Assembly: GCF_001485575.1 (NCBI RefSeq)
Contig: NZ_BCNB01000006.1
Location: forward strand, 1,054,001-1,118,000
Source: Haloarcula sp. CBA1127
GTDB taxonomy: Archaea; Halobacteriota; Halobacteria; Halobacteriales; Haloarculaceae
Length of the DNA: 64,000 nt
Direction: 5' to 3'
Shown here piece after piece: positions 1-64,000 of the stretch. The position numbers were made by a program, and so were the translations under genes. Under the pieces are notes generated by a model. It did no database searches, was not told the origin of the DNA, and worked only from the letters and a program-made list of their open reading frames with translations. Positions within the stretch are counted from its first letter, which is position 1; the number at the start of each line of letters is the position of its first letter.

Positions 1-274
1 CCAGTGCCTCCGTAGCAATAGATTCCAGTTCGGTCGTTGTCAGCAGGAGCACCGGCAGTGTGTCGGGCAGGTCTTCGGCCAGCTTGATACCCGTTTCGTC
101 CGGCAGGTCGTAGTTCGTTACGACACAGTCGACCTCGTTTCGGGCAACGTGTTGCTCTGCTTCACGGGCAGTCGAAACGACGTCGACGGCGAAGTTGTAG
201 CCGCGAAGCGCGTCCTGTAGTTGTGTCCCGAGAAAATCGCTGTCTTCGACTAACAACAGCCGATCGGTCGTCAT
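1..274 (-). CDS. Response regulator receiver-domain protein (partial, C-terminus outside window)
   Basis: The reading frame starts with ATG at 274 on the minus strand and runs off the window start, so only about 91 residues are visible. They form the first part of a CheY-like receiver: the acidic pair in LLLVEDSDF near residue 10, then a phospho-acceptor Asp in VTNYDLPDETG near residue 60, followed by LPVLLLTTTE. The phosphate would come from a histidine kinase, not visible here. Haloarchaeal receivers of this kind are often joined to PAS or HalOD1 domains, but the output part cannot be seen. It is divergent from the small gene at 429. Confidence 0.85.
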   Translation of the reverse strand, partial: MTTDRLLLVEDSDFLGTQLQDALRGYNFAVDVVSTAREAEQHVARNEVDCVVTNYDLPDETGIKLAEDLPDTLPVLLLTTTELESIATEAL

Positions 275-428
275 AGTACACACAAGGGACAGAACAGATT
301 AAAACCACCGTCAGTGTGTCTTGGGAGTAATCGTCACTGTTCGCAGTAACTGTCGTCTGGAGCTTGCGCCTCGTTCTCCGCTGTCCACTCAACACGGCCG
401 TTATCACTGTGCATACCGAACAGCGTCT

Positions 429-719
429 GTGTCCAGAGACCTGCCCAGCGACGTACACGCGGTGCTGACACAACTCGTTGAAGAGGGCGAGACGGCGATC
501 AGCGACGCGGAGTTTGATACGGCTCGGCAAACAGTTGCCACAGCCGAGACGGTCAGCCGGAACAAGCTCCCGGACTGTGAGTTGCGCTCGCAGTTGCTCC
601 ACGGCTGCGAGCAAGTGCACTCCGCGCTTGATACCGACCATCCCGACGCTGCCGCCGAGTATCTACGAGCGATGAACCGACGACTTGCGGCCGCCAACGA
701 CGGACCACTCTCCGAATAA
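429..719 (+). CDS. Small hypothetical protein (96 aa)
   Basis: A GTG at 429 gives a 96-residue acidic protein starting with SRDLPSDVHAVLTQLVEEG. The frame stays open upstream to an ATG at 321, but that extension is Arg/Ser/Cys-rich and unlike haloarchaeal coding sequence, so the GTG is preferred. The protein looks all-helical, with no signal peptide, membrane segment or catalytic motif. It is divergent from the receiver protein, which only suggests a signalling role. I do not recognise the family. Confidence 0.55.
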   Translation: MSRDLPSDVHAVLTQLVEEGETAISDAEFDTARQTVATAETVSRNKLPDCELRSQLLHGCEQVHSALDTDHPDAAAEYLRAMNRRLAAANDGPLSE

Positions 720-945
720 TTTGGCTATCACTAACACGCAGAACGGCTACGGAAGCTGCTGAGCGACCTTGCCTGATGAAAGCTGCTCTCCAGTCGCTGT
801 CCATCTGCTCTCGATACGCATCTCCTACTTCATTCAATTGCCGACAGTTACCACCGGACTTCCTCTCATCTAGGTTCCCGTGGTACCGAGGCACTGGCGG
901 ACCAGCTCCCGTGAGAGTTAAGACACCGAATGATAATACCGTGGT

Positions 946-1395
946 ATGTCTCAGCGACTATCGAAGGCCGAGGACACGCTCGCCGACGCTGGCGAACGCG
1001 AACTCGTCGTCGGCGGTGACCGGCCGCTGCGGATCTCCGCGGGCCATCGACTGCTACACCACGACGGGAAATGCTCGCGCCCGCACGGACACAACTACGA
1101 AATCACTGTCCGCGTTACCGGCGAACTCACAGACGAGGGGTGGGTCGTCGACAAGGGCGAAATCACGGACGTGGTTGATGAGTGGGACCACCGCTTCCTG
1201 CTTGAGGCCGGCGACCCGCTGGTCGAGGCGTTCGATGCCAGCGGCGACGGCGATGCCGTGGTCGTCCTCGACCATCCGCCGACAGCCGAGGTCATGGCCG
1301 CGATACTGGAACAGCGCCTCGCCGACCGCCTCCCGGAGACCGTATCGGATGTTGCCGTCTCCGTTCGGGAGACAAGCGAACTCTGTATCCGCTGA
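946..1395 (+). CDS. queD: 6-carboxy-5,6,7,8-tetrahydropterin synthase QueD
   Basis: QueD converts 7,8-dihydroneopterin triphosphate to 6-carboxytetrahydropterin, an early step to the 7-deazaguanine core of archaeosine in tRNA. The 149-residue protein has the PTPS-family zinc ligands His34, His47 and His49 (SAGHRLLHH and RPHGHNYEI) and the catalytic Cys43 between them. It is the first gene of a three-gene operon; its stop overlaps the queE start by one base. A weak TATA-like GTTAAG lies near 917-922, about 27 bases before the ATG, which fits a leaderless transcript. The order queD-queE-queC makes the assignment firm. Confidence 0.93.
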   Translation: MSQRLSKAEDTLADAGERELVVGGDRPLRISAGHRLLHHDGKCSRPHGHNYEITVRVTGELTDEGWVVDKGEITDVVDEWDHRFLLEAGDPLVEAFDASGDGDAVVVLDHPPTAEVMAAILEQRLADRLPETVSDVAVSVRETSELCIR

Positions 1396-2177
1396 TGCCG
1401 GTCGCAAACGACGCGCCCGGGGTCGACATCGAGGGAACCGACGCCGACGCAGAGTCGGGTGACCTCCCGATCAACGAACTGTTCCAGTCCCTTCAGGGCG
1501 AGGGGCGACTGGCCGGCGTCCCGAGCGTGTTCGTCCGGACCAGCGGCTGTAACCTGCGGTGCTGGTTCTGTGACTCTTATCACACCTCGTGGGAGCCGAC
1601 CCACGACTGGTTCGCTGTCGACGACGTGCTTGCGGCTATCGAGGAGTACGACGCCAACCACGTCGTCCTGACCGGCGGCGAACCGCTCATTCACGACGCC
1701 AGTGCGGACCTGCTGGAACGGCTGGCCGACCGGGGCTATCACACGACGGTCGAGACCAACGGGACCGTCGTCCCCGATGCCCCTATCGACCTCGCCAGCG
1801 TCAGCCCGAAACTGGCCTCCAGCACGCCGACGCCCGACCGCGACCCCGACGGTAACGGCGAGTGGGCGGACCGCCACGAGGAGCGCCGGCTCGACGTGCC
1901 GACGCTGGCCGAACTCGTCGAAACCTACGACACGCAACTGAAGTTCGTCGTTACGGGCCGCGAAGACATGGCCGAAATCGAGCGTCTCGTCGAGCAACTC
2001 CGCGACACTGCGTCGACCCGCGTTCGTGACGACGACGTGTTACTGATGCCGGAAGGACAGACGCGCGACCAGCTCGAAGCGACCCGGGAGACGGTCGCGG
2101 ACCTCGCGCTGGAGTACGGCTACCGATACACGCCGCGACTCCACGTCGACCTCTGGAACGACGCACCGGGCACCTGA
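1395..2177 (+). CDS. queE: 7-carboxy-7-deazaguanine synthase QueE (radical SAM)
   Basis: QueE rearranges 6-carboxytetrahydropterin to 7-carboxy-7-deazaguanine with S-adenosylmethionine and a [4Fe-4S] cluster. The protein (260 aa) begins its core with INELFQSLQGEG, typical of QueE, and carries the cluster motif CX3CX2C at Cys52, Cys56 and Cys59 (SGCNLRCWFCD). The VVLTGGEPL motif near residue 92 is the radical SAM GGE element. It follows queD with a one-base overlap and precedes queC by 19 bases, so the three are likely cotranscribed. The N-terminal 25 residues are an acidic extension. Confidence 0.93.
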   Translation: MPVANDAPGVDIEGTDADAESGDLPINELFQSLQGEGRLAGVPSVFVRTSGCNLRCWFCDSYHTSWEPTHDWFAVDDVLAAIEEYDANHVVLTGGEPLIHDASADLLERLADRGYHTTVETNGTVVPDAPIDLASVSPKLASSTPTPDRDPDGNGEWADRHEERRLDVPTLAELVETYDTQLKFVVTGREDMAEIERLVEQLRDTASTRVRDDDVLLMPEGQTRDQLEATRETVADLALEYGYRYTPRLHVDLWNDAPGT

Positions 2178-2196
2178 CTGACCTGACCGACTACAG

Positions 2197-2895
2197 ATGA
2201 CTGATGACACCCGCGCTGTCGTGCTCGCCTCCGGCGGCATGGACAGCGCCACGGCGGCCTACGAAGCACAGACCCGCGGCTACGACCACCTGTATCTGCT
2301 GCACACCAGCTACGGGCAAAACACCGAGGACCGGGAGTACGACTGCGCCAGCGCGCTGGCCGACCACGTCGACGCGGCTGATTTCCTTCACGTTGAGACC
2401 GGCCATCTCACTCAAATCGGCGCGTCGTCACTGACTGACGACTCGATGGACGTCGCGGACGCCGACACCGAAAGCGACGAGATTCCGACCTCGTACGTCC
2501 CGTTCAGGAATGCGAATCTGCTGTCGATGGCCGTCTCCTACGCCGAGGCCAACGACTGCGGAGCCGTCTTCATCGGCGCCCACAGCGAGGATTTCTCGGG
2601 ATATCCGGACTGTCGGCCCGCCTTCTTCGACGCCTTTCAGGGCGTCATCGACGCCGGCACGAAACCCGACACCGATATCGACCTCGTCGCGCCCTTCGTC
2701 GAGTGGTCCAAGACCGACATCGCCGAACGCGGCGTCGAACTCGGTGTCCCATACGCGGACACTTGGAGCTGCTACCGGGACGACGAACCGGCCTGTGGAA
2801 CGTGTGACGCCTGCGCGTTCCGGCTTGAAGCCTTCCAGCGCATCGGGGAACGGGACCCCATCGAGTACGCGGAGCGACCGACGTACGCTGAGTGA
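2197..2895 (+). CDS. queC: 7-cyano-7-deazaguanine synthase QueC
   Basis: QueC makes preQ0 from 7-carboxy-7-deazaguanine, ATP and ammonia. In archaea preQ0 is then inserted into tRNA by archaeosine TGT. The protein (232 aa) has the N-type ATP pyrophosphatase P-loop SGGMDSATA at residues 12-20 and four C-terminal cysteines (192, 200, 203, 206; CGTCDACAF) that bind zinc in this family. It closes the queDEC operon. The preQ0-to-archaeosine enzymes are not in this window. Confidence 0.93.
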   Translation: MTDDTRAVVLASGGMDSATAAYEAQTRGYDHLYLLHTSYGQNTEDREYDCASALADHVDAADFLHVETGHLTQIGASSLTDDSMDVADADTESDEIPTSYVPFRNANLLSMAVSYAEANDCGAVFIGAHSEDFSGYPDCRPAFFDAFQGVIDAGTKPDTDIDLVAPFVEWSKTDIAERGVELGVPYADTWSCYRDDEPACGTCDACAFRLEAFQRIGERDPIEYAERPTYAE

Positions 2896-2932
2896 GTAGA
2901 TTGCAGGCGGGTGTCTCCCGCCCCCAACGAGC

Positions 2933-3316
2933 TTAGTCGTCGGATTCGTCCCGGGCCAGCCCTTCGAGGACGTACTCCGCCGCAGTCCGGGTCGTCGCCA
3001 GCGGCACGTCGTGAACGTCACAGATGCGCAGGAGCGCCGAGATGTCCGGCTCGTGGGGCTGTGCCGTCAGCGGGTCCCGGAGGAAGACGATGCCGTCCAT
3101 CCGGCCCTCGGCGACTTCCGCGCCGATCTGCGTGTCGCCCCCCATCGGCCCGCTCTCCTTTCGCTCGATGGTGAGATCGGTCTCTGCCATGATGCGCTTG
3201 CTCGTCGTGCCGGTCCCGACGAGGTCAAACTCCGAAAGCGTTGCTTCGTAACTCTGTGCCAGGTCGATCATCTCGGGCTTCTCGTCGTCGTGTGCGATGA
3301 GTGCGATGCGGGTCAT
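2933..3316 (-). CDS. mgsA: Methylglyoxal synthase
   Basis: The enzyme converts dihydroxyacetone phosphate to methylglyoxal and phosphate. The 127-residue protein matches the family along its whole length: [13 protein letters not shown] at the N-terminus, [10 protein letters not shown] for phosphate binding, [16 protein letters not shown] with the catalytic Asp, and [14 protein letters not shown]. Its C-terminus faces the end of the que operon, from which it is 37 bases away, so it is a separate unit. Methylglyoxal synthase is usual in haloarchaea, where it may vent triose phosphate under phosphate limitation; that role is inferred. Confidence 0.92.
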
Positions 3317-3374
3317 ATCTGTGGCTCTCGGGCCACCGTCTTATGTCATTTGGACGGGGACGTGTCAGCGCCGG

Positions 3375-3653
3375 TTACCCGTCGACAGAAACCTCACCGT
3401 CAGCCGTTATCGTCACGTCGTGGCCTTCGACAGCGAACGTCAGCGACTCCGTCGTCCTCTCCCCGACGACTGCACGGAGTGACTCGGTGTCGACGTATGT
3501 ATCCAGCCCGTCAATATCATCTGCATCCAGATCTGTCGCTTCGAGCACCGCATCGGCAATAACATCTTCTGCGGGTTCGGGGCTCACCCAGTCGTCGGAC
3601 CCCTCCGTGGCCCGGTTCCGCAGCATATACACAGTCCCCTCGTTCGAGCTCAT
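3375..3653 (-). CDS. HalOD1 output-domain protein
   Basis: This 92-residue acidic protein has the pattern of the haloarchaeal HalOD1 domain: an N-terminal helix (EDVIADAVLEATDLDADDI), a middle segment (LDTYVDTESLRAVV) and a C-terminal beta pair ending in the family-like GHDVTITADGEVSV. HalOD1 is found alone or fused to receivers and is presumed to be a signalling output, with no proven biochemistry. A TATA box on the minus strand (TTATAAG at 3674-3682) lies 26 bases before the ATG, which supports this start and a leaderless message. Confidence 0.75.
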   Translation of the reverse strand: MSSNEGTVYMLRNRATEGSDDWVSPEPAEDVIADAVLEATDLDADDIDGLDTYVDTESLRAVVGERTTESLTFAVEGHDVTITADGEVSVDG

Positions 3654-3673
3654 ATTCCAGCATACGCTCCCTT

Positions 3674-3682
3674 CTCTTATAA
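3674..3682 (-). promoter_or_regulatory. TATA box of HalOD1 gene
   Basis: The minus strand reads TTATAAGAG centred about 26 bases before the ATG at 3653, the normal spacing for a leaderless haloarchaeal transcript. Confidence 0.6.
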
Positions 3683-3867
3683 CAGCGGATGAGCGGTTTC
3701 ACTGTCTGAAGTAACCGGTGTGTCGATGACAGACCAGACGCTACGTCACACACTGCTGGCTCAAATGACGCAAAACACAGCTATTCGGCAAACTGTCGCC
3801 CTCAGACCCACTACAGCGGGTCCCACCACCCTCGCTTTCTACCAACCGGAACCCGTTCTTGTTCCGA

Positions 3868-4527
3868 TTACTCCGGCGGTGAGCCGACAAGCGGCCGCTC
3901 AGGGGCCGCCAGCGTGTTCTGTACCAGCGTTCGCGTCCCACGACGGAGCCGCTCCGAGGCGGCCTGACTGGAGATCCCGAGCTCCGCGGCGAGGTCCGAG
4001 AGGGAGGACTCCCGCGGGACGGTGAAGTACCCACGATTGAGCGCGAGCAACAGCACTTCTTGCTGTGGATCCGTCACGCCGAACTGGGGAGAGGCTTCCG
4101 TGTCGTCGGTGATTGTCTGAATGTCGATGTTGATATCACTGGACACGAGCACGTCACGGAACGACAGCACCGAACTCTTCTCGGGGAACCGGGCTCGAAA
4201 CACCCAGTCGTCGCCGGTCTGTGCGGCACCGAGGAGGAATCCGTCCGCGTTCAACAACGCTTCTCCGATCGTATCGATTATCGTGTCAGTTGTATGCAGG
4301 GTATACCAGTGACCATCTCCTTCTGCCGCTACATGGGCATAGTCGGTGATACTCTCGTCCTGGGCCAGATTCGCTTCGATGGCGGGCCGTTCGACGGGGC
4401 CAATCCAGGCGACGGCACGGCAGTCGCCGCTCTCGCAGTGAAGTCGCTGTATCCGTATCGCCGCTTTACTCAGCGTTTCAGCTGTTCGCTGCAAGAGGGG
4501 GGCATCGATGTGAAATTCTACTATCAT
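3868..4527 (-). CDS. HTH-10 (Bat-like) helix-turn-helix transcriptional regulator
   Basis: A 219-residue protein of the bacterio-opsin-activator class. Residues 1-150 form a divergent sensor-like region beginning MIVEFHIDAPLLQRTAETL. The C-terminal 55 residues are a typical HTH-10 domain (FGVTDPQQEVLLLALNRGYF, then SSLSDLAAELGISSQAASER, the recognition-helix part). Ligand and target genes are unknown. A minus-strand TATA-like TTTATC at 4552-4558 sits about 28 bases before the ATG. The gene stands alone between two unrelated minus-strand genes. Confidence 0.85.
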   Translation of the reverse strand: MIVEFHIDAPLLQRTAETLSKAAIRIQRLHCESGDCRAVAWIGPVERPAIEANLAQDESITDYAHVAAEGDGHWYTLHTTDTIIDTIGEALLNADGFLLGAAQTGDDWVFRARFPEKSSVLSFRDVLVSSDINIDIQTITDDTEASPQFGVTDPQQEVLLLALNRGYFTVPRESSLSDLAAELGISSQAASERLRRGTRTLVQNTLAAPERPLVGSPPE

Positions 4528-4749
4528 GTCTCACTGTCACGCAGCAACGATGATAAACCCCGGTCAGACAGTTGTCGTACCTGAAAACGGTGCTTGTGTA
4601 ATTTCCGGGTACTGAAGGCTAACGGCAGTGTGGACCGGGGTATAGTTGCTTCAAGCACCAATTGACAGCACTCAGGAAATCCACTTAAATTCACAGCATG
4701 GCCTACCATGTCTCGGACGATGAGACACGTCTGGGACTGCGATTACATC

Positions 4750-5211
4750 TCAGAGATTCTCACCCTGATACGACCCTTCGTACGTCCCCTCGTGAGCGGC
4801 GTCAGCGAGCACGAGTTGTGCGATCCGCGCGCCCTGCTCGAGTTCGATCGGGTGGTGGACCTCCAGTAGCCCCTCGCCTCGCCCCTCGTAACCGGCGTCC
4901 CAGACAGCCGTATCGAGCATACAGGAGTTGCGGAGCAACGACGACCGGGGAAGGAGAAAGCCGATGTGTCCATCCGGAATGACAACCCGGTCGGCGTACT
5001 CGACGATGTAGCCGCCGCGGTCGAGGTGATAGATACCGTCGTCAGACTCGATTTCGTGCCGGTCGCCGACGGTCTTGCCGCCGCGTTCGATGCGCCCCGG
5101 CTCGCTCTGCTCGTAGATCGAACCGAGCGTGAGGTCGACGCCGTTCGGTTGTACCTGCGATTCTCTCAGGTCGCCGAGAGCATCGGCGACGAACCGCCCA
5201 CTTTTGAACAT
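4750..5211 (-). CDS. dcd: dCTP deaminase
   Basis: The 154-residue protein of the dCTP deaminase/dUTPase family makes dUMP precursors from dCTP and limits uracil in DNA. The substrate motif PRSSLLRNSCMLDTAVWDAG and the following GYEGRGEGLLEVH match archaeal Dcd. The N-terminus is FKSGRFVADALGD. Start: the ATG at 5211; the frame stays open far upstream only as an antisense shadow of the aconitase gene. It is divergent from acn, with 162 bases between the starts. Confidence 0.9.
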   Translation of the reverse strand: MFKSGRFVADALGDLRESQVQPNGVDLTLGSIYEQSEPGRIERGGKTVGDRHEIESDDGIYHLDRGGYIVEYADRVVIPDGHIGFLLPRSSLLRNSCMLDTAVWDAGYEGRGEGLLEVHHPIELEQGARIAQLVLADAAHEGTYEGSYQGENL

Positions 5212-5340
5212 ACGCGGTTCTGTGCGAGTGTCGTGGAAAGAACTGCCGGTCTGGCCGACCGCTGTCCCGACCTGTTGACTCGCTTCTGAGTGACGGACGG
5301 AACGGGTTTTTATATGAAAAATACGACGGAATACGCGGGA

Positions 5341-5346
5341 TTTATA
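5341..5346 (+). promoter_or_regulatory. TATA box of acn
   Basis: TTTATA at 5341-5346 lies about 30 bases before the chosen ATG at 5374. It argues against the ATG candidates at 5290 and 5314. A second TATA-like TTTTTATAT at 5308-5316 lies further upstream. Confidence 0.5.
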
Positions 5347-5373
5347 CCGCCGCGCCATCCATTGACGCACGTT

Positions 5374-7347
5374 ATGGGACAGACGCTTACGGAAAAAATT
5401 CTCGACGACCATCTCGTCGAAGGGGAACTTACACCCGGAGAAGAGATCGGAATCGAGATCGATCAGGTGCTGACACAGGACACGACCGGGACGCTCGTCT
5501 GGCTGCAGTTCGAAGCGCTGGGCCTCGAAGAAGTGCAGACGGAACTGGCCGCCCAGTACTGTGACCACCAGACCTATCAGTTCGACTTCAAGAACACCGA
5601 CGACCACCGCTTCCTCCGCTCTGCGGCAGGCACGTTCGGGGCCCACTTCTCGCGCCCCGGCAACGGTATCTGTCACAATGTCCACAAAGAGAACTTCGCC
5701 GAACCCGGCAAGACGATGCTCGGGTCCGACTCCCACACACCGACCCCCGGCGGCCTCGGCGAACTCGCCATCGGGTCCGGTGGCCTCGACGTCGCCGTCG
5801 CGATGGGTGGCGGCGCCTACTACATCGAGATGCCGGAAGTCGTCAATGTCCGCCTCGAAGGCGAACTGCCAGAATGGGCCACCGCCAAGGACGTCATCTT
5901 GGAGCTGCTCCGCCGGCTGTCGGTCAAGGGCGGCGTCGGCAAGGTGCTTGAATACACCGGTCCCGGCGTCGAGACGCTGACCGTCCCCGAGCGGACCACC
6001 ATCACCAACATGGGGACCGAACTCGGTGCCACGTCCTCGATCTTCCCGACGGACGACCAGACCAAGGACTACCTCGAACGCCTCGGCCGCGAGGACGTCT
6101 TCGAGGACATCGGCCCCGACGAGGACGCCGAGTACGCCGACGAGATCGTCGTCGACCTCTCGGACCTCGAACCGCTCATCGCCGAACCGTCCATGCCTGA
6201 CAACGTCGTCCCCGTCAGCGAAGTCGAGGGCGTTGACGTCGAGCAGGTCATGATCGGTTCCTGTACGAACGGCGCATACGAGGACATCCTCCCGGCCGCG
6301 AAGATGCTGGAAGGGCGCAACATCGACAAGAAGACCGAGATGATTGTCGCTCCCGGTTCCAAGCAGGCCTCCGAGATGCTGGCCCGCGAGGGCTGGACCG
6401 CGGAGATGATGGCCGCTGGCGTCAACTTCTCCGAGGCGACGTGTGGTGCCTGTATCGGCATCGGTCACGTCCCGGCCTCCGACTCCGTCTCCCTGCGGAC
6501 CTTCAACCGCAACTTCGAGGGCCGCTCCGGTATCGAGGACGACAACGTCTACCTCTGCTCGCCGGAAGTCGCCACTGCGGCGGCCATCAAAGGCGAAATT
6601 GTCGATCCGCGCAACCTCGCCGACGAACTCGGCGACCTCGATGCCCCCGGTCTGGAGATGCCCGACCAGTACATCGGCAACTCCGAGTCGGACCTCATCG
6701 CGCCGGAGAACGCCGTCGACGACGAACTCATCAAGGGCCCGAACATCGGCGATGTGCCGCTGAAGGATCCGCTTGAGACCGAAGTCGGTGGTGAAGCTCT
6801 CCTGAAGATGGAGGACAACATCACGACGGACCACATCATCCCGGCCACACAGGACATCCTGATGTACCGGTCGAACGTCCCGAAACTCTCCGAGTTCACG
6901 CTCTCGCGTGTCGACGACACGTTCGCGGAGCGCGCACTCGACGCTGACGGCGGCGTGCTCGTCGCTGGCGAGAACTACGGTCAGGGCTCCTCGCGCGAAC
7001 ACGCGGCCCTGTGCCCGATGTACCTGGGCATCGAGACCGTCCTCGCACAGAGCTTCGCCCGCATCCACAAGGCGAACCTGTTCAACTTCGGTATCGTCCC
7101 GCTCACCATCGACGAGGAGACCTACGAGAAGATCGAGCAGGGCGACGACATCGAGATCGTCGACGACGCGGCCGAGGCCGTCAAATCCGGCCAGGAAGAG
7201 TTCACCATCCGTGTGAACGACGACTGGGAAGCGACCGGCCAGCTCGACGCCTCCGAGCGCGAGCGCGAGATCCTCGCTGCCGGTGGCAAGCTCTCACACA
7301 CGAAGCAGCAGCACGACGAAGGCGGCGCTGCACCTGCAGACGACTAA
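5374..7347 (+). CDS. acn: Aconitate hydratase
   Basis: Aconitase of the citric acid cycle (citrate to isocitrate), 657 residues. The three [4Fe-4S] ligands are Cys297 (GSCTNGAYED) and Cys357/Cys360 (ATCGACIGIGHV). SDSHTPTPGGLGEL and the swivel-domain loop GENYGQGSSREHAAL are also family signatures. The size and the domain order catalytic-then-swivel in one chain fit the Aquifex-type aconitase group that haloarchaea use. The start was taken at 5374 because MGQTLTEKIL is the normal N-terminus and a TATA box precedes it. It is followed at once by an unusual hairpin array. Confidence 0.93.
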   Translation: MGQTLTEKILDDHLVEGELTPGEEIGIEIDQVLTQDTTGTLVWLQFEALGLEEVQTELAAQYCDHQTYQFDFKNTDDHRFLRSAAGTFGAHFSRPGNGICHNVHKENFAEPGKTMLGSDSHTPTPGGLGELAIGSGGLDVAVAMGGGAYYIEMPEVVNVRLEGELPEWATAKDVILELLRRLSVKGGVGKVLEYTGPGVETLTVPERTTITNMGTELGATSSIFPTDDQTKDYLERLGREDVFEDIGPDEDAEYADEIVVDLSDLEPLIAEPSMPDNVVPVSEVEGVDVEQVMIGSCTNGAYEDILPAAKMLEGRNIDKKTEMIVAPGSKQASEMLAREGWTAEMMAAGVNFSEATCGACIGIGHVPASDSVSLRTFNRNFEGRSGIEDDNVYLCSPEVATAAAIKGEIVDPRNLADELGDLDAPGLEMPDQYIGNSESDLIAPENAVDDELIKGPNIGDVPLKDPLETEVGGEALLKMEDNITTDHIIPATQDILMYRSNVPKLSEFTLSRVDDTFAERALDADGGVLVAGENYGQGSSREHAALCPMYLGIETVLAQSFARIHKANLFNFGIVPLTIDEETYEKIEQGDDIEIVDDAAEAVKSGQEEFTIRVNDDWEATGQLDASEREREILAAGGKLSHTKQQHDEGGAAPADD

Positions 7348-7349
7348 CG

Positions 7350-7549
7350 CGAGAGTCTAAGCGGAGCGAAGACTCTCGGTATTGCGAACGGCGCTTCGCG
7401 CCGTGAGCAAGCGAGGTCGCGAAGCGACCTCAAATCCCGGAGCGGGACCGTAGGTCCCGCGACGGAGCGATTCCGAGCGTAGCGAGGAATCGATTTCAGG
7501 TCGAACGGCGCTTTGCGCCGTGAGACAGCGCGGTCGCCTTCTGACCGCG
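7350..7549 (+). repeat. Array of seven hairpins downstream of acn
   Basis: Within 200 bases after the acn stop there are seven inverted repeats: 7350-7358/7370-7378 (9 bp), 7388-7394/7398-7404, 7413-7420/7424-7431 (8 bp, loop GAA), 7442-7449/7453-7460 (8 bp, loop GTA), 7468-7474/7486-7492, 7505-7511/7515-7521, and 7529-7535/7543-7549. The arms are perfect. Hairpins 2 and 6 share the arms ACGGCGC/GCGCCGT. They occupy most of the 3' untranslated region of acn. Function unknown; RNA folding, mRNA stabilisation or termination are possible. Confidence 0.85.
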
Positions 7550-7558
7550 GTTTTTTTT
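7529..7558 (+). terminator. Hairpin plus T-run terminator of acn
   Basis: Arms CGCGGTC (7529-7535) and GACCGCG (7543-7549) are followed within two bases by eight T residues (7551-7558). This is the last of the seven hairpins and the likely transcript end. Confidence 0.7.
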
Positions 7559-7936
7559 ATCGAGAAACGAACCCTAGTACCACGTTTCCTTCAGATAGCG
7601 GGACACCGGAACCGCAACAGCGCCATACAGATCAGGCCCACTCCGTAGCCAGTACTGCTTCACTCTGGCGTATGCAGTCATCTCTAACAGAACCTACGTC
7701 TAGTACAACTCGGCAGCGATAGAAAAGTTTGGAAAGAGGGGTGGGGGTGGGGGTGGTGGCACCCAAAACGGGTGCACTTACATATAGACTCGTCAGACTA
7801 AAGAACCTTCCGGAGTTCTAACTCTGGCCCGGCCTGATTGATGCATGAATTATCAGCACCTATCGACAAACAGTCAGAAAGCGCGGTATCTTCGGTCGGC
7901 GGTAACACATATGTATGTCCATACCGAAGTACATAC
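7559..7936. other. Non-coding gap with G-rich tract
   Basis: No gene is supported here; the short open frame at 7513-7722 has no haloarchaeal codon bias. The stretch holds a G-rich run at 7738-7759 (runs of 4, 5 and 5 G, then two GG, each separated by one T), an adjoining hairpin GCACCC/GGGTGC at 7759-7764/7770-7775, and the probable promoter region of the acetyltransferase gene. Confidence 0.5.
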
Positions 7937-8434
7937 GTGACAACGGTTGCTCCTGACGGACCGGAGACGCCGGATACGCCAGTGGTTCGGCGCGCCGTCC
8001 GCGCGGACCTCATCGAGATCCACCGCATCGAGCAGGCGTCGTTTCCACAGCCGTGGCCGTTTTCTGCACTGGAGAGCTATCTCGGCGAAACGGGGTTTCT
8101 CGTCGCCGAAACCGGCAATGACGATGATGACCCGCCCGCTGTCGCAGGCTACGTCGTCGCGGATACGGTGCCGAACCACGGTACCCCGCTCGGCCACATT
8201 AAGGATATCGCGGTCCGGCCGGCGTACCGACGGCAGGGGGTTGCGAGCGCGCTGTTGACCCATGCGATGGAGGTTATCGACGAGACGGGTGCTGGCTCGG
8301 TCAAGCTGGAGGTCCGGGCCGACAACGACGGCGCACGAAGGCTCTACCGGCGCTTCGGGTTCGAGCACCGCAAGACGATTCCGAACTACTACAGCAACGG
8401 CGAGGACGCCTTGGTGATGGTCCGTCTGCTGTAG
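7937..8434 (+). CDS. rimI: GNAT N-acetyltransferase, RimI-type
   Basis: Probable protein N-alpha-acetyltransferase of the GNAT fold, 165 residues from GTG 7937. Visible are VRRAVRADLIEIHRIEQASF (first strand and helix), GHIKDIAVRPAYRRQGVASA (acetyl-CoA pyrophosphate loop, RRQGVA), and EVRADNDGARRLYRRFGFE typical of RimI. An ATG at 7838 in frame would add 33 residues (MMHELSAPIDKQ), but these are not conserved-looking and the region resembles a promoter, so the GTG is preferred. In archaea this enzyme acetylates N-termini of many proteins. Start uncertain; family clear. Confidence 0.82.
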   Translation: MTTVAPDGPETPDTPVVRRAVRADLIEIHRIEQASFPQPWPFSALESYLGETGFLVAETGNDDDDPPAVAGYVVADTVPNHGTPLGHIKDIAVRPAYRRQGVASALLTHAMEVIDETGAGSVKLEVRADNDGARRLYRRFGFEHRKTIPNYYSNGEDALVMVRLL

Positions 8435-8568
8435 GCGTTCTGCCTCACTCCGCTGTTTTATGTTCCCCCCTTCCAGCCTCGGCGAAGAGCGGGAACACAG
8501 GTCTGAAACGACCCCCGCTCCGAGACCCCGACTGCATATACGGCTCCGCATCCACGCTTTGCACACCG

Positions 8569-9045
8569 ATGGGATACGCCTGTCCAGTGTGTGACGACCC
8601 GCAAGCCGATGACGTGCATCTGGCGAACCACCTCGCGTTTACCGCGATGACCGGCGGCGACGACCACGAAGCGTGGCTTGACGAGCGCGTCCCCGAGTGG
8701 GGCCAACTCGGCGAGGACGAACTGTCCACCGAAGTCGTCGAATACGCCGAGGAGACGGAGTTCCCACAGGTGTTCGAGGACACCGTCGACCGCAGCGATG
8801 GTGGGCATAGCCACGACCACGCGCACGAACATGGCCACGGCGACCTCCCGCAGGGCGCGGACCGTCACCGGGGATCGAACGCGCTCAGCGACCACGACAG
8901 CGAGGTGCTGGCCGAGGCTCGGGATCTGACGCGTGAGATGTTGCGCGACAGCGACGACGAAACCGATTCGGACGCCGGTGACAGTGACACGTCGGAGTCA
9001 GACGCTGGCGACGACACCGGCGCGAACGGAGACGAAACCGAATAG
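8569..9045 (+). CDS. DUF5810 family protein, putative zinc binding
   Basis: A 158-residue haloarchaeal protein. The N-terminus GYACPVCDDPQADDVHLANH holds a CPVC plus His arrangement that looks like a zinc finger, followed by LAFTAMTGGDDHEAWLDE. A His-rich segment (HSHDHAHEHGHG, about residues 84-95) could also bind metal. The tail is a disordered Asp/Glu/Ser run. I recognise it as the haloarchaeal DUF5810 family, function unknown. It leads a run of closely spaced genes (8569-10434) and sits 23 bases before a DUF5809 gene, a pairing that suggests a shared task. Confidence 0.85.
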   Translation: MGYACPVCDDPQADDVHLANHLAFTAMTGGDDHEAWLDERVPEWGQLGEDELSTEVVEYAEETEFPQVFEDTVDRSDGGHSHDHAHEHGHGDLPQGADRHRGSNALSDHDSEVLAEARDLTREMLRDSDDETDSDAGDSDTSESDAGDDTGANGDETE

Positions 9046-9068
9046 TCCCGCCGGCAGCAAGGAGAGGT

Positions 9069-9482
9069 ATGGACACTGAGGGGCAGTTTGCGCCGGCATC
9101 GGCAGCCAAGGCCCGCGAGCGCTATGAAGCGTTCGGGCCGACAGCGCAGGTCGTCGTCAAGGAAGTCGCGAAGGCGATGGGTCTCGACGCGGAGGCCTAC
9201 GAGGAACGGGTCACCAGCGAGGTGGTCGAAACTGCCCGCGACGTGCTGTTCGCGGAATCGCTGGCAGTTCAGGTCGGTTCGATGGCGGAGTTCGAGGAAT
9301 GGCGCGAAGACACGGACTGTGTGGTGTCGCTGGTCGGCGCGGAGAACGTCGACAACGTCGTCTGGCACGCCGCGCCCTTCGCGGAGCAGGCCGTCGCGGC
9401 GACGTTTCAGGACGAACGCCGTGCTGCTGTTGGGACGCTCCGTCGTCAGGCCTTCGGCCGCATCTACCGCGAGGTCGTCTGA
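9069..9482 (+). CDS. DUF5809 family protein
   Basis: A 137-residue soluble protein, restricted as far as I know to haloarchaea. The chain is mostly helical: MDTEGQFAPASAAKARERYE, then AQVVVKEVAKAMGLD, and a conserved-looking C-terminal block AVGTLRRQAFGRIYREV. No catalytic motif is visible. Its stop codon overlaps the next start (TGATG), which implies translational coupling with the membrane protein downstream. Confidence 0.82.
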   Translation: MDTEGQFAPASAAKARERYEAFGPTAQVVVKEVAKAMGLDAEAYEERVTSEVVETARDVLFAESLAVQVGSMAEFEEWREDTDCVVSLVGAENVDNVVWHAAPFAEQAVAATFQDERRAAVGTLRRQAFGRIYREVV

Positions 9483-9895
9483 TGCGCCCGGTCACACGGA
9501 ACACCCTGCTGGGCATCATCGCCGTCGTCGTGCTGTTGCTGGCGCTGGGTGCGCTGCCGGGCCTCCTCAAGAGCGGGGACCCCTACTACACTGTCGCCAC
9601 GCCGACCGACGGCGAGTACAGCGTCGACAACGGCACGGCGGTCAACTGGAGCAGCCAGTCTGAGCGGCGCTTCCCGTACACGAGCGCGGCGCTTTCCGAC
9701 GCATCCCCGTCGACGGCCGGGCAGTCAGAGCCATACTGGCGAGGGCCGGTCGGATTCAAGGGTGCGTTCACCCACTCCCCCTTCGATGAACGCGACGCGC
9801 TCAGCCAGCAATACGACGGGGCTGTGACCGACGACGGTGTCGTCGTCCGGCACAACGGCACGTTTTACCACGTCGCGGTCCGACAAGACGTATGA
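9482..9895 (+). CDS. Hypothetical single-pass membrane protein
   Basis: A 137-residue protein with one N-terminal transmembrane helix (NTLLGIIAVVVLLLALGALP, residues 6-25) and a probably extracytoplasmic domain of about 110 residues rich in Tyr, Ser and Gly. It has no lipobox or twin arginine. Its start overlaps the upstream stop and its own stop overlaps the start of the Nudix gene (ATGA), so it is embedded in the operon. Function not recognised. Confidence 0.8.
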   Translation: MRPVTRNTLLGIIAVVVLLLALGALPGLLKSGDPYYTVATPTDGEYSVDNGTAVNWSSQSERRFPYTSAALSDASPSTAGQSEPYWRGPVGFKGAFTHSPFDERDALSQQYDGAVTDDGVVVRHNGTFYHVAVRQDV

Positions 9896-10434
9896 CCCGC
9901 GAACCGGCCCACGAGTGGCCTATCGTTGAGAGCGAACGCGAGTACGAGACCGGCTGGTACACCGGCGGCTACGACCGGGTTCGCCAGCCCGACGGCTCCG
10001 AAAAGGACTACTACTGGGCTGAACTGCCCGATGCGGCCGTCGTGGTCGCCACGACCGGCGACGAACTCGTCATGGTCGACCAGTATCGCCCGACCATTCG
10101 TGAGCAGTGCCTCGAACTCCCGGCCGGCATCGTCGAGGACGACGAATCCTACACGACCGCCGGTGCACGCGAACTCCGCGAGGAGACCGGCTTCGAGGCT
10201 GCCGGCGTCTCACTTATCGAGGAGTTCTCGTGTTCGACCGGCGTGCTCCGGCACCGCCGTGGCATCGTCTTCGCTGAGGGACTCGAACCGGTCGACCGAG
10301 AACTGGACGATAACGAGTTCCTCTCGGTGACGACTGTGCCCATCGACGAAGCGCTGCAGGTCGCCCGGCGCGAACCGGCCAACGACGCGACCATCGAAGG
10401 CATCCTGCTGGCACAGGCTGACGGCTTGCTGTAG
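9892..10434 (+). CDS. Nudix hydrolase (ADP-ribose pyrophosphatase-like)
   Basis: A 180-residue Nudix enzyme that probably cleaves a nucleoside diphosphate linked to another group, with ADP-ribose the best guess. The complete Nudix box GX5EX7REXXEEXG is seen as GIVEDDE and RELREETGF near residues 77-98. Upstream, LPDAAVVVATTGDELVMVDQ and QCLELPAG are typical of the ADP-ribose pyrophosphatase subgroup. It overlaps the membrane protein gene by four bases. The substrate is inferred only. Confidence 0.88.
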   Translation: MTREPAHEWPIVESEREYETGWYTGGYDRVRQPDGSEKDYYWAELPDAAVVVATTGDELVMVDQYRPTIREQCLELPAGIVEDDESYTTAGARELREETGFEAAGVSLIEEFSCSTGVLRHRRGIVFAEGLEPVDRELDDNEFLSVTTVPIDEALQVARREPANDATIEGILLAQADGLL

Positions 10435-10472
10435 CCGGTGAAGGTTTAGGTATCGCCCGCTAGCGGCTGGAT

Positions 10473-10856
10473 ATGGACGGCGAAATCGACGCCGACGAGC
10501 TGCGGTCGAAACTCGACGAGGAGACGGTCCGGGTAGTCGATATCCGCTCACCCGGCGCGTTCGAGCGAGGCCACATCCCCGAGAGCGAGAACGTCCCGTT
10601 CCCGTCGCTCGTCGACGAAGTCGAACGGTTCGAAGGCGACGACGAGGTCGTGACAGTGTGTCCGAAAGGCAAATCTAGCGTGCAGGCCGCCCGGCTCATC
10701 GCGTCGTACGAAGGGTTTGATGGCGACGTAGTAAGCTTTGAACCCGGTCTGAACGGCTGGGACGGCCCGCTGGAGCGTGCCGAAGATGAGGAGACGCCGG
10801 CAGACACTGCGGCTGCTGATGGGGACACCGACGAAGGCCCTGCTGCACCGTTTTAG
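10473..10856 (+). CDS. Rhodanese-like single-domain protein
   Basis: A 127-residue single rhodanese domain with the active-site loop VCPKGKSS (catalytic Cys near residue 65), preceded by VRVVDIRSPGAFERGHIPES, the usual rhodanese N-terminal block. The loop CPKGKS differs from the CRIGERS loop of the larger sulfurtransferase at 31421. It may transfer sulfane sulfur or act as a carrier. The C-terminal 30 residues are an acidic disordered tail. It is the last gene before the non-coding stretch near the Fic island. Confidence 0.85.
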   Translation: MDGEIDADELRSKLDEETVRVVDIRSPGAFERGHIPESENVPFPSLVDEVERFEGDDEVVTVCPKGKSSVQAARLIASYEGFDGDVVSFEPGLNGWDGPLERAEDEETPADTAAADGDTDEGPAAPF

Positions 10857-10910
10857 CTGCTGTTCGGAGTGAAATGGTGGCTCAGGAAAAGTCCATCGTC
10901 ACAAGGGGCT

Positions 10911-10940
10911 CAGCGGGGGTAACATCTCGTCATCGCCACC
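10911..10940. repeat. Direct repeat copy A left of Fic gene
   Basis: A 30-base stretch (begins CAGCGGGGGT, ends CATCGCCACC) matches 12651-12679 on the same strand except for one extra T. Weaker similarity continues rightward (AGCAAGTCGGGG against AGCAGGTCGGAG, then a shared ATCCGTT), so the copies come from one longer ancestral sequence. The two lie on either side of the Fic gene. Confidence 0.8.
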
Positions 10941-11169
10941 GTTACGCTGTAGCAAGTCGGGGCTAAAAAGGAATCCGTTCTAGGAGCGGGACCTTTCGAC
11001 TACGTGATTCAGTTGTCGTTGCATGGAATCAGACAGCGTCTGAATTCGCCCAATACCCTGGCCGCTTCTACCAGCGTCGGCCCAAGAACCAACGTGTTTG
11101 ATCTTACGCAGTCGAACGGACACTATCCATTTCGGTTTAACCTACAATAGCCACGATCTAACACTGTAC
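10941..11169. other. Non-coding stretch before the Fic promoter
   Basis: No convincing gene. The sequence is less GC-rich than its surroundings toward the right end. It contains the degenerate continuation of the direct repeat and short open frames without coding bias. It may be a remnant of a lost gene, but I could not identify one. Confidence 0.4.
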
Positions 11170-11194
11170 CAATTCTAATATTCAGTAGAATATT
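11170..11194. promoter_or_regulatory. Operator-like repeat 1 upstream of fic
   Basis: This 25-base element matches 11221-11245 at 22 positions. It contains the inverted pair ATTCTA/TAGAAT with a short spacer, a form typical of a dimeric repressor site. Confidence 0.6.
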
Positions 11195-11220
11195 GATATT
11201 CTATCCCCCAGACAGGATTG

Positions 11221-11245
11221 CAATTCTAATAATAAGCAGAATATT
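11221..11245. promoter_or_regulatory. Operator-like repeat 2 overlapping the fic TATA box
   Basis: Second copy of the 25-base element, 51 bases from the first, with the pair ATTCTA/CAGAAT. Its end overlaps the TATA-like TATTTTAA at 11242-11249, which is about 28 bases before the fic ATG. A protein bound here would block the promoter. Confidence 0.6.
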
Positions 11246-11273
11246 TTAACTAGATGGGGTTCAAGCACATTCA

Positions 11274-12539
11274 ATGAGAGATGGGTACGATCTTCCGCCA
11301 GATGCACCAGGACAATATATGCCGCTTCGGACCGACCAAAGTCTCCCGAAAGCGTACTTTCCAAACAAACTTCCACCTACTTTCGACCTGTCTGCTGACG
11401 TTATTGACGAAGTGTCGCAGGCGATGTGGTCCCTCGGTCGATTAGAAGGGCTTGGCAGTGAGATCGACAATCCTGGTGCTGTGTTCAGCTCGTTTGTCTA
11501 CAAAGAAGCGGAACAGTCGTCGCAGGTCGAAGGAACAGCCGTGACTGTGTCTGACCTCTATCGATACGATGTCGACGAGCTCCAGATTCAAGAGACAGTC
11601 GAGAGTGACCACGAAGCCGATGTCAGGGAAGCTCGAAACTATATTAGTGCTCTCGATGATGCGATCTCGTTTCTCCAGACAGCCGGTATCGAACGGCAAA
11701 GCATCACGACGGAACTCATCAAGTCGCTTCATGAGCGGTTACTAATCACGGGACGGTCGGACGGGGAGGATCCACTACCGGGCGAATTTCGACCGGGATT
11801 CACTGCAATCGAAGAGCAAGGGCCACACGGTGTCGGGACACAGATTCGGTTCATTCCGCCGAAGCCAGATACGGTTCCGGGGCTGATGGACGATTTAACA
11901 CGATTTGTCCAGCAAGGCTCTGATTGGCCCGTTTTGGTCGATATCGCAATAGCTCACTATCAGTTCGAAACGATTCACCCGTTCAAAGACGGTAACGGAC
12001 GGGTGGGACGACTGCTCGTCGTCCTCATGCTCGTCTCAAGTGGGGTCCTCCATTACCCGATGCTCTATCTCAGTTCGCACATCGAACGACACCGAACTGA
12101 ATATGCCGACAGATTGCTTGCCGTGAGCGAGGACGGTGACTGGGACGGTTGGCTTCAGTTCTTCCTCCGGGGTATCCGCGAGCAAGCACAAGAGGCGTTT
12201 GTCCGAGCAAAACTGCTCGTCGACAAGCGGAAAGAGTACGAATTTCGATATTCGGACGCAGCGACATCGGTCCGTCGCCTCTCCCTCGCGCTGTTCGAAG
12301 ATCCGTATTTTACCGTCCGGGAAGCCAGCGAACGAATCGACGTTGTGTACCAGACGGCAAACAACGCTATCGAAACGCTCGTAACAGATGGTGTTGTGGA
12401 TGAAATAACCGGAAACGACCAGAACCGCGTCTTCAGAGCTGCCGAAATCATGGATATCGTCGAACGGCCCGCGAGCCAACTTCCTGAGTCCGGTGAACTT
12501 GTTGATGTCGAGCAGGCGTGGAGGCTACCCGAGCGATAA
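11274..12539 (+). CDS. Fic family protein (AMPylator type, class II) with C-terminal winged helix
   Basis: A 421-residue Fic protein. The catalytic motif HPFKDGNGR starts at His235. An inhibitory helix motif of the form [S/T]XXXE[G/N] occurs as SSQVEG at residues 82-87 (Glu86), so the protein probably controls itself (class II, N-terminal inhibitory helix). A Fic_N-like region precedes it (LPPTFDLSADVIDEVSQAMW), and the C-terminal 90 residues look like a winged helix (FTVREASERIDVVYQTANNA). Known relatives transfer AMP to target proteins. Codon use is less GC-biased than in neighbouring genes, which with the flanking repeats suggests acquisition. No antitoxin gene is adjacent. It may repress its own promoter. 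Confidence 0.92.
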   Translation: MRDGYDLPPDAPGQYMPLRTDQSLPKAYFPNKLPPTFDLSADVIDEVSQAMWSLGRLEGLGSEIDNPGAVFSSFVYKEAEQSSQVEGTAVTVSDLYRYDVDELQIQETVESDHEADVREARNYISALDDAISFLQTAGIERQSITTELIKSLHERLLITGRSDGEDPLPGEFRPGFTAIEEQGPHGVGTQIRFIPPKPDTVPGLMDDLTRFVQQGSDWPVLVDIAIAHYQFETIHPFKDGNGRVGRLLVVLMLVSSGVLHYPMLYLSSHIERHRTEYADRLLAVSEDGDWDGWLQFFLRGIREQAQEAFVRAKLLVDKRKEYEFRYSDAATSVRRLSLALFEDPYFTVREASERIDVVYQTANNAIETLVTDGVVDEITGNDQNRVFRAAEIMDIVERPASQLPESGELVDVEQAWRLPER

Positions 12540-12650
12540 GTTACCCTCTTGTTGCTGCAGTCGTTCGCTTGTTCGCAGCGGAGCGACATCGTACGTGACG
12601 CACAACGATTTCACCGTGGATCACAGCATCTATTAATAGAAACTGGGCCC

Positions 12651-12679
12651 CAGCGGGGGAACATCTCGTCATCGCCACC
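12651..12679. repeat. Direct repeat copy B right of Fic gene
   Basis: 29 bases matching 10911-10940 apart from one missing T. See copy A. The distance between the copies is about 1.74 kb and the Fic gene is the only intact gene between them. Confidence 0.8.
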
Positions 12680-12839
12680 AGCAGGTCGGAGTTCCCCACT
12701 CGGGAAAAGTGCATCCGTTGCGGACGACATGGACGGACCGGGCTGACAGTACCTGTCGCTGGCAGGGACGTTGCTGCTCGGAGCGAATCGCACCACTGTG
12801 GATTCCGACGGTAGCGATACGGTCGTCTATATAGCGAAC

Positions 12840-12849
12840 ATATAAAATA
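12840..12849 (+). promoter_or_regulatory. TATA box of the coiled-coil protein gene
   Basis: ATATAAAATA at 12840-12849, about 36 bases before the GTG start at 12881, implying a leader of roughly ten bases. Confidence 0.5.
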
Positions 12850-12880
12850 CCTATACGACGACAGCAAACACTCCGGCTGA

Positions 12881-13672
12881 GTGTCCGTGTCTATCACCGA
12901 GACAAGCCAGCCGCGGATCGAGCAGGCGCTCGCTGTCGTTCAGCGAGAGATCGACTGTATCGAGGCTGAACTGACGGCGTTCAGGCGTTTTCGGACCCAG
13001 CTGGTATCTATTGAGCCGACGGCCCAATCCGCGGGCTCTGTCGATACGTCTGCGGGTGGGATGTCGACGCTCAGCGCCCGACAGCCGAAACCAGAGACGA
13101 GTCTGCGTGCCGTCCGGGAAGCCTACCGCGAGACGGTCATGGCTGTGCCACACTTCGAGGCCGAGTACGACGACTCGCTGGAAGCGAATCTGTCGATGGA
13201 GTTCGGGCCGGAGCTCGGCACGCAGATCGCCACGGGAACGCGCTTGACGTCGCAGTTGTACGAGGCACTGCTGACCGCGAGCGAGGGGGCACGCGACGAA
13301 CGCGAGACGCTGCTCCCGGCGCTCGAACGCGAACGGGAGTCGTTACAGTCGGTGCGAGCGACGCTCGACGACTGTGAACGCCGCGGGGCCGCACTGGGTG
13401 CGAACGCACGGCGAACGACCGACCCAGCCCGACTCGACACTATCGACGACCAGCTCGCCGAAATCGAATCTGACTGCGAGACGGCGGCAGCGACCCGCCA
13501 GCAACAGCTTCACAGCCGGTCGGCTGCTGCCCTCTCTGGTATTGACGGGACCAGCCTCGTCCGGTATCTCTACGGCGACTGTCCGGTGACGTGTCCGGCG
13601 CTCGCTGACACTGTCGACTGTCTCGACACGATCAGGCGGCATCGTCGTCACTGCATCGTTTCGACAAGCTAA
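12881..13672 (+). CDS. Haloarchaeal coiled-coil protein (DUF7260-like)
   Basis: A 263-residue soluble protein starting with GTG (SVSITETSQPRIEQALAVVQ). Two long helical stretches (about residues 10-45 and 120-210) look like coiled coils, rich in Glu, Arg and Leu. The C-terminus has a Cys-containing block (YLYGDCPVTCPALADTVDC) that may bind metal or form a core. I recall this architecture as the haloarchaeal DUF7260 family, with moderate certainty; no function is known. It lies between the Fic island and the phosphate locus, convergent with the AbrB-PhoU gene. Confidence 0.75.
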   Translation: MSVSITETSQPRIEQALAVVQREIDCIEAELTAFRRFRTQLVSIEPTAQSAGSVDTSAGGMSTLSARQPKPETSLRAVREAYRETVMAVPHFEAEYDDSLEANLSMEFGPELGTQIATGTRLTSQLYEALLTASEGARDERETLLPALERERESLQSVRATLDDCERRGAALGANARRTTDPARLDTIDDQLAEIESDCETAAATRQQQLHSRSAAALSGIDGTSLVRYLYGDCPVTCPALADTVDCLDTIRRHRRHCIVSTS

Positions 13673-13714
13673 GGCCACAGAACGGCTGTCTCTAGCTTTT
13701 GTTGTGCCGAGTGG

Positions 13715-14719
13715 TCAGGACTGCGGACGGGGCGCAGCCTTCTGGAGGGCGCTCTCGGCGATGTTGCCGCCGTAGTCGGCGGTCCGGGACAGGGAGTCGA
13801 CGATTAGGCCCAGAACTTGGGCGCTCTGTGGGTCGAACTCGCGGATCTGGCCATCGACCTCGCGGGCAGTCTCGTCGACGTCGGGGATCTGACTCCGGGC
13901 CCCGTTTGCCAGCTCGACGGCCTCGTCGGAGTCTTCGGTCAACAGGGCGTCCATCGCAGTCTCGGGGACTGCAATGGCCTCGGCTTCCAGCTGATCGAGA
14001 AGCTCGGCCGTTTCGCCGGTGATCTCCCCGATTTCCTGGGAGAGGCTGGCGATCTTGGTCGCGTGGTCGGCAATACGCTCAAGCTGGCGGGCACTGGACT
14101 GGAAATCGAACACAGTCTCACGCGGGAACCCGATCTCGTTCGCTGCCGTTGGATTTCGGAGGACGGTTCGGAACACGCGTGAAACCATGTACCAGAGGCG
14201 GTCCACGTCGTCGTCGCGTTGCATCACGTCCGCCGCGAGGTCGTCGTCATCCTCGATGAGCGCCTCGACGGCATCGGAGAGCATCGTCAACGAGACCAGC
14301 CGCATGCGTGTGATCGCGTTGTGGACCGACAGCTCCGAGGAATCCAGCAGGTCCTGCAGGACGACCCGGTCGGTCGTTTCCTCAATCATCTCCAGACCGA
14401 CCAGTCCCTGTGTCGCATCACGGATGATGCGTCGCTGTTCGGCCGTTATCCGAGTCGCTTCGAGCTGGATGATGTCGAAGCCGCTGACGTACATCGTCAT
14501 CACCGCCCGTGTGAGTTCGTGCCTGTTTTCGAGTCCTTCCACGTCGAGACTCCCCTCAACGCGGCCGTTGTCCCGCTGTGGAGCGAGCAACAGCAGGTCC
14601 CGTTCGGCGTGGAATTCGACGACGCTGCCCGCGCTCACGTCGTTTTCTGTCGCCCACTCTTTGGGGAGGGAGACGGTGTATGTCGACCCGCCTGTCACCT
14701 GGACCTTGCGTGTCTCCAT
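13715..14719 (-). CDS. AbrB-PhoU phosphate regulator (copy 1, divergent from pst)
   Basis: A 334-residue protein with an N-terminal AbrB/SpoVT swapped-hairpin DNA-binding domain (METRKVQVTGGSTYTVSLPK, residues 1-45), then a PhoU-like helical region with SARQLERIADHATKIASLSQ and SLSRTADYGGNIAESA. It is homologous along its length to the protein at 21652. It is divergent from pstS across a 331-base AT-rich region with palindromic boxes. A likely role is sensing phosphate or PstB state and regulating the pst promoter; this is inferred from domains and position. Confidence 0.88.
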   Translation of the reverse strand: METRKVQVTGGSTYTVSLPKEWATENDVSAGSVVEFHAERDLLLLAPQRDNGRVEGSLDVEGLENRHELTRAVMTMYVSGFDIIQLEATRITAEQRRIIRDATQGLVGLEMIEETTDRVVLQDLLDSSELSVHNAITRMRLVSLTMLSDAVEALIEDDDDLAADVMQRDDDVDRLWYMVSRVFRTVLRNPTAANEIGFPRETVFDFQSSARQLERIADHATKIASLSQEIGEITGETAELLDQLEAEAIAVPETAMDALLTEDSDEAVELANGARSQIPDVDETAREVDGQIREFDPQSAQVLGLIVDSLSRTADYGGNIAESALQKAAPRPQS

Positions 14720-14743
14720 GTGGCTGGCACTCGTTCACGGGAT

Positions 14744-14753
14744 GATATAAATC
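14744..14753 (-). promoter_or_regulatory. TATA box of AbrB-PhoU gene copy 1
   Basis: The minus strand reads GATTTATATC, centred 28 bases before the ATG at 14719, as in a leaderless transcript. Confidence 0.65.
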
Positions 14754-14760
14754 CACTCAT

Positions 14761-14776
14761 ATCTATATACTATATC
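14761..14776. promoter_or_regulatory. Candidate phosphate-control box, regulator side
   Basis: ATCTATATACTATATC lies directly upstream of the TATA box of the minus-strand AbrB-PhoU gene. It shares the ATACTATATC core with the element at 14971-14986 on the other side of the intergenic region. Confidence 0.5.
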
Positions 14777-14813
14777 CAAGCTCTAATATTTGAGGATATA
14801 TTATCCGGATAAC

Positions 14814-14829
14814 CGTCGCTTCGGCGACG
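14814..14829. other. Perfect hairpin with TTCG loop in pst divergent region
   Basis: CGTCGC (14814-14819), TTCG loop, GCGACG (14824-14829). It is preceded by the palindrome TATCCGGATA (14802-14811). It stands out as GC-rich in an AT-rich region. It could be an attenuator of an upstream transcript or a protein site. Confidence 0.5.
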
Positions 14830-14970
14830 ATATTCGCCGGTATAGGTGATTCAAACGGCTGAAAAAGCTATATTCGGCTACTCGCCCATATGCGGCGTAT
14901 TCAGGGCTTTGAAGGCACAATGGCGACGTGTTCGCCGATATATGTCTGCCTATTTGTGGGTGTTTAGCAT
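14830..14970. other. Middle of the divergent pst region, no gene
   Basis: AT-rich sequence between the two promoters. No open frame with coding bias and no recognised RNA. A few short palindromes only. Confidence 0.4.
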
Positions 14971-14986
14971 ACTATATCTATATAGT
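14971..14986. promoter_or_regulatory. Candidate phosphate-control palindrome, distal to pstS
   Basis: ACTATATCTATATAGT is an inverted repeat with 7-base arms (ACTATAT/ATATAGT). It shares ATACTATATC with the box at 14761-14776 when the preceding AT is included. Confidence 0.55.
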
Positions 14987-14997
14987 AATAACCCAAT

Positions 14998-15011
14998 AGA
15001 TATAGCTATCT
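14998..15011. promoter_or_regulatory. Candidate phosphate-control palindrome, proximal to pstS
   Basis: AGATATAGCTATCT is a near-palindrome with the perfect core ATAGCTAT. It ends about 10 bases before the pstS TATA box, mirroring the spacing on the regulator side. Confidence 0.5.
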
Positions 15012-15021
15012 TAGCAGGTTA

Positions 15022-15029
15022 CTTATTAC
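15022..15029 (+). promoter_or_regulatory. TATA box of pstS
   Basis: CTTATTAC at 15022-15029, about 26 bases before the pstS ATG at 15051. Confidence 0.55.
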
Positions 15030-15050
15030 CTGTCTTGCTGGACTCTGGTG

Positions 15051-16202
15051 ATGGCGCACGATCCAGACGGGCTGTCAGAGTTCGTATCGCGGCGGAAATT
15101 CATCGCAACGACGGGTGCGACCAGCATCGCTGCAATCGCTGGCTGTTCCAGCGGCAGCGGCGACTCCGAGTCGGACGGGAGCGCCGGCGAGAGTGCGGAC
15201 ACCGAAGCGGTGTCGACGGAGATGGAAGCGACTGAAAGCACCGACGAGGGGGGTAGCTCCGGCGGGACCAGCGCGCTCGAATCCGGCGGCTCCTCGACGG
15301 TGTACCCCATCGCGAACACGGCGGCCTCCTACTGGAACGCCAACCGGCCGGCCAGCGACACCGAGTACTGGCCCCACGGCGAGTACGACATCGACACGGA
15401 CCAGAATCTTGCCGACTACTGGGCAGGGCTCTATGGGTTCGAAGCCGGCGGCGAGGACGGCCCGCCGTTCCAGTTCACGGTCGGCCTTTCCCACTCCGGG
15501 ACCGGCGTCGAGAAGGTCATGAACGGCCAGAACGACGTCGGCAATTCCTCCGGGAACGTCGAGGACGAACTCCCAGACCGGGACTCCTACGACCAGTTCA
15601 TCGACCACGTCGTCGGCGTGGACGGCCAGCCGCTGGTCGTCTCCCAGGAGATTGCCGACGCCGGCGTCGAGCAGATCACCGGCGACCAGCTCAAAAGCCT
15701 CTACAAAGGTGAACTCACCAACTGGAGCGAACTCGGCGGTCCGGACCGCGAGATTCAGGTGCTGGGCCGCGTCAAGGGCTCCGGAACCCGAACATCGTTC
15801 GTTTCCAACGTCTTCGGCAACCCCGAAGAAGACACCTCCGTTGCCAACCGCTACGGCCAGAACCAGCGCCTCGCACAGGCCATCGCACAGGCCGACAACG
15901 CTATCAGCTACCTCGCGCTGGCGTTCATCGACACCGACGGGCTGGCCCCCATCTCGCTGAAATGGGAGGGGACAACCTACAGCTATCAGGACGACCAGAA
16001 CGGTCTCGACTCGAAGGCGTACCCGCTGTCGCGCGACCTCCATATGTACACGTGGGAAGGCACCTCGGAGAAAGAGGCCGCGGTCATCAACATGATCCTG
16101 TCCGACTTCGGCCAGGACACCTTCGTCGCGCCGAACAACTACTTCAAGCTCGGCTCGCGCCGCCGCGAGGAAGAGCGCGCCAAGCTCCCCGACCAGGTGT
16201 AA
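15051..16202 (+). CDS. pstS: Phosphate ABC transporter substrate-binding lipoprotein PstS
   Basis: Binds phosphate outside the cell and delivers it to PstC/PstA. The 383-residue protein starts MAHDPDGLSEF, has a Tat signal (SRRKFIATTG, residues 13-22) and a lipobox (AIAGC), so it is exported folded and lipid-anchored. An acidic Ser/Gly linker follows, then the binding domain beginning SGGSSTVYPIANTAASYW, with the phosphate-loop motif GRVKGSGTRTSF near residue 240. A GTG one codon upstream (15048) is an alternative start. It leads the operon pstS-C-A-B-phoU. Confidence 0.93.
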   Translation: MAHDPDGLSEFVSRRKFIATTGATSIAAIAGCSSGSGDSESDGSAGESADTEAVSTEMEATESTDEGGSSGGTSALESGGSSTVYPIANTAASYWNANRPASDTEYWPHGEYDIDTDQNLADYWAGLYGFEAGGEDGPPFQFTVGLSHSGTGVEKVMNGQNDVGNSSGNVEDELPDRDSYDQFIDHVVGVDGQPLVVSQEIADAGVEQITGDQLKSLYKGELTNWSELGGPDREIQVLGRVKGSGTRTSFVSNVFGNPEEDTSVANRYGQNQRLAQAIAQADNAISYLALAFIDTDGLAPISLKWEGTTYSYQDDQNGLDSKAYPLSRDLHMYTWEGTSEKEAAVINMILSDFGQDTFVAPNNYFKLGSRRREEERAKLPDQV

Positions 16203-16261
16203 TCGGCCGCGACTGTGAGTCGTCGGATGACTATCGACCGTGCCGGTCGATTTTCCATACT

Positions 16262-17383
16262 ATGACAGAGGACATACCTACGACGGAGGGCGAGACGGTG
16301 TCGAGCGGGGACAGAGCCGACGGGTCGACGCTTGCTGTCGGCGCGGTCGCGACGACGCTGGTGGCGACGATTCTCGTCTTCCTGTTTCGCCCCGCTCTTG
16401 CGTTGCCCATGCTGCTGGCGTTCGTGTTTGTCACGGCGGTCGGCTGGGTCACCTATCAGGCCGAGATTGCACGACTGCTCACGCTGGTCGCGACGGTCCT
16501 CACGGTGCTGACCGTCGCGTTCATCACGTTCTTCCTGTTCGCGAGCGCGCTGCCGGCGTTTCTCGAACACGGGACCGGACTGCTACTGATTCCGGAACAG
16601 GGCGGGGAGGCTCGGTGGTTCTTCTGGCTCGAAACCGTCCTGCCGTCGGCTTCGACGTTCTGGAACCCGCTCAGCGGGGCGTATTCGCTGATCCCGATGA
16701 TTTGGGCGACGGTGGTCGTCACCGTCATCGCGGGCGCGGTGGCGGGGCCGCTCGGCCTGTTTGGCGCGCTGTTCATCGCCGAGGTCGCCAGTGACCGGCT
16801 GCGGGAGATAATCAAGCCCGGCGTCGAAATCCTGGCCGGAATTCCCTCTATCGTCTACGGGTTCATTGGCTTTCAGGTGCTGAACGGCTTCATTCAGACG
16901 AACTTCCTCGATGACGGGGCGAGCTTCCTCATCGCGGGGATCGTCGTGGGCGTGATGGCGCTCCCGACAGTCGTCTCCGTCGGCGAGGACGCTCTCTCCA
17001 GTGTTCCCCAGTCGATGGGTGACGGCTCCGTCGCCATGGGCGCGACCGAGTGGCAGACGATGAAAAGCATCTCCATCCCGGCGGCGTTCTCGGGTATCTC
17101 CGCGGCCGTCATCCTCGGTCTGGGCCGGGCCATCGGCGAGACGATGGCCGTCGCCGCAATCATGGCCTCCGGGACGCAGTTCGCCGACCCACTGTTCGAT
17201 ATCTTCGACGCGAACGCGACGCTGACCAGCCTGATTGCGACCCAGTACGGGAGCGCCTCCGAGAGCACCGTCGACGTGCTGTTCGTCGCCGGGGTCATGC
17301 TGTTCGTCATTGTCGCCGGGATGAGCATCGTCTCGCAGTACATTGAGCGACGTATGCAGCGGAAACTGAAGGGGCAACAATGA
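16262..17383 (+). CDS. pstC: Phosphate ABC transporter permease PstC
   Basis: Membrane component of the phosphate importer, 373 residues. After a polar N-terminus there are three to four hydrophobic segments (to about residue 90), then the transport core with GAVAGPLGLFGALFIAEVAS and the EAA-type loop VPQSMGDGSVAMGATEWQTM that contacts PstB. Start at ATG 16262, 59 bases after pstS; the open frame extends upstream only as an out-of-frame shadow of pstS. Its stop overlaps the pstA start (ATGA). Confidence 0.92.
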   Translation: MTEDIPTTEGETVSSGDRADGSTLAVGAVATTLVATILVFLFRPALALPMLLAFVFVTAVGWVTYQAEIARLLTLVATVLTVLTVAFITFFLFASALPAFLEHGTGLLLIPEQGGEARWFFWLETVLPSASTFWNPLSGAYSLIPMIWATVVVTVIAGAVAGPLGLFGALFIAEVASDRLREIIKPGVEILAGIPSIVYGFIGFQVLNGFIQTNFLDDGASFLIAGIVVGVMALPTVVSVGEDALSSVPQSMGDGSVAMGATEWQTMKSISIPAAFSGISAAVILGLGRAIGETMAVAAIMASGTQFADPLFDIFDANATLTSLIATQYGSASESTVDVLFVAGVMLFVIVAGMSIVSQYIERRMQRKLKGQQ

Positions 17384-20034
17384 GTGACGCCTACGCGACG
17401 ACAGACCGACTCGTCAGTGCGGATTCGAACAGCTACGACCGGGGACTCGATACGGCGATTGCGCTGAGCGTCGTCGGCTTCACGCTCGGACTCATCACGC
17501 TGGTGAATCTGGTCCCGCCTGGTGCCAGCGGCAGTGCCCTCACCACGGCGCTCGGGACGCTACTTGCTGTCGTCGTCGGCGCGGTCGGGGTCACCGGCCT
17601 CGCCTCCTACACCAACGTCGTCCCGGTCACCTCACAGCGAGTGCGGGGCATCGGGCTGGGCCTCGTCGTTTCGACGCTTGCGCTGACCGCGCTTGCCGCG
17701 GTCCTTCCCGTGACGATGGCGACGCTGCTTGGAATCGTGTTGCTGGCCGAAGCGCTGGCGATCACTGCTGCCGGTGTCTCCTCCCGGCTCGAACTCGTGG
17801 ACACGGAACCGAACATGAGCGCCGGGCTGCTCTCCGGCAGCGCGCTCGGCGCGGTCGGCCTTGCTATGGGGGCTGCCATCGGCGGTGCGCTCACCAGTGC
17901 CGGCTCACTGCTGTGGCTCGTCGGGGCTGTCGTCGCCGGCGTCGGGTTGTTCTTGCTGGCGATTCTCCCCCGTGAAGACCTCGGTTCGACGCTTCCGACA
18001 GCCATCGTGGTCGGCGCGCTCGGACTGACAATCGTAACCGGCACCATCGGCGTCGGCTGGCAGTGGAGCCCGCAGACCCTCTCCGGTGGCTTCACCGGCG
18101 GCGCGGTCATCCCCGTGTTCCTTCTGGTCGGGACGCTCCTGTCGGCCTGGTCGGCCGCCAAGTGCCGGGCCGGGTTCGGTGCTCGGGGTCGCGAGTACGG
18201 GGCCTTCCTCGTCATCAACCTCAACGCCTTCCTGATGGTGGCCGTGATGGCGACCATCGTCGTGTTCGTGACCGTCAAAGGCGTCGGCTACGCCTTCCAC
18301 GGGCTCTCGGTCGGCGCGCTCACCGCACTGGTCCTCCTGACGCCAGCCCTGCTCGCCGCGGTCCAGTTCGCTCGCACACCTGCGGGCACGAATGATTGGA
18401 ACAGCGGCGCTCGACAGCTATTCCGGGTCCTCCCACTGGCGGCAGTCGGCGCGCTTGCCGCGACGTTTGTGAGCGTCCTCGTCACTGGGTCCTCGCTACG
18501 CTACTCCTATGCCTACACTGTTCAGGTCAACCGCCAGGGACAGGCACTCGATACGGCATTCGCGGTGACGCCTGACACGACAATCGGAACACTACTGCTG
18601 ATCGCGCCGGCGGCGCTGCTCGCAGTTACCTTCTTCCGTTCGTTCGGTTCGCTCAGAAAGGTCGGGACACAGTCCGCGCGGGCCGGCTCGATTCGACAGG
18701 CCGTCCCGACCGCGGTTCTCGCGCTTGTCGTGCTCACTGGCTTCTTTATCATTCTCGGCCCCGCTCCGTTCGGCCTGCCCCTCGGCAGCACGCTCGGAGT
18801 CGCCGCCGCCGTCTCCGGGTCGGTCGCCGCAGGCGGCCTCGCGGTCTACCCGCTTATCGGCGTGCTCACGAGCGACGGACCGACACTCGCGGACAGCGCA
18901 CAGTCCGAGGCCCCGCTGTTCACGCTGGGTGTGTTCGGCGGGCTCGGGCTGCTGCTGGCCGCACTGTTGCTCCAGCCAGTCGCCGGGATCAATCCACTGG
19001 TCGGCCCGGTGAACCTCGTGCCGGCAATCGCGCTCGGGGCCGCGGTGGCCTCGCTCGGACTGGCGACACTCACGACCGTCGCAAAGCGCTCCAGCGAAGA
19101 GACGATCACCCGCCGGCTCCTCACCGAGGAGACGCGACTCGGCCTCGTCGGCACGGCCGGCTTCACCGCGCTGGTCGGCCTGCACGTGGCTGTTACCGGT
19201 ACGTCGTTCAACGTTCTCGGCGTCTCCATCGCCAACGAGGGGAGCCTCTCGTGGCCGATGGTGATGCAGGCCTACATCCCGCTGGGGGCCGAGCCCGGCG
19301 GTATCATGCCCGCGATCATCGGTACGGTGTGGCTGGTCGTCGGTGCGACGCTGTTTGCCGTCCCGCTGGGTGTCGGTGCCGCGGTGTTCCTCACCGAGTA
19401 CGCCGAGCAGGGCCGGTTCACCGCGCTCGTCGAAATCGCAACGAACGCGCTCTGGAGCACGCCGAGCATTGTCTTCGGCCTGTTCGGGGCGGCGTTCCTG
19501 ATTCCCCGGCTGGGCGGCGACGAGTCGCTTCTGGCCGGGATGCTGGTCCTTGGGTTCATGCTCCTGCCGCTGGTGCTCATCACCTCGCGGGAGTCGATCA
19601 AGGCCGTCCCCGACGAGTACCGTGACGCCAGCGCGGCGCTGGGTGTGACCCAGTGGGAGACGATTAAAAGCGTCGTCCTGCCGGCGGCGATGCCGGGCGT
19701 CATCACCGGCGTTATCCTCGGCGTCGGCCGCATCGCCGGCGAGACCGCCCCGCTCATTCTCGTCCTCGGGTCGACGCTGAACGCGACGGCTGCCGTCGAT
19801 GTCATCGGCGGCTTCCGTTTCGTCTCGGGACCACCGTTCATCGCCAACGACGCCCTGCTGTCGGCCTCGGCGTCACTACCGACGCAGGTGTGGGCCGTCA
19901 TCGCAGCCGGGGTGTCGGGGTCGCCAGAGATGGGGTGGGCGACGGCGTTTATTCTGCTGATGGTCGTTCTGACGTTCTACGTGGTCGGTATCACGGCGCG
20001 GACGTACTTCCGGAGGAAACTCAACTATGAGTGA
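17380..20034 (+). CDS. pstA: Phosphate permease PstA with very large N-terminal membrane extension
   Basis: The C-terminal part from about residue 640 is a normal PstA permease: [20 protein letters not shown], then the EAA loop with [20 protein letters not shown]. Before it lie about 640 residues holding roughly 17 hydrophobic segments joined by short polar loops, with little else. Total length 884 residues, against about 280-300 for bacterial PstA. The frame is continuous, codon bias is uniform, and both gene ends overlap neighbours (pstC by four bases, pstB by eight), so I see no sign of a frameshift or assembly fault. The role of the extension is unknown. Confidence 0.88.
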
Positions 20035-20968
20035 TAGCATCAACACGGAGACGAGCACGGACACGCAAACGAACGGCGAACGGACGGTCGAAACCGCATC
20101 GCCGAGCGCTGAGACGACGGCCGGTGAGAGCGAAGAGCAGGTCCGCGAGGAGTGGCGGCACTACGAGTTCGACGGCGACACGAAGCTCTCGGTCGAGAAC
20201 CTCGACGTGTGGTACGGCGACGACCACGCGCTCAAGGACGTCTCGATGGAGATCCCGGAAAACAGCGTCACGGCACTCATCGGCCCGTCGGGCTGTGGCA
20301 AGTCGACGTATCTGCGGTGCCTGAACCGCATGAACGACCGCATCAAGGCTGCCCGTATCGACGGCTCGGTCGAACTAGAGGGCACCGAGATTTACGACCC
20401 CAACGCCAACCTCGTCGAACTGCGCAAACGTATCGGGATGGTGTTCCAGTCGCCGAACCCGTTCCCGAAATCCATCCGGGAAAACATCTCCTATGGCCCC
20501 CGCAAGCACGGCGACATCAACAAGGGCCTGCTCGCGCGTCTGTTCGGCCGCGACGACACGGAACAGGAGGGCGAACTCGTCGAGCGGTCGCTGAAACAGG
20601 CCGCCCTGTGGGACGAGGTCAGCGAGCGTCTCGACGACAACGCACTCGGTCTCTCGGGCGGCCAGCAACAGCGGCTCTGTATCGCCCGCTGTCTGGCGGT
20701 CGATCCCGAAGTCATCCTGATGGACGAGCCGGCGTCGGCGCTTGACCCCATCGCCACGTCGAAAATCGAGGACCTCGTTGAGGAACTGTCGAAGGACTAC
20801 ACCGTCGTCATCGTCACCCACAATATGCAGCAGGCCGCCCGCATCTCAGACCAGACTGCCGTGTTCCTCACCGGTGGCGAACTCGTCGAGTACGACGACA
20901 CGGACAAGATCTTCGAGAACCCCGAGAGCCAGCGCGTCGAGGACTACATCACCGGCAAGTTCGGGTGA
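20027..20968 (+). CDS. pstB: Phosphate ABC transporter ATPase PstB
   Basis: Energy-coupling ATPase of the phosphate importer, 313 residues. Walker [10 protein letters not shown] starts near residue 86, the signature is LSGGQQQRL, Walker B is VILMDEPAS near residue 229, and the switch His is in VTHNMQQA. The first 50 residues are an acidic Ser/Thr/Glu-rich extension absent from bacterial PstB, a common haloarchaeal feature. The start overlaps the pstA end by eight bases; phoU follows after three bases. Confidence 0.95.
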
Positions 20969-20971
20969 CCT

Positions 20972-21649
20972 ATGTCACGAGAGTCGTACCAGCAAGCACT
21001 GGACGAACTCCGGGAGCACGTGGTTGAGATGGGCTATCTCGTCGTCGAGCGGCTCGAAGCGGCGCTCACTGCGCTCCGGACTGTCGACCGGGAGATGGCG
21101 CAGTCTGTCATCGACGGCGACGACGAGATAAACGAGCTGTATCTGGCCCTCGAAGCCGACTGTATCGACCTCTTTGCCCTCCAACAGCCGGTCGCGACCG
21201 ACCTCCGCTTTATCGCCGCCTCGTTCAAGATTATCACCGACCTCGAACGCATCGCGGACCTCGCCACGAACCTCGCAGCGTACGCACAGTCGGCTGACCG
21301 TCGACTCGCTCCCGAGGTCGACGTCGATACGATCGGCGGCGAAGCCACCGAGATGGTCGAGCGCAGTATCGACGCCTATCGGCGTGAGGATGTCGAGGAA
21401 TGCCGCGCTATCGCGGCTGACGACGATGCGCTCGACGCGCTCTGCCAGCGGGCCAGTGAGACCGTCGCTCGGGACCTCATCGAACGAGAGGCCGACACGA
21501 ATGACGGCTGGGCGGTCGAGCAGTTGCTTGATGATGTGTCCCGACTCCTGCTGACGGTTCGAGACCTCGAACGCGTAGGCGACCACGCGGTCAACATCGC
21601 GGCACGCACGCTATACATGGTCGAAACCGACTCCGAACTCATCTACTAA
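20972..21649 (+). CDS. phoU: Phosphate signalling protein PhoU
   Basis: A 225-residue protein of two PhoU three-helix bundles. The metal-binding helices appear as TDLERIADLATNLA near residue 88 and RDLERVGDHAVNIA near residue 192. In bacteria PhoU links the Pst transporter to the PhoR kinase and limits phosphate uptake. No PhoR/PhoB pair is in this window, so here it may act with the adjacent AbrB-PhoU proteins. It lies 3 bases after pstB and 2 bases before the second AbrB-PhoU gene. Confidence 0.93.
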   Translation: MSRESYQQALDELREHVVEMGYLVVERLEAALTALRTVDREMAQSVIDGDDEINELYLALEADCIDLFALQQPVATDLRFIAASFKIITDLERIADLATNLAAYAQSADRRLAPEVDVDTIGGEATEMVERSIDAYRREDVEECRAIAADDDALDALCQRASETVARDLIEREADTNDGWAVEQLLDDVSRLLLTVRDLERVGDHAVNIAARTLYMVETDSELIY

Positions 21650-21651
21650 GC

Positions 21652-22713
21652 ATGGACACCCGAAAGATACAGACCGTCGGCGGCGGCACGTACACCGTTT
21701 CACTGCCGAAAGAGTGGGCCGAATCGGAGAACTGTACGGCCGGGACGACGGTGAACCTCCACACGCACATCGACGGGTTGCTGGTGATTCAGACCCCCGA
21801 GTCCCGGACGTCAGCGCGGAACCGCGTCGCGCTCGAAGCCGGGACCGACGACCCGGCCGAGATAGAACAGTTGCTTCGAGCAGCCTACGCCGCTGGTGTC
21901 GAATCCGTCGTCCTTGAAGTCCCCGATGGCTACACCGACGAACAACTCCGGGCCATCGAACGCGTCACCCGGAACCTGACCGGCGTAACCATCGCCGAGG
22001 AGACCGAAACGCAAGTGACGGTCCAGACGTTGCTCGACGCCGGCGAGGTGTCGGTCAGGCAGTCGGTTCGCCAGCTCCAGTTCGTCGCCCTGTCGATGCA
22101 CCGGGACGCGATGGCCGCGCTGACGACCGGGACGACCAGCGACCGGTGGGCCGACCGCGACGAGCAGGCTGACCGGCTGTACGCCACGATCGACCGCTAC
22201 TTCGAGCGGGGACTGGCACGACTTGACGAGATCGATGCGCTCGGGCTGACGCGTCCGGAACTGTTCACCCTCTGGGGGACCGCGAACGAACTCGAACGCG
22301 TGGCCGACCATGCCGAGCGAATCGGCACTATCGCCGACCAGCTCGACGGCCAGCCGGGGCGGACCATCGTCACAGCCCTCGAAGATATTGCTCAGGACGT
22401 TCGCACCGTCGTTGAGGACGCTGTCCGTGTGATCATTGGCGACGCCTGCGTCGCTACTGCTCGACAGACGCTGGCCACGCGCCGGGCCGTCCGCCAGCGG
22501 ATAACCGACCTCGACCGACAGCTGTTCGAAGCCGGCGACGCCGACTACCGGCTCACGCGTGCTCTCGATAGCCTCTCCAGAACAGCGGAACACGGCGGCA
22601 ACATCGCCGAGTTCGGGCTTCGAATGGCCGTCCGCGACGGCGCGCTCACGGCTGACAAAGCCGGTACTGACGAGGCGAACGCACCGAGTTCGACAGCCGA
22701 AACGGAGTCCTGA
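21652..22713 (+). CDS. AbrB-PhoU phosphate regulator (copy 2, end of pst operon)
   Basis: A 353-residue paralogue of the protein at 13715. The N-terminal AbrB-type domain reads MDTRKIQTVGGGTYTVSLPK, almost the same as in copy 1. The PhoU-like part has ANELERVADHAERIGTIADQ and SLSRTAEHGGNIAEFGLRMA. The C-terminal 25 residues are disordered. As the last gene of the pst operon it would be induced together with the transporter, while copy 1 is divergent, suggesting opposing or layered control. Regulatory function is inferred. Confidence 0.88.
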   Translation: MDTRKIQTVGGGTYTVSLPKEWAESENCTAGTTVNLHTHIDGLLVIQTPESRTSARNRVALEAGTDDPAEIEQLLRAAYAAGVESVVLEVPDGYTDEQLRAIERVTRNLTGVTIAEETETQVTVQTLLDAGEVSVRQSVRQLQFVALSMHRDAMAALTTGTTSDRWADRDEQADRLYATIDRYFERGLARLDEIDALGLTRPELFTLWGTANELERVADHAERIGTIADQLDGQPGRTIVTALEDIAQDVRTVVEDAVRVIIGDACVATARQTLATRRAVRQRITDLDRQLFEAGDADYRLTRALDSLSRTAEHGGNIAEFGLRMAVRDGALTADKAGTDEANAPSSTAETES

Positions 22714-22755
22714 CGAACGCACAGCACACAAGGGCCATCGGTTCCGACACTTGCT

Positions 22756-23391
22756 ATGGTCGACTGGGACGTGTATCTCGTCACGCAGGCGTCGCTCTCG
22801 GCGGGCCGGGCAACCGACGAAATCGTCGCGGACGCGATCGACGGCGGCGTCGGCGTCGTCCAGCTCCGCGAGAAGGACCGAACCGCGCGCGAACGCTACG
22901 AACTTGGTCGGGAACTGCGAGAACTGACCCGCGAGGCCGGCGTCACGTTCGTCGTTAACGACCGTATCGACCTCGCACAGGCTATCGACGCAGACGGCGT
23001 CCACCTCGGAGACGACGACCTTCCCGTTTCTGTCGCGCGAGATCTTCTCGGTGACGACGCGGTCATCGGGCGCTCGGTCTCGACCGTCGAAGACGCCGAA
23101 GCGGCCGCGGCCGCCGGCGCGGACTATCTCGGTGTCGGCGCGGTGTTTGCCACTGGCTCGAAAGACGACATCGACGACGAGGAGTACGCCGTCGGCACCG
23201 ACCGCGTCGCCGCTATCGCCGAGGCAGTGGACATTCCCTTCGTGGGTATCGGCGGCGTCACGGCCGAGAACGCTACCGAAGTCGTCGAAGCCGGAGCCGA
23301 CGGCGTGGCTGTTATCACCGAAATTACGAAGGCCGGCGACCCGACGGCGGCGACTGAGGCATTGCAACGCGCAGTCGAACGCGGTCGGTAG
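22756..23391 (+). CDS. thiE: Thiamine-phosphate synthase ThiE
   Basis: Couples hydroxymethylpyrimidine diphosphate with thiazole phosphate to give thiamine phosphate. The 211-residue TIM-barrel protein has the family blocks GVGVVQLREKDRTARE (pyrophosphate-binding), VNDRIDLAQAIDADGVHLG, and GIGGVTAENATEVVEAGADG for the thiazole phosphate. Length is normal. It starts 43 bases after the AbrB-PhoU gene but is functionally unrelated to phosphate uptake and may have its own promoter. Confidence 0.94.
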   Translation: MVDWDVYLVTQASLSAGRATDEIVADAIDGGVGVVQLREKDRTARERYELGRELRELTREAGVTFVVNDRIDLAQAIDADGVHLGDDDLPVSVARDLLGDDAVIGRSVSTVEDAEAAAAAGADYLGVGAVFATGSKDDIDDEEYAVGTDRVAAIAEAVDIPFVGIGGVTAENATEVVEAGADGVAVITEITKAGDPTAATEALQRAVERGR

Positions 23392-23476
23392 CACCGGAGT
23401 CCGTCGGCGACTGTGCGCACACTCCTGAACTAGCCCAGCGAAAGGGGGACGAGACACTCCCGACACAGCACAGCGG

Positions 23477-23773
23477 TCAGCCAACGATGAACTCGGGCGC
23501 AACGACGGACGCAACGACGAGGCAGAGGAACACAAGAATCGCGACGGAGCGGAGGACACCGGCCGTTTGCCGCCGGCTTGCCGGCAGCGCTTCGGCAATG
23601 CCAGCCATTCCTGTCCCGATTACCATGACGAGCAGCCAGGTAACTGGAGATCCGTCCACAACCCAGCCGTAGAGATACAGGCCGGCGAAGATGAGTGCGC
23701 CGGCGGCGTGGACGAGTGAAATGGGGCGTCCGGACGGCTCACTAAACAGCGTCTCGCTGATACTGGAGGGCAT
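23477..23773 (-). CDS. Small hypothetical membrane protein (98 aa)
   Basis: Starts at the ATG at 23773 (MPSSISETLFSEPSGRPISL); an upstream in-frame ATG at 23824 adds a Cys-rich non-haloarchaeal stretch and is rejected. Three hydrophobic segments are visible: VHAAGALIFAGLYLYGWVV, VTWLLVMVIGTGMAGIAEAL and VAILVFLCLVVASVVAPEF. No family is recognised. It faces thiE tail to tail. Confidence 0.7.
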   Translation of the reverse strand: MPSSISETLFSEPSGRPISLVHAAGALIFAGLYLYGWVVDGSPVTWLLVMVIGTGMAGIAEALPASRRQTAGVLRSVAILVFLCLVVASVVAPEFIVG

Positions 23774-23880
23774 CGCCGACGTATTCTCATCGAGAAATAA
23801 TAAACAGCACTGGTACTTGCCCAATAGCGCCGACCCGGTCCCGACAGCGAACGGTTCTGGCTGGGTCCGATGTCCTGTGG

Positions 23881-24135
23881 CTACGCCGACTGCTGCAGCT
23901 TCTCGCGCAACTGTCGCTCGGTGACGTGGTATTTGAACGCCGGCGAATCGTTGACGAGGACATACGGGACGCGCTCGCCGTACTCCTCGCGGAGATCGGG
24001 GTCTTCGTCGACGTCGACAAGGTCCAGTTCGATGGCGGCCCCCTCGTCGTCGGCGACCCGTTCGATTGTCTCGATGGCCTCCTCACAGAGATGGCAGTCC
24101 TCGCGCGTGTAGACGGTGATCGACACGTCGCTCAT
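23881..24135 (-). CDS. Glutaredoxin-family protein
   Basis: An 84-residue thioredoxin-fold protein starting MSDVSITVYTREDCHLCEEA. The redox motif is CHLC near residues 15-18; the cis-Pro loop is seen in ERVPYVLVN. It resembles the DUF836/glutaredoxin-like group rather than classical thioredoxin. The start at 24135 was chosen over an upstream ATG at 24171 because the added residues (MRVLCRRPRVPV) do not fit the fold. It probably reduces disulfides or transfers thiols. Confidence 0.85.
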   Translation of the reverse strand: MSDVSITVYTREDCHLCEEAIETIERVADDEGAAIELDLVDVDEDPDLREEYGERVPYVLVNDSPAFKYHVTERQLREKLQQSA

Positions 24136-24219
24136 CACTGGAACACGGGGGCGACGGCATAAGACTCTCACTCTCTCGCCGGCGATGGGTTTCAGTGTCT
24201 CGCGCCCGTAACTGTGCCA

Positions 24220-25161
24220 ATGACAGGCTGGACTATCGAAGATATGCCCCCGCTGAGGGACCGAACCGTGGTCGTGACTGGCGCGAACAGCGGGCTGGGA
24301 CTCGAAGGCTCGAAGGCGTTCGCTCGCAGGGGCGCGACGGTCGTGATGGCCTGCCGGAGCGTCGAACGCGGTGAATCAGCCGCCGCGGAGATTCGGGACG
24401 CCGTTCCGAATGCGACGCTTGATGTTCGAGAGTGTGATCTGGCCGACTTATCGAGCGTCGCGTCGTTCGCCGACGGCCTCCGGGCCGACTACGACGCTGT
24501 CGACGTTCTCTGTAACAACGCCGGCGTCATGGCGATTCCCCGGAGCGAGACGGCCGACGGCTTCGAGACGCAGTTCGGCGTCAACCATCTGGGCCATTTC
24601 GCACTGACTGGGCACCTGCTCGACCTGCTTGGGGCCGCCGACGGCGAATCCCGAATCGTCACGCAGTCCAGCGGCGCGCACGAGATGGGCGAAATCGACT
24701 TTGATGACCTGCAGCGCGAGCGCTCCTACGGGAAGTGGTCCGCCTACGGTCAGAGCAAGCTTGCCAACCTCCTCTTTGCCTACGAACTCCAGCGGCGGCT
24801 GGGTAACCACGGCTGGGACGACGTGCTAAGCGTCGCCTGCCATCCGGGGTACGCCGACACAGACCTCCAGTTCCGCGGGCCACGGGAGATGGGGTCGACG
24901 CTGCGAACCGCGGCCATGGGCGTTGCCAACGCCGTCTTCGCCCAATCAGCCGAACAGGGCGCGCTGCCGATGCTGTACGCCGCCACCGCCGAGGATGTCA
25001 TCGGTGGGGAGTACGTCGGGCCCGGCGGCCTGTTCGGTATGCGCGGCTCGCCCGAGTTCCAGCAGTCCAACGACGCTTCACAGGACGAGGAAACCGCCGA
25101 GCAGCTCTGGGCGGTCTCGACCGACCTCACTGGCGTCGAGTACGACTTCGAGCGCACCTGA
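24220..25161 (+). CDS. Short-chain dehydrogenase/reductase
   Basis: An SDR oxidoreductase of the retinol-dehydrogenase/protochlorophyllide-reductase-like group, about 313 residues. The nucleotide loop is TGANSGLGL, the NNAG motif follows, and the active site is Ser (TQSSGAH) plus YGQSK. The Arg after the second strand (ACRSVERG) suggests NADP. Substrate unknown. A GTG at 24214 would add two residues. It stands alone upstream of the CNNM-type gene. Confidence 0.9.
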   Translation: MTGWTIEDMPPLRDRTVVVTGANSGLGLEGSKAFARRGATVVMACRSVERGESAAAEIRDAVPNATLDVRECDLADLSSVASFADGLRADYDAVDVLCNNAGVMAIPRSETADGFETQFGVNHLGHFALTGHLLDLLGAADGESRIVTQSSGAHEMGEIDFDDLQRERSYGKWSAYGQSKLANLLFAYELQRRLGNHGWDDVLSVACHPGYADTDLQFRGPREMGSTLRTAAMGVANAVFAQSAEQGALPMLYAATAEDVIGGEYVGPGGLFGMRGSPEFQQSNDASQDEETAEQLWAVSTDLTGVEYDFERT

Positions 25162-25244
25162 GGACGGTCGACGGTGCTGCCGCGACGCGGACGGTGCCTG
25201 TAATCCCCACTTTTTCCACGCCGGACCGTGAACCCCGCCGGCAC

Positions 25245-26321
25245 ATGCAACCAGTCGAAGTCACAGCCAGGCTGCTTGCAGGACTCGCCCTGATACTCGC
25301 CAATGGCTTCTTCGTCGCCATCGAGTTCGCACTGACGCGAGCCAGACAGTACTCCGAATCGGAGTTCGACGAACCCGGCCTCCGGCGCGCCTGGGAGATG
25401 ACTGACGATCTGGAGATCTACCTGACGAGCTGTCAGGTCGGCATCACCGCCTCCAGCATCGCGGTCGGTATCGTCGCCGAGCCGGCGCTTGCAGCCATCT
25501 TCGAGCCGTACTTCCAGTCCTCCGCGCTGGCCGGGGTCGGAGCCGGCGCGGCCATCGCCTTCCTCATCATCAACCTCGTCCACCTGACTCACGGCGAGCA
25601 GACGCCGACGTACCTCGGCGTCGAGCGCGCGAAGTTCGTCTGCCGGTACGGCGCGACGCCGCTGTACTACTTCGCGTGGGTCATCTCGCCGATTATCAAG
25701 GTCGGCGACGGGGTCGCCAAGTGGACGCTCGGGCTGTTCGGCGTCGAAATGTCCGGCGCGTGGCTCGAAACCGAAGTCGATACCATCGAGTCCCGCGCGG
25801 AACTGCGCAACGAACTCGGCTCCGTCCTCGACCGCGGCGACGTGTCCGACGAGCGCCGTGAGGAAGTCCTCTCCGCGTTCCGCGTCGGCGACCGCGAAGT
25901 CAGCGAGGTGATGGTCCCCCGAGAAGACATCGTTGCACTGTCGCCCACCGATGACGACGCGACTAACGCCGAGCGGATCGCCGAAACGCCACACACCCGC
26001 TACCCACTCGTCGGTGAGGCGCTCGAAGATTTTCTTGGCATCGTCTACATCCCTGCGCTCGTCGACGAGCGCGAGGAACAGGCCGGCGACGGCGGCCTGC
26101 TTGACCGTATCGATCTTGAAGCCGTCGCCTCGCCACCGATGACGATGTCGCCGGACACGACCGTCAGCGACGCTATCGACCAGTTTCAGGCCGAGCGCCA
26201 GGAACTCGCATTCGTCCTTGAAGACGGCGAGGTCGTCGGGCTGGTGACGGTCACAGACCTGCTCGAAGAGGTCGTCGGTGACATTCAGGACCCGATGGAC
26301 GCCGAAGCCGGCGTCGCCTGA
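25245..26321 (+). CDS. CNNM/HlyC-CorC family membrane protein with CBS domains
   Basis: A 358-residue protein with an N-terminal DUF21 transmembrane domain (LAGLALILANGFFVAIEFAL and two further segments, to about residue 165), then a CBS pair (REVSEVMVPREDIVALSPTD and MSPDTTVSDAIDQFQAERQE). Bacterial and eukaryotic relatives take part in magnesium or cobalt efflux. The C-terminal CorC_HlyC domain seems to be missing, since the chain ends soon after the second CBS. The start MQPVEVTARLL at 25245 is preferred over 25194. Confidence 0.88.
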   Translation: MQPVEVTARLLAGLALILANGFFVAIEFALTRARQYSESEFDEPGLRRAWEMTDDLEIYLTSCQVGITASSIAVGIVAEPALAAIFEPYFQSSALAGVGAGAAIAFLIINLVHLTHGEQTPTYLGVERAKFVCRYGATPLYYFAWVISPIIKVGDGVAKWTLGLFGVEMSGAWLETEVDTIESRAELRNELGSVLDRGDVSDERREEVLSAFRVGDREVSEVMVPREDIVALSPTDDDATNAERIAETPHTRYPLVGEALEDFLGIVYIPALVDEREEQAGDGGLLDRIDLEAVASPPMTMSPDTTVSDAIDQFQAERQELAFVLEDGEVVGLVTVTDLLEEVVGDIQDPMDAEAGVA

Positions 26322-26360
26322 CGCTGAAAGCATTTACCGGTCGGCCGGCAACCGACGACT

Positions 26361-27149
26361 ATGCCCTCCCGCCGGACCGTCCTCGGGACCGTTGCCTGTG
26401 CGCTCGTTACCGGCTGTTCCCGACTCGCCGACGACTCCTCGACGGAAGAAGCCACGGCGACAGCGACGCCAGCCCCTGTGGTGTTGTCGCCGGTCGATGC
26501 CGCGGCAGTGCCCGAAACGGCGACTGTCGGTGTCCTTCCCGAGACGTTCGGGGAACTCGAAGCGGCTACCCGCGATGCCTCGGCAGCCGTAACGAACCAC
26601 GGGTGGGCGCGTGTGCTTCACAAGTTCCACTGCTTCGCGTTCGACGGGACGACGTACACGGTCGTCGAGCGGACCAGCGGGTCCGTCGGGTACGTCAAAG
26701 AGTACAGCGTGAGCGAAGTCGACGACCCCGGGAACGAGTCAACGGTTCGCGTGGCCGACCTTCCGGGCAGCCACCGGCACGCCGCTGTCGACGCGATTGC
26801 AGCGGGAAAGCACCGCTATGACTCCGATAAGGGCGGCTTCGAGCCAAACAGCTCGGTGTACGCCTACAACGGGTCGTACTACGTGTTCTCGCTGGAGGTC
26901 ACCGCCGACAAGCCCACCGTAGTCAGGTATTCGGTCGAACCGACGGACAGCGACCGATGTGTAACGCTCGAACCGCTGTCACTCGACGCCGCCCAAGTTG
27001 AGGCACTCGACGCGACCCTCCAGCCGGATGCGGCGTCGACTGTCACTGATGACCCAGCTCAGACACTCGCAGCGTCGGATGCGGGATTTGTCATCCGGGA
27101 CGGCACCTGCTACGAACTGTCCACCCCGAGCAACGGGACGGCGACCTGA
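26361..27149 (+). CDS. Hypothetical Tat lipoprotein
   Basis: A 262-residue secreted lipoprotein: Tat motif SRRTVLG at residues 3-9, hydrophobic TVACALV, lipobox VTGC with Cys19. A Thr/Ala-rich linker is followed by a domain of about 220 residues with several Tyr-rich strands (FDGTTYTVVERTSGSVGYVK, YAYNGSYYVFSLEVTADKPT). It should be anchored on the outer face of the membrane. I know no function; it starts 39 bases after the CBS gene and may be cotranscribed. Confidence 0.8.
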   Translation: MPSRRTVLGTVACALVTGCSRLADDSSTEEATATATPAPVVLSPVDAAAVPETATVGVLPETFGELEAATRDASAAVTNHGWARVLHKFHCFAFDGTTYTVVERTSGSVGYVKEYSVSEVDDPGNESTVRVADLPGSHRHAAVDAIAAGKHRYDSDKGGFEPNSSVYAYNGSYYVFSLEVTADKPTVVRYSVEPTDSDRCVTLEPLSLDAAQVEALDATLQPDAASTVTDDPAQTLAASDAGFVIRDGTCYELSTPSNGTAT

Positions 27150-27154
27150 GGCGG

Positions 27155-27457
27155 CTATCGCGGCGGCGTGTAGAAGTTGACTGTCTCTAGGGGCTCGGGT
27201 CCGTCGTTTTCGATGCCGTGGCGTTCGCCGGCCTCGATGCGAATGAGGTCGCCGGCGTCAACGTGGTGGGTATCACCGTCGACAGTGACGGTGCCGGTAC
27301 CGCTGACTACGAACAACCACTGGTCGCTGTCAGCGTGGTAGTTCTCCGGCCCGCCCACGGACCGGCCCGGCTCGATAGTCATCTCCGCGACCTGAGCCTC
27401 GTCGGTCTCCATGGCGACTTCGAAGGAGCGGTCGAACCCGAGGTGCGCCTGCTCCAT
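27155..27457 (-). CDS. Cupin-domain protein
   Basis: A 100-residue single cupin barrel. Metal ligands appear in GGPENYHADSDQWLFVVSGT (motif 1 with one His, where two are common) and DAGDLIRIEAGERHGIEN (motif 2 His). Start MEQAHLGFDRSFEV at 27457. Such proteins may be small dioxygenases, isomerases or sugar-binding proteins; the substrate is unknown. It ends six bases from the convergent lipoprotein gene. Confidence 0.85.
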   Translation of the reverse strand: MEQAHLGFDRSFEVAMETDEAQVAEMTIEPGRSVGGPENYHADSDQWLFVVSGTGTVTVDGDTHHVDAGDLIRIEAGERHGIENDGPEPLETVNFYTPPR

Positions 27458-27513
27458 ACGTTTCGGTCCGTCTGTACGGTAGAATCGCTTTCGGGAGAGC
27501 GCACAGTAGGGAC

Positions 27514-28746
27514 TCACTCACTGCTGGTGAGCCGCCCGACCCGCCCGGTGAGCCGGGCTGCGAGCCCCTCGAAATGGGCGGTACTCCAGCCCGCGACGAT
27601 GAGTGCGCCAATCGTATTGAACACGAGGTCGTTCACGATGTCGCTCGTTCCGTGCTGGGCGAGGACTGCCTCGCCGCCGATCATCGACGCAACGCCACCG
27701 CTGGCAAATTCCAGAATCTCCCAGCCGACCCCCATCGCGAGGACGAACAGGACGACAAAGGTCGCACGGAATTCCCTGTTGAAATCAACCGCCCCGGAGT
27801 GGCGTTCGACTGCTCGTGCGATCGCGTATCCCACGCCGGCTACGAGCGACGCCGAGACGGCGTGGGCCAGACTGTCGTACCAGCCAAACGCCTCGTACAG
27901 TTCGAACGCGCCGGCCGCGTGCAGCGTCGACGCCACCGTGATCCACAGCACCAGACCAGTGTTCATCCCGTAGCCGTACTCCCGGCGGAACAGCGCCGGC
28001 AGGAACGTTATCGCCAGCGGGCCGCCGCTGTTGACGAACAGCGTCACATTGCCCTGCACGAGTGCGAATGCAGCTATTACACCGAGGACAGCCTGTAGCG
28101 CCCGGGCAGCGATGCGATGGTGTGTGCCGTTTCCAGGAAGGGACGCGTCCGGCTGGTCAAACTCCGAGGAATCAGCTCCTGAGACGCGCAATCGGGCGAT
28201 GCGTGCTGACCGCTCGAAGTACAGTTCGAACACAACACCGGCGACGATACCGGCGGCCGTCGCAGTGACGAGATCCCACATTAGCTCTGTCTGCCCATTG
28301 AGAAACGTGGTTCCCAGTAGCGTGTCGGTCGCATAGATACTGACCGCCCAGACGCCTGCGACGGCCATCGTCACGATGACGACGAACACCGTCGCGAACC
28401 GCGGCGTCATCGTCAGTGAGGTACACGCATCGAGGACGACGGCCAGCAACAGTGCGACCCCGGCGATCACGAGAAACGGGGTGATCTGCGGAAAACCGCC
28501 AAACGCCCGGACGAGTACTGGAACTGCGACCAGTCCAAGCAACTCCGCGGGCACCGTCGTTTCGAGGTCCCGCGTGGCGACCGGAACGGTGACCGCGATA
28601 GCGACGAGGAGTGCCGTGAGCACTGCCCAATCGAAGTGGCCACCGGCCGCGAACCGTCCGACGCCCCCGATGAGAATTCCCGTTACCGCCCACGCACCGA
28701 GCGCGTCGAGCCGGTGGGGACCGATAAGAGACTGTAGCGAACCCAT
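27514..28746 (-). CDS. Polytopic membrane protein with DUF2238-like C-terminus
   Basis: A 410-residue membrane protein from ATG 28746 (MGSLQSLIGPHRLDALGAW) with about ten hydrophobic segments. The C-terminal third reads WYDSLAHAVSASLVAGVGYA, then GWEILEFASG and GTSDIVNDLVFNTIGALIVA, the arrangement seen in YjdF/DUF2238 proteins (DXXXH, WEXXE, DXXXD). These polar residues inside the membrane could form an active site, but no reaction is known. The frame extends upstream to 28899 without haloarchaeal character. Confidence 0.75.
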   Translation of the reverse strand: MGSLQSLIGPHRLDALGAWAVTGILIGGVGRFAAGGHFDWAVLTALLVAIAVTVPVATRDLETTVPAELLGLVAVPVLVRAFGGFPQITPFLVIAGVALLLAVVLDACTSLTMTPRFATVFVVIVTMAVAGVWAVSIYATDTLLGTTFLNGQTELMWDLVTATAAGIVAGVVFELYFERSARIARLRVSGADSSEFDQPDASLPGNGTHHRIAARALQAVLGVIAAFALVQGNVTLFVNSGGPLAITFLPALFRREYGYGMNTGLVLWITVASTLHAAGAFELYEAFGWYDSLAHAVSASLVAGVGYAIARAVERHSGAVDFNREFRATFVVLFVLAMGVGWEILEFASGGVASMIGGEAVLAQHGTSDIVNDLVFNTIGALIVAGWSTAHFEGLAARLTGRVGRLTSSE

Positions 28747-28898
28747 CACTGCCGTGGATACAACACGAGTCGTAATCAAAGCACGGCGGTTCCTGCAACC
28801 CTTCTGGAATTTCTTGTCGTCGCGGCCTCTGTCACGCGACTGACCGACGGTTGTCTGACGAGGATATATTTCTCTGGCCATCCAACTCCCCGTAATCA

Positions 28899-29078
28899 AT
28901 GGACGAAGCGTTTCTCGACCTTGAATCGATTGAGGTCGAACTGGACGAGGAGTTGCTTGACGCGATTGACGACAAGGCGTTCGCCGACCACCGCGACAAC
29001 CGGGACGCTGCGGTCCGCGACCTGCTTGACGAATGGCTGAAACAGCGTGCCACCGAAGGCGCGGACGAGCGTGACTGA
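28899..29078 (+). CDS. Small ribbon-helix-helix-like protein (59 aa)
   Basis: ATG at 28899, stop TGA at 29076-29078, 59 residues. The pattern IEVELDEELLDAIDDKAF (strand then helix) and HRDNRDAAVRDLLDEWLKQR (second helix) fits a ribbon-helix-helix fold as in CopG/Arc proteins. A TATA-like GGATATATT at 28861-28869 lies about 33 bases before the ATG. It could be a DNA-binding regulator, but its acidity and unknown targets leave this open. Confidence 0.65.
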   Translation: MDEAFLDLESIEVELDEELLDAIDDKAFADHRDNRDAAVRDLLDEWLKQRATEGADERD

Positions 29079-29106
29079 GCGGAACGAGGTCGCCTATCTG
29101 ACTGCC

Positions 29107-30342
29107 CTACTGGATGGCGACGGTTGCGCCTAGATCGGGCGCTGTCGCGTCGTAGCCGTCCTCACGGAGCGTGGTTGCGAAGGCCTCACAGCGGTCGCCG
29201 TGGTTCACGAGTACCGGCGTGTCACGGTAGCTGTCGAGATACGCAAACAGCCCGTCTCGGTCGGCGTGTGCGGAAAAGTCGTACTGCTCGACTCGGGCGC
29301 TGACCGGCATAATCCGGCCGTCTATCTCGGCACTCCCCGTCTCTATGAGGTCCCGTCCCGGCGTCCCCTCGACCTGATATCCGGTCATGGTGATCTTGTT
29401 CATCGGATTCCCACGGATTTCGGGGATATACGTCATCGCTGGGCCGCCAGAGAGCATCCCGCTGGTGGTGACGATTGCCGCCTTCTGGTCGGTGATACGC
29501 TTGCGCTGGCCGTCTTTGCCCGTGACGAACCGGGCGTGTGACTTTGCCCGCTGAAGCGCGTCCGCATCACGGACGAACTCGGGATACTGCCCGAGCATCT
29601 CTGTCACTTGCTTCCCCATCCCGTCGACGTAACACGGGATGTCGTGTGCCTCACAGACGAGCAGCATCTCCTGCGTTCGCCCGATAGCGAAGGCGGGCAC
29701 GACGACGGTCCCGCCCTCCCAGAGCGTCGTTTCGACGCTTTCGACGAACCGCTCCTCAACTGTCTTCCGTGGTTCGTGGTCGACGTCGGCGTAGGTACTC
29801 TCACAGATGACCGTGTCCGCGTCCGGGCGGGCCGTCGTCCCCGAGACGAGGCGCTGGTCGTCGGTATGGAAATCGCCCGTGTACAGCAGTCGGGTATCGC
29901 CATCGTCGACGAGCACGTGCGCGCTGCCCGGAATGTGGCCGGCGTTGTAGAAGGTGACCTCGTAGCCGGCAGCTTCGAAGGTTTCGCGGTAGCCGTGGGT
30001 CTCTGAAACCTGCGTGACTCGCTTGACGTTCGTCTCGGTAAAGGGACAGTTGACCGTCCCCCCGTGGAGTTTGAGCGTGTCCCGCGCGAGTGTCATCGCC
30101 AGTTCGTACGTCGGCGGCGTCCAGTGAATCGGCGGCCGCGCGTCGCCCGACACTAGCGCCGGGATGGTCCCGACGTGGTCGAGGTGGCCGTGCGAGACGA
30201 CGACGGCGTCCGGCGACGGGGTACGCACCGGGAACTGTGGCGGCGAGTCGGTCAACATCCCGAAATCCAGCAGCAGCGACTCGTCGATGAGAACGGCGCT
30301 CCGACCGATCTCATCCGCCCCGCCGAGAAACTGCACATCCAT
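29107..30342 (-). CDS. Beta-CASP metallo-beta-lactamase ribonuclease (aCPSF2-like)
   Basis: A nuclease of the beta-CASP family, 411 residues from ATG 30342 (MDVQFLGGADEIGRSAVLID). The zinc motif HGHLDHVG, later YTGDFHTDD and the C-terminal FSAHADRDG supply metal ligands; the beta-CASP domain covers about residues 190-330. It lacks N-terminal KH domains, so it is aCPSF2-like rather than aCPSF1-like, and probably processes RNA. A GTG at 30408 in frame would add 22 residues, but a TATA box at 30419-30430 is too close to it, so the ATG is preferred. Confidence 0.88.
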   Translation of the reverse strand: MDVQFLGGADEIGRSAVLIDESLLLDFGMLTDSPPQFPVRTPSPDAVVVSHGHLDHVGTIPALVSGDARPPIHWTPPTYELAMTLARDTLKLHGGTVNCPFTETNVKRVTQVSETHGYRETFEAAGYEVTFYNAGHIPGSAHVLVDDGDTRLLYTGDFHTDDQRLVSGTTARPDADTVICESTYADVDHEPRKTVEERFVESVETTLWEGGTVVVPAFAIGRTQEMLLVCEAHDIPCYVDGMGKQVTEMLGQYPEFVRDADALQRAKSHARFVTGKDGQRKRITDQKAAIVTTSGMLSGGPAMTYIPEIRGNPMNKITMTGYQVEGTPGRDLIETGSAEIDGRIMPVSARVEQYDFSAHADRDGLFAYLDSYRDTPVLVNHGDRCEAFATTLREDGYDATAPDLGATVAIQ

Positions 30343-30552
30343 TATACGGACGGAAGCGTCGCGCCCGTTTCCGTTCGTCGGTTCTGACTGACTCGTGTTG
30401 TTAGCCACCGGACCGACAGAATATATATGAACTAGAACATGACTATATCTGGACGTTTAGCGGCTCTGAATTGTCAGGGGGCTGTTTTCGGTTCCGGTAT
30501 TGTGTTGAGATAACACGCCGACTGGGTAGTGTTATCACGCTAGCATAAACAA

Positions 30553-30560
30553 TTATTATA
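30553..30560 (+). promoter_or_regulatory. TATA box of the small zinc-finger gene
   Basis: TTATTATA centred about 28 bases before the ATG at 30585. It supports the reality of the very short gene downstream. Confidence 0.6.
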
Positions 30561-30584
30561 CTCGGGGCTCATTGTTCAGTTGTC

Positions 30585-30704
30585 ATGGCGACACGCCAGC
30601 AACCCCCGACGACGTACCACACGTGCAGTTGCGGTGAGGAGTTCGACACAACGGAGGAACTCCTCGAACACGCACGAGAGGCACACGGGCTTAGCGTACA
30701 CTGA
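30585..30704 (+). CDS. 39-residue C2H2-type zinc-finger microprotein
   Basis: ATG at 30585, stop at 30702-30704. Residues 14-16 are CSC and residues 29-34 are HAREAH, so two Cys and two His are spaced as in a small C2H2 zinc finger (TCSCGEEFDTTEELLEHARE). A good TATA box stands at the right distance. Haloarchaea have many such small zinc-finger proteins and most are uncharacterised. It may bind DNA, RNA or a protein partner. Confidence 0.7.
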   Translation: MATRQQPPTTYHTCSCGEEFDTTEELLEHAREAHGLSVH

Positions 30705-30748
30705 CTGGCGCGCCGTTTTTCTCACGCAGAAACACCGACAGCGGTAGG

Positions 30749-31054
30749 TCAGGACGTCTTGTCGATGTCCTGTCGCACGCTGAACCGCGCGTAGCCGCCG
30801 TGTGAGAGGTCAAGTGCACCCAGCCACCAGTTCCATCGCTCGGCGAGTCGATAGTCTTCGGGCGCGTCTGCGAGGTTGTCGATGACATCTTCAACGGTCA
30901 GTTCCGCCCCGAAGTCGGTCACGAACTGGTCCGATTCTGAGAGGTCCCGCGCCTGTCTGGCGACGACCGTGACGATATCCGGGTCGGCGTCGAAAGCGTC
31001 ACGAAGTTCCTGTTCGAGTTCCGTTCGGTCCACACCCGGGTGTAGGACCCGCAT
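30749..31054 (-). CDS. Hypothetical protein (101 aa)
   Basis: A 101-residue soluble protein starting MRVLHPGVDRTELEQELRDA. The chain has an N-terminal helix, a strand (DIVTVVARQARDLSESD) and a Trp-rich centre (AERWNWWLGALDLSHGG). No signal peptide or known motif. It lies downstream, on the same strand, of the repeat region after tssA and is probably transcribed separately. Family not recognised. Confidence 0.7.
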   Translation of the reverse strand: MRVLHPGVDRTELEQELRDAFDADPDIVTVVARQARDLSESDQFVTDFGAELTVEDVIDNLADAPEDYRLAERWNWWLGALDLSHGGYARFSVRQDIDKTS

Positions 31055-31159
31055 CTGACTTGAATGTACGGTTGGGCACACCGCTGTCTTTCGGGGTCGG
31101 CAGATGATTGTTCGGCGCGGGTGTCTGTCTCAGCGATGCTCTCCTTCTCGAACAGTGCC

Positions 31160-31420
31160 ACAAAAATCCGAAAGTAGATTTGCGCTTCGATTCGAGGCTT
31201 CGTGCGCTGTCGCTTACTCAGCCTCGCCCTGCTTCACGGCTTCCGCGTGGTCGCCGCTCCGCCACGAAGCGAACTCCTTCGCTGCACTTGCTCGCGGGCA
31301 TGGCCCGCTCGCCTAACCGAGATTCTCCTCCCGTCGAATCTCGCGTCAGTCGTCCGCTTCGCCCTTCTCCGCGGCTCCCACGCGGTCGCCGCTTCGATTC
31401 GAAGCTTCGTGCGCTCTCGC
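31160..31420 (-). repeat. Hairpin array and internal duplications downstream of tssA
   Basis: The stretch after the tssA stop contains perfect inverted repeats at 31268-31273/31278-31283, 31294-31299/31303-31308, 31318-31325/31336-31343 (8 bp) and 31391-31397/31399-31405, and ends on the minus strand with a short hairpin plus five T (about 31164-31168). A second degenerate pair links 31225-31260 with 31360-31395. No gene is supported on either strand. Confidence 0.8.
31183..31230 (-). repeat. Displaced copy of the tssA 3' end
   Basis: These 48 bases match 31390-31437 at 46 positions. The matching segment includes the last codons of tssA (GEAE), its stop and the following 31 bases, so this copy is a duplicated gene tail lying 207 bases downstream of the original. 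Confidence 0.9.
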
Positions 31421-31437
31421 TTACTCAGCCTCGCCCT
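31390..31437 (-). repeat. Original tssA 3' end, partner of the 48-base duplication
   Basis: Contains the tssA stop (31421-31423) and terminal codons. See the displaced copy at 31183-31230. Confidence 0.9.
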
Positions 31438-32281
31438 TCTCAATAGGCGCACCAACCAGATTGCCCCATTCGGTCCAGGAGCCGTCGTAGTTGATGGTGT
31501 CGTCGTAGCCCAGCAGCTCGTGCAGGGCGAACCAGGCGACAGAGGAGCGCTCACCGATGCGGCAGTACGCGACCGTCGTGGAGTCGCCGTCGATGCCGTA
31601 CTCGGCGTAGAGCTCTTCGAGTTCGTCGTAGTCCTTGAACGTCCCGTCGTCGTTGGTGACGGCCGCCCAGGAGATGTTCTGGGCACCGGGTACGTGGCCG
31701 CCGCGCTGGGCGGTCTCCTGGAGTCCAGGCGGTGCGAGGATTTCGCCGGAGAACTCTTCGGGCGAACGAACGTCGACGAGCGGCAGTTCGCGCTCGATGG
31801 CGTTTTCGACGTCCTCTCGGTAGGCGCGGATGGACTCGCGCGGACCGGCTGCCTCGTAGTCAACTTCGGAGAACTCGGACACTTCGTCGGTGAGTTCGTA
31901 GTCGTTCTCCACCCAGTACTCGCGGCCGCCGTCGAGGAGCTTCACGTCGTCGTGACCGTAGTACTTGAACTGCCAATATGTGTAGGCGGCGAACCAGTTG
32001 GAGTTGTCACCGTAGAGAACGACTGTCGAGTCCTCGCTGATGCCGTGGGCACCGAGCAGGTCCTCGAAGTCCTCCTTGTCGAGGATGTCCCGCGTGGTCT
32101 GGTCCTGGAGGTCTGTCTCCCAGTTGAAGCCGATCGCGCCGGGCGCGTGGCTCTCGTCGTACAGTTCCGTATCGACGTCCACCTCTACCAGTCGGTGGGC
32201 GGGGTCGTCGCTCTGGAACTCGTCCAGATGCTCGCTGACCCAGTCGGCCGAGACGAGCACGTCGTTAGCGTAGTCAGTCAT
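31421..32281 (-). CDS. tssA: Thiosulfate sulfurtransferase (two-domain rhodanese)
   Basis: Transfers sulfane sulfur from thiosulfate to an acceptor; 286 residues with two rhodanese domains. The C-terminal domain carries the active-site loop CRIGERSS near residue 240. The N-terminal domain (ADWVSEHLDEFQSDDPAHRL) is the inactive one. It is divergent from a second two-domain rhodanese at 32545, a pair known in haloarchaea. Start at ATG 32281, with a TATA-like repeat 28-37 bases upstream. The 3' end has been duplicated downstream. Confidence 0.9.
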   Translation of the reverse strand: MTDYANDVLVSADWVSEHLDEFQSDDPAHRLVEVDVDTELYDESHAPGAIGFNWETDLQDQTTRDILDKEDFEDLLGAHGISEDSTVVLYGDNSNWFAAYTYWQFKYYGHDDVKLLDGGREYWVENDYELTDEVSEFSEVDYEAAGPRESIRAYREDVENAIERELPLVDVRSPEEFSGEILAPPGLQETAQRGGHVPGAQNISWAAVTNDDGTFKDYDELEELYAEYGIDGDSTTVAYCRIGERSSVAWFALHELLGYDDTINYDGSWTEWGNLVGAPIEKGEAE

Positions 32282-32308
32282 AATGCATCGAAGCGTAAGT
32301 CTACCAGA

Positions 32309-32318
32309 CATATATTAC
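32309..32318 (-). promoter_or_regulatory. TATA-like element of tssA (copy 1)
   Basis: CATATATTAC on the plus strand, read GTAATATATG on the minus strand, centred 32 bases before the tssA ATG. The identical ten bases recur at 32360-32369. Confidence 0.5.
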
Positions 32319-32359
32319 TACGACTTTCGGCATGTTCGGCCACTCATCCACCCTGGCGG

Positions 32360-32369
32360 CATATATTAC
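32360..32369. promoter_or_regulatory. Second copy of the CATATATTAC element
   Basis: Identical to 32309-32318 and 51 bases away. It may be a second promoter for tssA or a regulator site shared with tssB. Confidence 0.4.
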
Positions 32370-32453
32370 CCCTATCTGGAGGGAGCGAAAGACGACGTTC
32401 CAGCGGTGGAGGGAATAAGCGCCATGGAGTACCATGTTCGGGACGGCCCGTCC

Positions 32454-32471
32454 TGTTCTCCCATGAGAACA
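32454..32471. promoter_or_regulatory. Inverted repeat upstream of tssB
   Basis: TGTTCTC (32454-32460) and GAGAACA (32465-32471) are perfect 7-base arms with a 4-base spacer, about 74 bases before the tssB start. An operator is plausible. Confidence 0.45.
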
Positions 32472-32544
32472 AGCAATATTTGCAACAACCTTCGACCGAC
32501 TGCGATGGGAGTTTTCAAGCGGACAGAGCGGTAACGCCACGACA

Positions 32545-33345
32545 ATGACTGATTTCGTCTCTGCGGAGTGGGTGGCGAGCCAGGGCGAGGGTATCCGAAT
32601 CGTCGACGTGCGCGACGCCTGGGAGTACGACGGCCTCGGCCACCTCCCGAGTGCGGTGAGCGTGCCCTTCGATTCGTTCCGGGCGGACGAACACGGCGCG
32701 GAGTCCGACGCCGACGCTGGCGAGGGGATGCTCCCCGACGAAGGCGAGTGGGCGCAGTTGCTTTCCGAGGCCGGCATCACGCCGGAGAGCGACATCGTCG
32801 CGTACGACGACCACCACGGCGTCTTCGCCGCGCGGTTTCTGGTCACCGCAGAGCTGTTCGGCCACGACCCCGACCGACTGCATCTTCTCGACGGCGACTT
32901 CTCCAGTTGGCAACTGGAACGGGAGACGACGAGCGAGTCGCCGACCGTCGAGCCGACCAACTACGAGGTGACGCGCCCCGACTCGACGCCGCTGGTCGGC
33001 CCGGACGCGGTCGCTGACGCCGCGGACGACCCCAGCGCGGTGCTGGTCGATACCCGCGAGGACGAGGAGTACGACGAGGGCCACATTCCCGGTGCAGTCC
33101 TGCTGGACTGGCGGGACCTCGTCGACGACGAGACGCGGGGACTGCTTCCGCAAGACGAGGCGCTGTCCGTTCTCGAAGCCGCCGGCATCGTCTCCGAGAA
33201 GCGTGTCGTTCTCTACTGTAACACTGCCCGTCGTATTAGCCACACCTACGTCGTCTTGCGGCATCTTGGCTTCGAGCAGGTGGATTTCTACGAGGGGAGC
33301 CTCACCGAATGGAAGGCACAGGGGCGGCCGCTGGAGACGACCTGA
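32545..33345 (+). CDS. tssB: Thiosulfate sulfurtransferase, second paralogue
   Basis: A 266-residue two-domain rhodanese. The active-site loop here is CNTARRIS near residue 232, different from the CRIGERSS of tssA, so acceptor preference may differ. The first domain (VRDAWEYDGLGHLPSAVSVP) has YDDHHGVF in place of a Cys loop and is probably non-catalytic. Divergent from tssA. The symbol follows common haloarchaeal naming of this pair and is less certain than the family. Confidence 0.88.
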   Translation: MTDFVSAEWVASQGEGIRIVDVRDAWEYDGLGHLPSAVSVPFDSFRADEHGAESDADAGEGMLPDEGEWAQLLSEAGITPESDIVAYDDHHGVFAARFLVTAELFGHDPDRLHLLDGDFSSWQLERETTSESPTVEPTNYEVTRPDSTPLVGPDAVADAADDPSAVLVDTREDEEYDEGHIPGAVLLDWRDLVDDETRGLLPQDEALSVLEAAGIVSEKRVVLYCNTARRISHTYVVLRHLGFEQVDFYEGSLTEWKAQGRPLETT

Positions 33346-33387
33346 GTCGGCGTCGCGACTGTCGGCTCACACGAACCACTGTCCCTA

Positions 33388-34392
33388 TCAGCTCAGTTTC
33401 TGCTGGTCTCCCTGTCGCTCGCTCGTCAGCAGCGACGACAGTTCGACCAGCAGTGCAATAGCGACCGGCCCGGCGATAAAGCCGATGATGCCAAGTGTTA
33501 ACACGCCGCCGGTGAACCCGACAAAGTAGAGACTGGCCGGGAGCCCAGTCGTGTAGCGGGCCAGTTTCGGCCTGATGACCGCATCGGGGAGGAAGCCGAC
33601 GAAGACGAGGCCGAACACGGTCACCAGTACCGCCCCGGTGATGTTGCCGTTGATGATATCCGCGACAGCGATGGTAAGGACAACCACGCTGGGGCCGATG
33701 ACGGGGACGAACTGCAGGATGCCGGCGACGACCGCCAGCGCGAACGCGCCCTGATAGCCCAGCAGCCAGAACACGACCCACGCCACGACGAAGGTCCCGA
33801 ACGCCGTCGCCGCCTGGAGAACGTAAATCGCGTACAGCGTCCCACGGAGTCGCTGATGGAGTCGGTTGACGACCTCGTGATACGACGCCGGCACTGTCCG
33901 ATAGGCGGCCTTTTTCGGCGCCTGTGGCCGCCAGAGCATCGCGTAGACAAGAATCGAAAACAGCACGGCTTTCAGCGCCAGCACAGGCGATTCGGCAGCG
34001 AGGTCGACCGCGACGGCCGTGAGCGTGTCTCGGGCGGCTATCAGCGTCGGCGCAATCTCGACCGGGTAGCTAAACCCACCGACTTCGAGGGTCACCATTG
34101 GCGGGAGTTGCTGGAAGAAAGTAAACAGGTCACGACGGCGGAGATACAGCACGGCCCCGAGCGGGACGACGATGAGTGTGCCGCTGACGAAGGCGATACC
34201 TGTCGTCACGGCCGCCGACAGTCGCTTGTTGAGCCCGTGGCGTCCGAGCCATTCGGAGACGGGGAACAACACGTATGCGACCGTGATTGCGAAGAAAATC
34301 GTCGAGAGTACTCGCGCGAGCAGGACCGTCGTCAGGCAGCCGGTAAGAACGAGCAAGCCCGCGAGGACGTAGGTTCGTCGGCGTGTTACCAC
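33388..34392 (-). CDS. AI-2E family transporter
   Basis: A 334-residue membrane protein of the AI-2E/UPF0118 family with about eight membrane segments. Recognisable blocks are YVLFPVSEWLGRHGLNKRLS near residue 40 and the C-terminal GILQFVPVIGPSVVVLTIAV and DAVIRPKLARYTTGLPASLY. Members export signals or act as Na+/H+ antiporters; the haloarchaeal substrate is unknown. The start codon is a GTG at 34392. It is convergent with tssB. Confidence 0.87.
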   Translation of the reverse strand: MVTRRRTYVLAGLLVLTGCLTTVLLARVLSTIFFAITVAYVLFPVSEWLGRHGLNKRLSAAVTTGIAFVSGTLIVVPLGAVLYLRRRDLFTFFQQLPPMVTLEVGGFSYPVEIAPTLIAARDTLTAVAVDLAAESPVLALKAVLFSILVYAMLWRPQAPKKAAYRTVPASYHEVVNRLHQRLRGTLYAIYVLQAATAFGTFVVAWVVFWLLGYQGAFALAVVAGILQFVPVIGPSVVVLTIAVADIINGNITGAVLVTVFGLVFVGFLPDAVIRPKLARYTTGLPASLYFVGFTGGVLTLGIIGFIAGPVAIALLVELSSLLTSERQGDQQKLS

Positions 34393-34456
34393 GCCCGCCC
34401 TTTTCCAGCGGTCGGTAAAAACGTTACCTGCACACGATAGTTCGGTAACACGTCCG

Positions 34457-35539
34457 TTAGGACCGGGAAAACAGCGCCGCCAACTGGTCGCGAGAGAACA
34501 GCGTCGTCGGCCGGTCCATGTGGACGCCGATTTCGCCTTCGAAGGCCTTCATCCCGGCTTTCTGTATCGGCTCCGGCGCGGAGTAGCCGGCCCGAACCGC
34601 GTGGCCAAGGCGGATTTCCTGCCGGAGGTCGTCGCGCCACGCTCGCTCGTACTCGCCCAGCGTCGCCGGGTCCTCGGGGTCTATCTCTCGGGCTGCGTGG
34701 TCGGCGGCGGTCATGCCGTAGCGGATGCCGCCGCCGGTGAAGGGCTTGGTCTGGGCCGCGGCGTCACCGATGAGGAACGACCGTCGGCCGGTGACCCGCT
34801 TCGGCGGGCCAATCGGGATGAGTCCCGAACAGCGGTGGTCGGTTTCGACGCCGTAGCCGTCGACGAACGCTTCGAAGCGGCCGCGGGCGTCGTCGCCCGG
34901 CGGCACCGCCAGTCCGTACTCGACGCCAGCCTCGCCCCGTGGGATGCGCCAGGCGAAAAAGCGCGGGACAGTGAGGTGGACGTCGACGAAATCGCTGTGG
35001 TCCACCTCGTCGCTGAACCCGAGAACGCCATGCAGCAGTTCGTCGGGCTCCGGGAGGTCGAGTTCCCGCCGAACGCGGCTTTTTGGGCCGTCACAGCCGG
35101 CAACCATCTTCGCTTGGTGTGTCTCGACGCCGTCGTCGCCGCGGACTTCGACGGTGACGCCGTCCCTGTTCTCGGTGACGCCGACGACGGAGTGTTCCTC
35201 GCGGACATCGGCACCGGCATCGCGGGCCACTTCAGCGAGGTGCTTGTCCAGGCCGACGCGGTCGATGACGTTCGAGATGACTTCGTCCTTGTAGAAGGGG
35301 TGGTCCTGACTTCCGGGCCCGCCCGTGTGAAAGCGTGCGCCGGAAATTTCGTTCTGGAACAGTTCGTCACGAGCGTCTTCGGTGAACTCCCAGATATCTG
35401 TGCTCACGTGGCCCGAGCAGGCCAGTGGTTTGCCAATCTCTCCTTGTTCGAACACCACCACGTCGAGCCCCCGACTCGCCGCCTGACGCGCGTACCGGGA
35501 CCCAGCCGGACCCGCGCCGACCACCACAACATCGTACAT
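34457..35539 (-). CDS. Geranylgeranyl reductase-family flavoprotein
   Basis: A 360-residue FAD oxidoreductase. The dinucleotide motif is VVVGAGPAGSRYARQAASRG at the N-terminus, the second FAD motif is RRSFLIGDAAAQTKPFTGGG, and PLACSGHVS is typical of geranylgeranyl reductases. Haloarchaea use such enzymes to saturate lipid isoprenoid chains or menaquinone side chains; the exact substrate cannot be decided here. Start at ATG 35539 (MYDVVVVG); 35566 is an alternative. Confidence 0.88.
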   Translation of the reverse strand: MYDVVVVGAGPAGSRYARQAASRGLDVVVFEQGEIGKPLACSGHVSTDIWEFTEDARDELFQNEISGARFHTGGPGSQDHPFYKDEVISNVIDRVGLDKHLAEVARDAGADVREEHSVVGVTENRDGVTVEVRGDDGVETHQAKMVAGCDGPKSRVRRELDLPEPDELLHGVLGFSDEVDHSDFVDVHLTVPRFFAWRIPRGEAGVEYGLAVPPGDDARGRFEAFVDGYGVETDHRCSGLIPIGPPKRVTGRRSFLIGDAAAQTKPFTGGGIRYGMTAADHAAREIDPEDPATLGEYERAWRDDLRQEIRLGHAVRAGYSAPEPIQKAGMKAFEGEIGVHMDRPTTLFSRDQLAALFSRS

Positions 35540-35687
35540 ACCGGTTCTCTCGGTGTCACGAATCAAATAGCTTCTTGATTCAGACAGACTGCTGTGTCTG
35601 TCTTACCGGACGACCGCCGAGTCAGCTACGAGTCATATCACCAGTCGAATCAGGGCGTATTTGTCGGTGTAGCCCCTGTCATGGCCT

Positions 35688-36074
35688 ATGGCAGAGTATC
35701 AGCCCGGGGTGTGCAACATCGGAGCGAACCAGCGTCGCGCCCGCCGACTGTCGGCCATTGCTTCGTTCGCGGTCGCCATCGGTGTCGCCATCGCCGTCGC
35801 AGTGGGCGCGGTCCCCGACCTGTCGCTGTGGGCGACTATCCCCTTTGTTTTCGGCGGATACGTCGGCGCGTTTCAGGACTACTTCCGATTCTGCGTGGCC
35901 TTCGGTGCGCTCGCCCGCTATGACCTCTCGGGGTCGGGCGGAAAAAGCGGCAGTGTCGATGCAAGTGAGGCCGTTCGCGCTGACCGACGAAAAGCGGCGA
36001 AGATTCTCCTGTTTGCGGCCGCCGCGACGGTCATGACGAGCGGTATCGGGTACGTGGCCGTCACCGCCCTGTAA
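35688..36074 (+). CDS. Small membrane protein with CNIG motif
   Basis: A 128-residue protein: an N-terminal YQPGVCNIGANQRRARR motif, then three hydrophobic segments (IASFAVAIGVAIAVAVGAVP, LWATIPFVFGGYVGAFQDYF, ILLFAAAATVMTSGIGYVAV). I have the impression that the CNIG-plus-Arg-rich start recurs in small membrane proteins of other prokaryotes, but no function is known to me. The conserved-looking Cys and His-free motif does not suggest an enzyme. Divergent from the flavoprotein gene. Confidence 0.7.
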   Translation: MAEYQPGVCNIGANQRRARRLSAIASFAVAIGVAIAVAVGAVPDLSLWATIPFVFGGYVGAFQDYFRFCVAFGALARYDLSGSGGKSGSVDASEAVRADRRKAAKILLFAAAATVMTSGIGYVAVTAL

Positions 36075-36132
36075 GGACTTTTATTCGCTGTGTGTTCCGC
36101 GCGTCTTCCGACCGACTCACGAGGTGGCGGTA

Positions 36133-37107
36133 TCAGACGACAGCCAGTCCGCTCGGGACCTGGTCGTACTCGGCTGTCCAGTCCCCACTGACGAGGTCCT
36201 GCTTGACCCACGTTTCCCCGTGTTTCGACTGGAACAGGCCGTGGTTCGTCAACGCGAGAAAGCCATCAGCCGGGGCAGCGGTGAGAATCGGCCGGGCCAG
36301 GCCGTCCGGTCCCGGCAGGCCGTCCATCGATTGCGTCCACCGGTCGCCGTCCCATCGATACACGTAGCTCTCGCCGCCGGTGCTGTGGGCCGACCGGGGG
36401 CCGCTGGCCGCCGAGACGATGGCACAGTCCGGGTCGTTGGGATGGACGGCCAGCCCCCACACGTACCGATGGGCCAGTCTCTCCTGTGGATAGGCCCATG
36501 TCGCTCCACGGTCGGTCGACAGCGCGAAGCCGTCGCCGGCGGCGGTGTACACGCGGTCCGGGGCGTCAGGGTGGGTCGCCAGCGTGTGGTTGTCCCGCCG
36601 AGCGCCGTCGGGGTGGTCGACCCACGTCTTTCCGCCGTCGGGACTGCGGACGAACGCGCCGGCCTCGATGGCGGCGTACACCTGCTCCGGGTCGTCCGGA
36701 GCGAGGGCAAGCCAGCGCACGTGGTGAGTCTGTGGCCGCGGCGGGAACGACCACCGTGCTGCTGAGTCCAGTCCCGTTAGCCCGGGCTTCTCGGTCCACG
36801 TCTCACCACCGTCGGCCGACTGATAGACCGCGCTCGGCTCCGTCCCGGCCCACACCACGCCAGCGTCGTGTGGGCTGACCGTGACGCTCGTCGCGCGGTC
36901 GCCTGCGTCAAGGACTGTTTCCCACGTCGCGCCGCCGTCGGTCGTCCGCTGGAGGCCGGTGTCTGCGGTACCCGCGAAGGCACGCTCCGGCTCGGCAGCT
37001 CCCGCGGCGACGCACTCGATGTCGTAGCCCCGAAGGCAGTCGTCCCAGCCGCCGCGGCTGTCGCCGACGAGGACGCGGTCCCCGAGCGCGGCGTAGACGG
37101 TGTGCAT
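36133..37107 (-). CDS. BNR/Asp-box beta-propeller protein
   Basis: A 324-residue protein made of repeats with Asp-box features: QRTTDGGATWETV, YQSADGGETWTEK, VRSPDGGKTWVDH, ALSTDRGATWAYP and FQSKHGETWVKQ, spaced as in sialidase-like propellers. There is no signal peptide, so it seems to be cytoplasmic. No catalytic residues of glycosidases can be claimed. Its function may be binding only; the role is unknown. It is followed on the opposite strand by the membrane protein gene. Confidence 0.85.
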   Translation of the reverse strand: MHTVYAALGDRVLVGDSRGGWDDCLRGYDIECVAAGAAEPERAFAGTADTGLQRTTDGGATWETVLDAGDRATSVTVSPHDAGVVWAGTEPSAVYQSADGGETWTEKPGLTGLDSAARWSFPPRPQTHHVRWLALAPDDPEQVYAAIEAGAFVRSPDGGKTWVDHPDGARRDNHTLATHPDAPDRVYTAAGDGFALSTDRGATWAYPQERLAHRYVWGLAVHPNDPDCAIVSAASGPRSAHSTGGESYVYRWDGDRWTQSMDGLPGPDGLARPILTAAPADGFLALTNHGLFQSKHGETWVKQDLVSGDWTAEYDQVPSGLAVV

Positions 37108-37269
37108 AACCGACTGTACGACCGCCGAGCGAAGAAAGCTGGCGGTGGTCAGCGACTGACCGACTGTATCAACGCGAAGACGTACAGCGACTCTCGGCGC
37201 GCCCCGACCAGGCCATCGTTGCCAGAAATGGTCGGCAGGCAGGGTGATAAGCGCTTCTACACCGAGGAC

Positions 37270-39177
37270 TCAGTCGTCTGCGGCGACCGCTTCGGTCCCG
37301 ACGCGCCGACTGAGGAAGTCATCGAGGAGGCGGAACAGCCGTTTCTTCTGCTCGATGTCCGAGGAGGCGTGGCCCTCCTCGCCGAGTTCCTGATACTCGA
37401 ACGCCCCGTCGGGTCCTTCTTTGTAGCCCGCGCTTTCGAGAGCATCGCGGAACAGCCGCGCCTGCGAAACGGGGACCCGGCGGTCGTTGACGCCGTGGAC
37501 GATGAACAGCGGGGCGTCGAGGTTGTCGACGTGGGTGACGGGCGACCGTTCCTCGTACAGGTCCGGGTTCTTCTCCGGAGTACCCATGTTCTTTTCCATC
37601 AACTCTGTTCGGTAGTGCGCCATCGTGTTCTCGTACTGGTCTTCGAGGTCTGTGACCCCGATCCAGGCGACTCCAGCGTCGTACAGGTCGGGATACTGGA
37701 CCAGCTGCCAGTACGCCGAGTAGCCCCCGTAAGAGCCGCCGAAGACGACAACCCGCTCTTCGTCAAGCCACTCGCGGGTCGAGAGAACGTGTTCAGCGGC
37801 CGAGGCCACGTCGCCCTGTTCGGCCCCGCCCCAGTCGTCGTACAGTTCGCGGATGAACTCGCGGCCGTGGCCGGTCGAACCCCGGTAGTTCACCTGCAGG
37901 ACGGAGAAGCCCCGCTGAACGAGGAACTGTGTGTAGAGGTCGAAGGACTTGCTGTCCATTGCGCGGGGGCCGCCGTGGGGGTTCACGATGAGCGGCGACG
38001 GTCGCTCGCCTGAATCATAGAGGAGACAGCCGATATCCAGCGTGTCGTACGGGTCGTGCTCGACGGCCGCCTGCCGCGTTTCGGGCACGCCGTCGGACTC
38101 GATGATGAAGTACTCGGCGTCGGCGAAGGCGTCGGGCGAGAACGGCCCATACTCGGCCTCGACCAGCGGCTCTGTTTCGTCCGTAGCGAGGTCGTACGCG
38201 AGCAGTTCGGGGCGGCGCGTGGGTGTCGTGTGCAACGTCAGGAGGCGGTCGTCATCCAGTATCGGGTCACCGCCCATCCGGCCGAACGACGCGACGCCCT
38301 CAGGAAGGTCGAGTTCGCGTGCGTCGCCGGTCTTGATGTCGTACACGACCGGGAGCTTCGTCGCCTCACGCGTCCGGACCGTGAGGAACCGCTCGCCGTC
38401 GGGCAGGAACGCCTGTGGTTCCTCCTCGTACTCGCCGCCGAACCACGTCACCGCGTCCGTTTCTAGGTCGTAGACACCGCTCCGGGACAGGTTTTCGCTG
38501 TTGTCGGAGACCAGCAGTCTGTCACCGTCGGGTCCCCAATCGGCCGGGGCGGCCTCCGCGCCGGTGACGCCGATTTCGAGTGGCTCCGGGTCCGACCCGT
38601 CGGCGTCGCTGACGTACACGTCCATGTTGTCGAAGTCGTCCGTCTCGTTGGTCATGTACGCCAACTGCGACCCGTCTGGCGAGAGTAGTCCCGTGTGAAC
38701 CGCTCGGTCGTAGTCGGTGATTTTGGATGTCTCGCCGCTCATGAGGTCGTGACTGTAGAGGTTCATCTGCCCGTCCCGGGTCGACCCGACCAGTAGCGTC
38801 TCGCCGTCCTCGCCGACGTCCTGCAGCACTACCTGACCGTCCATCTCGACGACCGCCTCGACCGACCCGTCGCGGTCGAGGGCGTACACGTCGTTCTGTT
38901 CGTTGCCGTCGTCGTCGAGGTGGAAGAACACCCGCTCGCCGTCGGCCCCCCACTCGACGTGCCAGCGGGCGTTCCGTGGGACCTCGCCGTTGCTCCACTG
39001 CTCGGTGGAACCGCTATCGACATCGAGGACATGGAGTTCGTTGCGTCCGCTCACGTCGTAGTAGAAGGCCACTTCGCCGCCGTCAGGGGACGCCGTCGGA
39101 TGGGCCAGCGTCGGCAGGCCAGCGAGTGCCTCCAGTACCGCCTCGGGGTCCGTCGGACCGTCTTCAGGGTCAGACAT
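37270..39177 (-). CDS. S9 family prolyl-oligopeptidase-type peptidase
   Basis: A 635-residue serine peptidase or acylaminoacyl-peptidase-like enzyme. An N-terminal propeller (about residues 20-370, with TSKITDYDRAVHTGLLSPDG-type repeats) gates a C-terminal alpha/beta hydrolase. The nucleophile is Ser482 in GGSYGGYS; Asp is in HGVNDRRVP and His in EEGHASS. No signal peptide, so cytoplasmic. Start MSDPEDGPTD at 39177. It probably degrades small peptides. A TATA-like element lies at about 39236-39250. Confidence 0.9.
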   Translation of the reverse strand: MSDPEDGPTDPEAVLEALAGLPTLAHPTASPDGGEVAFYYDVSGRNELHVLDVDSGSTEQWSNGEVPRNARWHVEWGADGERVFFHLDDDGNEQNDVYALDRDGSVEAVVEMDGQVVLQDVGEDGETLLVGSTRDGQMNLYSHDLMSGETSKITDYDRAVHTGLLSPDGSQLAYMTNETDDFDNMDVYVSDADGSDPEPLEIGVTGAEAAPADWGPDGDRLLVSDNSENLSRSGVYDLETDAVTWFGGEYEEEPQAFLPDGERFLTVRTREATKLPVVYDIKTGDARELDLPEGVASFGRMGGDPILDDDRLLTLHTTPTRRPELLAYDLATDETEPLVEAEYGPFSPDAFADAEYFIIESDGVPETRQAAVEHDPYDTLDIGCLLYDSGERPSPLIVNPHGGPRAMDSKSFDLYTQFLVQRGFSVLQVNYRGSTGHGREFIRELYDDWGGAEQGDVASAAEHVLSTREWLDEERVVVFGGSYGGYSAYWQLVQYPDLYDAGVAWIGVTDLEDQYENTMAHYRTELMEKNMGTPEKNPDLYEERSPVTHVDNLDAPLFIVHGVNDRRVPVSQARLFRDALESAGYKEGPDGAFEYQELGEEGHASSDIEQKKRLFRLLDDFLSRRVGTEAVAADD

Positions 39178-39412
39178 ACGATGTGTGCTAACTCGCGGCT
39201 GGATTGTAGTTGTTCTGCCGACACTAGGCGGCACGTGATATTATATAACTACTACTTGAGACCGCCAGAAATCCCGTGTACTGGGCTACTGCGACTCGTT
39301 GCGCGTGGTTCGAGGGAGCAGCACTCGCGCAAGTGCTTGCATCGGCTTGAATGCTCAGCCGGGACTTTCTGGCAGGCTATACTGTCTTTGATGCGGGATT
39401 ACCGCAAACAAG

Positions 39413-40180
39413 CTAGGGCGTCCACCAGCGCAGGCCGACCATCACGAAGACGATCGCCAGTTGCATCAGTCCCTGGAGGCCCCCGAGCTTGGCGTTTCGC
39501 ATCCCGATTTCGGAGACGAGGTCCACGTCTGGGTTCTCTGAGACGACCTGCCGGTAGATGCGGACCTCGCCGGGCAGGACGACGCCGAAGCCCTGCACGG
39601 ATAGCAGGGTCACGATACCGAGCGTGGCGACGATCCACCACGAAGTCATCGCGAAGGCCGGCAGCGTCGTCACGAGATACGCGCCGGAGCCAACGACGGC
39701 GACGCCGAGGACGCCCAGCGTCTTCGGGTCGGTCAGCGCGTCGAACTGGTAGCCGATGAGGAGGATGACCGGAATCAGTGTCGCGGCGGTCAGAATCGCC
39801 AGCCACGGGTCGGCGTTGGGGAACTTCCCGAGCCTGAGCGCCAACAGGATGCCGCCGGCGATGGTCACCGTCGCTAGCGTCGGCATCAGGAACGTCATCT
39901 TGGGTGTGAACGATGCGAAGAAGTCGGCCCGTGCTTCCGGTTCCTGACCACCGAGTACCGGCCCCAGTACGAGCCCCATGAACAGGTCGATACCGGTCCA
40001 CAGTACGCCCGCCATCACGTGCACGTAGGTCAGCGCCCGGATGTTTCCGCTGGCGAGTGCCCCCGCAAACGCGATGAGTGGGACGGCGACCGCCCCCACA
40101 GCGAAGGCCGGGTTCGCCTGCCTCGCCAACCCTCCGATTCCTCGTTTCCGTTCGATACCGTCCGCTGTCGGCTGCGCCAT
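39413..40180 (-). CDS. Integral membrane protein, CopD/DUF2269-like
   Basis: A 255-residue protein with six to seven membrane segments. ALTYVHVMAGVLWTGIDLFM (His in helix with WTG) resembles CopD/DUF2269-type proteins, some of which bind haem or copper. Other segments are LATVTIAGGILLAL and LAILTAATLIPVILLIGYQF. The C-terminus is LGGLQGLMQLAIVFVMVGLR. An overlapping frame on the same strand (39399-40211) is Arg-rich and is a shadow. Function unproven. Confidence 0.75.
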   Translation of the reverse strand: MAQPTADGIERKRGIGGLARQANPAFAVGAVAVPLIAFAGALASGNIRALTYVHVMAGVLWTGIDLFMGLVLGPVLGGQEPEARADFFASFTPKMTFLMPTLATVTIAGGILLALRLGKFPNADPWLAILTAATLIPVILLIGYQFDALTDPKTLGVLGVAVVGSGAYLVTTLPAFAMTSWWIVATLGIVTLLSVQGFGVVLPGEVRIYRQVVSENPDVDLVSEIGMRNAKLGGLQGLMQLAIVFVMVGLRWWTP

Positions 40181-40262
40181 AGTTGGCTGTATCAGGGTCC
40201 GCTACCGGCAAAAGCGTTGGTGGCTGTTTCAGCTATTGCCAGCTTTCACGGTACGGACTGTC

Positions 40263-43241
40263 TCAGTCGTCGTCCGCAGCCGGCTGTTCGGCCACTGTGT
40301 CGCGGTCCGCTCGCGGCCCCTCCAGGTCGACGTTCGGCAGCAGGTCACGGAGGTACTGTCCGGTGTAGGACGCCTCGGTGCGGGCCACGTCCTCCGGGGT
40401 GCCCTGTGCGACGAGTTCGCCGCCGTTCTCGCCACCCTCGGGGCCGAGGTCGATGATCTGGTCGGCGTTCTTTATCAGGTCGAGTTCGTGCTCGATAACG
40501 ACGACTGTGTTGCCGTCGTCGGTGAGCCGATGGAGCACGTCGATGAGCTTTCGTTCGTCCTCGGGGTGGAGCCCGGTGGTCGGCTCGTCAAGCAGGTACA
40601 GCGTCTCGCCTGAATCCTTCTTGCCGAGTTCCTCGGCGAGCTTCACGCGCTGGGCCTCGCCACCGGAGAGCGTCGTCGAGGGCTGGCCCAGCCGCATATA
40701 GCCCAGCCCCACGTCCTTCAGGAGTTCCAGCCGGCGACGGATGCCGCCGTGGCTCTCGAAGAAGTCGTACGCTTCCTCGACGGTCATGTCGAGCACGTCG
40801 GCGATGGTCGCGCCCTTGTAGGTCACATCCAGCGTCTCGTCGTTGTAGCGCGCGCCGCCGCACTCCTCACAGGGGACCGTCACGTCAGAGAGGAAGTTCA
40901 TGTCGATGGTGACCGTCCCCTGACCGCCACAGCCCTCACAGCGGCCGCCCTTGACGTTGAACGAGAACCGGCCGACCTCGTAGCCGCGCTGTTTCGAGAG
41001 GCTCGTCTCGGCGAACAGTTCGCGGATGTGGTCGAAGACGTTGGTGTACGTCGCCGGATTCGAGCGGGGCGTTCGGCCGATAGGCGACTGGTCGATGAGC
41101 CGCACCGTCTCGATGTCGTCGAGGCCGTCGATGGCGTCGTGCTCGCCGGGGTTCACGTCGGTGTCGTTCATCCGACGCACCAGCCCTTTGTACAGCACGT
41201 CGTGCATCAGCGTGGACTTGCCTGACCCCGAGACCCCCGTGATGGCGGTGAACGTCCCCAGTGGGATGGACACGTCGAGGTCGTCGAGGTTGTGCTGGCG
41301 AGCGCCCCGAACGGTGAGTTCACCGTCGGCCTCGCGGCGGCTGTCGGGCACCGGAATCGTCCGCTCGCCCGAGAGGTACTCCCCGGTCACCGATTCCTCG
41401 GTGTCGATGACCTCGTCCATGGGAGCGTTGACGACGACTTCGCCGCCGCGCTTGCCCGGTCCGGGCCCCATGTCGATTATCTGGTCGGCCCGGCGCATCG
41501 TCTCGGTGTCGTGTTCGACCACGAGCAGCGTGTTCCCGAGGTCTCGAAGCTCTTCGAGCGTGTTCAGCAGGCGGTCGTTGTCCCGCTGGTGGAGGCCGAT
41601 GGAGGGCTCGTCGAGGACGTAGAGAACACCGACGAGGCCGCTTCCGATCTGGGTCGCCAACCGAATTCGCTGGCTCTCACCGCCCGACAGCGTCGAGGCC
41701 TCGCGGTCCAGCGTCAGGTAGTCCAGTCCGACCTCGGTCATGAAGCCCAGACGGGCGCGAATCTCTTTGAGAATCTCCTCGGCGATCTTCCGGTCGCGGG
41801 CCGAGAGGTTCTCTTCCATCCCCTCGAAGTGCGCCAGCGCGTCGCTGATGGACATCTCGTTGACCTCGGTGATAGATGCGTCGTCGACGAGGACTGCCCG
41901 CGACTCCGCTTTGAGCCGTGTCCCTTCACAGGCCGGGCACGTCGTCGTCGCCATGAACTCCTCGATGTGCTCGCGGGCGCGGTCCGAATCCGTTTCGACG
42001 TGTCGTCGCTCCAGATTCGGGATGACGCCCTCGAAGCGCTCAGTTTTCTCGCGTGTCCCGTTCTTGGTCCGCCACTCGAAGTGGACCCTGCTGTCGGTGC
42101 CGTAGAGGAACTGCCGCTGGACGGACTCGTCTAGCTCCTCGAACGGCGTCGTGAGGTCCACGCCGAAGTGCTCGGCGACGTTGTCCAGTTGCCGCGAGTA
42201 GTACGTCCGGTCGTAACTCCAGGGCTCGAAAACGTGCTTGAGCGGCTTCGTCGGGTCGGTGATGACGAGGTCCTCGCTGACTTCCTTGGTCTCGCCCAGC
42301 CCCTCACACTCCGGGCAGGCCCCGTGCGGTGAGTTGAACGAGAACGACCGCGTCTCGATTTCGGAGATGTCGATGCCACAGTGAGTGCAGGCCAGGTCCT
42401 CGGAGAGTTCGACGACGACGCGGTCCGAGGTGGCTCCGTCGTCCTCCTCACCGTCGGCGAGGTCGCCGGTTGCCCGGGCGTCTGACCCGCCGAGCGTCTC
42501 TGCCGCGCCGTCTGCCGGGTCCGGCAGAATGACCTTCAGCGTCCCGTCGGCCTCTTCGAGCGCGGTTTCGACGGAGTCCGTGATGCGCGAGCGGGCGTCC
42601 GGCGAAATCTTCACTCGGTCCACGACCACGTCGATGGTGTGGTCGTAGTTCTCGTCCAGTTCGGGTCGGTCCAGCGTGAGGTCGAACTCCTCGCCGTCGA
42701 CCTCGACGCGGCTGTACCCCTCGCCGACGAGGTCGTCGAACAGGTCTTCGAAGGCCCCCTTTTGGTCGCGGACGACCGGCGCACACAGTTTGGCGCGAGT
42801 CCCCTCCGGCAGTTCCAGCAGCCGAGACACCATGTTCTGGGCGGACTGCTCGCCGACTTCGCGGCCACACTCCGGGCAGTGCGGTGTGCCGACGCGGGCA
42901 TACAGCAGACGGAGGTAGTCGTGCAGTTCGGTGACGGTGCCGACCGTCGAGCGGGGGTTGTTGGCGGCGTTCTTCTGGTCGATAGAAATCGCCGGAGAGA
43001 GACCTTCGACGTTCTCGACCTGTGGTTTGTCCATCTGCCCTAGGAAGTTCCGTGCGTAGGCGGAGAGCGATTCGATGTAGCGCCGCTGGCCCTCGGCGTA
43101 CACCGTCTCGAATGCGAGCGAGGATTTACCCGACCCCGACAGTCCGGTGACGACTGTCAGTTCCTCGCGGGGAATCTCCACGTCGACGTCCTTGAGGTTG
43201 TGTTCCTCGGCCCCTCGGACCTCGATGATATCCTTGCTCAT
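40263..43241 (-). CDS. uvrA: Excinuclease ABC subunit A
   Basis: Damage-recognition ATPase of nucleotide excision repair, 992 residues. It has two ABC modules: Walker [21 protein letters not shown] near residue 33 and [15 protein letters not shown] in the second half, signatures [20 protein letters not shown] and [18 protein letters not shown], and zinc-finger cysteines ([17 protein letters not shown]). An acidic insertion follows the [11 protein letters not shown] region, a halophilic trait. Start ATG 43241 ([20 protein letters not shown]); the frame extends upstream without coding character. uvrB and uvrC are not in this window. Confidence 0.96.
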
Positions 43242-43376
43242 CTTTGCATCTTCGTTGGCCGGCAGGAGGGAAACCCTGTCGGTTCGGGTGCCGATAGATG
43301 GTTCCTCACGTGAGACTGTTTTTATTTTGAAGAGTGTGGCGAAAGATTTACCACCGATATTGGATATGAGATTGGT

Positions 43377-43955
43377 ATGGGAACAAGCGACTACGACATT
43401 GCGGGCATTGACCTCTCCGACGACAGCTACACAGTCGAACAGAGTCTGGTCCGCAACAAGTACAAAGCCATGGACGCCGCCGGGAACGTCGTCCTCCGCG
43501 GGAAACAGAAGATGCTGAAGATGAAAGAGGAGTTCCCGTTTGTCGACGCAAACGACAACGAGGTGTTTCAGGTCAAGGCCGGTGGCATCATCGACGTGGC
43601 CGGCAACTACGTGCTGACCGACTCCAAGACCGGCGAGGACATCGTCATCCTCGACAACGACTACTCGATTCTGCAGGACACGTGGAAGATTCGGGACGCC
43701 AGTACCGAGGCGAAAATCGCCGAGATCAACTCTCAGGGCGCGCTCGTGACCATCGCCCGCAACGTCGTTCCGTTCGGCGGCTGGATTCCCCACAAGTACG
43801 AGATCACCGATCAGGACGGCAACCACGTCGGCAACATCGACGGGCAGTTCTCGCTGAAAGACCGCTACGAGATTACCATCGACGACGCCAGCACGGTTCC
43901 GAAAGAGCCGATCATCGCTGCGGCGATGGTTATCGATGCGATTCAGGGGAACTGA
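43377..43955 (+). CDS. LURP-one-related (scramblase-like) protein
   Basis: A 192-residue protein with the LURP-one/Tubby-like beta-barrel pattern: [82 protein letters not shown]-terminal hydrophobic helix ([15 protein letters not shown]) closes the fold. Homologues occur in bacteria, archaea and plants with no agreed biochemical function. It is divergent from uvrA. Confidence 0.85.
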
Positions 43956-44000
43956 CGCCCCACCGGAATCCTTCTTGCCCTGGCTCCCCCAACGACCGCT

Positions 44001-45407
44001 ATGCGCCGCCGGACGGTCCTCCAACGACTCGCCCTCACAGGAACAGGTGTCGGCCTCGCTACGGGGACGACCCACGGTCATCCGACGCCGACCGGTGACG
44101 GGACGGCTGTGCCAGCGGCCTCCGACACCCCGACCGGCGGGGACCCGCTGGGCGTGCTGGAGATGGAGGCGGTGTACGAGGTCGTCACCAGCCCCGACGG
44201 ACACACGGCCTACGTCGCGACAGGTGACGGCATCGCGCTTGTCGACCTCGTTACGCCGACCAATCCCCGACTCCTCAGCCGCCGGACCGACCTGCTGGCC
44301 GAGAGCGACGACGGTCCGATACAGCGCGTGCAGGACCTCGCCGTCAGCGGCTCGCGGCTGCTGGCCGCCGGGCCCGCCCACCCCGCCGACGGCGCTCACG
44401 GCCTCGTCGTCTTCGATGTGAGCAACCGGCAGGCCCCGGAGCAAGTCGCGGGCCTCGAACTGGACACCCGCATTCACAACTGTCATTTTGACGGCCGCTA
44501 CGCCTATCTGACTGCGAACGACCGCGACGGCAACCCCTTGCTCGTGGTTGATGTCGAAGCCGAAGAGGAAGTCGGCGAGTGGTCGCTGCTCGACGCCGGC
44601 AATGCCTGGACCGACGTGCCGACGAGTCTCTGGCCGCTACACGATGTCTGGGTGGAGGACGACCGGGCCTACCTGGCGTACTGGGACGGCGGAACGTGGA
44701 TCGTCGACGTGTCGGACTCGAGCGACATCTCGCTCGTGTCGCGGGTCCGCGGGCGCTCTCCCGAGGACCTCGCCGCCATCGAGGACCCCGGGACCGAGCG
44801 GAGCGAACCGCCGGGCAACGACCACTTCGTGACGGTCAATGAGAACGGGTCGCTGCTGGGCGTCGGCGGCGAATCGTGGGACCTCGCGGACGACGACAGC
44901 GGCGGCCCCAGCGGCATCGACCTGTACGACATCAGCGACCCGGCCGACGCCGAACTGCTGTCGACGCTCGACCCGCCGCCGACCTCGGACCCGTCGCCGG
45001 GGGGTATCCTCACGACGGCACACAACTTCGAACTCACCGACAACCGCTGTTACTCCGCGTGGTACAACGGTGGTGTCCGTGTCCACGACCTGACGGACCC
45101 GACCGCACCCGAACTCGCGTTTGAATGGCGCGACACCGAAGCGACCTCGTTCTGGACCGCCCAGCGCGCAGCCGGCTGTTTCGTCGCCGGGAGCACGAAC
45201 GCGAGCCAGGGAACGGAGGTCCAGCCCGGGCTGTACACGTTTCCTGACCCGCAGATTCGGACACCAACGCCCACGGACGACGAGGCGGGCAACGCTACCG
45301 ACGCTGACGACACCTCTCTCGGCGTCGGTGGTCCCGGCTTCGGCGTCGGGTCTGCGGTCGCGGCGGTCGGGCTGGCAGCGTGGCGTGCTCGCCGTCGGCG
45401 CGACTGA
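44001..45407 (+). CDS. Surface LVIVD-repeat protein with PGF-CTERM anchor
   Basis: A 468-residue cell-surface protein. The N-terminus is a Tat signal (MRRRTVLQRLALTGTGVGLA). The centre consists of propeller-like repeats such as VVFDVSNRQAPEQVAGLELD, HDVWVEDDRAYLAYWDGGTW and HDLTDPTAPELAFEWRD. After a Thr/Asp-rich linker, the C-terminus reads GGPGFGVGSAVAAVGLAAWR plus an Arg cluster, a PGF-CTERM sorting signal cleaved by archaeosortase A and replaced by a lipid. It probably contributes to the cell surface; ligand unknown. Confidence 0.87.
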   Translation: MRRRTVLQRLALTGTGVGLATGTTHGHPTPTGDGTAVPAASDTPTGGDPLGVLEMEAVYEVVTSPDGHTAYVATGDGIALVDLVTPTNPRLLSRRTDLLAESDDGPIQRVQDLAVSGSRLLAAGPAHPADGAHGLVVFDVSNRQAPEQVAGLELDTRIHNCHFDGRYAYLTANDRDGNPLLVVDVEAEEEVGEWSLLDAGNAWTDVPTSLWPLHDVWVEDDRAYLAYWDGGTWIVDVSDSSDISLVSRVRGRSPEDLAAIEDPGTERSEPPGNDHFVTVNENGSLLGVGGESWDLADDDSGGPSGIDLYDISDPADAELLSTLDPPPTSDPSPGGILTTAHNFELTDNRCYSAWYNGGVRVHDLTDPTAPELAFEWRDTEATSFWTAQRAAGCFVAGSTNASQGTEVQPGLYTFPDPQIRTPTPTDDEAGNATDADDTSLGVGGPGFGVGSAVAAVGLAAWRARRRRD

Positions 45408-45432
45408 CGCTGCGCCGCGTGACCGACATTAC

Positions 45433-46833
45433 TCACTCTAGCGCGCTCTTGACGGCGGCGGCGACGCTCCGTGCGCGCTCGGCCAGCGGCTCGGAGATGT
45501 GGCCGCGCTCGACGGCCGCGTCGAGCTCGTCGTCGTCGACCCGCTCGACGGTGCCGTCGGCGTGTTTCACCACGTCGACGTGGAGGTCGACGTACCGCGC
45601 AGTGTCGGGAAACACCTCGACGGGCGTACAGACGTTGACGTACGTGCCCTTCTTCTCGCCGTCGCTGTCGCGGTACACCGTCGGGTACCACCAGCGCCCT
45701 TCCTTGACTTTTGTTTCGGCGATGTCGCCGGCCTCCTTCGGGACGCCCAGCGCGTCGTAGGTGCCGCCGGGGCTCATCTCGCGCTCGATGGTCACCGTTC
45801 CGTCGTCATCGACGGACTGGACCTCGCCATTGCCTAGCGTGATGAGTCGGCCGTCGGGCTTGCCATGGCCTAGCGACAGTGACCCGCCGACCTGCGGACC
45901 GAACTGCCGGGCCGTCACGGCGAAGGGGAAGTCCGTCTCGCCGGTCCCGATGTCGTCGCACAGCGCTTCGACGTAGTCGACGGCGGCGCTGGCCGCCCGG
46001 TCGCCGGCCTTCACGCGGTGGTGGCCCGGCATCGTCGCTGTCACCTCGCGGCGGGTCTCGTCGAGAGCGAACCGGCTCTCGCGGCCGAACCACAGCCACG
46101 CCGTCGAAAGCCCTTCGTCGTAACAGGTGGGGGCGCAGTCTTCAGGCACGTCGGCCCCATCGAGTGAGTCATCGATGGCCGCCGCACGGTCGTTGGCAGC
46201 GTCGAGCGCCTCTGCCAGCCCGTCGAAGCTCGCGTCCTCGCTCGCTGATTCCCACGAGACGCCCCAGCCGTCTCGGGGGTCCGCGGCGATGAGGTCTAGC
46301 ATCGCCGGGCCGCCGGTTCCCGACCTGTTGGCGGTCCCGCCGCGCACGAGCGAGAGGAGCGACCCGCGGACAGCAATGGTCGTATCAAGCACAGGCCGGC
46401 CGTCCGTCCACGGCGCGCTCGCCTCGACGACCTGCACCCGGAGCGTATCGCCCGTTTCGACGCGCTCGTCCGAGGACGAGTACGGGAGGAAACCCTCGCC
46501 GTCGCCGAGGTCGACGACAGCGCCGCTCCCCAGCGTCTCAGTCACGGTGCCGGCGTAGAGTGCCCCTTCTGGCGTCGGGTCGTCCCAGTGGAGCGTGTCT
46601 CGCCCGAGTTCGGTCAGGCGGTCGGTAACGGCCGCGGCAGCGTCGCGGTCGCCGATGACACCAACGCCCTGCTGGTCATCTGTCGTCGTCACGGTGACCG
46701 CCGCCCGCTCGTCGGTGAAATCGCCGTCGAAACGATTCTGAATTGGTCCCGACGCCTGCACGACCTCGTGGCCAGCCTCGCGCAGTAGCCGGGTCAGCGC
46801 CGTCGCGTAGATGCCCCTGACCCGGACGGTCAT
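45433..46833 (-). CDS. fau-1: FAU-1 / ribonuclease E/G-type RNA-binding protein with DUF402 domain
   Basis: A 466-residue archaeal protein of the FAU-1 (AU-1) family. The N-terminal half has an S1-like block (GTVTETLGSGAVVDLGDGEG) and an RNase E/G-like middle (AMPGHHRVKAGDRAASAAVD variant). The C-terminal 120 residues are a DUF402 domain (YPTVYRDSDGEKKGTYVNVC and ARYVDLHVDVVKHADGTVER). The founding member binds AU-rich RNA and cleaves RNA including 5S rRNA precursors. It starts overlapped (ATGA) with the small upstream gene and is convergent with the LVIVD gene. Confidence 0.88.
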   Translation of the reverse strand: MTVRVRGIYATALTRLLREAGHEVVQASGPIQNRFDGDFTDERAAVTVTTTDDQQGVGVIGDRDAAAAVTDRLTELGRDTLHWDDPTPEGALYAGTVTETLGSGAVVDLGDGEGFLPYSSSDERVETGDTLRVQVVEASAPWTDGRPVLDTTIAVRGSLLSLVRGGTANRSGTGGPAMLDLIAADPRDGWGVSWESASEDASFDGLAEALDAANDRAAAIDDSLDGADVPEDCAPTCYDEGLSTAWLWFGRESRFALDETRREVTATMPGHHRVKAGDRAASAAVDYVEALCDDIGTGETDFPFAVTARQFGPQVGGSLSLGHGKPDGRLITLGNGEVQSVDDDGTVTIEREMSPGGTYDALGVPKEAGDIAETKVKEGRWWYPTVYRDSDGEKKGTYVNVCTPVEVFPDTARYVDLHVDVVKHADGTVERVDDDELDAAVERGHISEPLAERARSVAAAVKSALE

Positions 46834-47204
46834 AGCGCGTCCTCGTCGGCGGCAAAGCGGACCCGCCCGTGGACTGTCGGCCCCAGCGAGAGCTCGACCG
46901 TCTCGTCGCTCAGGACGCGCCCGCCCTTGACCGGAACGCCCCAGGTGTCGAACCGAAGGTAGCCCCGGATGTCGTCGGCGTGAGTGAACAGGTCGCAGTA
47001 TTCGATGGTGTGTTCCTGAATCTCGCTGGAACTGTGAGCGATATCTATATCGGAGTACACCGTCTCGCGGCCGTCGAAGAAGGCTTCGAGGGCCGCGGCC
47101 GCGTCGTCGGTGGCTTCGACCACCGCGTCGGAGGCCGCTTCGATGGTCGCTTGCTCAACGCCAGCATCGCGGAGCGCCTGCTGTTCGCGTTGCGTGAAGT
47201 GCAT
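46830..47204 (-). CDS. Conserved small haloarchaeal protein coupled to fau-1
   Basis: A 124-residue acidic protein: MHFTQREQQALRDAGVEQAT as an N-terminal helix pair, then HSSSEIQEHTIEYCDLFTHA and GYLRFDTWGVPVKGGRVLSD. No known catalytic motif; a helix-rich N-terminus with a beta-rich C-terminus. Its stop shares ATGA with the fau-1 start, so the two are translationally coupled and may cooperate in RNA processing. I do not know a proven function. Confidence 0.75.
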   Translation of the reverse strand: MHFTQREQQALRDAGVEQATIEAASDAVVEATDDAAAALEAFFDGRETVYSDIDIAHSSSEIQEHTIEYCDLFTHADDIRGYLRFDTWGVPVKGGRVLSDETVELSLGPTVHGRVRFAADEDAL

Positions 47205-47248
47205 ACCCGCGAGTCAGTGGCGGGGAGAGGAAAACAGTGCGGAATCGC

Positions 47249-47410
47249 CTACACGATCATCGCGTTCAGCACGAGCATCAATAGCCCGAACATAACGCCG
47301 GTCGCGACGATTGTTCGAGGGTCGATACGGATCGTGTTCTGGTCTTCAGCGTCGAAATACCGGACCAGTCCCGCACTGGACATCAGTCCGCCGCCGTCGC
47401 TACCACTCAT
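47249..47410 (-). CDS. secG: Preprotein translocase subunit Sec61 beta (SecG)
   Basis: A 53-residue protein, short but clear: [20 protein letters not shown], then [15 protein letters not shown] and a single C-terminal transmembrane helix ([17 protein letters not shown]). This order (Ser/Gly-rich tip, GLVRYFD, DP, tail anchor) is diagnostic for archaeal Sec61 beta, the small subunit of the SecYE translocon. It is divergent from thioredoxin at 47526. A weak CTTAG TATA-like box lies about 26 bases upstream. Confidence 0.92.
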
Positions 47411-47525
47411 ACTTCAGGGTGGTGTATCACCAACACTAAGCCTTTCGGGTCGCCCGCGATTGCGTGCCCCAGGTACACATGGATAACCCTTATCAGATAC
47501 CGCGGGCTAACACGAACAGAGTACT

Positions 47526-47792
47526 ATGACGGTTACACTGAAGGACTTCTACGCGGACTGGTGCGGCCCTTGCAAAACGCAGGACCCGATCCTCGAAGAC
47601 CTCGAAGAGGAGTGGGCAGACGTTGAGTTCGAGAAGATCAACGTCGACGAGGAGCAGGACGTCGCCAACGAGTATCAGGTACGCTCCCTGCCGACGCTCA
47701 TCATCGAGAACGACGACGGCATCGTTGAGCGCTTCGTCGGCGTCACGCAGGCAGACGACATCGACGACGCACTGCAGCAGGCCTCGGCGTAA
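47526..47792 (+). CDS. trxA: Thioredoxin
   Basis: An 88-residue thioredoxin: active site WCGPCKT at residues 12-18, cis-Pro loop VRSLPTLIIE, helix and strand order normal. It is short because the N-terminal strand-helix of longer thioredoxins is trimmed. It reduces disulfides in the cytoplasm. A CTTATCAG TATA-like box at 47489-47497 precedes the ATG by about 32 bases. Confidence 0.92.
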   Translation: MTVTLKDFYADWCGPCKTQDPILEDLEEEWADVEFEKINVDEEQDVANEYQVRSLPTLIIENDDGIVERFVGVTQADDIDDALQQASA

Positions 47793-47839
47793 CGCGGTCA
47801 CTTTTGCGGTTCGTCACACGGCCAGTAGCTGCCGCTGTA

Positions 47840-48592
47840 TCACTCCTGTTCGGCCAGTCCCGAATCGTCGATTTCGTCGACGGCGATCAGCATCCGCCCA
47901 CCGTCGAGCGCCGTCACCATCTTCGACTCGGTGAAGGTGGTCTCGTCGGCCCGCAGTCCTTTGCTCTGGCCGGTCCACTTCCCGCCGCTTCTGACGACAG
48001 GAATGACGTGTGTCCTGATGTGCTGGACCTCGTTGCTCGGGTGGAGTTCCGACCAGTGCTCGCCGACGAGTTCCTCCGACTCGTAGCCGTAGTACGAGGC
48101 GTAGGTTTCGTCGACTCGCTCGAAGCGCTCATCCGTGCCGATGACGCCGACGCCGCTGAGTTTGACTTCGCTGCCCGTCTCGAAGCTCCCGTCCGAGTCG
48201 ACAGCGTGTTCGACCCGGCGGATGAGCGACGTGTACTGGTCCGTTCCGACTGATTTCTTCAGGTAGTCGGTGACGCCGGCCTGAATGATTTCGGCGGCGA
48301 CATCGCCGGTTTCCTCCCCGGAGAACAGCAACACGGGTAACTCCTGATGTGTCTCCCGAACGGCTTCGAGGAAGTCGATACCGTTCATCTCCGGCATGTC
48401 GTAATCGCTGACGACACAGTCGAAGTCGGTCTCCGACGACCGAATCAGCGACAGCGCGGTTTCGGGATTCGTCTCCGTCGTGACGGTACAATCGAGGCCG
48501 CTTTCCTCCCGCTCGAGATACAGTTCCACGAGGTCTCCCAACGCCCCGTCGTCGTCAACATGGAGTATTGCGAGCGGCTCTTCGGTCTCCAT
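47840..48592 (-). CDS. Receiver-PAS response regulator
   Basis: A 250-residue protein. Residues 5-125 are a CheY-like receiver: acidic triplet LHVDDDGALG, phospho-Asp in VVSDYDMPEMNG near residue 62, LLFSGEET and the conserved Lys in YLKKSVG. Residues 140-245 form a PAS-like domain (ERVDETYASYYGYESEELVG and TTFTESKMVTALDGGRMLIA). There is no DNA-binding or kinase domain, so signalling must go through a partner. The minus-strand start is at 48592, right of a convergent thioredoxin. Confidence 0.88.
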   Translation of the reverse strand: METEEPLAILHVDDDGALGDLVELYLEREESGLDCTVTTETNPETALSLIRSSETDFDCVVSDYDMPEMNGIDFLEAVRETHQELPVLLFSGEETGDVAAEIIQAGVTDYLKKSVGTDQYTSLIRRVEHAVDSDGSFETGSEVKLSGVGVIGTDERFERVDETYASYYGYESEELVGEHWSELHPSNEVQHIRTHVIPVVRSGGKWTGQSKGLRADETTFTESKMVTALDGGRMLIAVDEIDDSGLAEQE

Positions 48593-48659
48593 CCTCTACT
48601 AACATGGCTGCAGCATGCAAGTATTTGCTGCTCGTCTGAATACATCTGATAACGATATG

Positions 48660-48925
48660 AAACCGCGACCCTCGCTTCGGGCCGCGCCAGCGTTTCATCG
48701 CTGGCGGCGGGGAAGGGCAGGCCTGCAGTAGAAGCGGGATGCGGAACGGCACTGCTGCTGGCGGCTGTGCGGTCGCGGCGGGCATACCGCTCGCCGATGG
48801 CGAGCGGTTTCCCTCCGAGCGCGCTCACAGAGCGCGACTCGGAGGTCGTTTTTAGCGTAGATTTTTGCGAACCCGCTCCCCGCAGCGCGCTCACAGAGCG
48901 TGCGAGGAGAGGGGGTGACGTAAAA
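48660..48925 (-). repeat. Hairpin array downstream of npdG
   Basis: This stretch lies after the npdG stop (48931, minus strand). It contains 48686-48692/48699-48705 (7 bp), 48786-48795/48799-48808 (10 bp, loop of 3), a two-level hairpin 48812-48819/48838-48845 enclosing CGCGCT/AGCGCG, and a 17-base direct repeat AGCGCGCTCACAGAGCG at 48818-48834 and 48884-48900. No gene is supported here; one of the hairpins is followed on the plus strand by a T-run (48849-48853). Confidence 0.8.
48812..48853 (+). terminator. Two-level hairpin with T-run (possible terminator)
   Basis: Outer arms CCTCCGAG/CTCGGAGG, inner arms CGCGCT/AGCGCG, followed by GTCG and TTTTT at 48849-48853 on the plus strand. On the minus strand the hairpin could serve the npdG transcript. 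Confidence 0.45.
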
Positions 48926-48930
48926 AGGTA

Positions 48931-49599
48931 CTATTGGAACTTCACACCGAGGTCATGCAGGCCGTCGTTGTGGCGGGCGACGTTGATGAGCAGCGGGGTC
49001 AGTCCCTCAATTTCGGCGGCGTTAGCGAGCGGGCCGCCGTCGAGGGCACGAAGCCCCTCGATGCCCTCGGCGAGTTCACAGACAGTGTCTTTGGCGTCAG
49101 TGTCGTCGCCGACGACGATGGTGTCCCAGTTGAGGTCGGCGTCGAGGTTAGCGAGGCGACCGGCCGCGAGGTTGTGGAAGGCACCCACGACGGGGGTGTC
49201 GTCGGGGGCGGCGTTGGCGGCCAGCTGCGTGACGCTGCCAGCACCGGGGCGGTTGTAGTGGAAGCCGTCCTCGTCACGTTGCATCCCGACAGCGGGGGAA
49301 ACGAGCGTGGTGTCGTCGAGTTCGTCGGCAACGGCGTCGATTGTGTCCGTGAGGTGGTAGGCCGGGACGGCGGCGACAACCACGTCGGCGCGGGCGGCGG
49401 CGTCCTCGTTACCCAGACCGGCGATTGACACGTCGTCGTGGCCGCGGCTGGCCAGTTCTGTCTCGTACTCCTCGGCTTTGTTCGCCGCTTTCTGGGCTTT
49501 CCGGGAGCCGATGATGATCGTGTGGTTGGTGTCGTCAGCCCACCGGAGGGCAAGGCCTTGGCCGATGTCTCCAGTACCGCCAAGCAACGCGATGTCCAT
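48931..49599 (-). CDS. npdG: F420H2:NADP oxidoreductase
   Basis: Transfers hydride between coenzyme F420 and NADP. The 222-residue protein has the Rossmann start MDIALLGGTGDIGQGLALRW, then IIIGSRKAQKA for NADP, PAYHLTDTIDAVADEL, SPAVGMQRD and the C-terminal EIEGLTPLLINVARHNDGLH typical of NpdG. Length matches the family. It implies F420-dependent reactions in this cell. Its transcript runs into the hairpin array. Confidence 0.9.
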   Translation of the reverse strand: MDIALLGGTGDIGQGLALRWADDTNHTIIIGSRKAQKAANKAEEYETELASRGHDDVSIAGLGNEDAAARADVVVAAVPAYHLTDTIDAVADELDDTTLVSPAVGMQRDEDGFHYNRPGAGSVTQLAANAAPDDTPVVGAFHNLAAGRLANLDADLNWDTIVVGDDTDAKDTVCELAEGIEGLRALDGGPLANAAEIEGLTPLLINVARHNDGLHDLGVKFQ

Positions 49600-49648
49600 A
49601 CTTACGGCGTAGGCCGACCACTGAATAAACGTTGTGTGACAGGTTCAC

Positions 49649-50038
49649 TCAGGTGTACTTCTCCCAAGCCCGGTCGAACCCGCCGGCGAAGGCGACGTAC
49701 AGCGCGATCCCGAGGCCCACCAGATAGCTGACCCACTGCGTCGCGACGCCAGCGACTGACGCGTCCCCGAGCACGAGGGCAAAGACAGTCGTGAGCGGGA
49801 CCATCACGAAAAAGAGGACGATGATGAACATCCCGACGCGGCCCGGCCGGTGGACGGATTCGAGGATGTGACTGCGTTCACGCATCGTCCCGTAGGCCGC
49901 GACAAGACCAAGTAGCTGGCAGATAACGGCGTACAGCGGCACCAGGTCGACTGACGGCTCGCGGATGACCGCGCCACCGACGAGTCCGGCCCAGATGCTC
50001 ACCAGCAGCGCCCAGCCGAACGTCGGTAGTCGTCGCAT
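49649..50038 (-). CDS. Small integral membrane protein (129 aa)
   Basis: Four hydrophobic segments: FGWALLVSIWAGLVGGAVI, LVPLYAVICQLLGLVAAYG, VGMFIIVLFFVMVPLTTVFA and VATQWVSYLVGLGIALYVAF. Short basic loops between the helices (MRERSHILESVHRPGR) lie probably in the cytoplasm. No family recognised. It stands between npdG and the HAD gene on the same strand with short gaps. Confidence 0.75.
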   Translation of the reverse strand: MRRLPTFGWALLVSIWAGLVGGAVIREPSVDLVPLYAVICQLLGLVAAYGTMRERSHILESVHRPGRVGMFIIVLFFVMVPLTTVFALVLGDASVAGVATQWVSYLVGLGIALYVAFAGGFDRAWEKYT

Positions 50039-50104
50039 ACCCGTGGTCTCTGTCCCGCCAGTGAAACCGTTGCCGTTTACCGCTGGTCGGTGATGCTGTC
50101 GCGG

Positions 50105-50986
50105 CTACTCCGCTCCTATCGTGTCGAGCAGTTCGGGCAGGTCGGTGACCGATTCGATGACGGCACTCGCGCCGTTGTTGGCGAACGTCTGGCGGCCGGC
50201 ATCGCCGGTCAGCCCGCCAGTTAGGACGCCGATGCCGTAGTACACGCGGTCGTCGTCGGCTTCGTCGGCGTTGACTGCCGTCGCTACGTCGTCGAGGGTG
50301 TCCCCGGCAAAGGCGACTCGCTCGGCGTCGAAGCGCTCGGCGAGTGTCCGCAGGGCGGCGGGGTGGGGTTTGCCCTCCTCCCAGTCATCCATCGTGAAGC
50401 GGTGCTCCCCGGGCAGTTCGAGGCCGACGCGTTCCAGTGCGATGTCGGCTTCGGCGGCTGGTCGGCCGGTGACGACGCCGACGGCGAAACGGTCCTGCAG
50501 AGCCGATAGCGTCTCGTCGTCGACCAGCAACGGTTCGTCATGGATGTAGCCCGGCGCGGCAAACGGTGGCTCGCCGCCCTCGATATCCCGGTAGAGGTCG
50601 GTGCCGAGATACAGCGTCTGGAACACGTCCCGGAGCTGTTCGCGGTCCCAGGCGTCGAAGACTCGGTCTTCTGCTGGTTCGTCCAGCAGGTCACGAACCA
50701 CTGCCTCGGCCGCCGCAAGCCCGCCGCCGCGTTCGGCGATGGCGTCGGTAAAGGCCGCCAGGTCGGAGACGGCCGACTCGCGGCCCGCAAGAACGAACAG
50801 CGCGGCTGCATAGGTCAGTTCCCAGTCGTTGTTGAACCCGCCGGCGTCCTTGAACTGCTGGACCGCCGCCTTCTCGATCGTGTCGCCGTACACCCGGTCG
50901 ATAGATTCGATGATCGCTCGGCGATAGGAGTCGGCCACGTCCACCAGCACGCCGTCGATGTCGAGGACGACCGCGTCGACTTGCAT
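50105..50986 (-). CDS. HAD-superfamily phosphatase (haloarchaeal IA type)
   Basis: A 293-residue HAD hydrolase. Motif I is [11 protein letters not shown] at the N-terminus (nucleophile Asp near residue 9), motif II is VVTGRPA, motif III/IV is GKPHPA and [14 protein letters not shown] large helical cap lies between residues 15 and 170. It resembles the HAD IA subfamily found in haloarchaea and some bacteria (TIGR01548-like). Substrate unknown. Start ATG 50986 (MQVDAVV); the frame extends upstream only as an Arg-rich shadow. Confidence 0.85.
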
Positions 50987-51005
50987 GGGCGAGCGAAGGC
51001 AGTCC

Positions 51006-51410
51006 TCACTCAAGCGCCTTGCTATCTTTCGCCCGGTACAGCGTCTCCCCGCCCGGGAGCTGTTCGCGGTCGACGGCAACCGTCGGCTGGTCGCCGCCCA
51101 GCGTCGTGAACCAGAACGCAGCATCGACGTCGTCGGCAACGGTCAGCGTGGGCCGGTGCAGTTCAGGCGGGAGGTTTCGAGCGAATACGATATCACATCC
51201 CGCATAGACGGACTGGTCGGGGTCGAGGATGTCATCCACGACGAACCGCACCCCGTCGGGGGCCTCCCGTTCGACAATGTCCGTTGCGGTCACATCCACG
51301 CCCCGCTCAGCCAGGGCCCCGGCTACGTCAGGGTGGTTTCCGATGCCGACCTCGACGACGGAATCGACGGACGCGAGTCGGTCGACGAGCGGGTCGGTGG
51401 TGTCGGTCAC
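51006..51410 (-). CDS. UPF0146 family protein
   Basis: A protein of about 134 residues with a Rossmann-like pattern: [60 protein letters not shown], and a C-terminal [18 protein letters not shown]. This is the UPF0146 family of archaea, function unproven, with some methyltransferase-like features. The start is unsure: GTG 51410 or TTG 51419; an ATG at 51551 would run into the divergent metzincin gene. Confidence 0.75.
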
Positions 51411-51449
51411 GTCGTACAATTTATGAGATGCGGGCGCATATGCGTTCCC

Positions 51450-51971
51450 ATGCACGTCGACATCGTGCCGGTGGGCGAGGTCTCGGCCCAGGTCAAACGT
51501 GAGGCCTCGGACGGACTCCGCTCCGTCTACGACTGTGAGGTCTCGATGCACGAGCCACAGTCCATTCCCGCCGGCGCGTACGATGGGGACCGTGACCAGT
51601 ACCGCGCAGAGGAGTTTATCGATCTCGCCCGCCGGGTCGGCTCCGGCGGCAAAAACATCGCTATCACGCCGAAAGACCTCTTCTACCGCCGTCGGAACTA
51701 CGTTTTCGGGCTCGCGTATCTCGGTGGCTCCGGCAGCGTCATCTCCACGTATCGGCTCCAGACCTCTTCCGACGGCGGCTTCTCGAACCGCTCGGCCGGC
51801 GAGATCTTCTCACAGCGGGTCCGCAAGGAGGTCGTCCACGAGGTCGGCCACACGCTCGGGCTGGAGCACTGTGACAACAAGCGCTGCGTGATGAATTTCT
51901 CCCCCACTGTCCGGCAAGTCGACGTGAAGGAAGTCTCGCTGTGTGGCTCTTGCCAGCGAAACGTGCTGTAG
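51450..51971 (+). CDS. Archaemetzincin metalloprotease
   Basis: A 173-residue zinc protease. The zinc site HEVGHTLGLEHC near residue 130 is followed by a conserved Cys and VMNFS (Met-turn); two more Cys (CGSC) near the C-terminus complete the second zinc site of archaemetzincins. The N-terminus MHVDIVPVGEVSAQVKREA also matches. Substrate unknown. The ATG at 51450 was chosen; the frame upstream is a shadow. Divergent from the UPF0146 gene. Confidence 0.92.
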   Translation: MHVDIVPVGEVSAQVKREASDGLRSVYDCEVSMHEPQSIPAGAYDGDRDQYRAEEFIDLARRVGSGGKNIAITPKDLFYRRRNYVFGLAYLGGSGSVISTYRLQTSSDGGFSNRSAGEIFSQRVRKEVVHEVGHTLGLEHCDNKRCVMNFSPTVRQVDVKEVSLCGSCQRNVL

Positions 51972-52039
51972 TTTGCGAACAGATACCAAATTGATTCGGT
52001 ATAGCGCCTACAGTTCTGTGGTACTTGTACACATACGCG

Positions 52040-52255
52040 ATGAGCAAGAGTCAGTCCCCCGAACGCGTTGCGGAACTGCGAGAGGTTTTCGTGACGGTCA
52101 CCGGTGATGAAACGGTCACTGAGTCCCAGACAGACGAGCAGACGGACCGCGAACTTGACCCGGATGAAGAGTTCGATCCGGCAGAAGTCGCCGACGGCTT
52201 AGACGATGCGGTTGCGGGGTCCGAGACAGGCAGTGACAGTGATCCTGCGGCGTAA
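52040..52255 (+). CDS. Small acidic hypothetical protein (71 aa)
   Basis: ATG at 52040 gives 71 residues: an N-terminal helix (MSKSQSPERVAELREVFVTV), then an Asp/Glu-rich disordered tail (DRELDPDEEFDPAEVADGLD). I see no known domain. It lies after archaemetzincin on the same strand with 68 bases between. The C-terminal disorder suggests a small binding or regulatory protein. Confidence 0.6.
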   Translation: MSKSQSPERVAELREVFVTVTGDETVTESQTDEQTDRELDPDEEFDPAEVADGLDDAVAGSETGSDSDPAA

Positions 52256-52533
52256 CGCCGCGGACTATTCCTGCGTCTCCCGCTTCGAATAACGGTTGTA
52301 CTATCATCTGAGACGTAGTCTCACCAGCTAACTCCCGAGGTGATATGTGGATCAACAGCCACGCCGAGCACGGTTCGGCAGGCGCGACCGTCGAGTAGCG
52401 ACCTTCGTCGACGAAACCGGTTGAACAAACTGTTCTCGCAAAAACGGCTCCGGCTGAGGTCTCTTCTCCCGTGGATTTCCGATACCGAGACGGTCGCCAT
52501 CTGGCTCTCGCCGACCTCGCTCCTCCTCTGAGC

Positions 52534-54363
52534 TTACGGTGCGTAGTAGTACTCGCCGGCGTTCTTCTGCTCGCGGTCCAGTTGCGAGTCGGGCTTGTTG
52601 ATACGGGGGCGTGAGGTCCGCTCGTCGCGGCGGAACGTGATGTCGAGGTTCTGGAGGAACTCGTTCATGCCCTCGCGCATGCCCTGTGGCGGCGCAGCGT
52701 GGCCGTTCTTGGCCGGCTCGCCATCGAAGACGAGCAGGCGGTCGGCCAGCAGGTCGATCATGTAGATGTCGTGGTCGATGACCATCGCCGTCGCGTCGTG
52801 GTTCTCGGCGTAGCGCCGGATGGCCGAGGTCGCCATGACCCGCTGTTCCACGTCCAGATGGGCCGAGGGCTCGTCCAGCAGGTAGAGGTCGGCGTCGTTC
52901 GAGAGACAGGCCGCGATGGCGACCCGCTGGCGCTCCCCGCCCGAAAGGTCGGTGAGTTGCTGTTCCATCACCGATTCGAGTTGGAGGGGCTGTGCGATTT
53001 CGGTGTTCCAGTAGGAACTCCCGAAGTCGTCCGTAATCGACGCGAGGAACGCGTCGACCCGCATCGGCTGGTCGATCTCGATATACTGGGGCTTGTAGGC
53101 GATGTCGAGACTGGTGTCGATTTCGCCCGCACTCGGTTCCAACCGGCCGGCGAGCATCTTCGCAAACGTCGACTTCCCGATACCGTTCGGGCCGACGACG
53201 CCCAGCACCTCGCTCTCACGGATGGTCCCGGCATCGACGGACAGCGAGAACTCGCCATCGCCGTAGCTCTTCTGGAGTTCGGGGTACTCGATGACCACGT
53301 CGCCAGCGGATGCGGTCCGTGGCGCGTGCTCCTCGAACTCGATTTCGGTCTGACGGACGCGCATGTTCTCGTTTTCGAGGTAGCCCGAGAGGTACTCGTT
53401 GATGCCCTTCTTCGTCGACTTGGGCGGTGTGATGATACCGAACGCGCCGGGCGTCCCGTAGGCGACGTTGATGTTATCGGCGAGCAGATCCAGAATCGCG
53501 AGGTCGTGCTCGACGACAAGCATCGAACGGTCCTCGTCTTCGGCGAGTTCGCGGATGAGTCGCGCGGCGGTCATCCGCTGGCCGATGTCTAGATACGGCG
53601 TGATCTCGTCAAGGAAGTAGAAGTCCGCGTCACGAGCCAGCGTAGCAACAAGGGCGACCCGCTGGAGTTCCCCGCCCGAGAGGTCGTCGATGTGGTTGTC
53701 CACGACCGGCTCGATACCCGTCCGCTCGATGAGGTAATCGAGGTCCCCGCGTTCGTCGGTCTGGTTCAGCAGTTCGCTCGCCTTGCCGTCGAACTGGTCC
53801 GGAATCCGGTCGACGTACTGGGGCTTGCGGGCGACGCTCACGTCGCCATCGCGCATCTGCTCGAGGTATTCTTGCAGGGCGGTCCCGCGGTACTCGTCGA
53901 GAATTTCGTCCCAGTTCGGTTCCTCGCCGTAGCGGCCCAGATTGGGCTGCATCTCGTCGGCGAGGATGCGGACGGCCGTTGTCTTCCCGATGCCGTTCGG
54001 GCCGAGAATCCCGGTGACCTGTCCCTCAGAGGGGCTCGGGAGCCCGTACAGCGCGAAGGCGTTCTCCCCGTAGCGGTGGACCGGCTCGTCGGTCAGCTCC
54101 TGTGGGAGATTGATGATCTCAATCGCGTCGAACGGACACTTGTTCACGCAGATACCGCAGGACTCGCCCAGACAGATCTCCTCGGAGATGCGGACCTGGT
54201 CGGGCTGGCCCTCGAAGGGCTCGTCTTCCTCGTACTCGTCTTCCCGTTTGACGATGCATTCCTTCCCGCTGCGGTTGGGCGGGCAGTAGTTCATGCACTC
54301 GTAGTTACAGCGGTCGGGCTGACACCGCTCTAAGTCGACGACGGCGATACTATCGTCAGCCAT
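52534..54363 (-). CDS. rli1: Ribosome-recycling ATPase ABCE1/Rli1
   Basis: A 609-residue essential archaeal protein that splits ribosomes after termination. The N-terminal 75 residues hold two [4Fe-4S] sites (CQPDRCNYECMNYC; CLGESCGICVNKCP), then two ABC modules: GPNGIGKTTAVRILADEM and GPNGIGKSTFAKMLAGRL, with signatures LSGGELQRVALVATLARD and LSGGERQRVAIAACLSN. Start ATG 54363 (MADDSIAVVDL). It follows the EMC6-like gene with only two bases between, implying one operon. Confidence 0.97.
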   Translation of the reverse strand: MADDSIAVVDLERCQPDRCNYECMNYCPPNRSGKECIVKREDEYEEDEPFEGQPDQVRISEEICLGESCGICVNKCPFDAIEIINLPQELTDEPVHRYGENAFALYGLPSPSEGQVTGILGPNGIGKTTAVRILADEMQPNLGRYGEEPNWDEILDEYRGTALQEYLEQMRDGDVSVARKPQYVDRIPDQFDGKASELLNQTDERGDLDYLIERTGIEPVVDNHIDDLSGGELQRVALVATLARDADFYFLDEITPYLDIGQRMTAARLIRELAEDEDRSMLVVEHDLAILDLLADNINVAYGTPGAFGIITPPKSTKKGINEYLSGYLENENMRVRQTEIEFEEHAPRTASAGDVVIEYPELQKSYGDGEFSLSVDAGTIRESEVLGVVGPNGIGKSTFAKMLAGRLEPSAGEIDTSLDIAYKPQYIEIDQPMRVDAFLASITDDFGSSYWNTEIAQPLQLESVMEQQLTDLSGGERQRVAIAACLSNDADLYLLDEPSAHLDVEQRVMATSAIRRYAENHDATAMVIDHDIYMIDLLADRLLVFDGEPAKNGHAAPPQGMREGMNEFLQNLDITFRRDERTSRPRINKPDSQLDREQKNAGEYYYAP

Positions 54364-54365
54364 CG

Positions 54366-54662
54366 TTATGCCCCCGTTGTGAGGAGAATGCCCCACGAAA
54401 CGAACCACAGCGAGAAGGTCATGAAGCCGATGTAGAGCACGTCCTTCGCCGAGAGGTCGTCCGTGTCAATGCCGATCACCCGCAGAATCGGGAACTGTGC
54501 TGCGATAGCGACCGCGAGGACGAGCACGCCTTGTGGGTCGTTTGGCGTGGCCGCTAGCGCGTTGGAACCAAACGCGGCGGCGATGCCAGCGACGGCTGTC
54601 AGCGTCGTGACAGAGAGCCCCCGCATATGGGAGCTCATTCCGTCCGCCGTTTCCGTAGCCAT
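54366..54662 (-). CDS. EMC6-like membrane protein
   Basis: A 98-residue protein with three hydrophobic segments: VTTLTAVAGIAAAFGSNALA, QGVLVLAVAIAAQFPILRVI and KDVLYIGFMTFSLWFVSWGI. This arrangement and length fit the archaeal EMC6-like proteins, distant relatives of the EMC membrane-insertase subunit. Start ATG 54662; 54689 is an alternative. Upstream of and adjacent to rli1, so ribosome recycling and membrane protein insertion are encoded together; a working link is inferred only. Confidence 0.78.
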   Translation of the reverse strand: MATETADGMSSHMRGLSVTTLTAVAGIAAAFGSNALAATPNDPQGVLVLAVAIAAQFPILRVIGIDTDDLSAKDVLYIGFMTFSLWFVSWGILLTTGA

Positions 54663-54787
54663 ACCACACGTTCCACTACCCGCAACCAAAAGGTGCGCGG
54701 TTCAGGGCTGTGACGCGGCCGCGAATGCGTGCGCCGGCGAGACTGACTCCTCAATCTTTATGCGCCCGGCGCTTGTGATTACGGGTA

Positions 54788-55051
54788 ATGACGGACTCTG
54801 ATGGGGAAGCCATCGCAGACCTTCCGCCGAGCGCAAAGCTCGTGTACAAGGTTCTGGAGTACGACGGCCCGCTGACACAGAAAGGAATCGTCGAGGAGTC
54901 GATGCTTTCGGCACGGACTGTCCGCTACGCTCTGGAACGACTCGACGAAGTCGGTGTTATCGAAGAAGACGTGTACTTCGCCGACGCGCGACAGAACCTC
55001 TACGAGATTACCGAACAACCGGCAGAAGCAGACGCCGCGGTTTCGGATTAA
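54788..55051 (+). CDS. MarR-like winged-helix transcriptional regulator
   Basis: An 87-residue winged helix: PPSAKLVYKVLEYDGPLTQK (helix 1-2), VEESMLSARTVRYALERLDE (recognition helix) and VGVIEEDVYFADARQNLYEI (wing). No sensor domain, so it may be a basal regulator. The family name is MarR/HTH-20-like. Divergent from the EMC6-like gene with 125 bases between, a region that could hold both promoters. Confidence 0.85.
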   Translation: MTDSDGEAIADLPPSAKLVYKVLEYDGPLTQKGIVEESMLSARTVRYALERLDEVGVIEEDVYFADARQNLYEITEQPAEADAAVSD

Positions 55052-55097
55052 CTCGCTTTCTCGCTCGTTGCTTCCTAGCGCAGTCGGGAGCTTGCCG

Positions 55098-55655
55098 CTA
55101 CAGCGACGCGACCACGTCGTCCGTCGTCGCAATCGTCGCGAACTCACCGCGCAGTTGCGCTAGCGCCGTTCGGTGAACGAGGTCCGGGTCGAAGTGTTCG
55201 CCGTCGAGTGTCCGGTCGAACGTCGCGGTCGCGTCGCCCGGAACGACAACGTCGAACCCCCGGTTCTCGGCCATCCGTGTCGTCGTCGAGACGCAGTGGT
55301 CGGTCGTCAGGCCACAGATGACGAGCGTCTCGAAGGCATTGTCGCGGAGCCAGTCCGCTAATCCGGTGTCGATGAACGCGCCGTTGACGCGCTTCTCGAA
55401 CGTCGCTTCCCCCGATTCGGGCTCCAGCTCCGGTTTGAACGCAAAGCCCGGTTCGCCGCGCCGAAGCGGCGAGTCCGACTCCGCCGAGCTGTGGCGGACG
55501 TGGACAACCGGCAGACCGCGCTCTCGCCACGCCGTAAGCAAGCGCGCCGCGTTCGCCTCGGCGTCGGGGTTGTTCCGTGTTCCCCACCGCGACTCGTCGA
55601 ACCCCTGTTGGAAGTCGACCAGCATGAGCACCGGCGTCTCGGGCAGTGCGACCAT
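55098..55655 (-). CDS. Isochorismatase-family hydrolase
   Basis: A 185-residue cysteine hydrolase. The triad is Asp in [10 protein letters not shown], Lys in FEKRVNGAF, and Cys in [20 protein letters not shown]. The family includes nicotinamidases, isochorismatases and carbamoylases; the substrate cannot be decided from sequence. It begins one base after the stop of the YqcI/YcgG gene, so both are one operon. Confidence 0.9.
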
Positions 55656-55656
55656 C

Positions 55657-56478
55657 TCAGTCGGCCGGCTCCGGTGCGGGCGTTTCGATGAGCCACCTCG
55701 ATTTCGGATGCTCGCGCGTCACGGTCATCGGACACTCGTCCGGCGATGCGTCCTCGTCCGACGACAGCATATACTGGGGCCATTCCCGGTCGCCCTCGAC
55801 GCCCCAGTCGCCTATGTCGGCGTGGGGACAGACGCCATCGTACTCCTCCAGTCGACCCTGAATGACATCGCGGGCATGCTGGCCGGCCTCGGTATCGGCT
55901 GTGACGTTCAGATCCTCGAACAGCGCCCGTGGCTGGAACGTGATTTCCAGTCCGACCGGACAGTAGCGGCTCTTTCGCGTGTCGTAGAACGGCGCGCGGC
56001 AGGTCGGAAACATCGGCTTGCCGCCGAAACAGAACTCCCAGTGCGGGTCGTCCGGGTCGGTCGGGATATCCTCGGGCCACGGTTCCGGGTCGTGGACGTG
56101 GAGGAACTGCAGGATATGCCAGAGGCGGCTGTGGTACTCAGACTCTGTCAGGGGCCGTTCGGGCGGCCGGAAGAAGGTTACCAGCGAGGCTCGCTCGCTG
56201 TGGTCCTGATAGGTGTCGAGGTACTTCAGTAGCGTCTGGCCGAGGTCGAACAGCGCGTCCGGGTCGCTCATCGACGGGACGGCCGTGTACAGCGGCTCGC
56301 CGTCTCGAACTGACTCCGCGCCGAAGAAACAGGGGAACGGGGAGCCGTTTCGCTCACCGGTCAACCCCTCGCGGAAGGTCCGCCAGTGGGCCCCGACCCA
56401 CTCTGGCGCGTTGCCGCGCTCCACTCGGGCGGCCAGCGTCTCTTGGTCTTGTAACCTACCGACGACTGCATTGGTCAT
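55657..56478 (-). CDS. YqcI/YcgG family protein
   Basis: A 273-residue protein of the YqcI/YcgG family with typical blocks [14 protein letters not shown]-like ([20 protein letters not shown]), [40 protein letters not shown] and [14 protein letters not shown]. It has many Cys, His and Trp residues, including SRYCPVG and GVCPHADIG, which could bind metal or haem. Function uncertain. It is translated just ahead of the isochorismatase-like enzyme. Confidence 0.85.
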
Positions 56479-56565
56479 AGCTAGAACGTCGGGTTCCAGG
56501 GGAATTTAGCTGTCGTTTTCGTCGGCTCGGCGGGTGCTAACTGCCGACTGCCTGCTCGCCGAACC

Positions 56566-58443
56566 CTACGACGGCACGACGGTAATCGTGCTTCCGCGGT
56601 CGATAGCTCGCTCCAGTTCCTCGGCGATGCCTGACCCGCGCGAGACCTGAATCTCGCCGCCACGCGAGACCGTGGCGGTAAAGAGGTACTCGCCGTCGGC
56701 CTGCAGTTCGACCGTATCGCCGGCGTGACCGTCGAGCGGCACGATGACGTGTCGGGAGGTGACCTCCGGCTGGACGATTTCGCCCTCCTTGCCGCCGGAG
56801 TCGGTCTGGGGACCGCCAGACGGCCCGGTCGGTCGCTCCTCGAAGGTCCGCACGTCGATGTCGATACCGAGGCGGTTCTCCACGTCGGAGATGCGGCCGC
56901 CGCCCTTGCCGATGACCTGCGAGATGTCGTCGTCTTCGACCCAGACAACAGCGGTGTTCGGACCGCGGAGTTCGACCTCGACGTGACCCCGGGCGATAGA
57001 GCGGATCTCGCGTTCGACCTCCTGTTTGGCGAGGCGGTCGACGCCGGAGTCCGGCTGGTCCTCGTCGTCGTTCAGCGGGACGGTGACGACCTGACGGTTG
57101 AACGTGTAGATCTCGAACTCCGGCCGACCGGTCTCGAAGTCCTTGACCATGATGACCGGTCGCGCAAGGTCTTCCTCCATGAGGCCTTGCGGGACCTTGA
57201 CCTCCGTCGACACGTCATAGACCGTGTCGACTTCTCCGGCTTCAATGTAGACGACGGTGTCGACGATCTGGGGGATGAGCCCGAGTTCCACGCGGCCGAT
57301 GAGGCGCTGGAGCGCGTCGATGGCGCGGGTCGCGTGGACGACGCCGACCATGCCGACGCCGGCCAGTCGCATATCCGCGAACACCTCGAAGTCGTCGGTC
57401 TTGCGCACCTCATCGTAGATGGTGTAGTCAGGCCGGACCATCAACAGCGAGTCGGCGGTCTTCTCCATCGAGCCGCCGAGTTCGGTGTACTGCGTGATGT
57501 TCGGGCCGACCTGGAGGTCTCGCGGTTTCTCCATCGTCTTGACCGCGTAGTCGGCGTCGACGAGGAACTCCCCGACCGCCTGGGCGAAGGTGGACTTCCC
57601 GGCTCCGGGCGACCCAGAGATGAGGACGCCGCGCTGGTGTTCGGTGAAGCGGTCCCGCAGTTCGTCAGCGTACTCGTAGTCGTCCAGTTCGGTCTTGACG
57701 ATAGGCCGAACGGCCGTGATTTCGAGTGCGTCCGAGAACGGCGGTCGCGCGATGGCGATTCGGTAGTCCCGGAACTGGGTGATTGTCATGCCGGGCTCGT
57801 CGAGTTCGAGGAAGCCGTCCGGCGATGCGCGTGCGCTTTCCTCGATGTCGGCGGCGTACTCCCGGAGTTCGCTCTCCGTCGCGGGACTGTCGCGGATCGG
57901 CGTGTACTGCATGTCGCCGATAGAGCCCTTTTTCGCGTAGGGCTCGACACCGACCTTGAGGTGGACGCTCATCGTCCCCTCGTCGAAGAAGTTCTCTATC
58001 TGCAGGCGGTCGACTGTTCGCTTCACTGGGTCGATGAACTCCACTGCGAGACCCTTCGCGCGGGCGACTTCCGCCTGGACGTCATCGCTGGTCACAAGCG
58101 TCGCGTCGCGGTCACCAGCGATATCCCGGATGAGCGCGTCGATCTGGCCTTCGCCGGCCTCGCGCTTTTCGATGGCGTCGGGCCGCCGGCCGACGTACTC
58201 TACGTCGATGGTGCCTTCCTCAGCCAGGTCGACAAGTGTCTGGAGCTCTTCGAGTCCCTCCCAGCCCGTCTCGCGGCCATCGTTCGCCTGTGCTTCGAGT
58301 TCGCCGACGACGGCTTCGGGAATGATGACCGTCGCGCCGGCAAAGCCCATGCCGTCGACATCCGTGTCGGGGTCGGCGTCGGCCTTCACTTGGTCGGACA
58401 CGCGGCCGTCGATGACCACGCTCGTGTCCGGTACAATTTCCAT
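56566..58443 (-). CDS. PINA: PIN-domain, PilT-type ATPase and KH domain protein
   Basis: A 625-residue archaeal protein. Residues 1-160 are a PIN domain (MEIVPDTSVVIDGRVSDQ, later VTSDDVQAEVARAKGLAVEF). The centre is a PilT/VirB11-like ATPase with Walker A ISGSPGAGKSTFAQAVGE. The C-terminal third has a KH-type VIGKGGGRISDVENRLGID. In Sulfolobus the PINA homologue migrates Holliday junctions. Start ATG 58443; a longer Arg-rich extension upstream is a shadow. Upstream on the same strand is the UV endonuclease gene. Confidence 0.92.
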   Translation of the reverse strand: MEIVPDTSVVIDGRVSDQVKADADPDTDVDGMGFAGATVIIPEAVVGELEAQANDGRETGWEGLEELQTLVDLAEEGTIDVEYVGRRPDAIEKREAGEGQIDALIRDIAGDRDATLVTSDDVQAEVARAKGLAVEFIDPVKRTVDRLQIENFFDEGTMSVHLKVGVEPYAKKGSIGDMQYTPIRDSPATESELREYAADIEESARASPDGFLELDEPGMTITQFRDYRIAIARPPFSDALEITAVRPIVKTELDDYEYADELRDRFTEHQRGVLISGSPGAGKSTFAQAVGEFLVDADYAVKTMEKPRDLQVGPNITQYTELGGSMEKTADSLLMVRPDYTIYDEVRKTDDFEVFADMRLAGVGMVGVVHATRAIDALQRLIGRVELGLIPQIVDTVVYIEAGEVDTVYDVSTEVKVPQGLMEEDLARPVIMVKDFETGRPEFEIYTFNRQVVTVPLNDDEDQPDSGVDRLAKQEVEREIRSIARGHVEVELRGPNTAVVWVEDDDISQVIGKGGGRISDVENRLGIDIDVRTFEERPTGPSGGPQTDSGGKEGEIVQPEVTSRHVIVPLDGHAGDTVELQADGEYLFTATVSRGGEIQVSRGSGIAEELERAIDRGSTITVVPS

Positions 58444-58525
58444 ACGCGAACGTTGGAGACTGCCGTTGATAAGGGTGTGGAGTCTCCCGCTCCGGATCGA
58501 CGTTCGACACCGATAGCGTGCCTGC

Positions 58526-59449
58526 TCACTCCGGGCTTGGCGCACGGTCGGTGTCGGCCGCTCGCAGGCGAAACAACGACCGCTCCTTGCCGTGGGATTC
58601 AATCATCACGTCCGATTGTTCGGTGAGCCATGTCGGGACAGCAGCGACGTGGTCAGCGTGTGCCTGTGGGCTCGCATCGCTGTCTGGCCGGAGGCGCGCC
58701 GGCTCCGAGTAATGTGTGATTGGCCAGACGCCATCCCACGTTTCCCGTGCCAGGTTGAACCCCGCACGATAGGTGAGCCCGCGGTCAGTGAAGCTGTGAT
58801 GGTGATAATCGAACGTCACGGGAATATCGACTTGACTGGCGACGTCCGTGACGAGTTCCTGGACGCTCCACAGCGACTCGGCGTCGTCGTTTTCGACAGT
58901 CAGCCGGTCGCGAGCCCGCGGCGCAAGGTCGCTGACGACATCGCAGAACCGGTTGGCTGTCGCCGCCTTGTCACCGTAATGAGCGCCGATATGGACGTTA
59001 ATCGCGTACCGCGGCGACCGCGGGAGCCCCATCAGGTCTAGCCAGCGGCCGTGGTGTTCGACCGACTCGACGGAGCGAGCGACGGTGTCGTCGGACTCAC
59101 TCGCCAGCTTGCACCAGTGGCTCGGGTGAAAGGTCAGGCGCATATCGTTGTCCTGTACGAGCGCGCCACACTCCGCTGCCAGTGACTGGACCCGCTCGTA
59201 GTTCGGCAGGGCAGTAATGTCGAACTGTGAGTTCCACGGGACGAGTTTGGAGCTACAGCGATAGAAGTTGATGCCGTGGTCGCGATTCCACAGCAGAATC
59301 TCGCGCAGGTCCTCGAAGTTCTGCGCAGCGAGCGTGGCCGCGTACTCGATACCCTCGGATTCCCAGGTCTTCTTCTGCATGTCGCGATTGCACCGGCGAG
59401 GCGGGTCACGCTCTCGGAGCGTCCGGTTCATCGCCGCGTAGCCCAGCAT
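58526..59449 (-). CDS. uvsE: UV damage endonuclease UvdE
   Basis: A 307-residue TIM-barrel endonuclease that incises next to UV photoproducts. Family blocks: LGYAAMNRTLRERDPPRRCN at the N-terminus, GINFYRCSSKLVPWNSQFD, LTFHPSHWCKL, NVHIGAHYGDK, LTVENDDAESLWSV and FDYHHHSFTDRG for metal binding. A GTG at 59500 would add 17 residues not needed for the fold. With uvrA in the same window this offers an alternative excision pathway. Confidence 0.9.
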   Translation of the reverse strand: MLGYAAMNRTLRERDPPRRCNRDMQKKTWESEGIEYAATLAAQNFEDLREILLWNRDHGINFYRCSSKLVPWNSQFDITALPNYERVQSLAAECGALVQDNDMRLTFHPSHWCKLASESDDTVARSVESVEHHGRWLDLMGLPRSPRYAINVHIGAHYGDKAATANRFCDVVSDLAPRARDRLTVENDDAESLWSVQELVTDVASQVDIPVTFDYHHHSFTDRGLTYRAGFNLARETWDGVWPITHYSEPARLRPDSDASPQAHADHVAAVPTWLTEQSDVMIESHGKERSLFRLRAADTDRAPSPE

Positions 59450-59661
59450 TACCGAGTATTGCCGCTCGGGACACACAGGTGTTCGGTTCGAAACGGACAC
59501 CAGAAGTCTCAGCGAAAACTGCGCCCCTCCAACCCGTTTCAGGCCTGATACAGAGTTACCGGTGGACTGACGCCCATCTTTCGGACCGGGTCAGCGTGGG
59601 CCAGCCAACGCGAGCGTCGCCTGCCGCGGATTTTTGTTCCGCGGGCTCTCGACCCACGGAT

Positions 59662-60744
59662 ATGGACACGCTCACATCGCTGACTCACGACCTTGTTTCG
59701 ATCTCCAGTCACGACGACGAAGCGGCTGCCGGGGAGTATATCTTGACGTGGCTCCGGGAGCACACCGATGCACGCGTCAGCCGTGACGACCACGGCAACG
59801 TCATCGCCCGCAAGGGACAAGGCGACGACTCGCTTGCCTTCGTCGGCCACCACGACGTCGTCCCGCCGGACGAGTCGCAGGTCGACGCCGACGGCAAGTA
59901 CGTCATCGAGGAACGCAACGGCCGCCTCTACGGCCGCGGTGCGGCGGACATGAAAGGGTGTGTCGCTGCGGCGATGCTGGCCTTCCGAGACGCCGACCCC
60001 GCCGGCGAACTGGTCTTCGCTTCCTTCGTCGGCGAGGAACAGGGTGGCGTCGGCTGTCAGGCCGCTATCGAGGACGGTTTCGCGCCCGACTACGCCGTCG
60101 TCGGCGAGGGGTCGACCGGCTACTCTGCACCCGGAACGACGGACGTGGCCGTCGCGCATAAGGGCCGGCGGGGATCGACTCTCGTTGCCGACGGCGCGGC
60201 GGCCCATGCCAGCGAACCCGAGGCCGGCGCGAACGCCATCTACCGCGCGACCGACGCCGTCGACGTGGTTCGGGACCTCGACTTCCCGTCGACGACAGTG
60301 CTCGGCCACGAGATGAGCGGGAGCGTCGCCGCTACCGAGATTGACGGGGGTTCGGCCTGGAACGTCATCCCCGAGCGCTGTGCGGTCACCGTCGACGAGC
60401 GGACGGTCCCCGACGAGCGCGCACCGCTTGACAGGGTCGAAGCCATCGACGGCGTGTCCTGGCGCGTCGACCAGGACCTCCCGCCGATGGCCTGTGGCGA
60501 CGCCGACTTTGCGGAGAGGGTGCTGGACGCCGCTACCGCCGCTCAGGACGCTACACCCGAACACGTCGTCAAACCGCACGCGACCGACGCCGGCTGGCTC
60601 GCCCAGGCCGGAACGGACTGCGTCGTTGTCGGCGCGGCCGAACCCGGCGAGGCACACACCGCCGACGAGAGCGTATCGCTGGCTGTCATCGAGCGGTGCC
60701 GGACTGTCTACGAGCGTGTCGCTGAGTCGTGGCCGTCCGAGTGA
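59662..60744 (+). CDS. M20 family metallopeptidase/deacylase (ArgE/DapE-like)
   Basis: A 360-residue dinuclear zinc enzyme. FVGHHDVVPPD supplies the first His/Asp, GRGAADMKGCVAAAMLAFRD the bridging Asp, and SFVGEEQGGVGC the catalytic Glu pair. Dimerisation domain from about residue 170. Family members deacylate amino acids or LysW-bound lysine/ornithine; which one cannot be said here. Start MDTLTSLTHDLV at 59662. Divergent from the UV endonuclease gene. Confidence 0.88.
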   Translation: MDTLTSLTHDLVSISSHDDEAAAGEYILTWLREHTDARVSRDDHGNVIARKGQGDDSLAFVGHHDVVPPDESQVDADGKYVIEERNGRLYGRGAADMKGCVAAAMLAFRDADPAGELVFASFVGEEQGGVGCQAAIEDGFAPDYAVVGEGSTGYSAPGTTDVAVAHKGRRGSTLVADGAAAHASEPEAGANAIYRATDAVDVVRDLDFPSTTVLGHEMSGSVAATEIDGGSAWNVIPERCAVTVDERTVPDERAPLDRVEAIDGVSWRVDQDLPPMACGDADFAERVLDAATAAQDATPEHVVKPHATDAGWLAQAGTDCVVVGAAEPGEAHTADESVSLAVIERCRTVYERVAESWPSE

Positions 60745-60842
60745 TTGTCGACTGTTCCGTGTCGCCTTGATATGCCCTGTTAGCCAGTGCACCCCTTACC
60801 GGCGGCATCGGGTCTTTACCGTCGCCGGCCTAACCCCGCCGT

Positions 60843-62345
60843 ATGGCAACAGCGAGCGAGGACAGCGAGTCCACGTATGAGCAGTTTCTGGATCACGTCC
60901 GCCGCCTCCATTACGTCGGGGACGCCGGCGGCGTCCTCAACTGGGACCAGCAGGTGATGATGCCCGACGCCGGCACGCCGGCCCGGGCGAAGCAGACCTC
61001 CGCCATCTCCACGCTCCATCACGAACTGCTGACTGACGACGACCTGGCCGACTGGCTGGACGAACTCGACGACGCCGACCTCGACCCCGAGCAGGCGGCT
61101 GTCGTCCGGGAGGTCCGGCGAGACCACGAGCGAGCCACCAAGGTTCCCGCCGATCTGGTCGAACGCATTTCCGAGGCGTCCTCGAACGCCCTGCCGGTCT
61201 GGAAGGAGGCCAAGGCCGAGGACGACTTCGACGCCTTCGCTGACACGCTCGAAGAACTGGTCGAACTCCGCCGGGAGTACGCCGCCGCCATCGACCCCGA
61301 CCGCGACCCCTACGAGGTGCTGTTCGAGGAATACGAACCGTACCTCGGCATCGACACCGCCGAGGACGTGCTGACGGATCTTCGGGACGCACTCGTCCCG
61401 CTTATCGACGACATCGCCGACAGTGACGTGACGCTTGCGGACCCGTTCGAGGGAACCTACGACGACGACACCCAGCACGCTCTTGTCGAGACGGCGCTGG
61501 ACACGCTAGGGTACGACTGGGACCGCGGCCGCCTCGACACCGCGCCCCACCCGTTCTCGATGGGGACGCAGTTCGACGCCCGCGTCACTACCCGCTTCAC
61601 CCCCGAGGACCCGCTGGACGCGCTGGGCTCAACCATCCACGAGTTCGGCCACGCCACTTACACGCTCGGTCTGCCACAGGAGGACTATGGCACGCCGCTG
61701 GGCGACAACCGCGACCTCTCCGTTCACGAGTCACAGTCCCGCTTCTGGGAGAACCACGTCGGTCGCTCGCGTCCATTCTGGGATTTCTTCACCGAGACGG
61801 CCAACGACCATCTCGGGACCGACGCCACCGCCCAGCAGTTCTACGAAGCGTTCAACGAGGTGTACGACGACAATCTCATTCGGGTCGAAGCGGACGAACT
61901 GACCTACCATATGCACATCATCGTCCGCTTCGAAATCGAGCGCGACCTCATCCGCGGGGACCTCGACGTGGCGGACGTGCCGCAGGTCTGGAACGACAAG
62001 ATGGAGGAGTATCTCGGCGTCCGTCCTGACACCGACGCTGAGGGCTGCCTGCAGGACATCCACTGGACCAACGGGTCCTTCGGCTACTTCCCGACCTACA
62101 CGCTCGGGTCGGTGCTGGCCGCGCAACTGGACCACCACGCTCGACAGGACATCGACGGCTTCGACGACCACATCCGTGCCGGCGAGTTCGACCCGATCCA
62201 CGACTGGCTCACCGAGAACGTCCACCAGCACGGCGCTCGCTACCGGACCGACGACCTCGTCGAAGAAGCGACTGGCGAATCCTTCACCGCTGAGCACTTC
62301 CTCGACTACGCCGAGGAGAAGTACCGCACGCTGTACGACTGCTGA
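60843..62345 (+). CDS. Carboxypeptidase Taq (M32 family)
   Basis: A 500-residue zinc carboxypeptidase. The zinc motif HEFGH is at residues 266-270 ([20 protein letters not shown]), and [20 protein letters not shown] gives the third ligand Glu and family signature. The N-terminal helical region begins [20 protein letters not shown]. It removes C-terminal amino acids in the cytoplasm. It follows the M20 gene by 98 bases, likely a separate unit. Length as expected. Confidence 0.94.
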
Positions 62346-62402
62346 CACGACGGTCGACGAACGCCGTTCCAGATATCGACTCTGATACTATTGGGCAACT
62401 CG

Positions 62403-62410
62403 TTTTATAT
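62403..62410 (+). promoter_or_regulatory. TATA box of the transducer gene
   Basis: TTTTATAT centred about 28 bases before the ATG at 62435; it decides this start over the GTG at 62423. Confidence 0.65.
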
Positions 62411-62434
62411 TCCCCGTCCATTGTGACGACTACT

Positions 62435-63421
62435 ATGGCTGAGAGACCGACAGAAAACGTACGGGGTCAAACAGGTTCGGGGATCGACGACAATATCGAC
62501 GCGGATATTCAGGACGATATCGCGGAGGACATCGATACAGAAGCCGGCTACAGCCACACCGCTGCAAGCGAGATTCAGACCATGCTGGCTGATCTGGAAG
62601 GGTCGTCGGTCGGTATCGCCGAGGAAACCGCCGACATCCGCGAACAGGCCGCCGAGCAGTACGAGAGTCTGACAGACATCGCAAACGAAGTGTCGAACCT
62701 CTCTGCGTCGGTCGAGCAGATCGCCTCGTCATCTGAAGAAGTTTCGGCGGCCTCCCGCGAAGCGAAGGAACTCGCCGAGCGCGGACAGGGGAACGCTGAC
62801 GACGTCCATGAGGCGATGGAGAACATCCAGCAGGCGGCCGACAGCGTCGCCGAGGACGTCAAGACGATACAGCAGAGCGTTCAGGAGATCGACGAAATCG
62901 TCGATGTCATCAACGATATCGCCGACCAGACCAATATGCTGGCGCTGAACGCGTCCATCGAGGCCGCTCGCGCCGGCGAGGCCGGCGAAGGATTCGCCGT
63001 CGTCGCAAACGAGGTCAAGAGCCTCGCCGAGGAGTCACAGGAGCAGGCGACGACTATCGAGCAGATGATCGACGGGATTCAGGACGATACCGAGAACGCT
63101 GTCGAGAGTCTCGAAGAGAGCAACGACGAGATTGACGAGGGTATCGACACCGTTGAGGAATCGACCCAGATTCTCGGAGAGATCGACGACACCGTCCGCG
63201 AGGTCAACAACGGTATCGAGGAGGTCGCGACGGCCACGGACCAGCAGGCTGCTTCGACTGAGGAAGTGGCGAGCATGATCGACCAGTCCACGGATACAGC
63301 CAAAGATATCGCCGACAGTACGGCCGACATCGCCGACGAATCCGATGGGCAAACAGACCTTCTCACCGACATCAATCAGGCGATAGACGACCTCGTTGCG
63401 GACCTCCAGCGCAACAACTGA
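62435..63421 (+). CDS. Soluble methyl-accepting-type transducer without sensor domain
   Basis: A 328-residue protein consisting almost only of a chemotaxis signalling domain. The hairpin tip reads [20 protein letters not shown], followed by [20 protein letters not shown]. Flanking coiled coils are acidic and hold candidate methylation Glu/Gln pairs. The first 70 residues are acidic and unstructured with no membrane helix, HAMP, PAS or GAF domain. It would bind CheA/CheW in the cytoplasm. Haloarchaea have many such transducers (Htr/soluble type). Signal unknown. Confidence 0.9.
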
Positions 63422-63503
63422 GCCGGCTGGACATCTCGGCCCTACACCTCAAAACACTCGAGACGAACCAGTCGTTTATTTCTCCGGGTGGCGTACGACC
63501 ACT

Positions 63504-64000
63504 ATGCGACCGGATCTGGACCCAGAACAGCTTGACCGCTACTCCCGGCACATCATCATGAACGACGTCGGGCCGGAGGGCCAGGCCGCACTGCTCGACA
63601 CCGATGTGCTGGTCGTCGGGGCCGGCGGCCTCGGCGCACCAGTCCTCCAGTATCTCGCGGCCGCGGGCATCGGGCGGCTTGGAATCGTCGACGACGACGT
63701 GGTCGAGCGGTCGAACCTCCAGCGGCAGGTCATCCACACGGACGACGACGTTGGCCGGTCAAAAGTCGACAGCGCCGCTGAGTTCGTCACGGGACTCAAT
63801 CCCGACGTGACCGTCGACCGCCACGAACTGCGGCTGGCGCGGGAGAACGCGACCGACCTGGTGGCCGACTACGACATCGTCGTTGACGCCTCCGACAACT
63901 TCGCTACGCGCTTTCTCGTCAACGACGCCTGTACGCTCTCGGGCACGCCGTTCTCTCACGGAGCTATCTTCCAGTTCGAGGGCCAGGTGACGACGTTTTC
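63504..64000 (+). CDS. ubaA: E1-like SAMP-activating enzyme UbaA / MoeB / ThiF (partial)
   Basis: The gene runs past the window end; 165 residues are visible. They contain the ATP-binding glycine loop VVGAGGLGAPVLQYLAAAGI, the Arg/Asn pair in VERSNLQRQVIHTDDDVG and DASDNFATRFLVNDAC, typical of E1-like enzymes. In haloarchaea the UbaA protein activates SAMP proteins for protein conjugation and for tRNA thiolation and molybdopterin synthesis. Start ATG 63504 (MRPDLDPEQLDRYSRHI). Assigned to UbaA by the archaeal context; MoeB/ThiF remain possible. Confidence 0.85.
   Translation, partial: MRPDLDPEQLDRYSRHIIMNDVGPEGQAALLDTDVLVVGAGGLGAPVLQYLAAAGIGRLGIVDDDVVERSNLQRQVIHTDDDVGRSKVDSAAEFVTGLNPDVTVDRHELRLARENATDLVADYDIVVDASDNFATRFLVNDACTLSGTPFSHGAIFQFEGQVTTF

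What the first reader, a model, noticed from the sequence alone, without database searches (positions are those of the whole stretch)
11170..11249. Paired operator overlapping the fic TATA box
Two 25-base elements with 22 matches, 51 bases apart, each contain an ATTCTA/TAGAAT-type inverted pair. The second overlaps the TATA box 28 bases before the ATG. Since the Fic protein ends in a winged helix, self-repression is a simple model, combining AMPylation with autoregulation.
Basis: inference. Interest (0 to 1): 0.6.

Follow-up and report, generated by a model that had tools for sequence, protein, structure and literature searches.

The report
Paired self-operators of archaeal Fic gene
In a salt-loving archaeon, the gene for a Fic enzyme (a protein that tags other proteins with AMP) carries two matching DNA-binding sites across its own promoter, and relatives keep the 50-51-base spacing while the letters change, which points to a conserved self-control switch on a probable toxin or antiviral enzyme.

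Summary
Two 25-bp elements (11170-11194, 11221-11245; 22/25 matches, 51 bp apart) lie upstream of a Fic gene. No other such pair exists in the 64 kb, and none arose in 1,000 shuffles. The motif occurs twice in the 4.36-Mb genome, both times here. The second copy lies on the BRE/TATA box of a probably leaderless promoter. Among 52 haloarchaeal Fic-wHTH upstream regions less than 46% identical to each other, direct repeats peak sharply at lags 51 and 50 (z 9.8 and 5.9). Inverted arms about 22-26 bp apart are also enriched, while the motif letters differ by protein clade. Control promoters lack the 50/51 signal. The protein is SoFic-like (Pfam, PADLOC, AlphaFold/Foldseek) with a C-terminal winged helix. 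The best model is autorepression: Fic dimers bind two phased operators and block TBP/TFB. The Yersinia Fic-HTH protein CccR is a proven precedent, so this is a new archaeal variant, not a new kind. Binding is inferred, not shown. In passing: fic is a 1.74-kb insertion beside a C/D-box sRNA gene, ending in a partial sRNA copy.

The parts
11170..11203 (.). Distal operator unit (unit 1): left arm CAATTCTAATA, right side TAGAATATTGATATTCTA
   Evidence: repeat copy 1; same register (-104) in orthologs L005-L008, L038, L039
11221..11253 (.). Proximal operator unit (unit 2) overlapping BRE/TATA: CAATTCTAATAATAAGCAGAATATTTTAACTAG
   Evidence: repeat copy 2; left arm TTCTAATAAT kept in same-genus orthologs
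11186..11203 (.).
   Evidence: direct reading
11237..11249 (+). Core promoter: BRE-like CAGAATA followed by TATA-like TTTTAA, 25-30 bases before the ATG, probably leaderless
   Evidence: same position holds CGAAAA + TTTWAA-like sequence in orthologs; inference from haloarchaeal promoter structure
11274..12539 (+). Fic protein, 421 aa: Fic_N + Fic domain + C-terminal winged helix; SoFic-like
   Evidence: Pfam E 2.9e-19 and 4.9e-18; PADLOC SoFic E 1.3e-102; model and Foldseek
11517..11534 (+). Class II inhibitory-helix motif SSQVEG (residues 82-87)
   Evidence: conserved in the haloarchaeal homologues compared, with conservative changes
11976..12011 (+). Catalytic Fic motif HPFKDGNGRVGR (residues 235-246)
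12264..12440 (+). Winged helix-turn-helix, residues about 331-389
   Evidence: secondary structure of the AlphaFold model, pLDDT mostly above 80
10941..12679 (+). Inserted 1.74-kb cassette holding the operators, promoter and fic
   Evidence: empty sites in L196-L199; flanking direct repeat 10916-10940 / 12655-12679

Best explanation
The two elements are tandem operators for the Fic protein itself. A Fic dimer places its two C-terminal winged helices on the two arms of a unit. The distal unit lies at about -104 to -71 and the proximal unit at about -53 to -21, over the BRE/TATA box. Two dimers bind about 5 helical turns apart, probably cooperatively, and exclude TBP/TFB, so the AMPylase keeps its own level low. 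Shown here: the elements, their uniqueness in the genome, the core-promoter overlap, the winged helix, and the conserved 50/51-bp geometry. Inferred: Fic binds, it binds as a dimer, binding is cooperative, and the effect is repression.
For: Repeat far above chance and unique in window and genome. Lag-51 repeat in 13 clade I orthologs (z 9.2) and lag-50 repeat in 13 clade II orthologs with a different motif (z 9.9); the clade I signal survives without the window's own sequence (z 7.3). In 52 haloarchaeal upstream regions less than 46% identical, lags 51/50 give z 9.8/5.9, the best lag is 50 or 51 in about 21 of 52 (next best lag 2.1), and inverted arms peak at 22-26 bp. 27 of 52 exceed all 15 shuffles for a two-unit arrangement. 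Control promoters from the same loci give z -2.9 at lag 50 and 2.8 at 51. Winged helix present. Same-genome paralogs have unrelated upstream regions (30-40% identity apart from one duplicate pair), while the nearest upstream match usually lies in another genome in the same protein clade. The operators travel inside the fic cassette. CccR precedent: footprinted inverted repeats, mutation derepresses (PMC9755527).
Against: No binding or expression data. Half-site boundaries are uncertain: a motif search over all families found only an AT-rich palindrome, and the window's best arms are 13 bp apart rather than the 22-26 common in relatives. About half of the 52 families show no significant two-unit arrangement. 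Random DNA-binding has been reported for the homologue CbFic2 (PMC10628234). Similar upstream DNA within a clade can also reflect shared ancestry.
Confidence: 0.77

Rival explanations
1. The paired elements are the binding site of a different, host-encoded repressor or activator that controls fic; Fic's winged helix does something else, such as bringing the enzyme to DNA-bound targets.
For: No direct evidence that Fic binds. CbFic2 binds random DNA and DNA binding changes its activity (PMC10628234).
Against: The motif is unique to this promoter in the genome, same-genome paralogs carry different elements, and the geometry follows the Fic family over many genera. The segment carrying fic has no other candidate regulator gene.
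Confidence: 0.12
2. Fic binds the units but acts as an activator or as a two-way switch: the distal unit recruits or stabilises TFB/TBP, and occupation of the proximal unit represses.
For: Unit 1 lies well upstream of the BRE, where archaeal activators can sit; two units 51 bp apart allow graded occupancy.
Against: Unit 2 covers BRE and TATA in the window and in relatives, which favours occlusion; the proven homologue CccR represses.
Confidence: 0.08
3. Chance similarity in an AT-rich promoter, with the second copy simply being the TATA/BRE region.
For: Region 11160-11260 is 32% GC in a 64% GC window; the CAGAAT arm coincides with the BRE position.
Against: 0 of 1,000 and 0 of 2,000 shuffles reach 22/25; lag 50/51 is conserved in divergent orthologs.
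Confidence: 0.03

Closest known systems
CccR (YPK_0951) of Yersinia pseudotuberculosis, Fic-HTH autorepressor (PMC9755527)
   Same: Fic domain with class II inhibitory motif, C-terminal HTH, dimer, inverted-repeat operator upstream of its own gene, negative autoregulation
   Different: One operator with 10-bp arms spaced by 26 bp; secreted by a T6SS; bacterial promoter. Here two tandem units 51 bp apart on an archaeal BRE/TATA, no secretion evidence, and binding not tested
SoFic of Shewanella oneidensis and the SoFic defence family (3eqx, 3zcn; PMC12249575)
   Same: Fold and domain order (Foldseek E about 1e-17, TM 0.72-0.85), PADLOC SoFic E 1.3e-102
   Different: 22-25% identity; below the NCBIfam SoFic equivalog cut-off (156.5 vs 550 bits); no AS1-like antitoxin gene identified here
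CbFic2 of Coxiella burnetii (8cil; PMC10628234)
   Same: Class II Fic with C-terminal winged helix; DNA binding shown
   Different: DNA used was random sequence; DNA shifts it to a dimeric deAMPylase; no operator reported
Self-repressed toxin-antitoxin operons such as phd-doc
   Same: Fido-fold toxin kept low by operator binding at its own promoter
   Different: In phd-doc the separate antitoxin binds DNA; here toxin and DNA-binding domain would be one protein, as proposed in general by Kinch et al. 2009 (PMC2686095)

Membership tests
SoFic-type class II Fic adenylyltransferase | Fic_N + Fic domain with HxFx(D/E)GNGRxxR | tested here: met
   Pfam; HPFKDGNGRVGR at 235-246
SoFic-type class II Fic adenylyltransferase | N-terminal inhibitory helix (S/T)xxxE(G/N) | tested here: met
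   SSQVEG at 82-87
SoFic-type class II Fic adenylyltransferase | C-terminal winged helix | tested here: met
   AlphaFold secondary structure, Foldseek to 3eqx/3zcn over 370 columns
SoFic-type class II Fic adenylyltransferase | Score above the NCBIfam SoFic equivalog cut-off | tested here: not met
   156.5 bits against a cut-off of 550: a SoFic-like relative, not SoFic itself
SoFic-type class II Fic adenylyltransferase | AMPylation activity, growth inhibition, phage or virus defence | not testable with these tools
   needs protein and strains
Fic-HTH autorepressor (CccR-like) | Inverted-repeat operator at its own promoter | tested here: met
   repeats present and unique; geometry conserved; exact arms uncertain
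Fic-HTH autorepressor (CccR-like) | Fic protein binds the operator and represses | not testable with these tools
   EMSA, footprint and reporter needed
Fic-HTH autorepressor (CccR-like) | Arms separated by 26 bp as in CccR | tested here: inconclusive
   window arms 13 bp start to start; relatives mostly 19-27; CccR 36 start to start

The most novel reading that the evidence does not exclude
Fic proteins with a winged helix, in archaea and bacteria, share an ancient self-operator system in which geometry is conserved but sequence is not. Operators come in pairs at spacings close to whole helical turns (50/51 bp in haloarchaea; 30/31, 40/41 and 72 bp enriched in bacteria), while each clade keeps its own half-site. 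Operator-bound dimers would be the repressing and enzymatically restrained store of the enzyme, so that loss of DNA binding releases both expression and activity.
Probability: 0.3. Interest if true: 0.72.

Novelty: new variant of a known kind. Interest (0 to 1): 0.55.

Why it matters
Fic enzymes act as toxins and anti-phage effectors in bacteria, and how archaea keep them in check is little studied. A self-operator whose spacing survives while its letters drift gives a direct handle: it predicts the binding site of many uncharacterised Fic proteins from sequence, offers matched protein/operator pairs for testing specificity, and makes it possible to ask whether operator binding also switches the enzyme between AMPylation and deAMPylation.

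Tried and rejected
A 26-letter genome pattern with a length error gave no hits; corrected. A motif search over all families found only an AT-rich, TATA-like palindrome, so no shared letters are claimed. The coding control (+100..+194) gave z 5.5 at lag 51 and similar values at lags 18 and 43, ascribed to shared ancestry and codon structure; this is why the test was repeated on regions less than 46% identical and on control promoters. A first control set was badly drawn, overlapping fic or its promoter, and gave z 4.1 at lag 51; it was replaced. Chance repeat: rejected. Sigma-70 promoter scan found nothing, as expected for an archaeon. No tRNA and no Rfam family at gathering threshold in the region.

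Full report
What was claimed.

The observation. It is exact. The copies are 11170-11194 and 11221-11245, 22 of 25 bases alike, 51 bp start to start. In 1,000 shuffles of the 333 bp before the gene the best pair had 19 matches; no other pair with >=22 matches within 100 bp exists in the 64 kb. A pattern covering both copies, allowing 3 mismatches, hits only these two places in the 4.36-Mb genome. The region is 32% GC in a 64% GC window. Additional features: the palindrome TAGAATATTGATATTCTA at 11186-11203 (mismatched only at its TG centre) and a third ATTCTA at 11198.

The gene. ORF 11274-12539 encodes 421 aa with Fic_N and Fic domains, the catalytic motif HPFKDGNGRVGR and the class II inhibitory motif SSQVEG. 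PADLOC gives SoFic at 1.3e-102; the score is below NCBI's equivalog cut-off for SoFic proper. An AlphaFold model (pLDDT 84.7) shows helix-strand-helix-helix-two strands at residues 331-389, a winged helix; Foldseek's best matches are SoFic structures over the full length, TM 0.72-0.85. So 'Fic ends in a winged helix' is right.

The promoter. TTTTAA at 11244-11249 is 25-30 bases before the ATG, the place of the TATA box of a leaderless haloarchaeal transcript (established knowledge). In orthologs the same position holds a CGAAAA-like BRE followed by a T-rich box. This means the CAGAAT arm of the second element sits where relatives have the BRE; in the nearest orthologs it reads CAGAAA. The arm that is best kept is the left one, TTCTAATAAT.

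Comparative test. Upstream regions of 13 close and middle-distance orthologs (clade I, 50-100% identical proteins) have a direct repeat at lag 51 (z 9.2); 13 clade II orthologs (about 50-54% identical) have one at lag 50 (z 9.9) with another motif, TTTACTNAG/CTNANTAAA. Neighbouring lags are much weaker. Dropping the window's own sequence leaves z 7.3. To limit shared ancestry, 52 haloarchaeal Fic-wHTH upstream regions less than 46% identical to each other were used: lag 51 z 9.8, lag 50 z 5.9, and the best lag is 50 or 51 in about 21 of 52, the next best lag having 2.1; inverted arms start 22-26 bp apart (z about 7.5). 27 of 52 exceed all 15 shuffles when scored for two inverted units (3.25 expected), for example L170: AGATAACGA..TCGTTATCT twice, 50 bp apart. 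Eighty-one control promoters from the same loci give -2.9 at lag 50 and 2.8 at 51. The z values are against dinucleotide shuffles and should be read as effect sizes, not exact probabilities.

Operator letters follow the protein, not the genome. The three Fic genes of this genome have the window's element in one and a different pair, GGTTAGC...GCTAACC, in the other two. In the multi-Fic genomes compared, upstream regions of same-genome paralogs are 30-40% identical, the unrelated level, apart from one duplicate pair, while the nearest upstream match usually lies in another genome. This is what self-binding predicts; it does not by itself exclude simple common descent of gene plus promoter.

Bacterial relatives. 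In 51 non-haloarchaeal Fic-wHTH upstream regions, mostly bacterial, inverted repeats are strongly enriched (arms starting 20-26 bp apart, z 13-15) and direct repeats appear at 40/41, 30/31 and 72 bp (z 3.7-6.5), close to whole helical turns. Controls give IR z up to 4.2, no signal at 31, 40 or 41, and z 2.5 and 2.7 at 30 and 72. Some short inverted repeats there may be terminators, so this is a lead rather than a result.

Mechanism. Best supported: Fic dimers bind both units and block TBP/TFB, keeping a potentially toxic AMPylase low. CccR of Yersinia does this with one operator, shown by footprint, mutation and ITC (PMC9755527), and Kinch et al. suggested it in 2009 for Fic-HTH fusions (PMC2686095). 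CbFic2 adds that DNA can change the enzyme's activity (PMC10628234). Shown here: elements, uniqueness, core-promoter overlap, winged helix, conserved geometry. Inferred: binding, dimer use, cooperativity, repression.

Mobility of the gene. A 30-bp direct repeat flanks fic (10911-10940 and 12651-12679). The upstream copy is part of a C/D-box sRNA gene on the minus strand, 10876-10940 (boxes read by eye; Rfam sR1 22.8 bits, below its gathering score). Four same-genus genomes have rhodanese - sRNA - DUF7260 - phoU without fic. The window therefore carries an inserted segment, 10941-12679, ending in a partial sRNA copy plus the palindrome CTATTAATAG. The operators are inside this segment, so promoter, operators and gene travel as one unit, consistent with self-regulation.

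Novelty. Self-repressing Fic-HTH proteins are known; an archaeal one with two tandem operators over the core promoter, at a spacing conserved across a family whose operator letters differ, is a new variant.

Noticed in passing
10876-10940 (minus strand), 10941-12679: fic lies in a 1.74-kb insertion immediately beside a conserved C/D-box sRNA gene; the insertion ends in a 34-bp partial copy of the sRNA's 5' half (12646-12679) plus the palindrome CTATTAATAG (12630-12639). Same-genus genomes without fic show the empty site (L196-L199), and in most same-genus genomes the match to the window stops at or within a base or two of the sRNA's 5' boundary (10940). No report of C/D-box sRNA genes as insertion targets was found in two limited look-ups.
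   Followed up: partly
L194 (G021) and L195 (G029): Further partial sRNA copies delimit neighbouring segments next to fic (about 1.1-1.4 kb); in L195 one encodes a TumE-family toxin (PF20126) and an HVO_A0114-type HTH protein, suggesting a cassette row of toxin-antitoxin-like modules. No recombinase was identified among ten L194 ORFs searched.
   Followed up: partly
L009, L010, L011, L135: Fic genes in other genera, including a 43%-identical paralog (L135), also lie next to the same sRNA, hinting at repeated capture of Fic genes at this spot.
   Followed up: no
L069-L132 upstream regions: Bacterial Fic-wHTH genes show very strong upstream inverted repeats and direct repeats near whole helical turns (30/31, 40/41, 72 bp); some may be terminators.
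   Followed up: partly
G000:C4:88935-90071 and G000:C9:79691-80833 (L002, L003): Two further Fic paralogs (41% identical) on other contigs of the same genome, with a different upstream inverted pair GGTTAGC...GCTAACC; L003's match reads through one TGA.
   Followed up: partly
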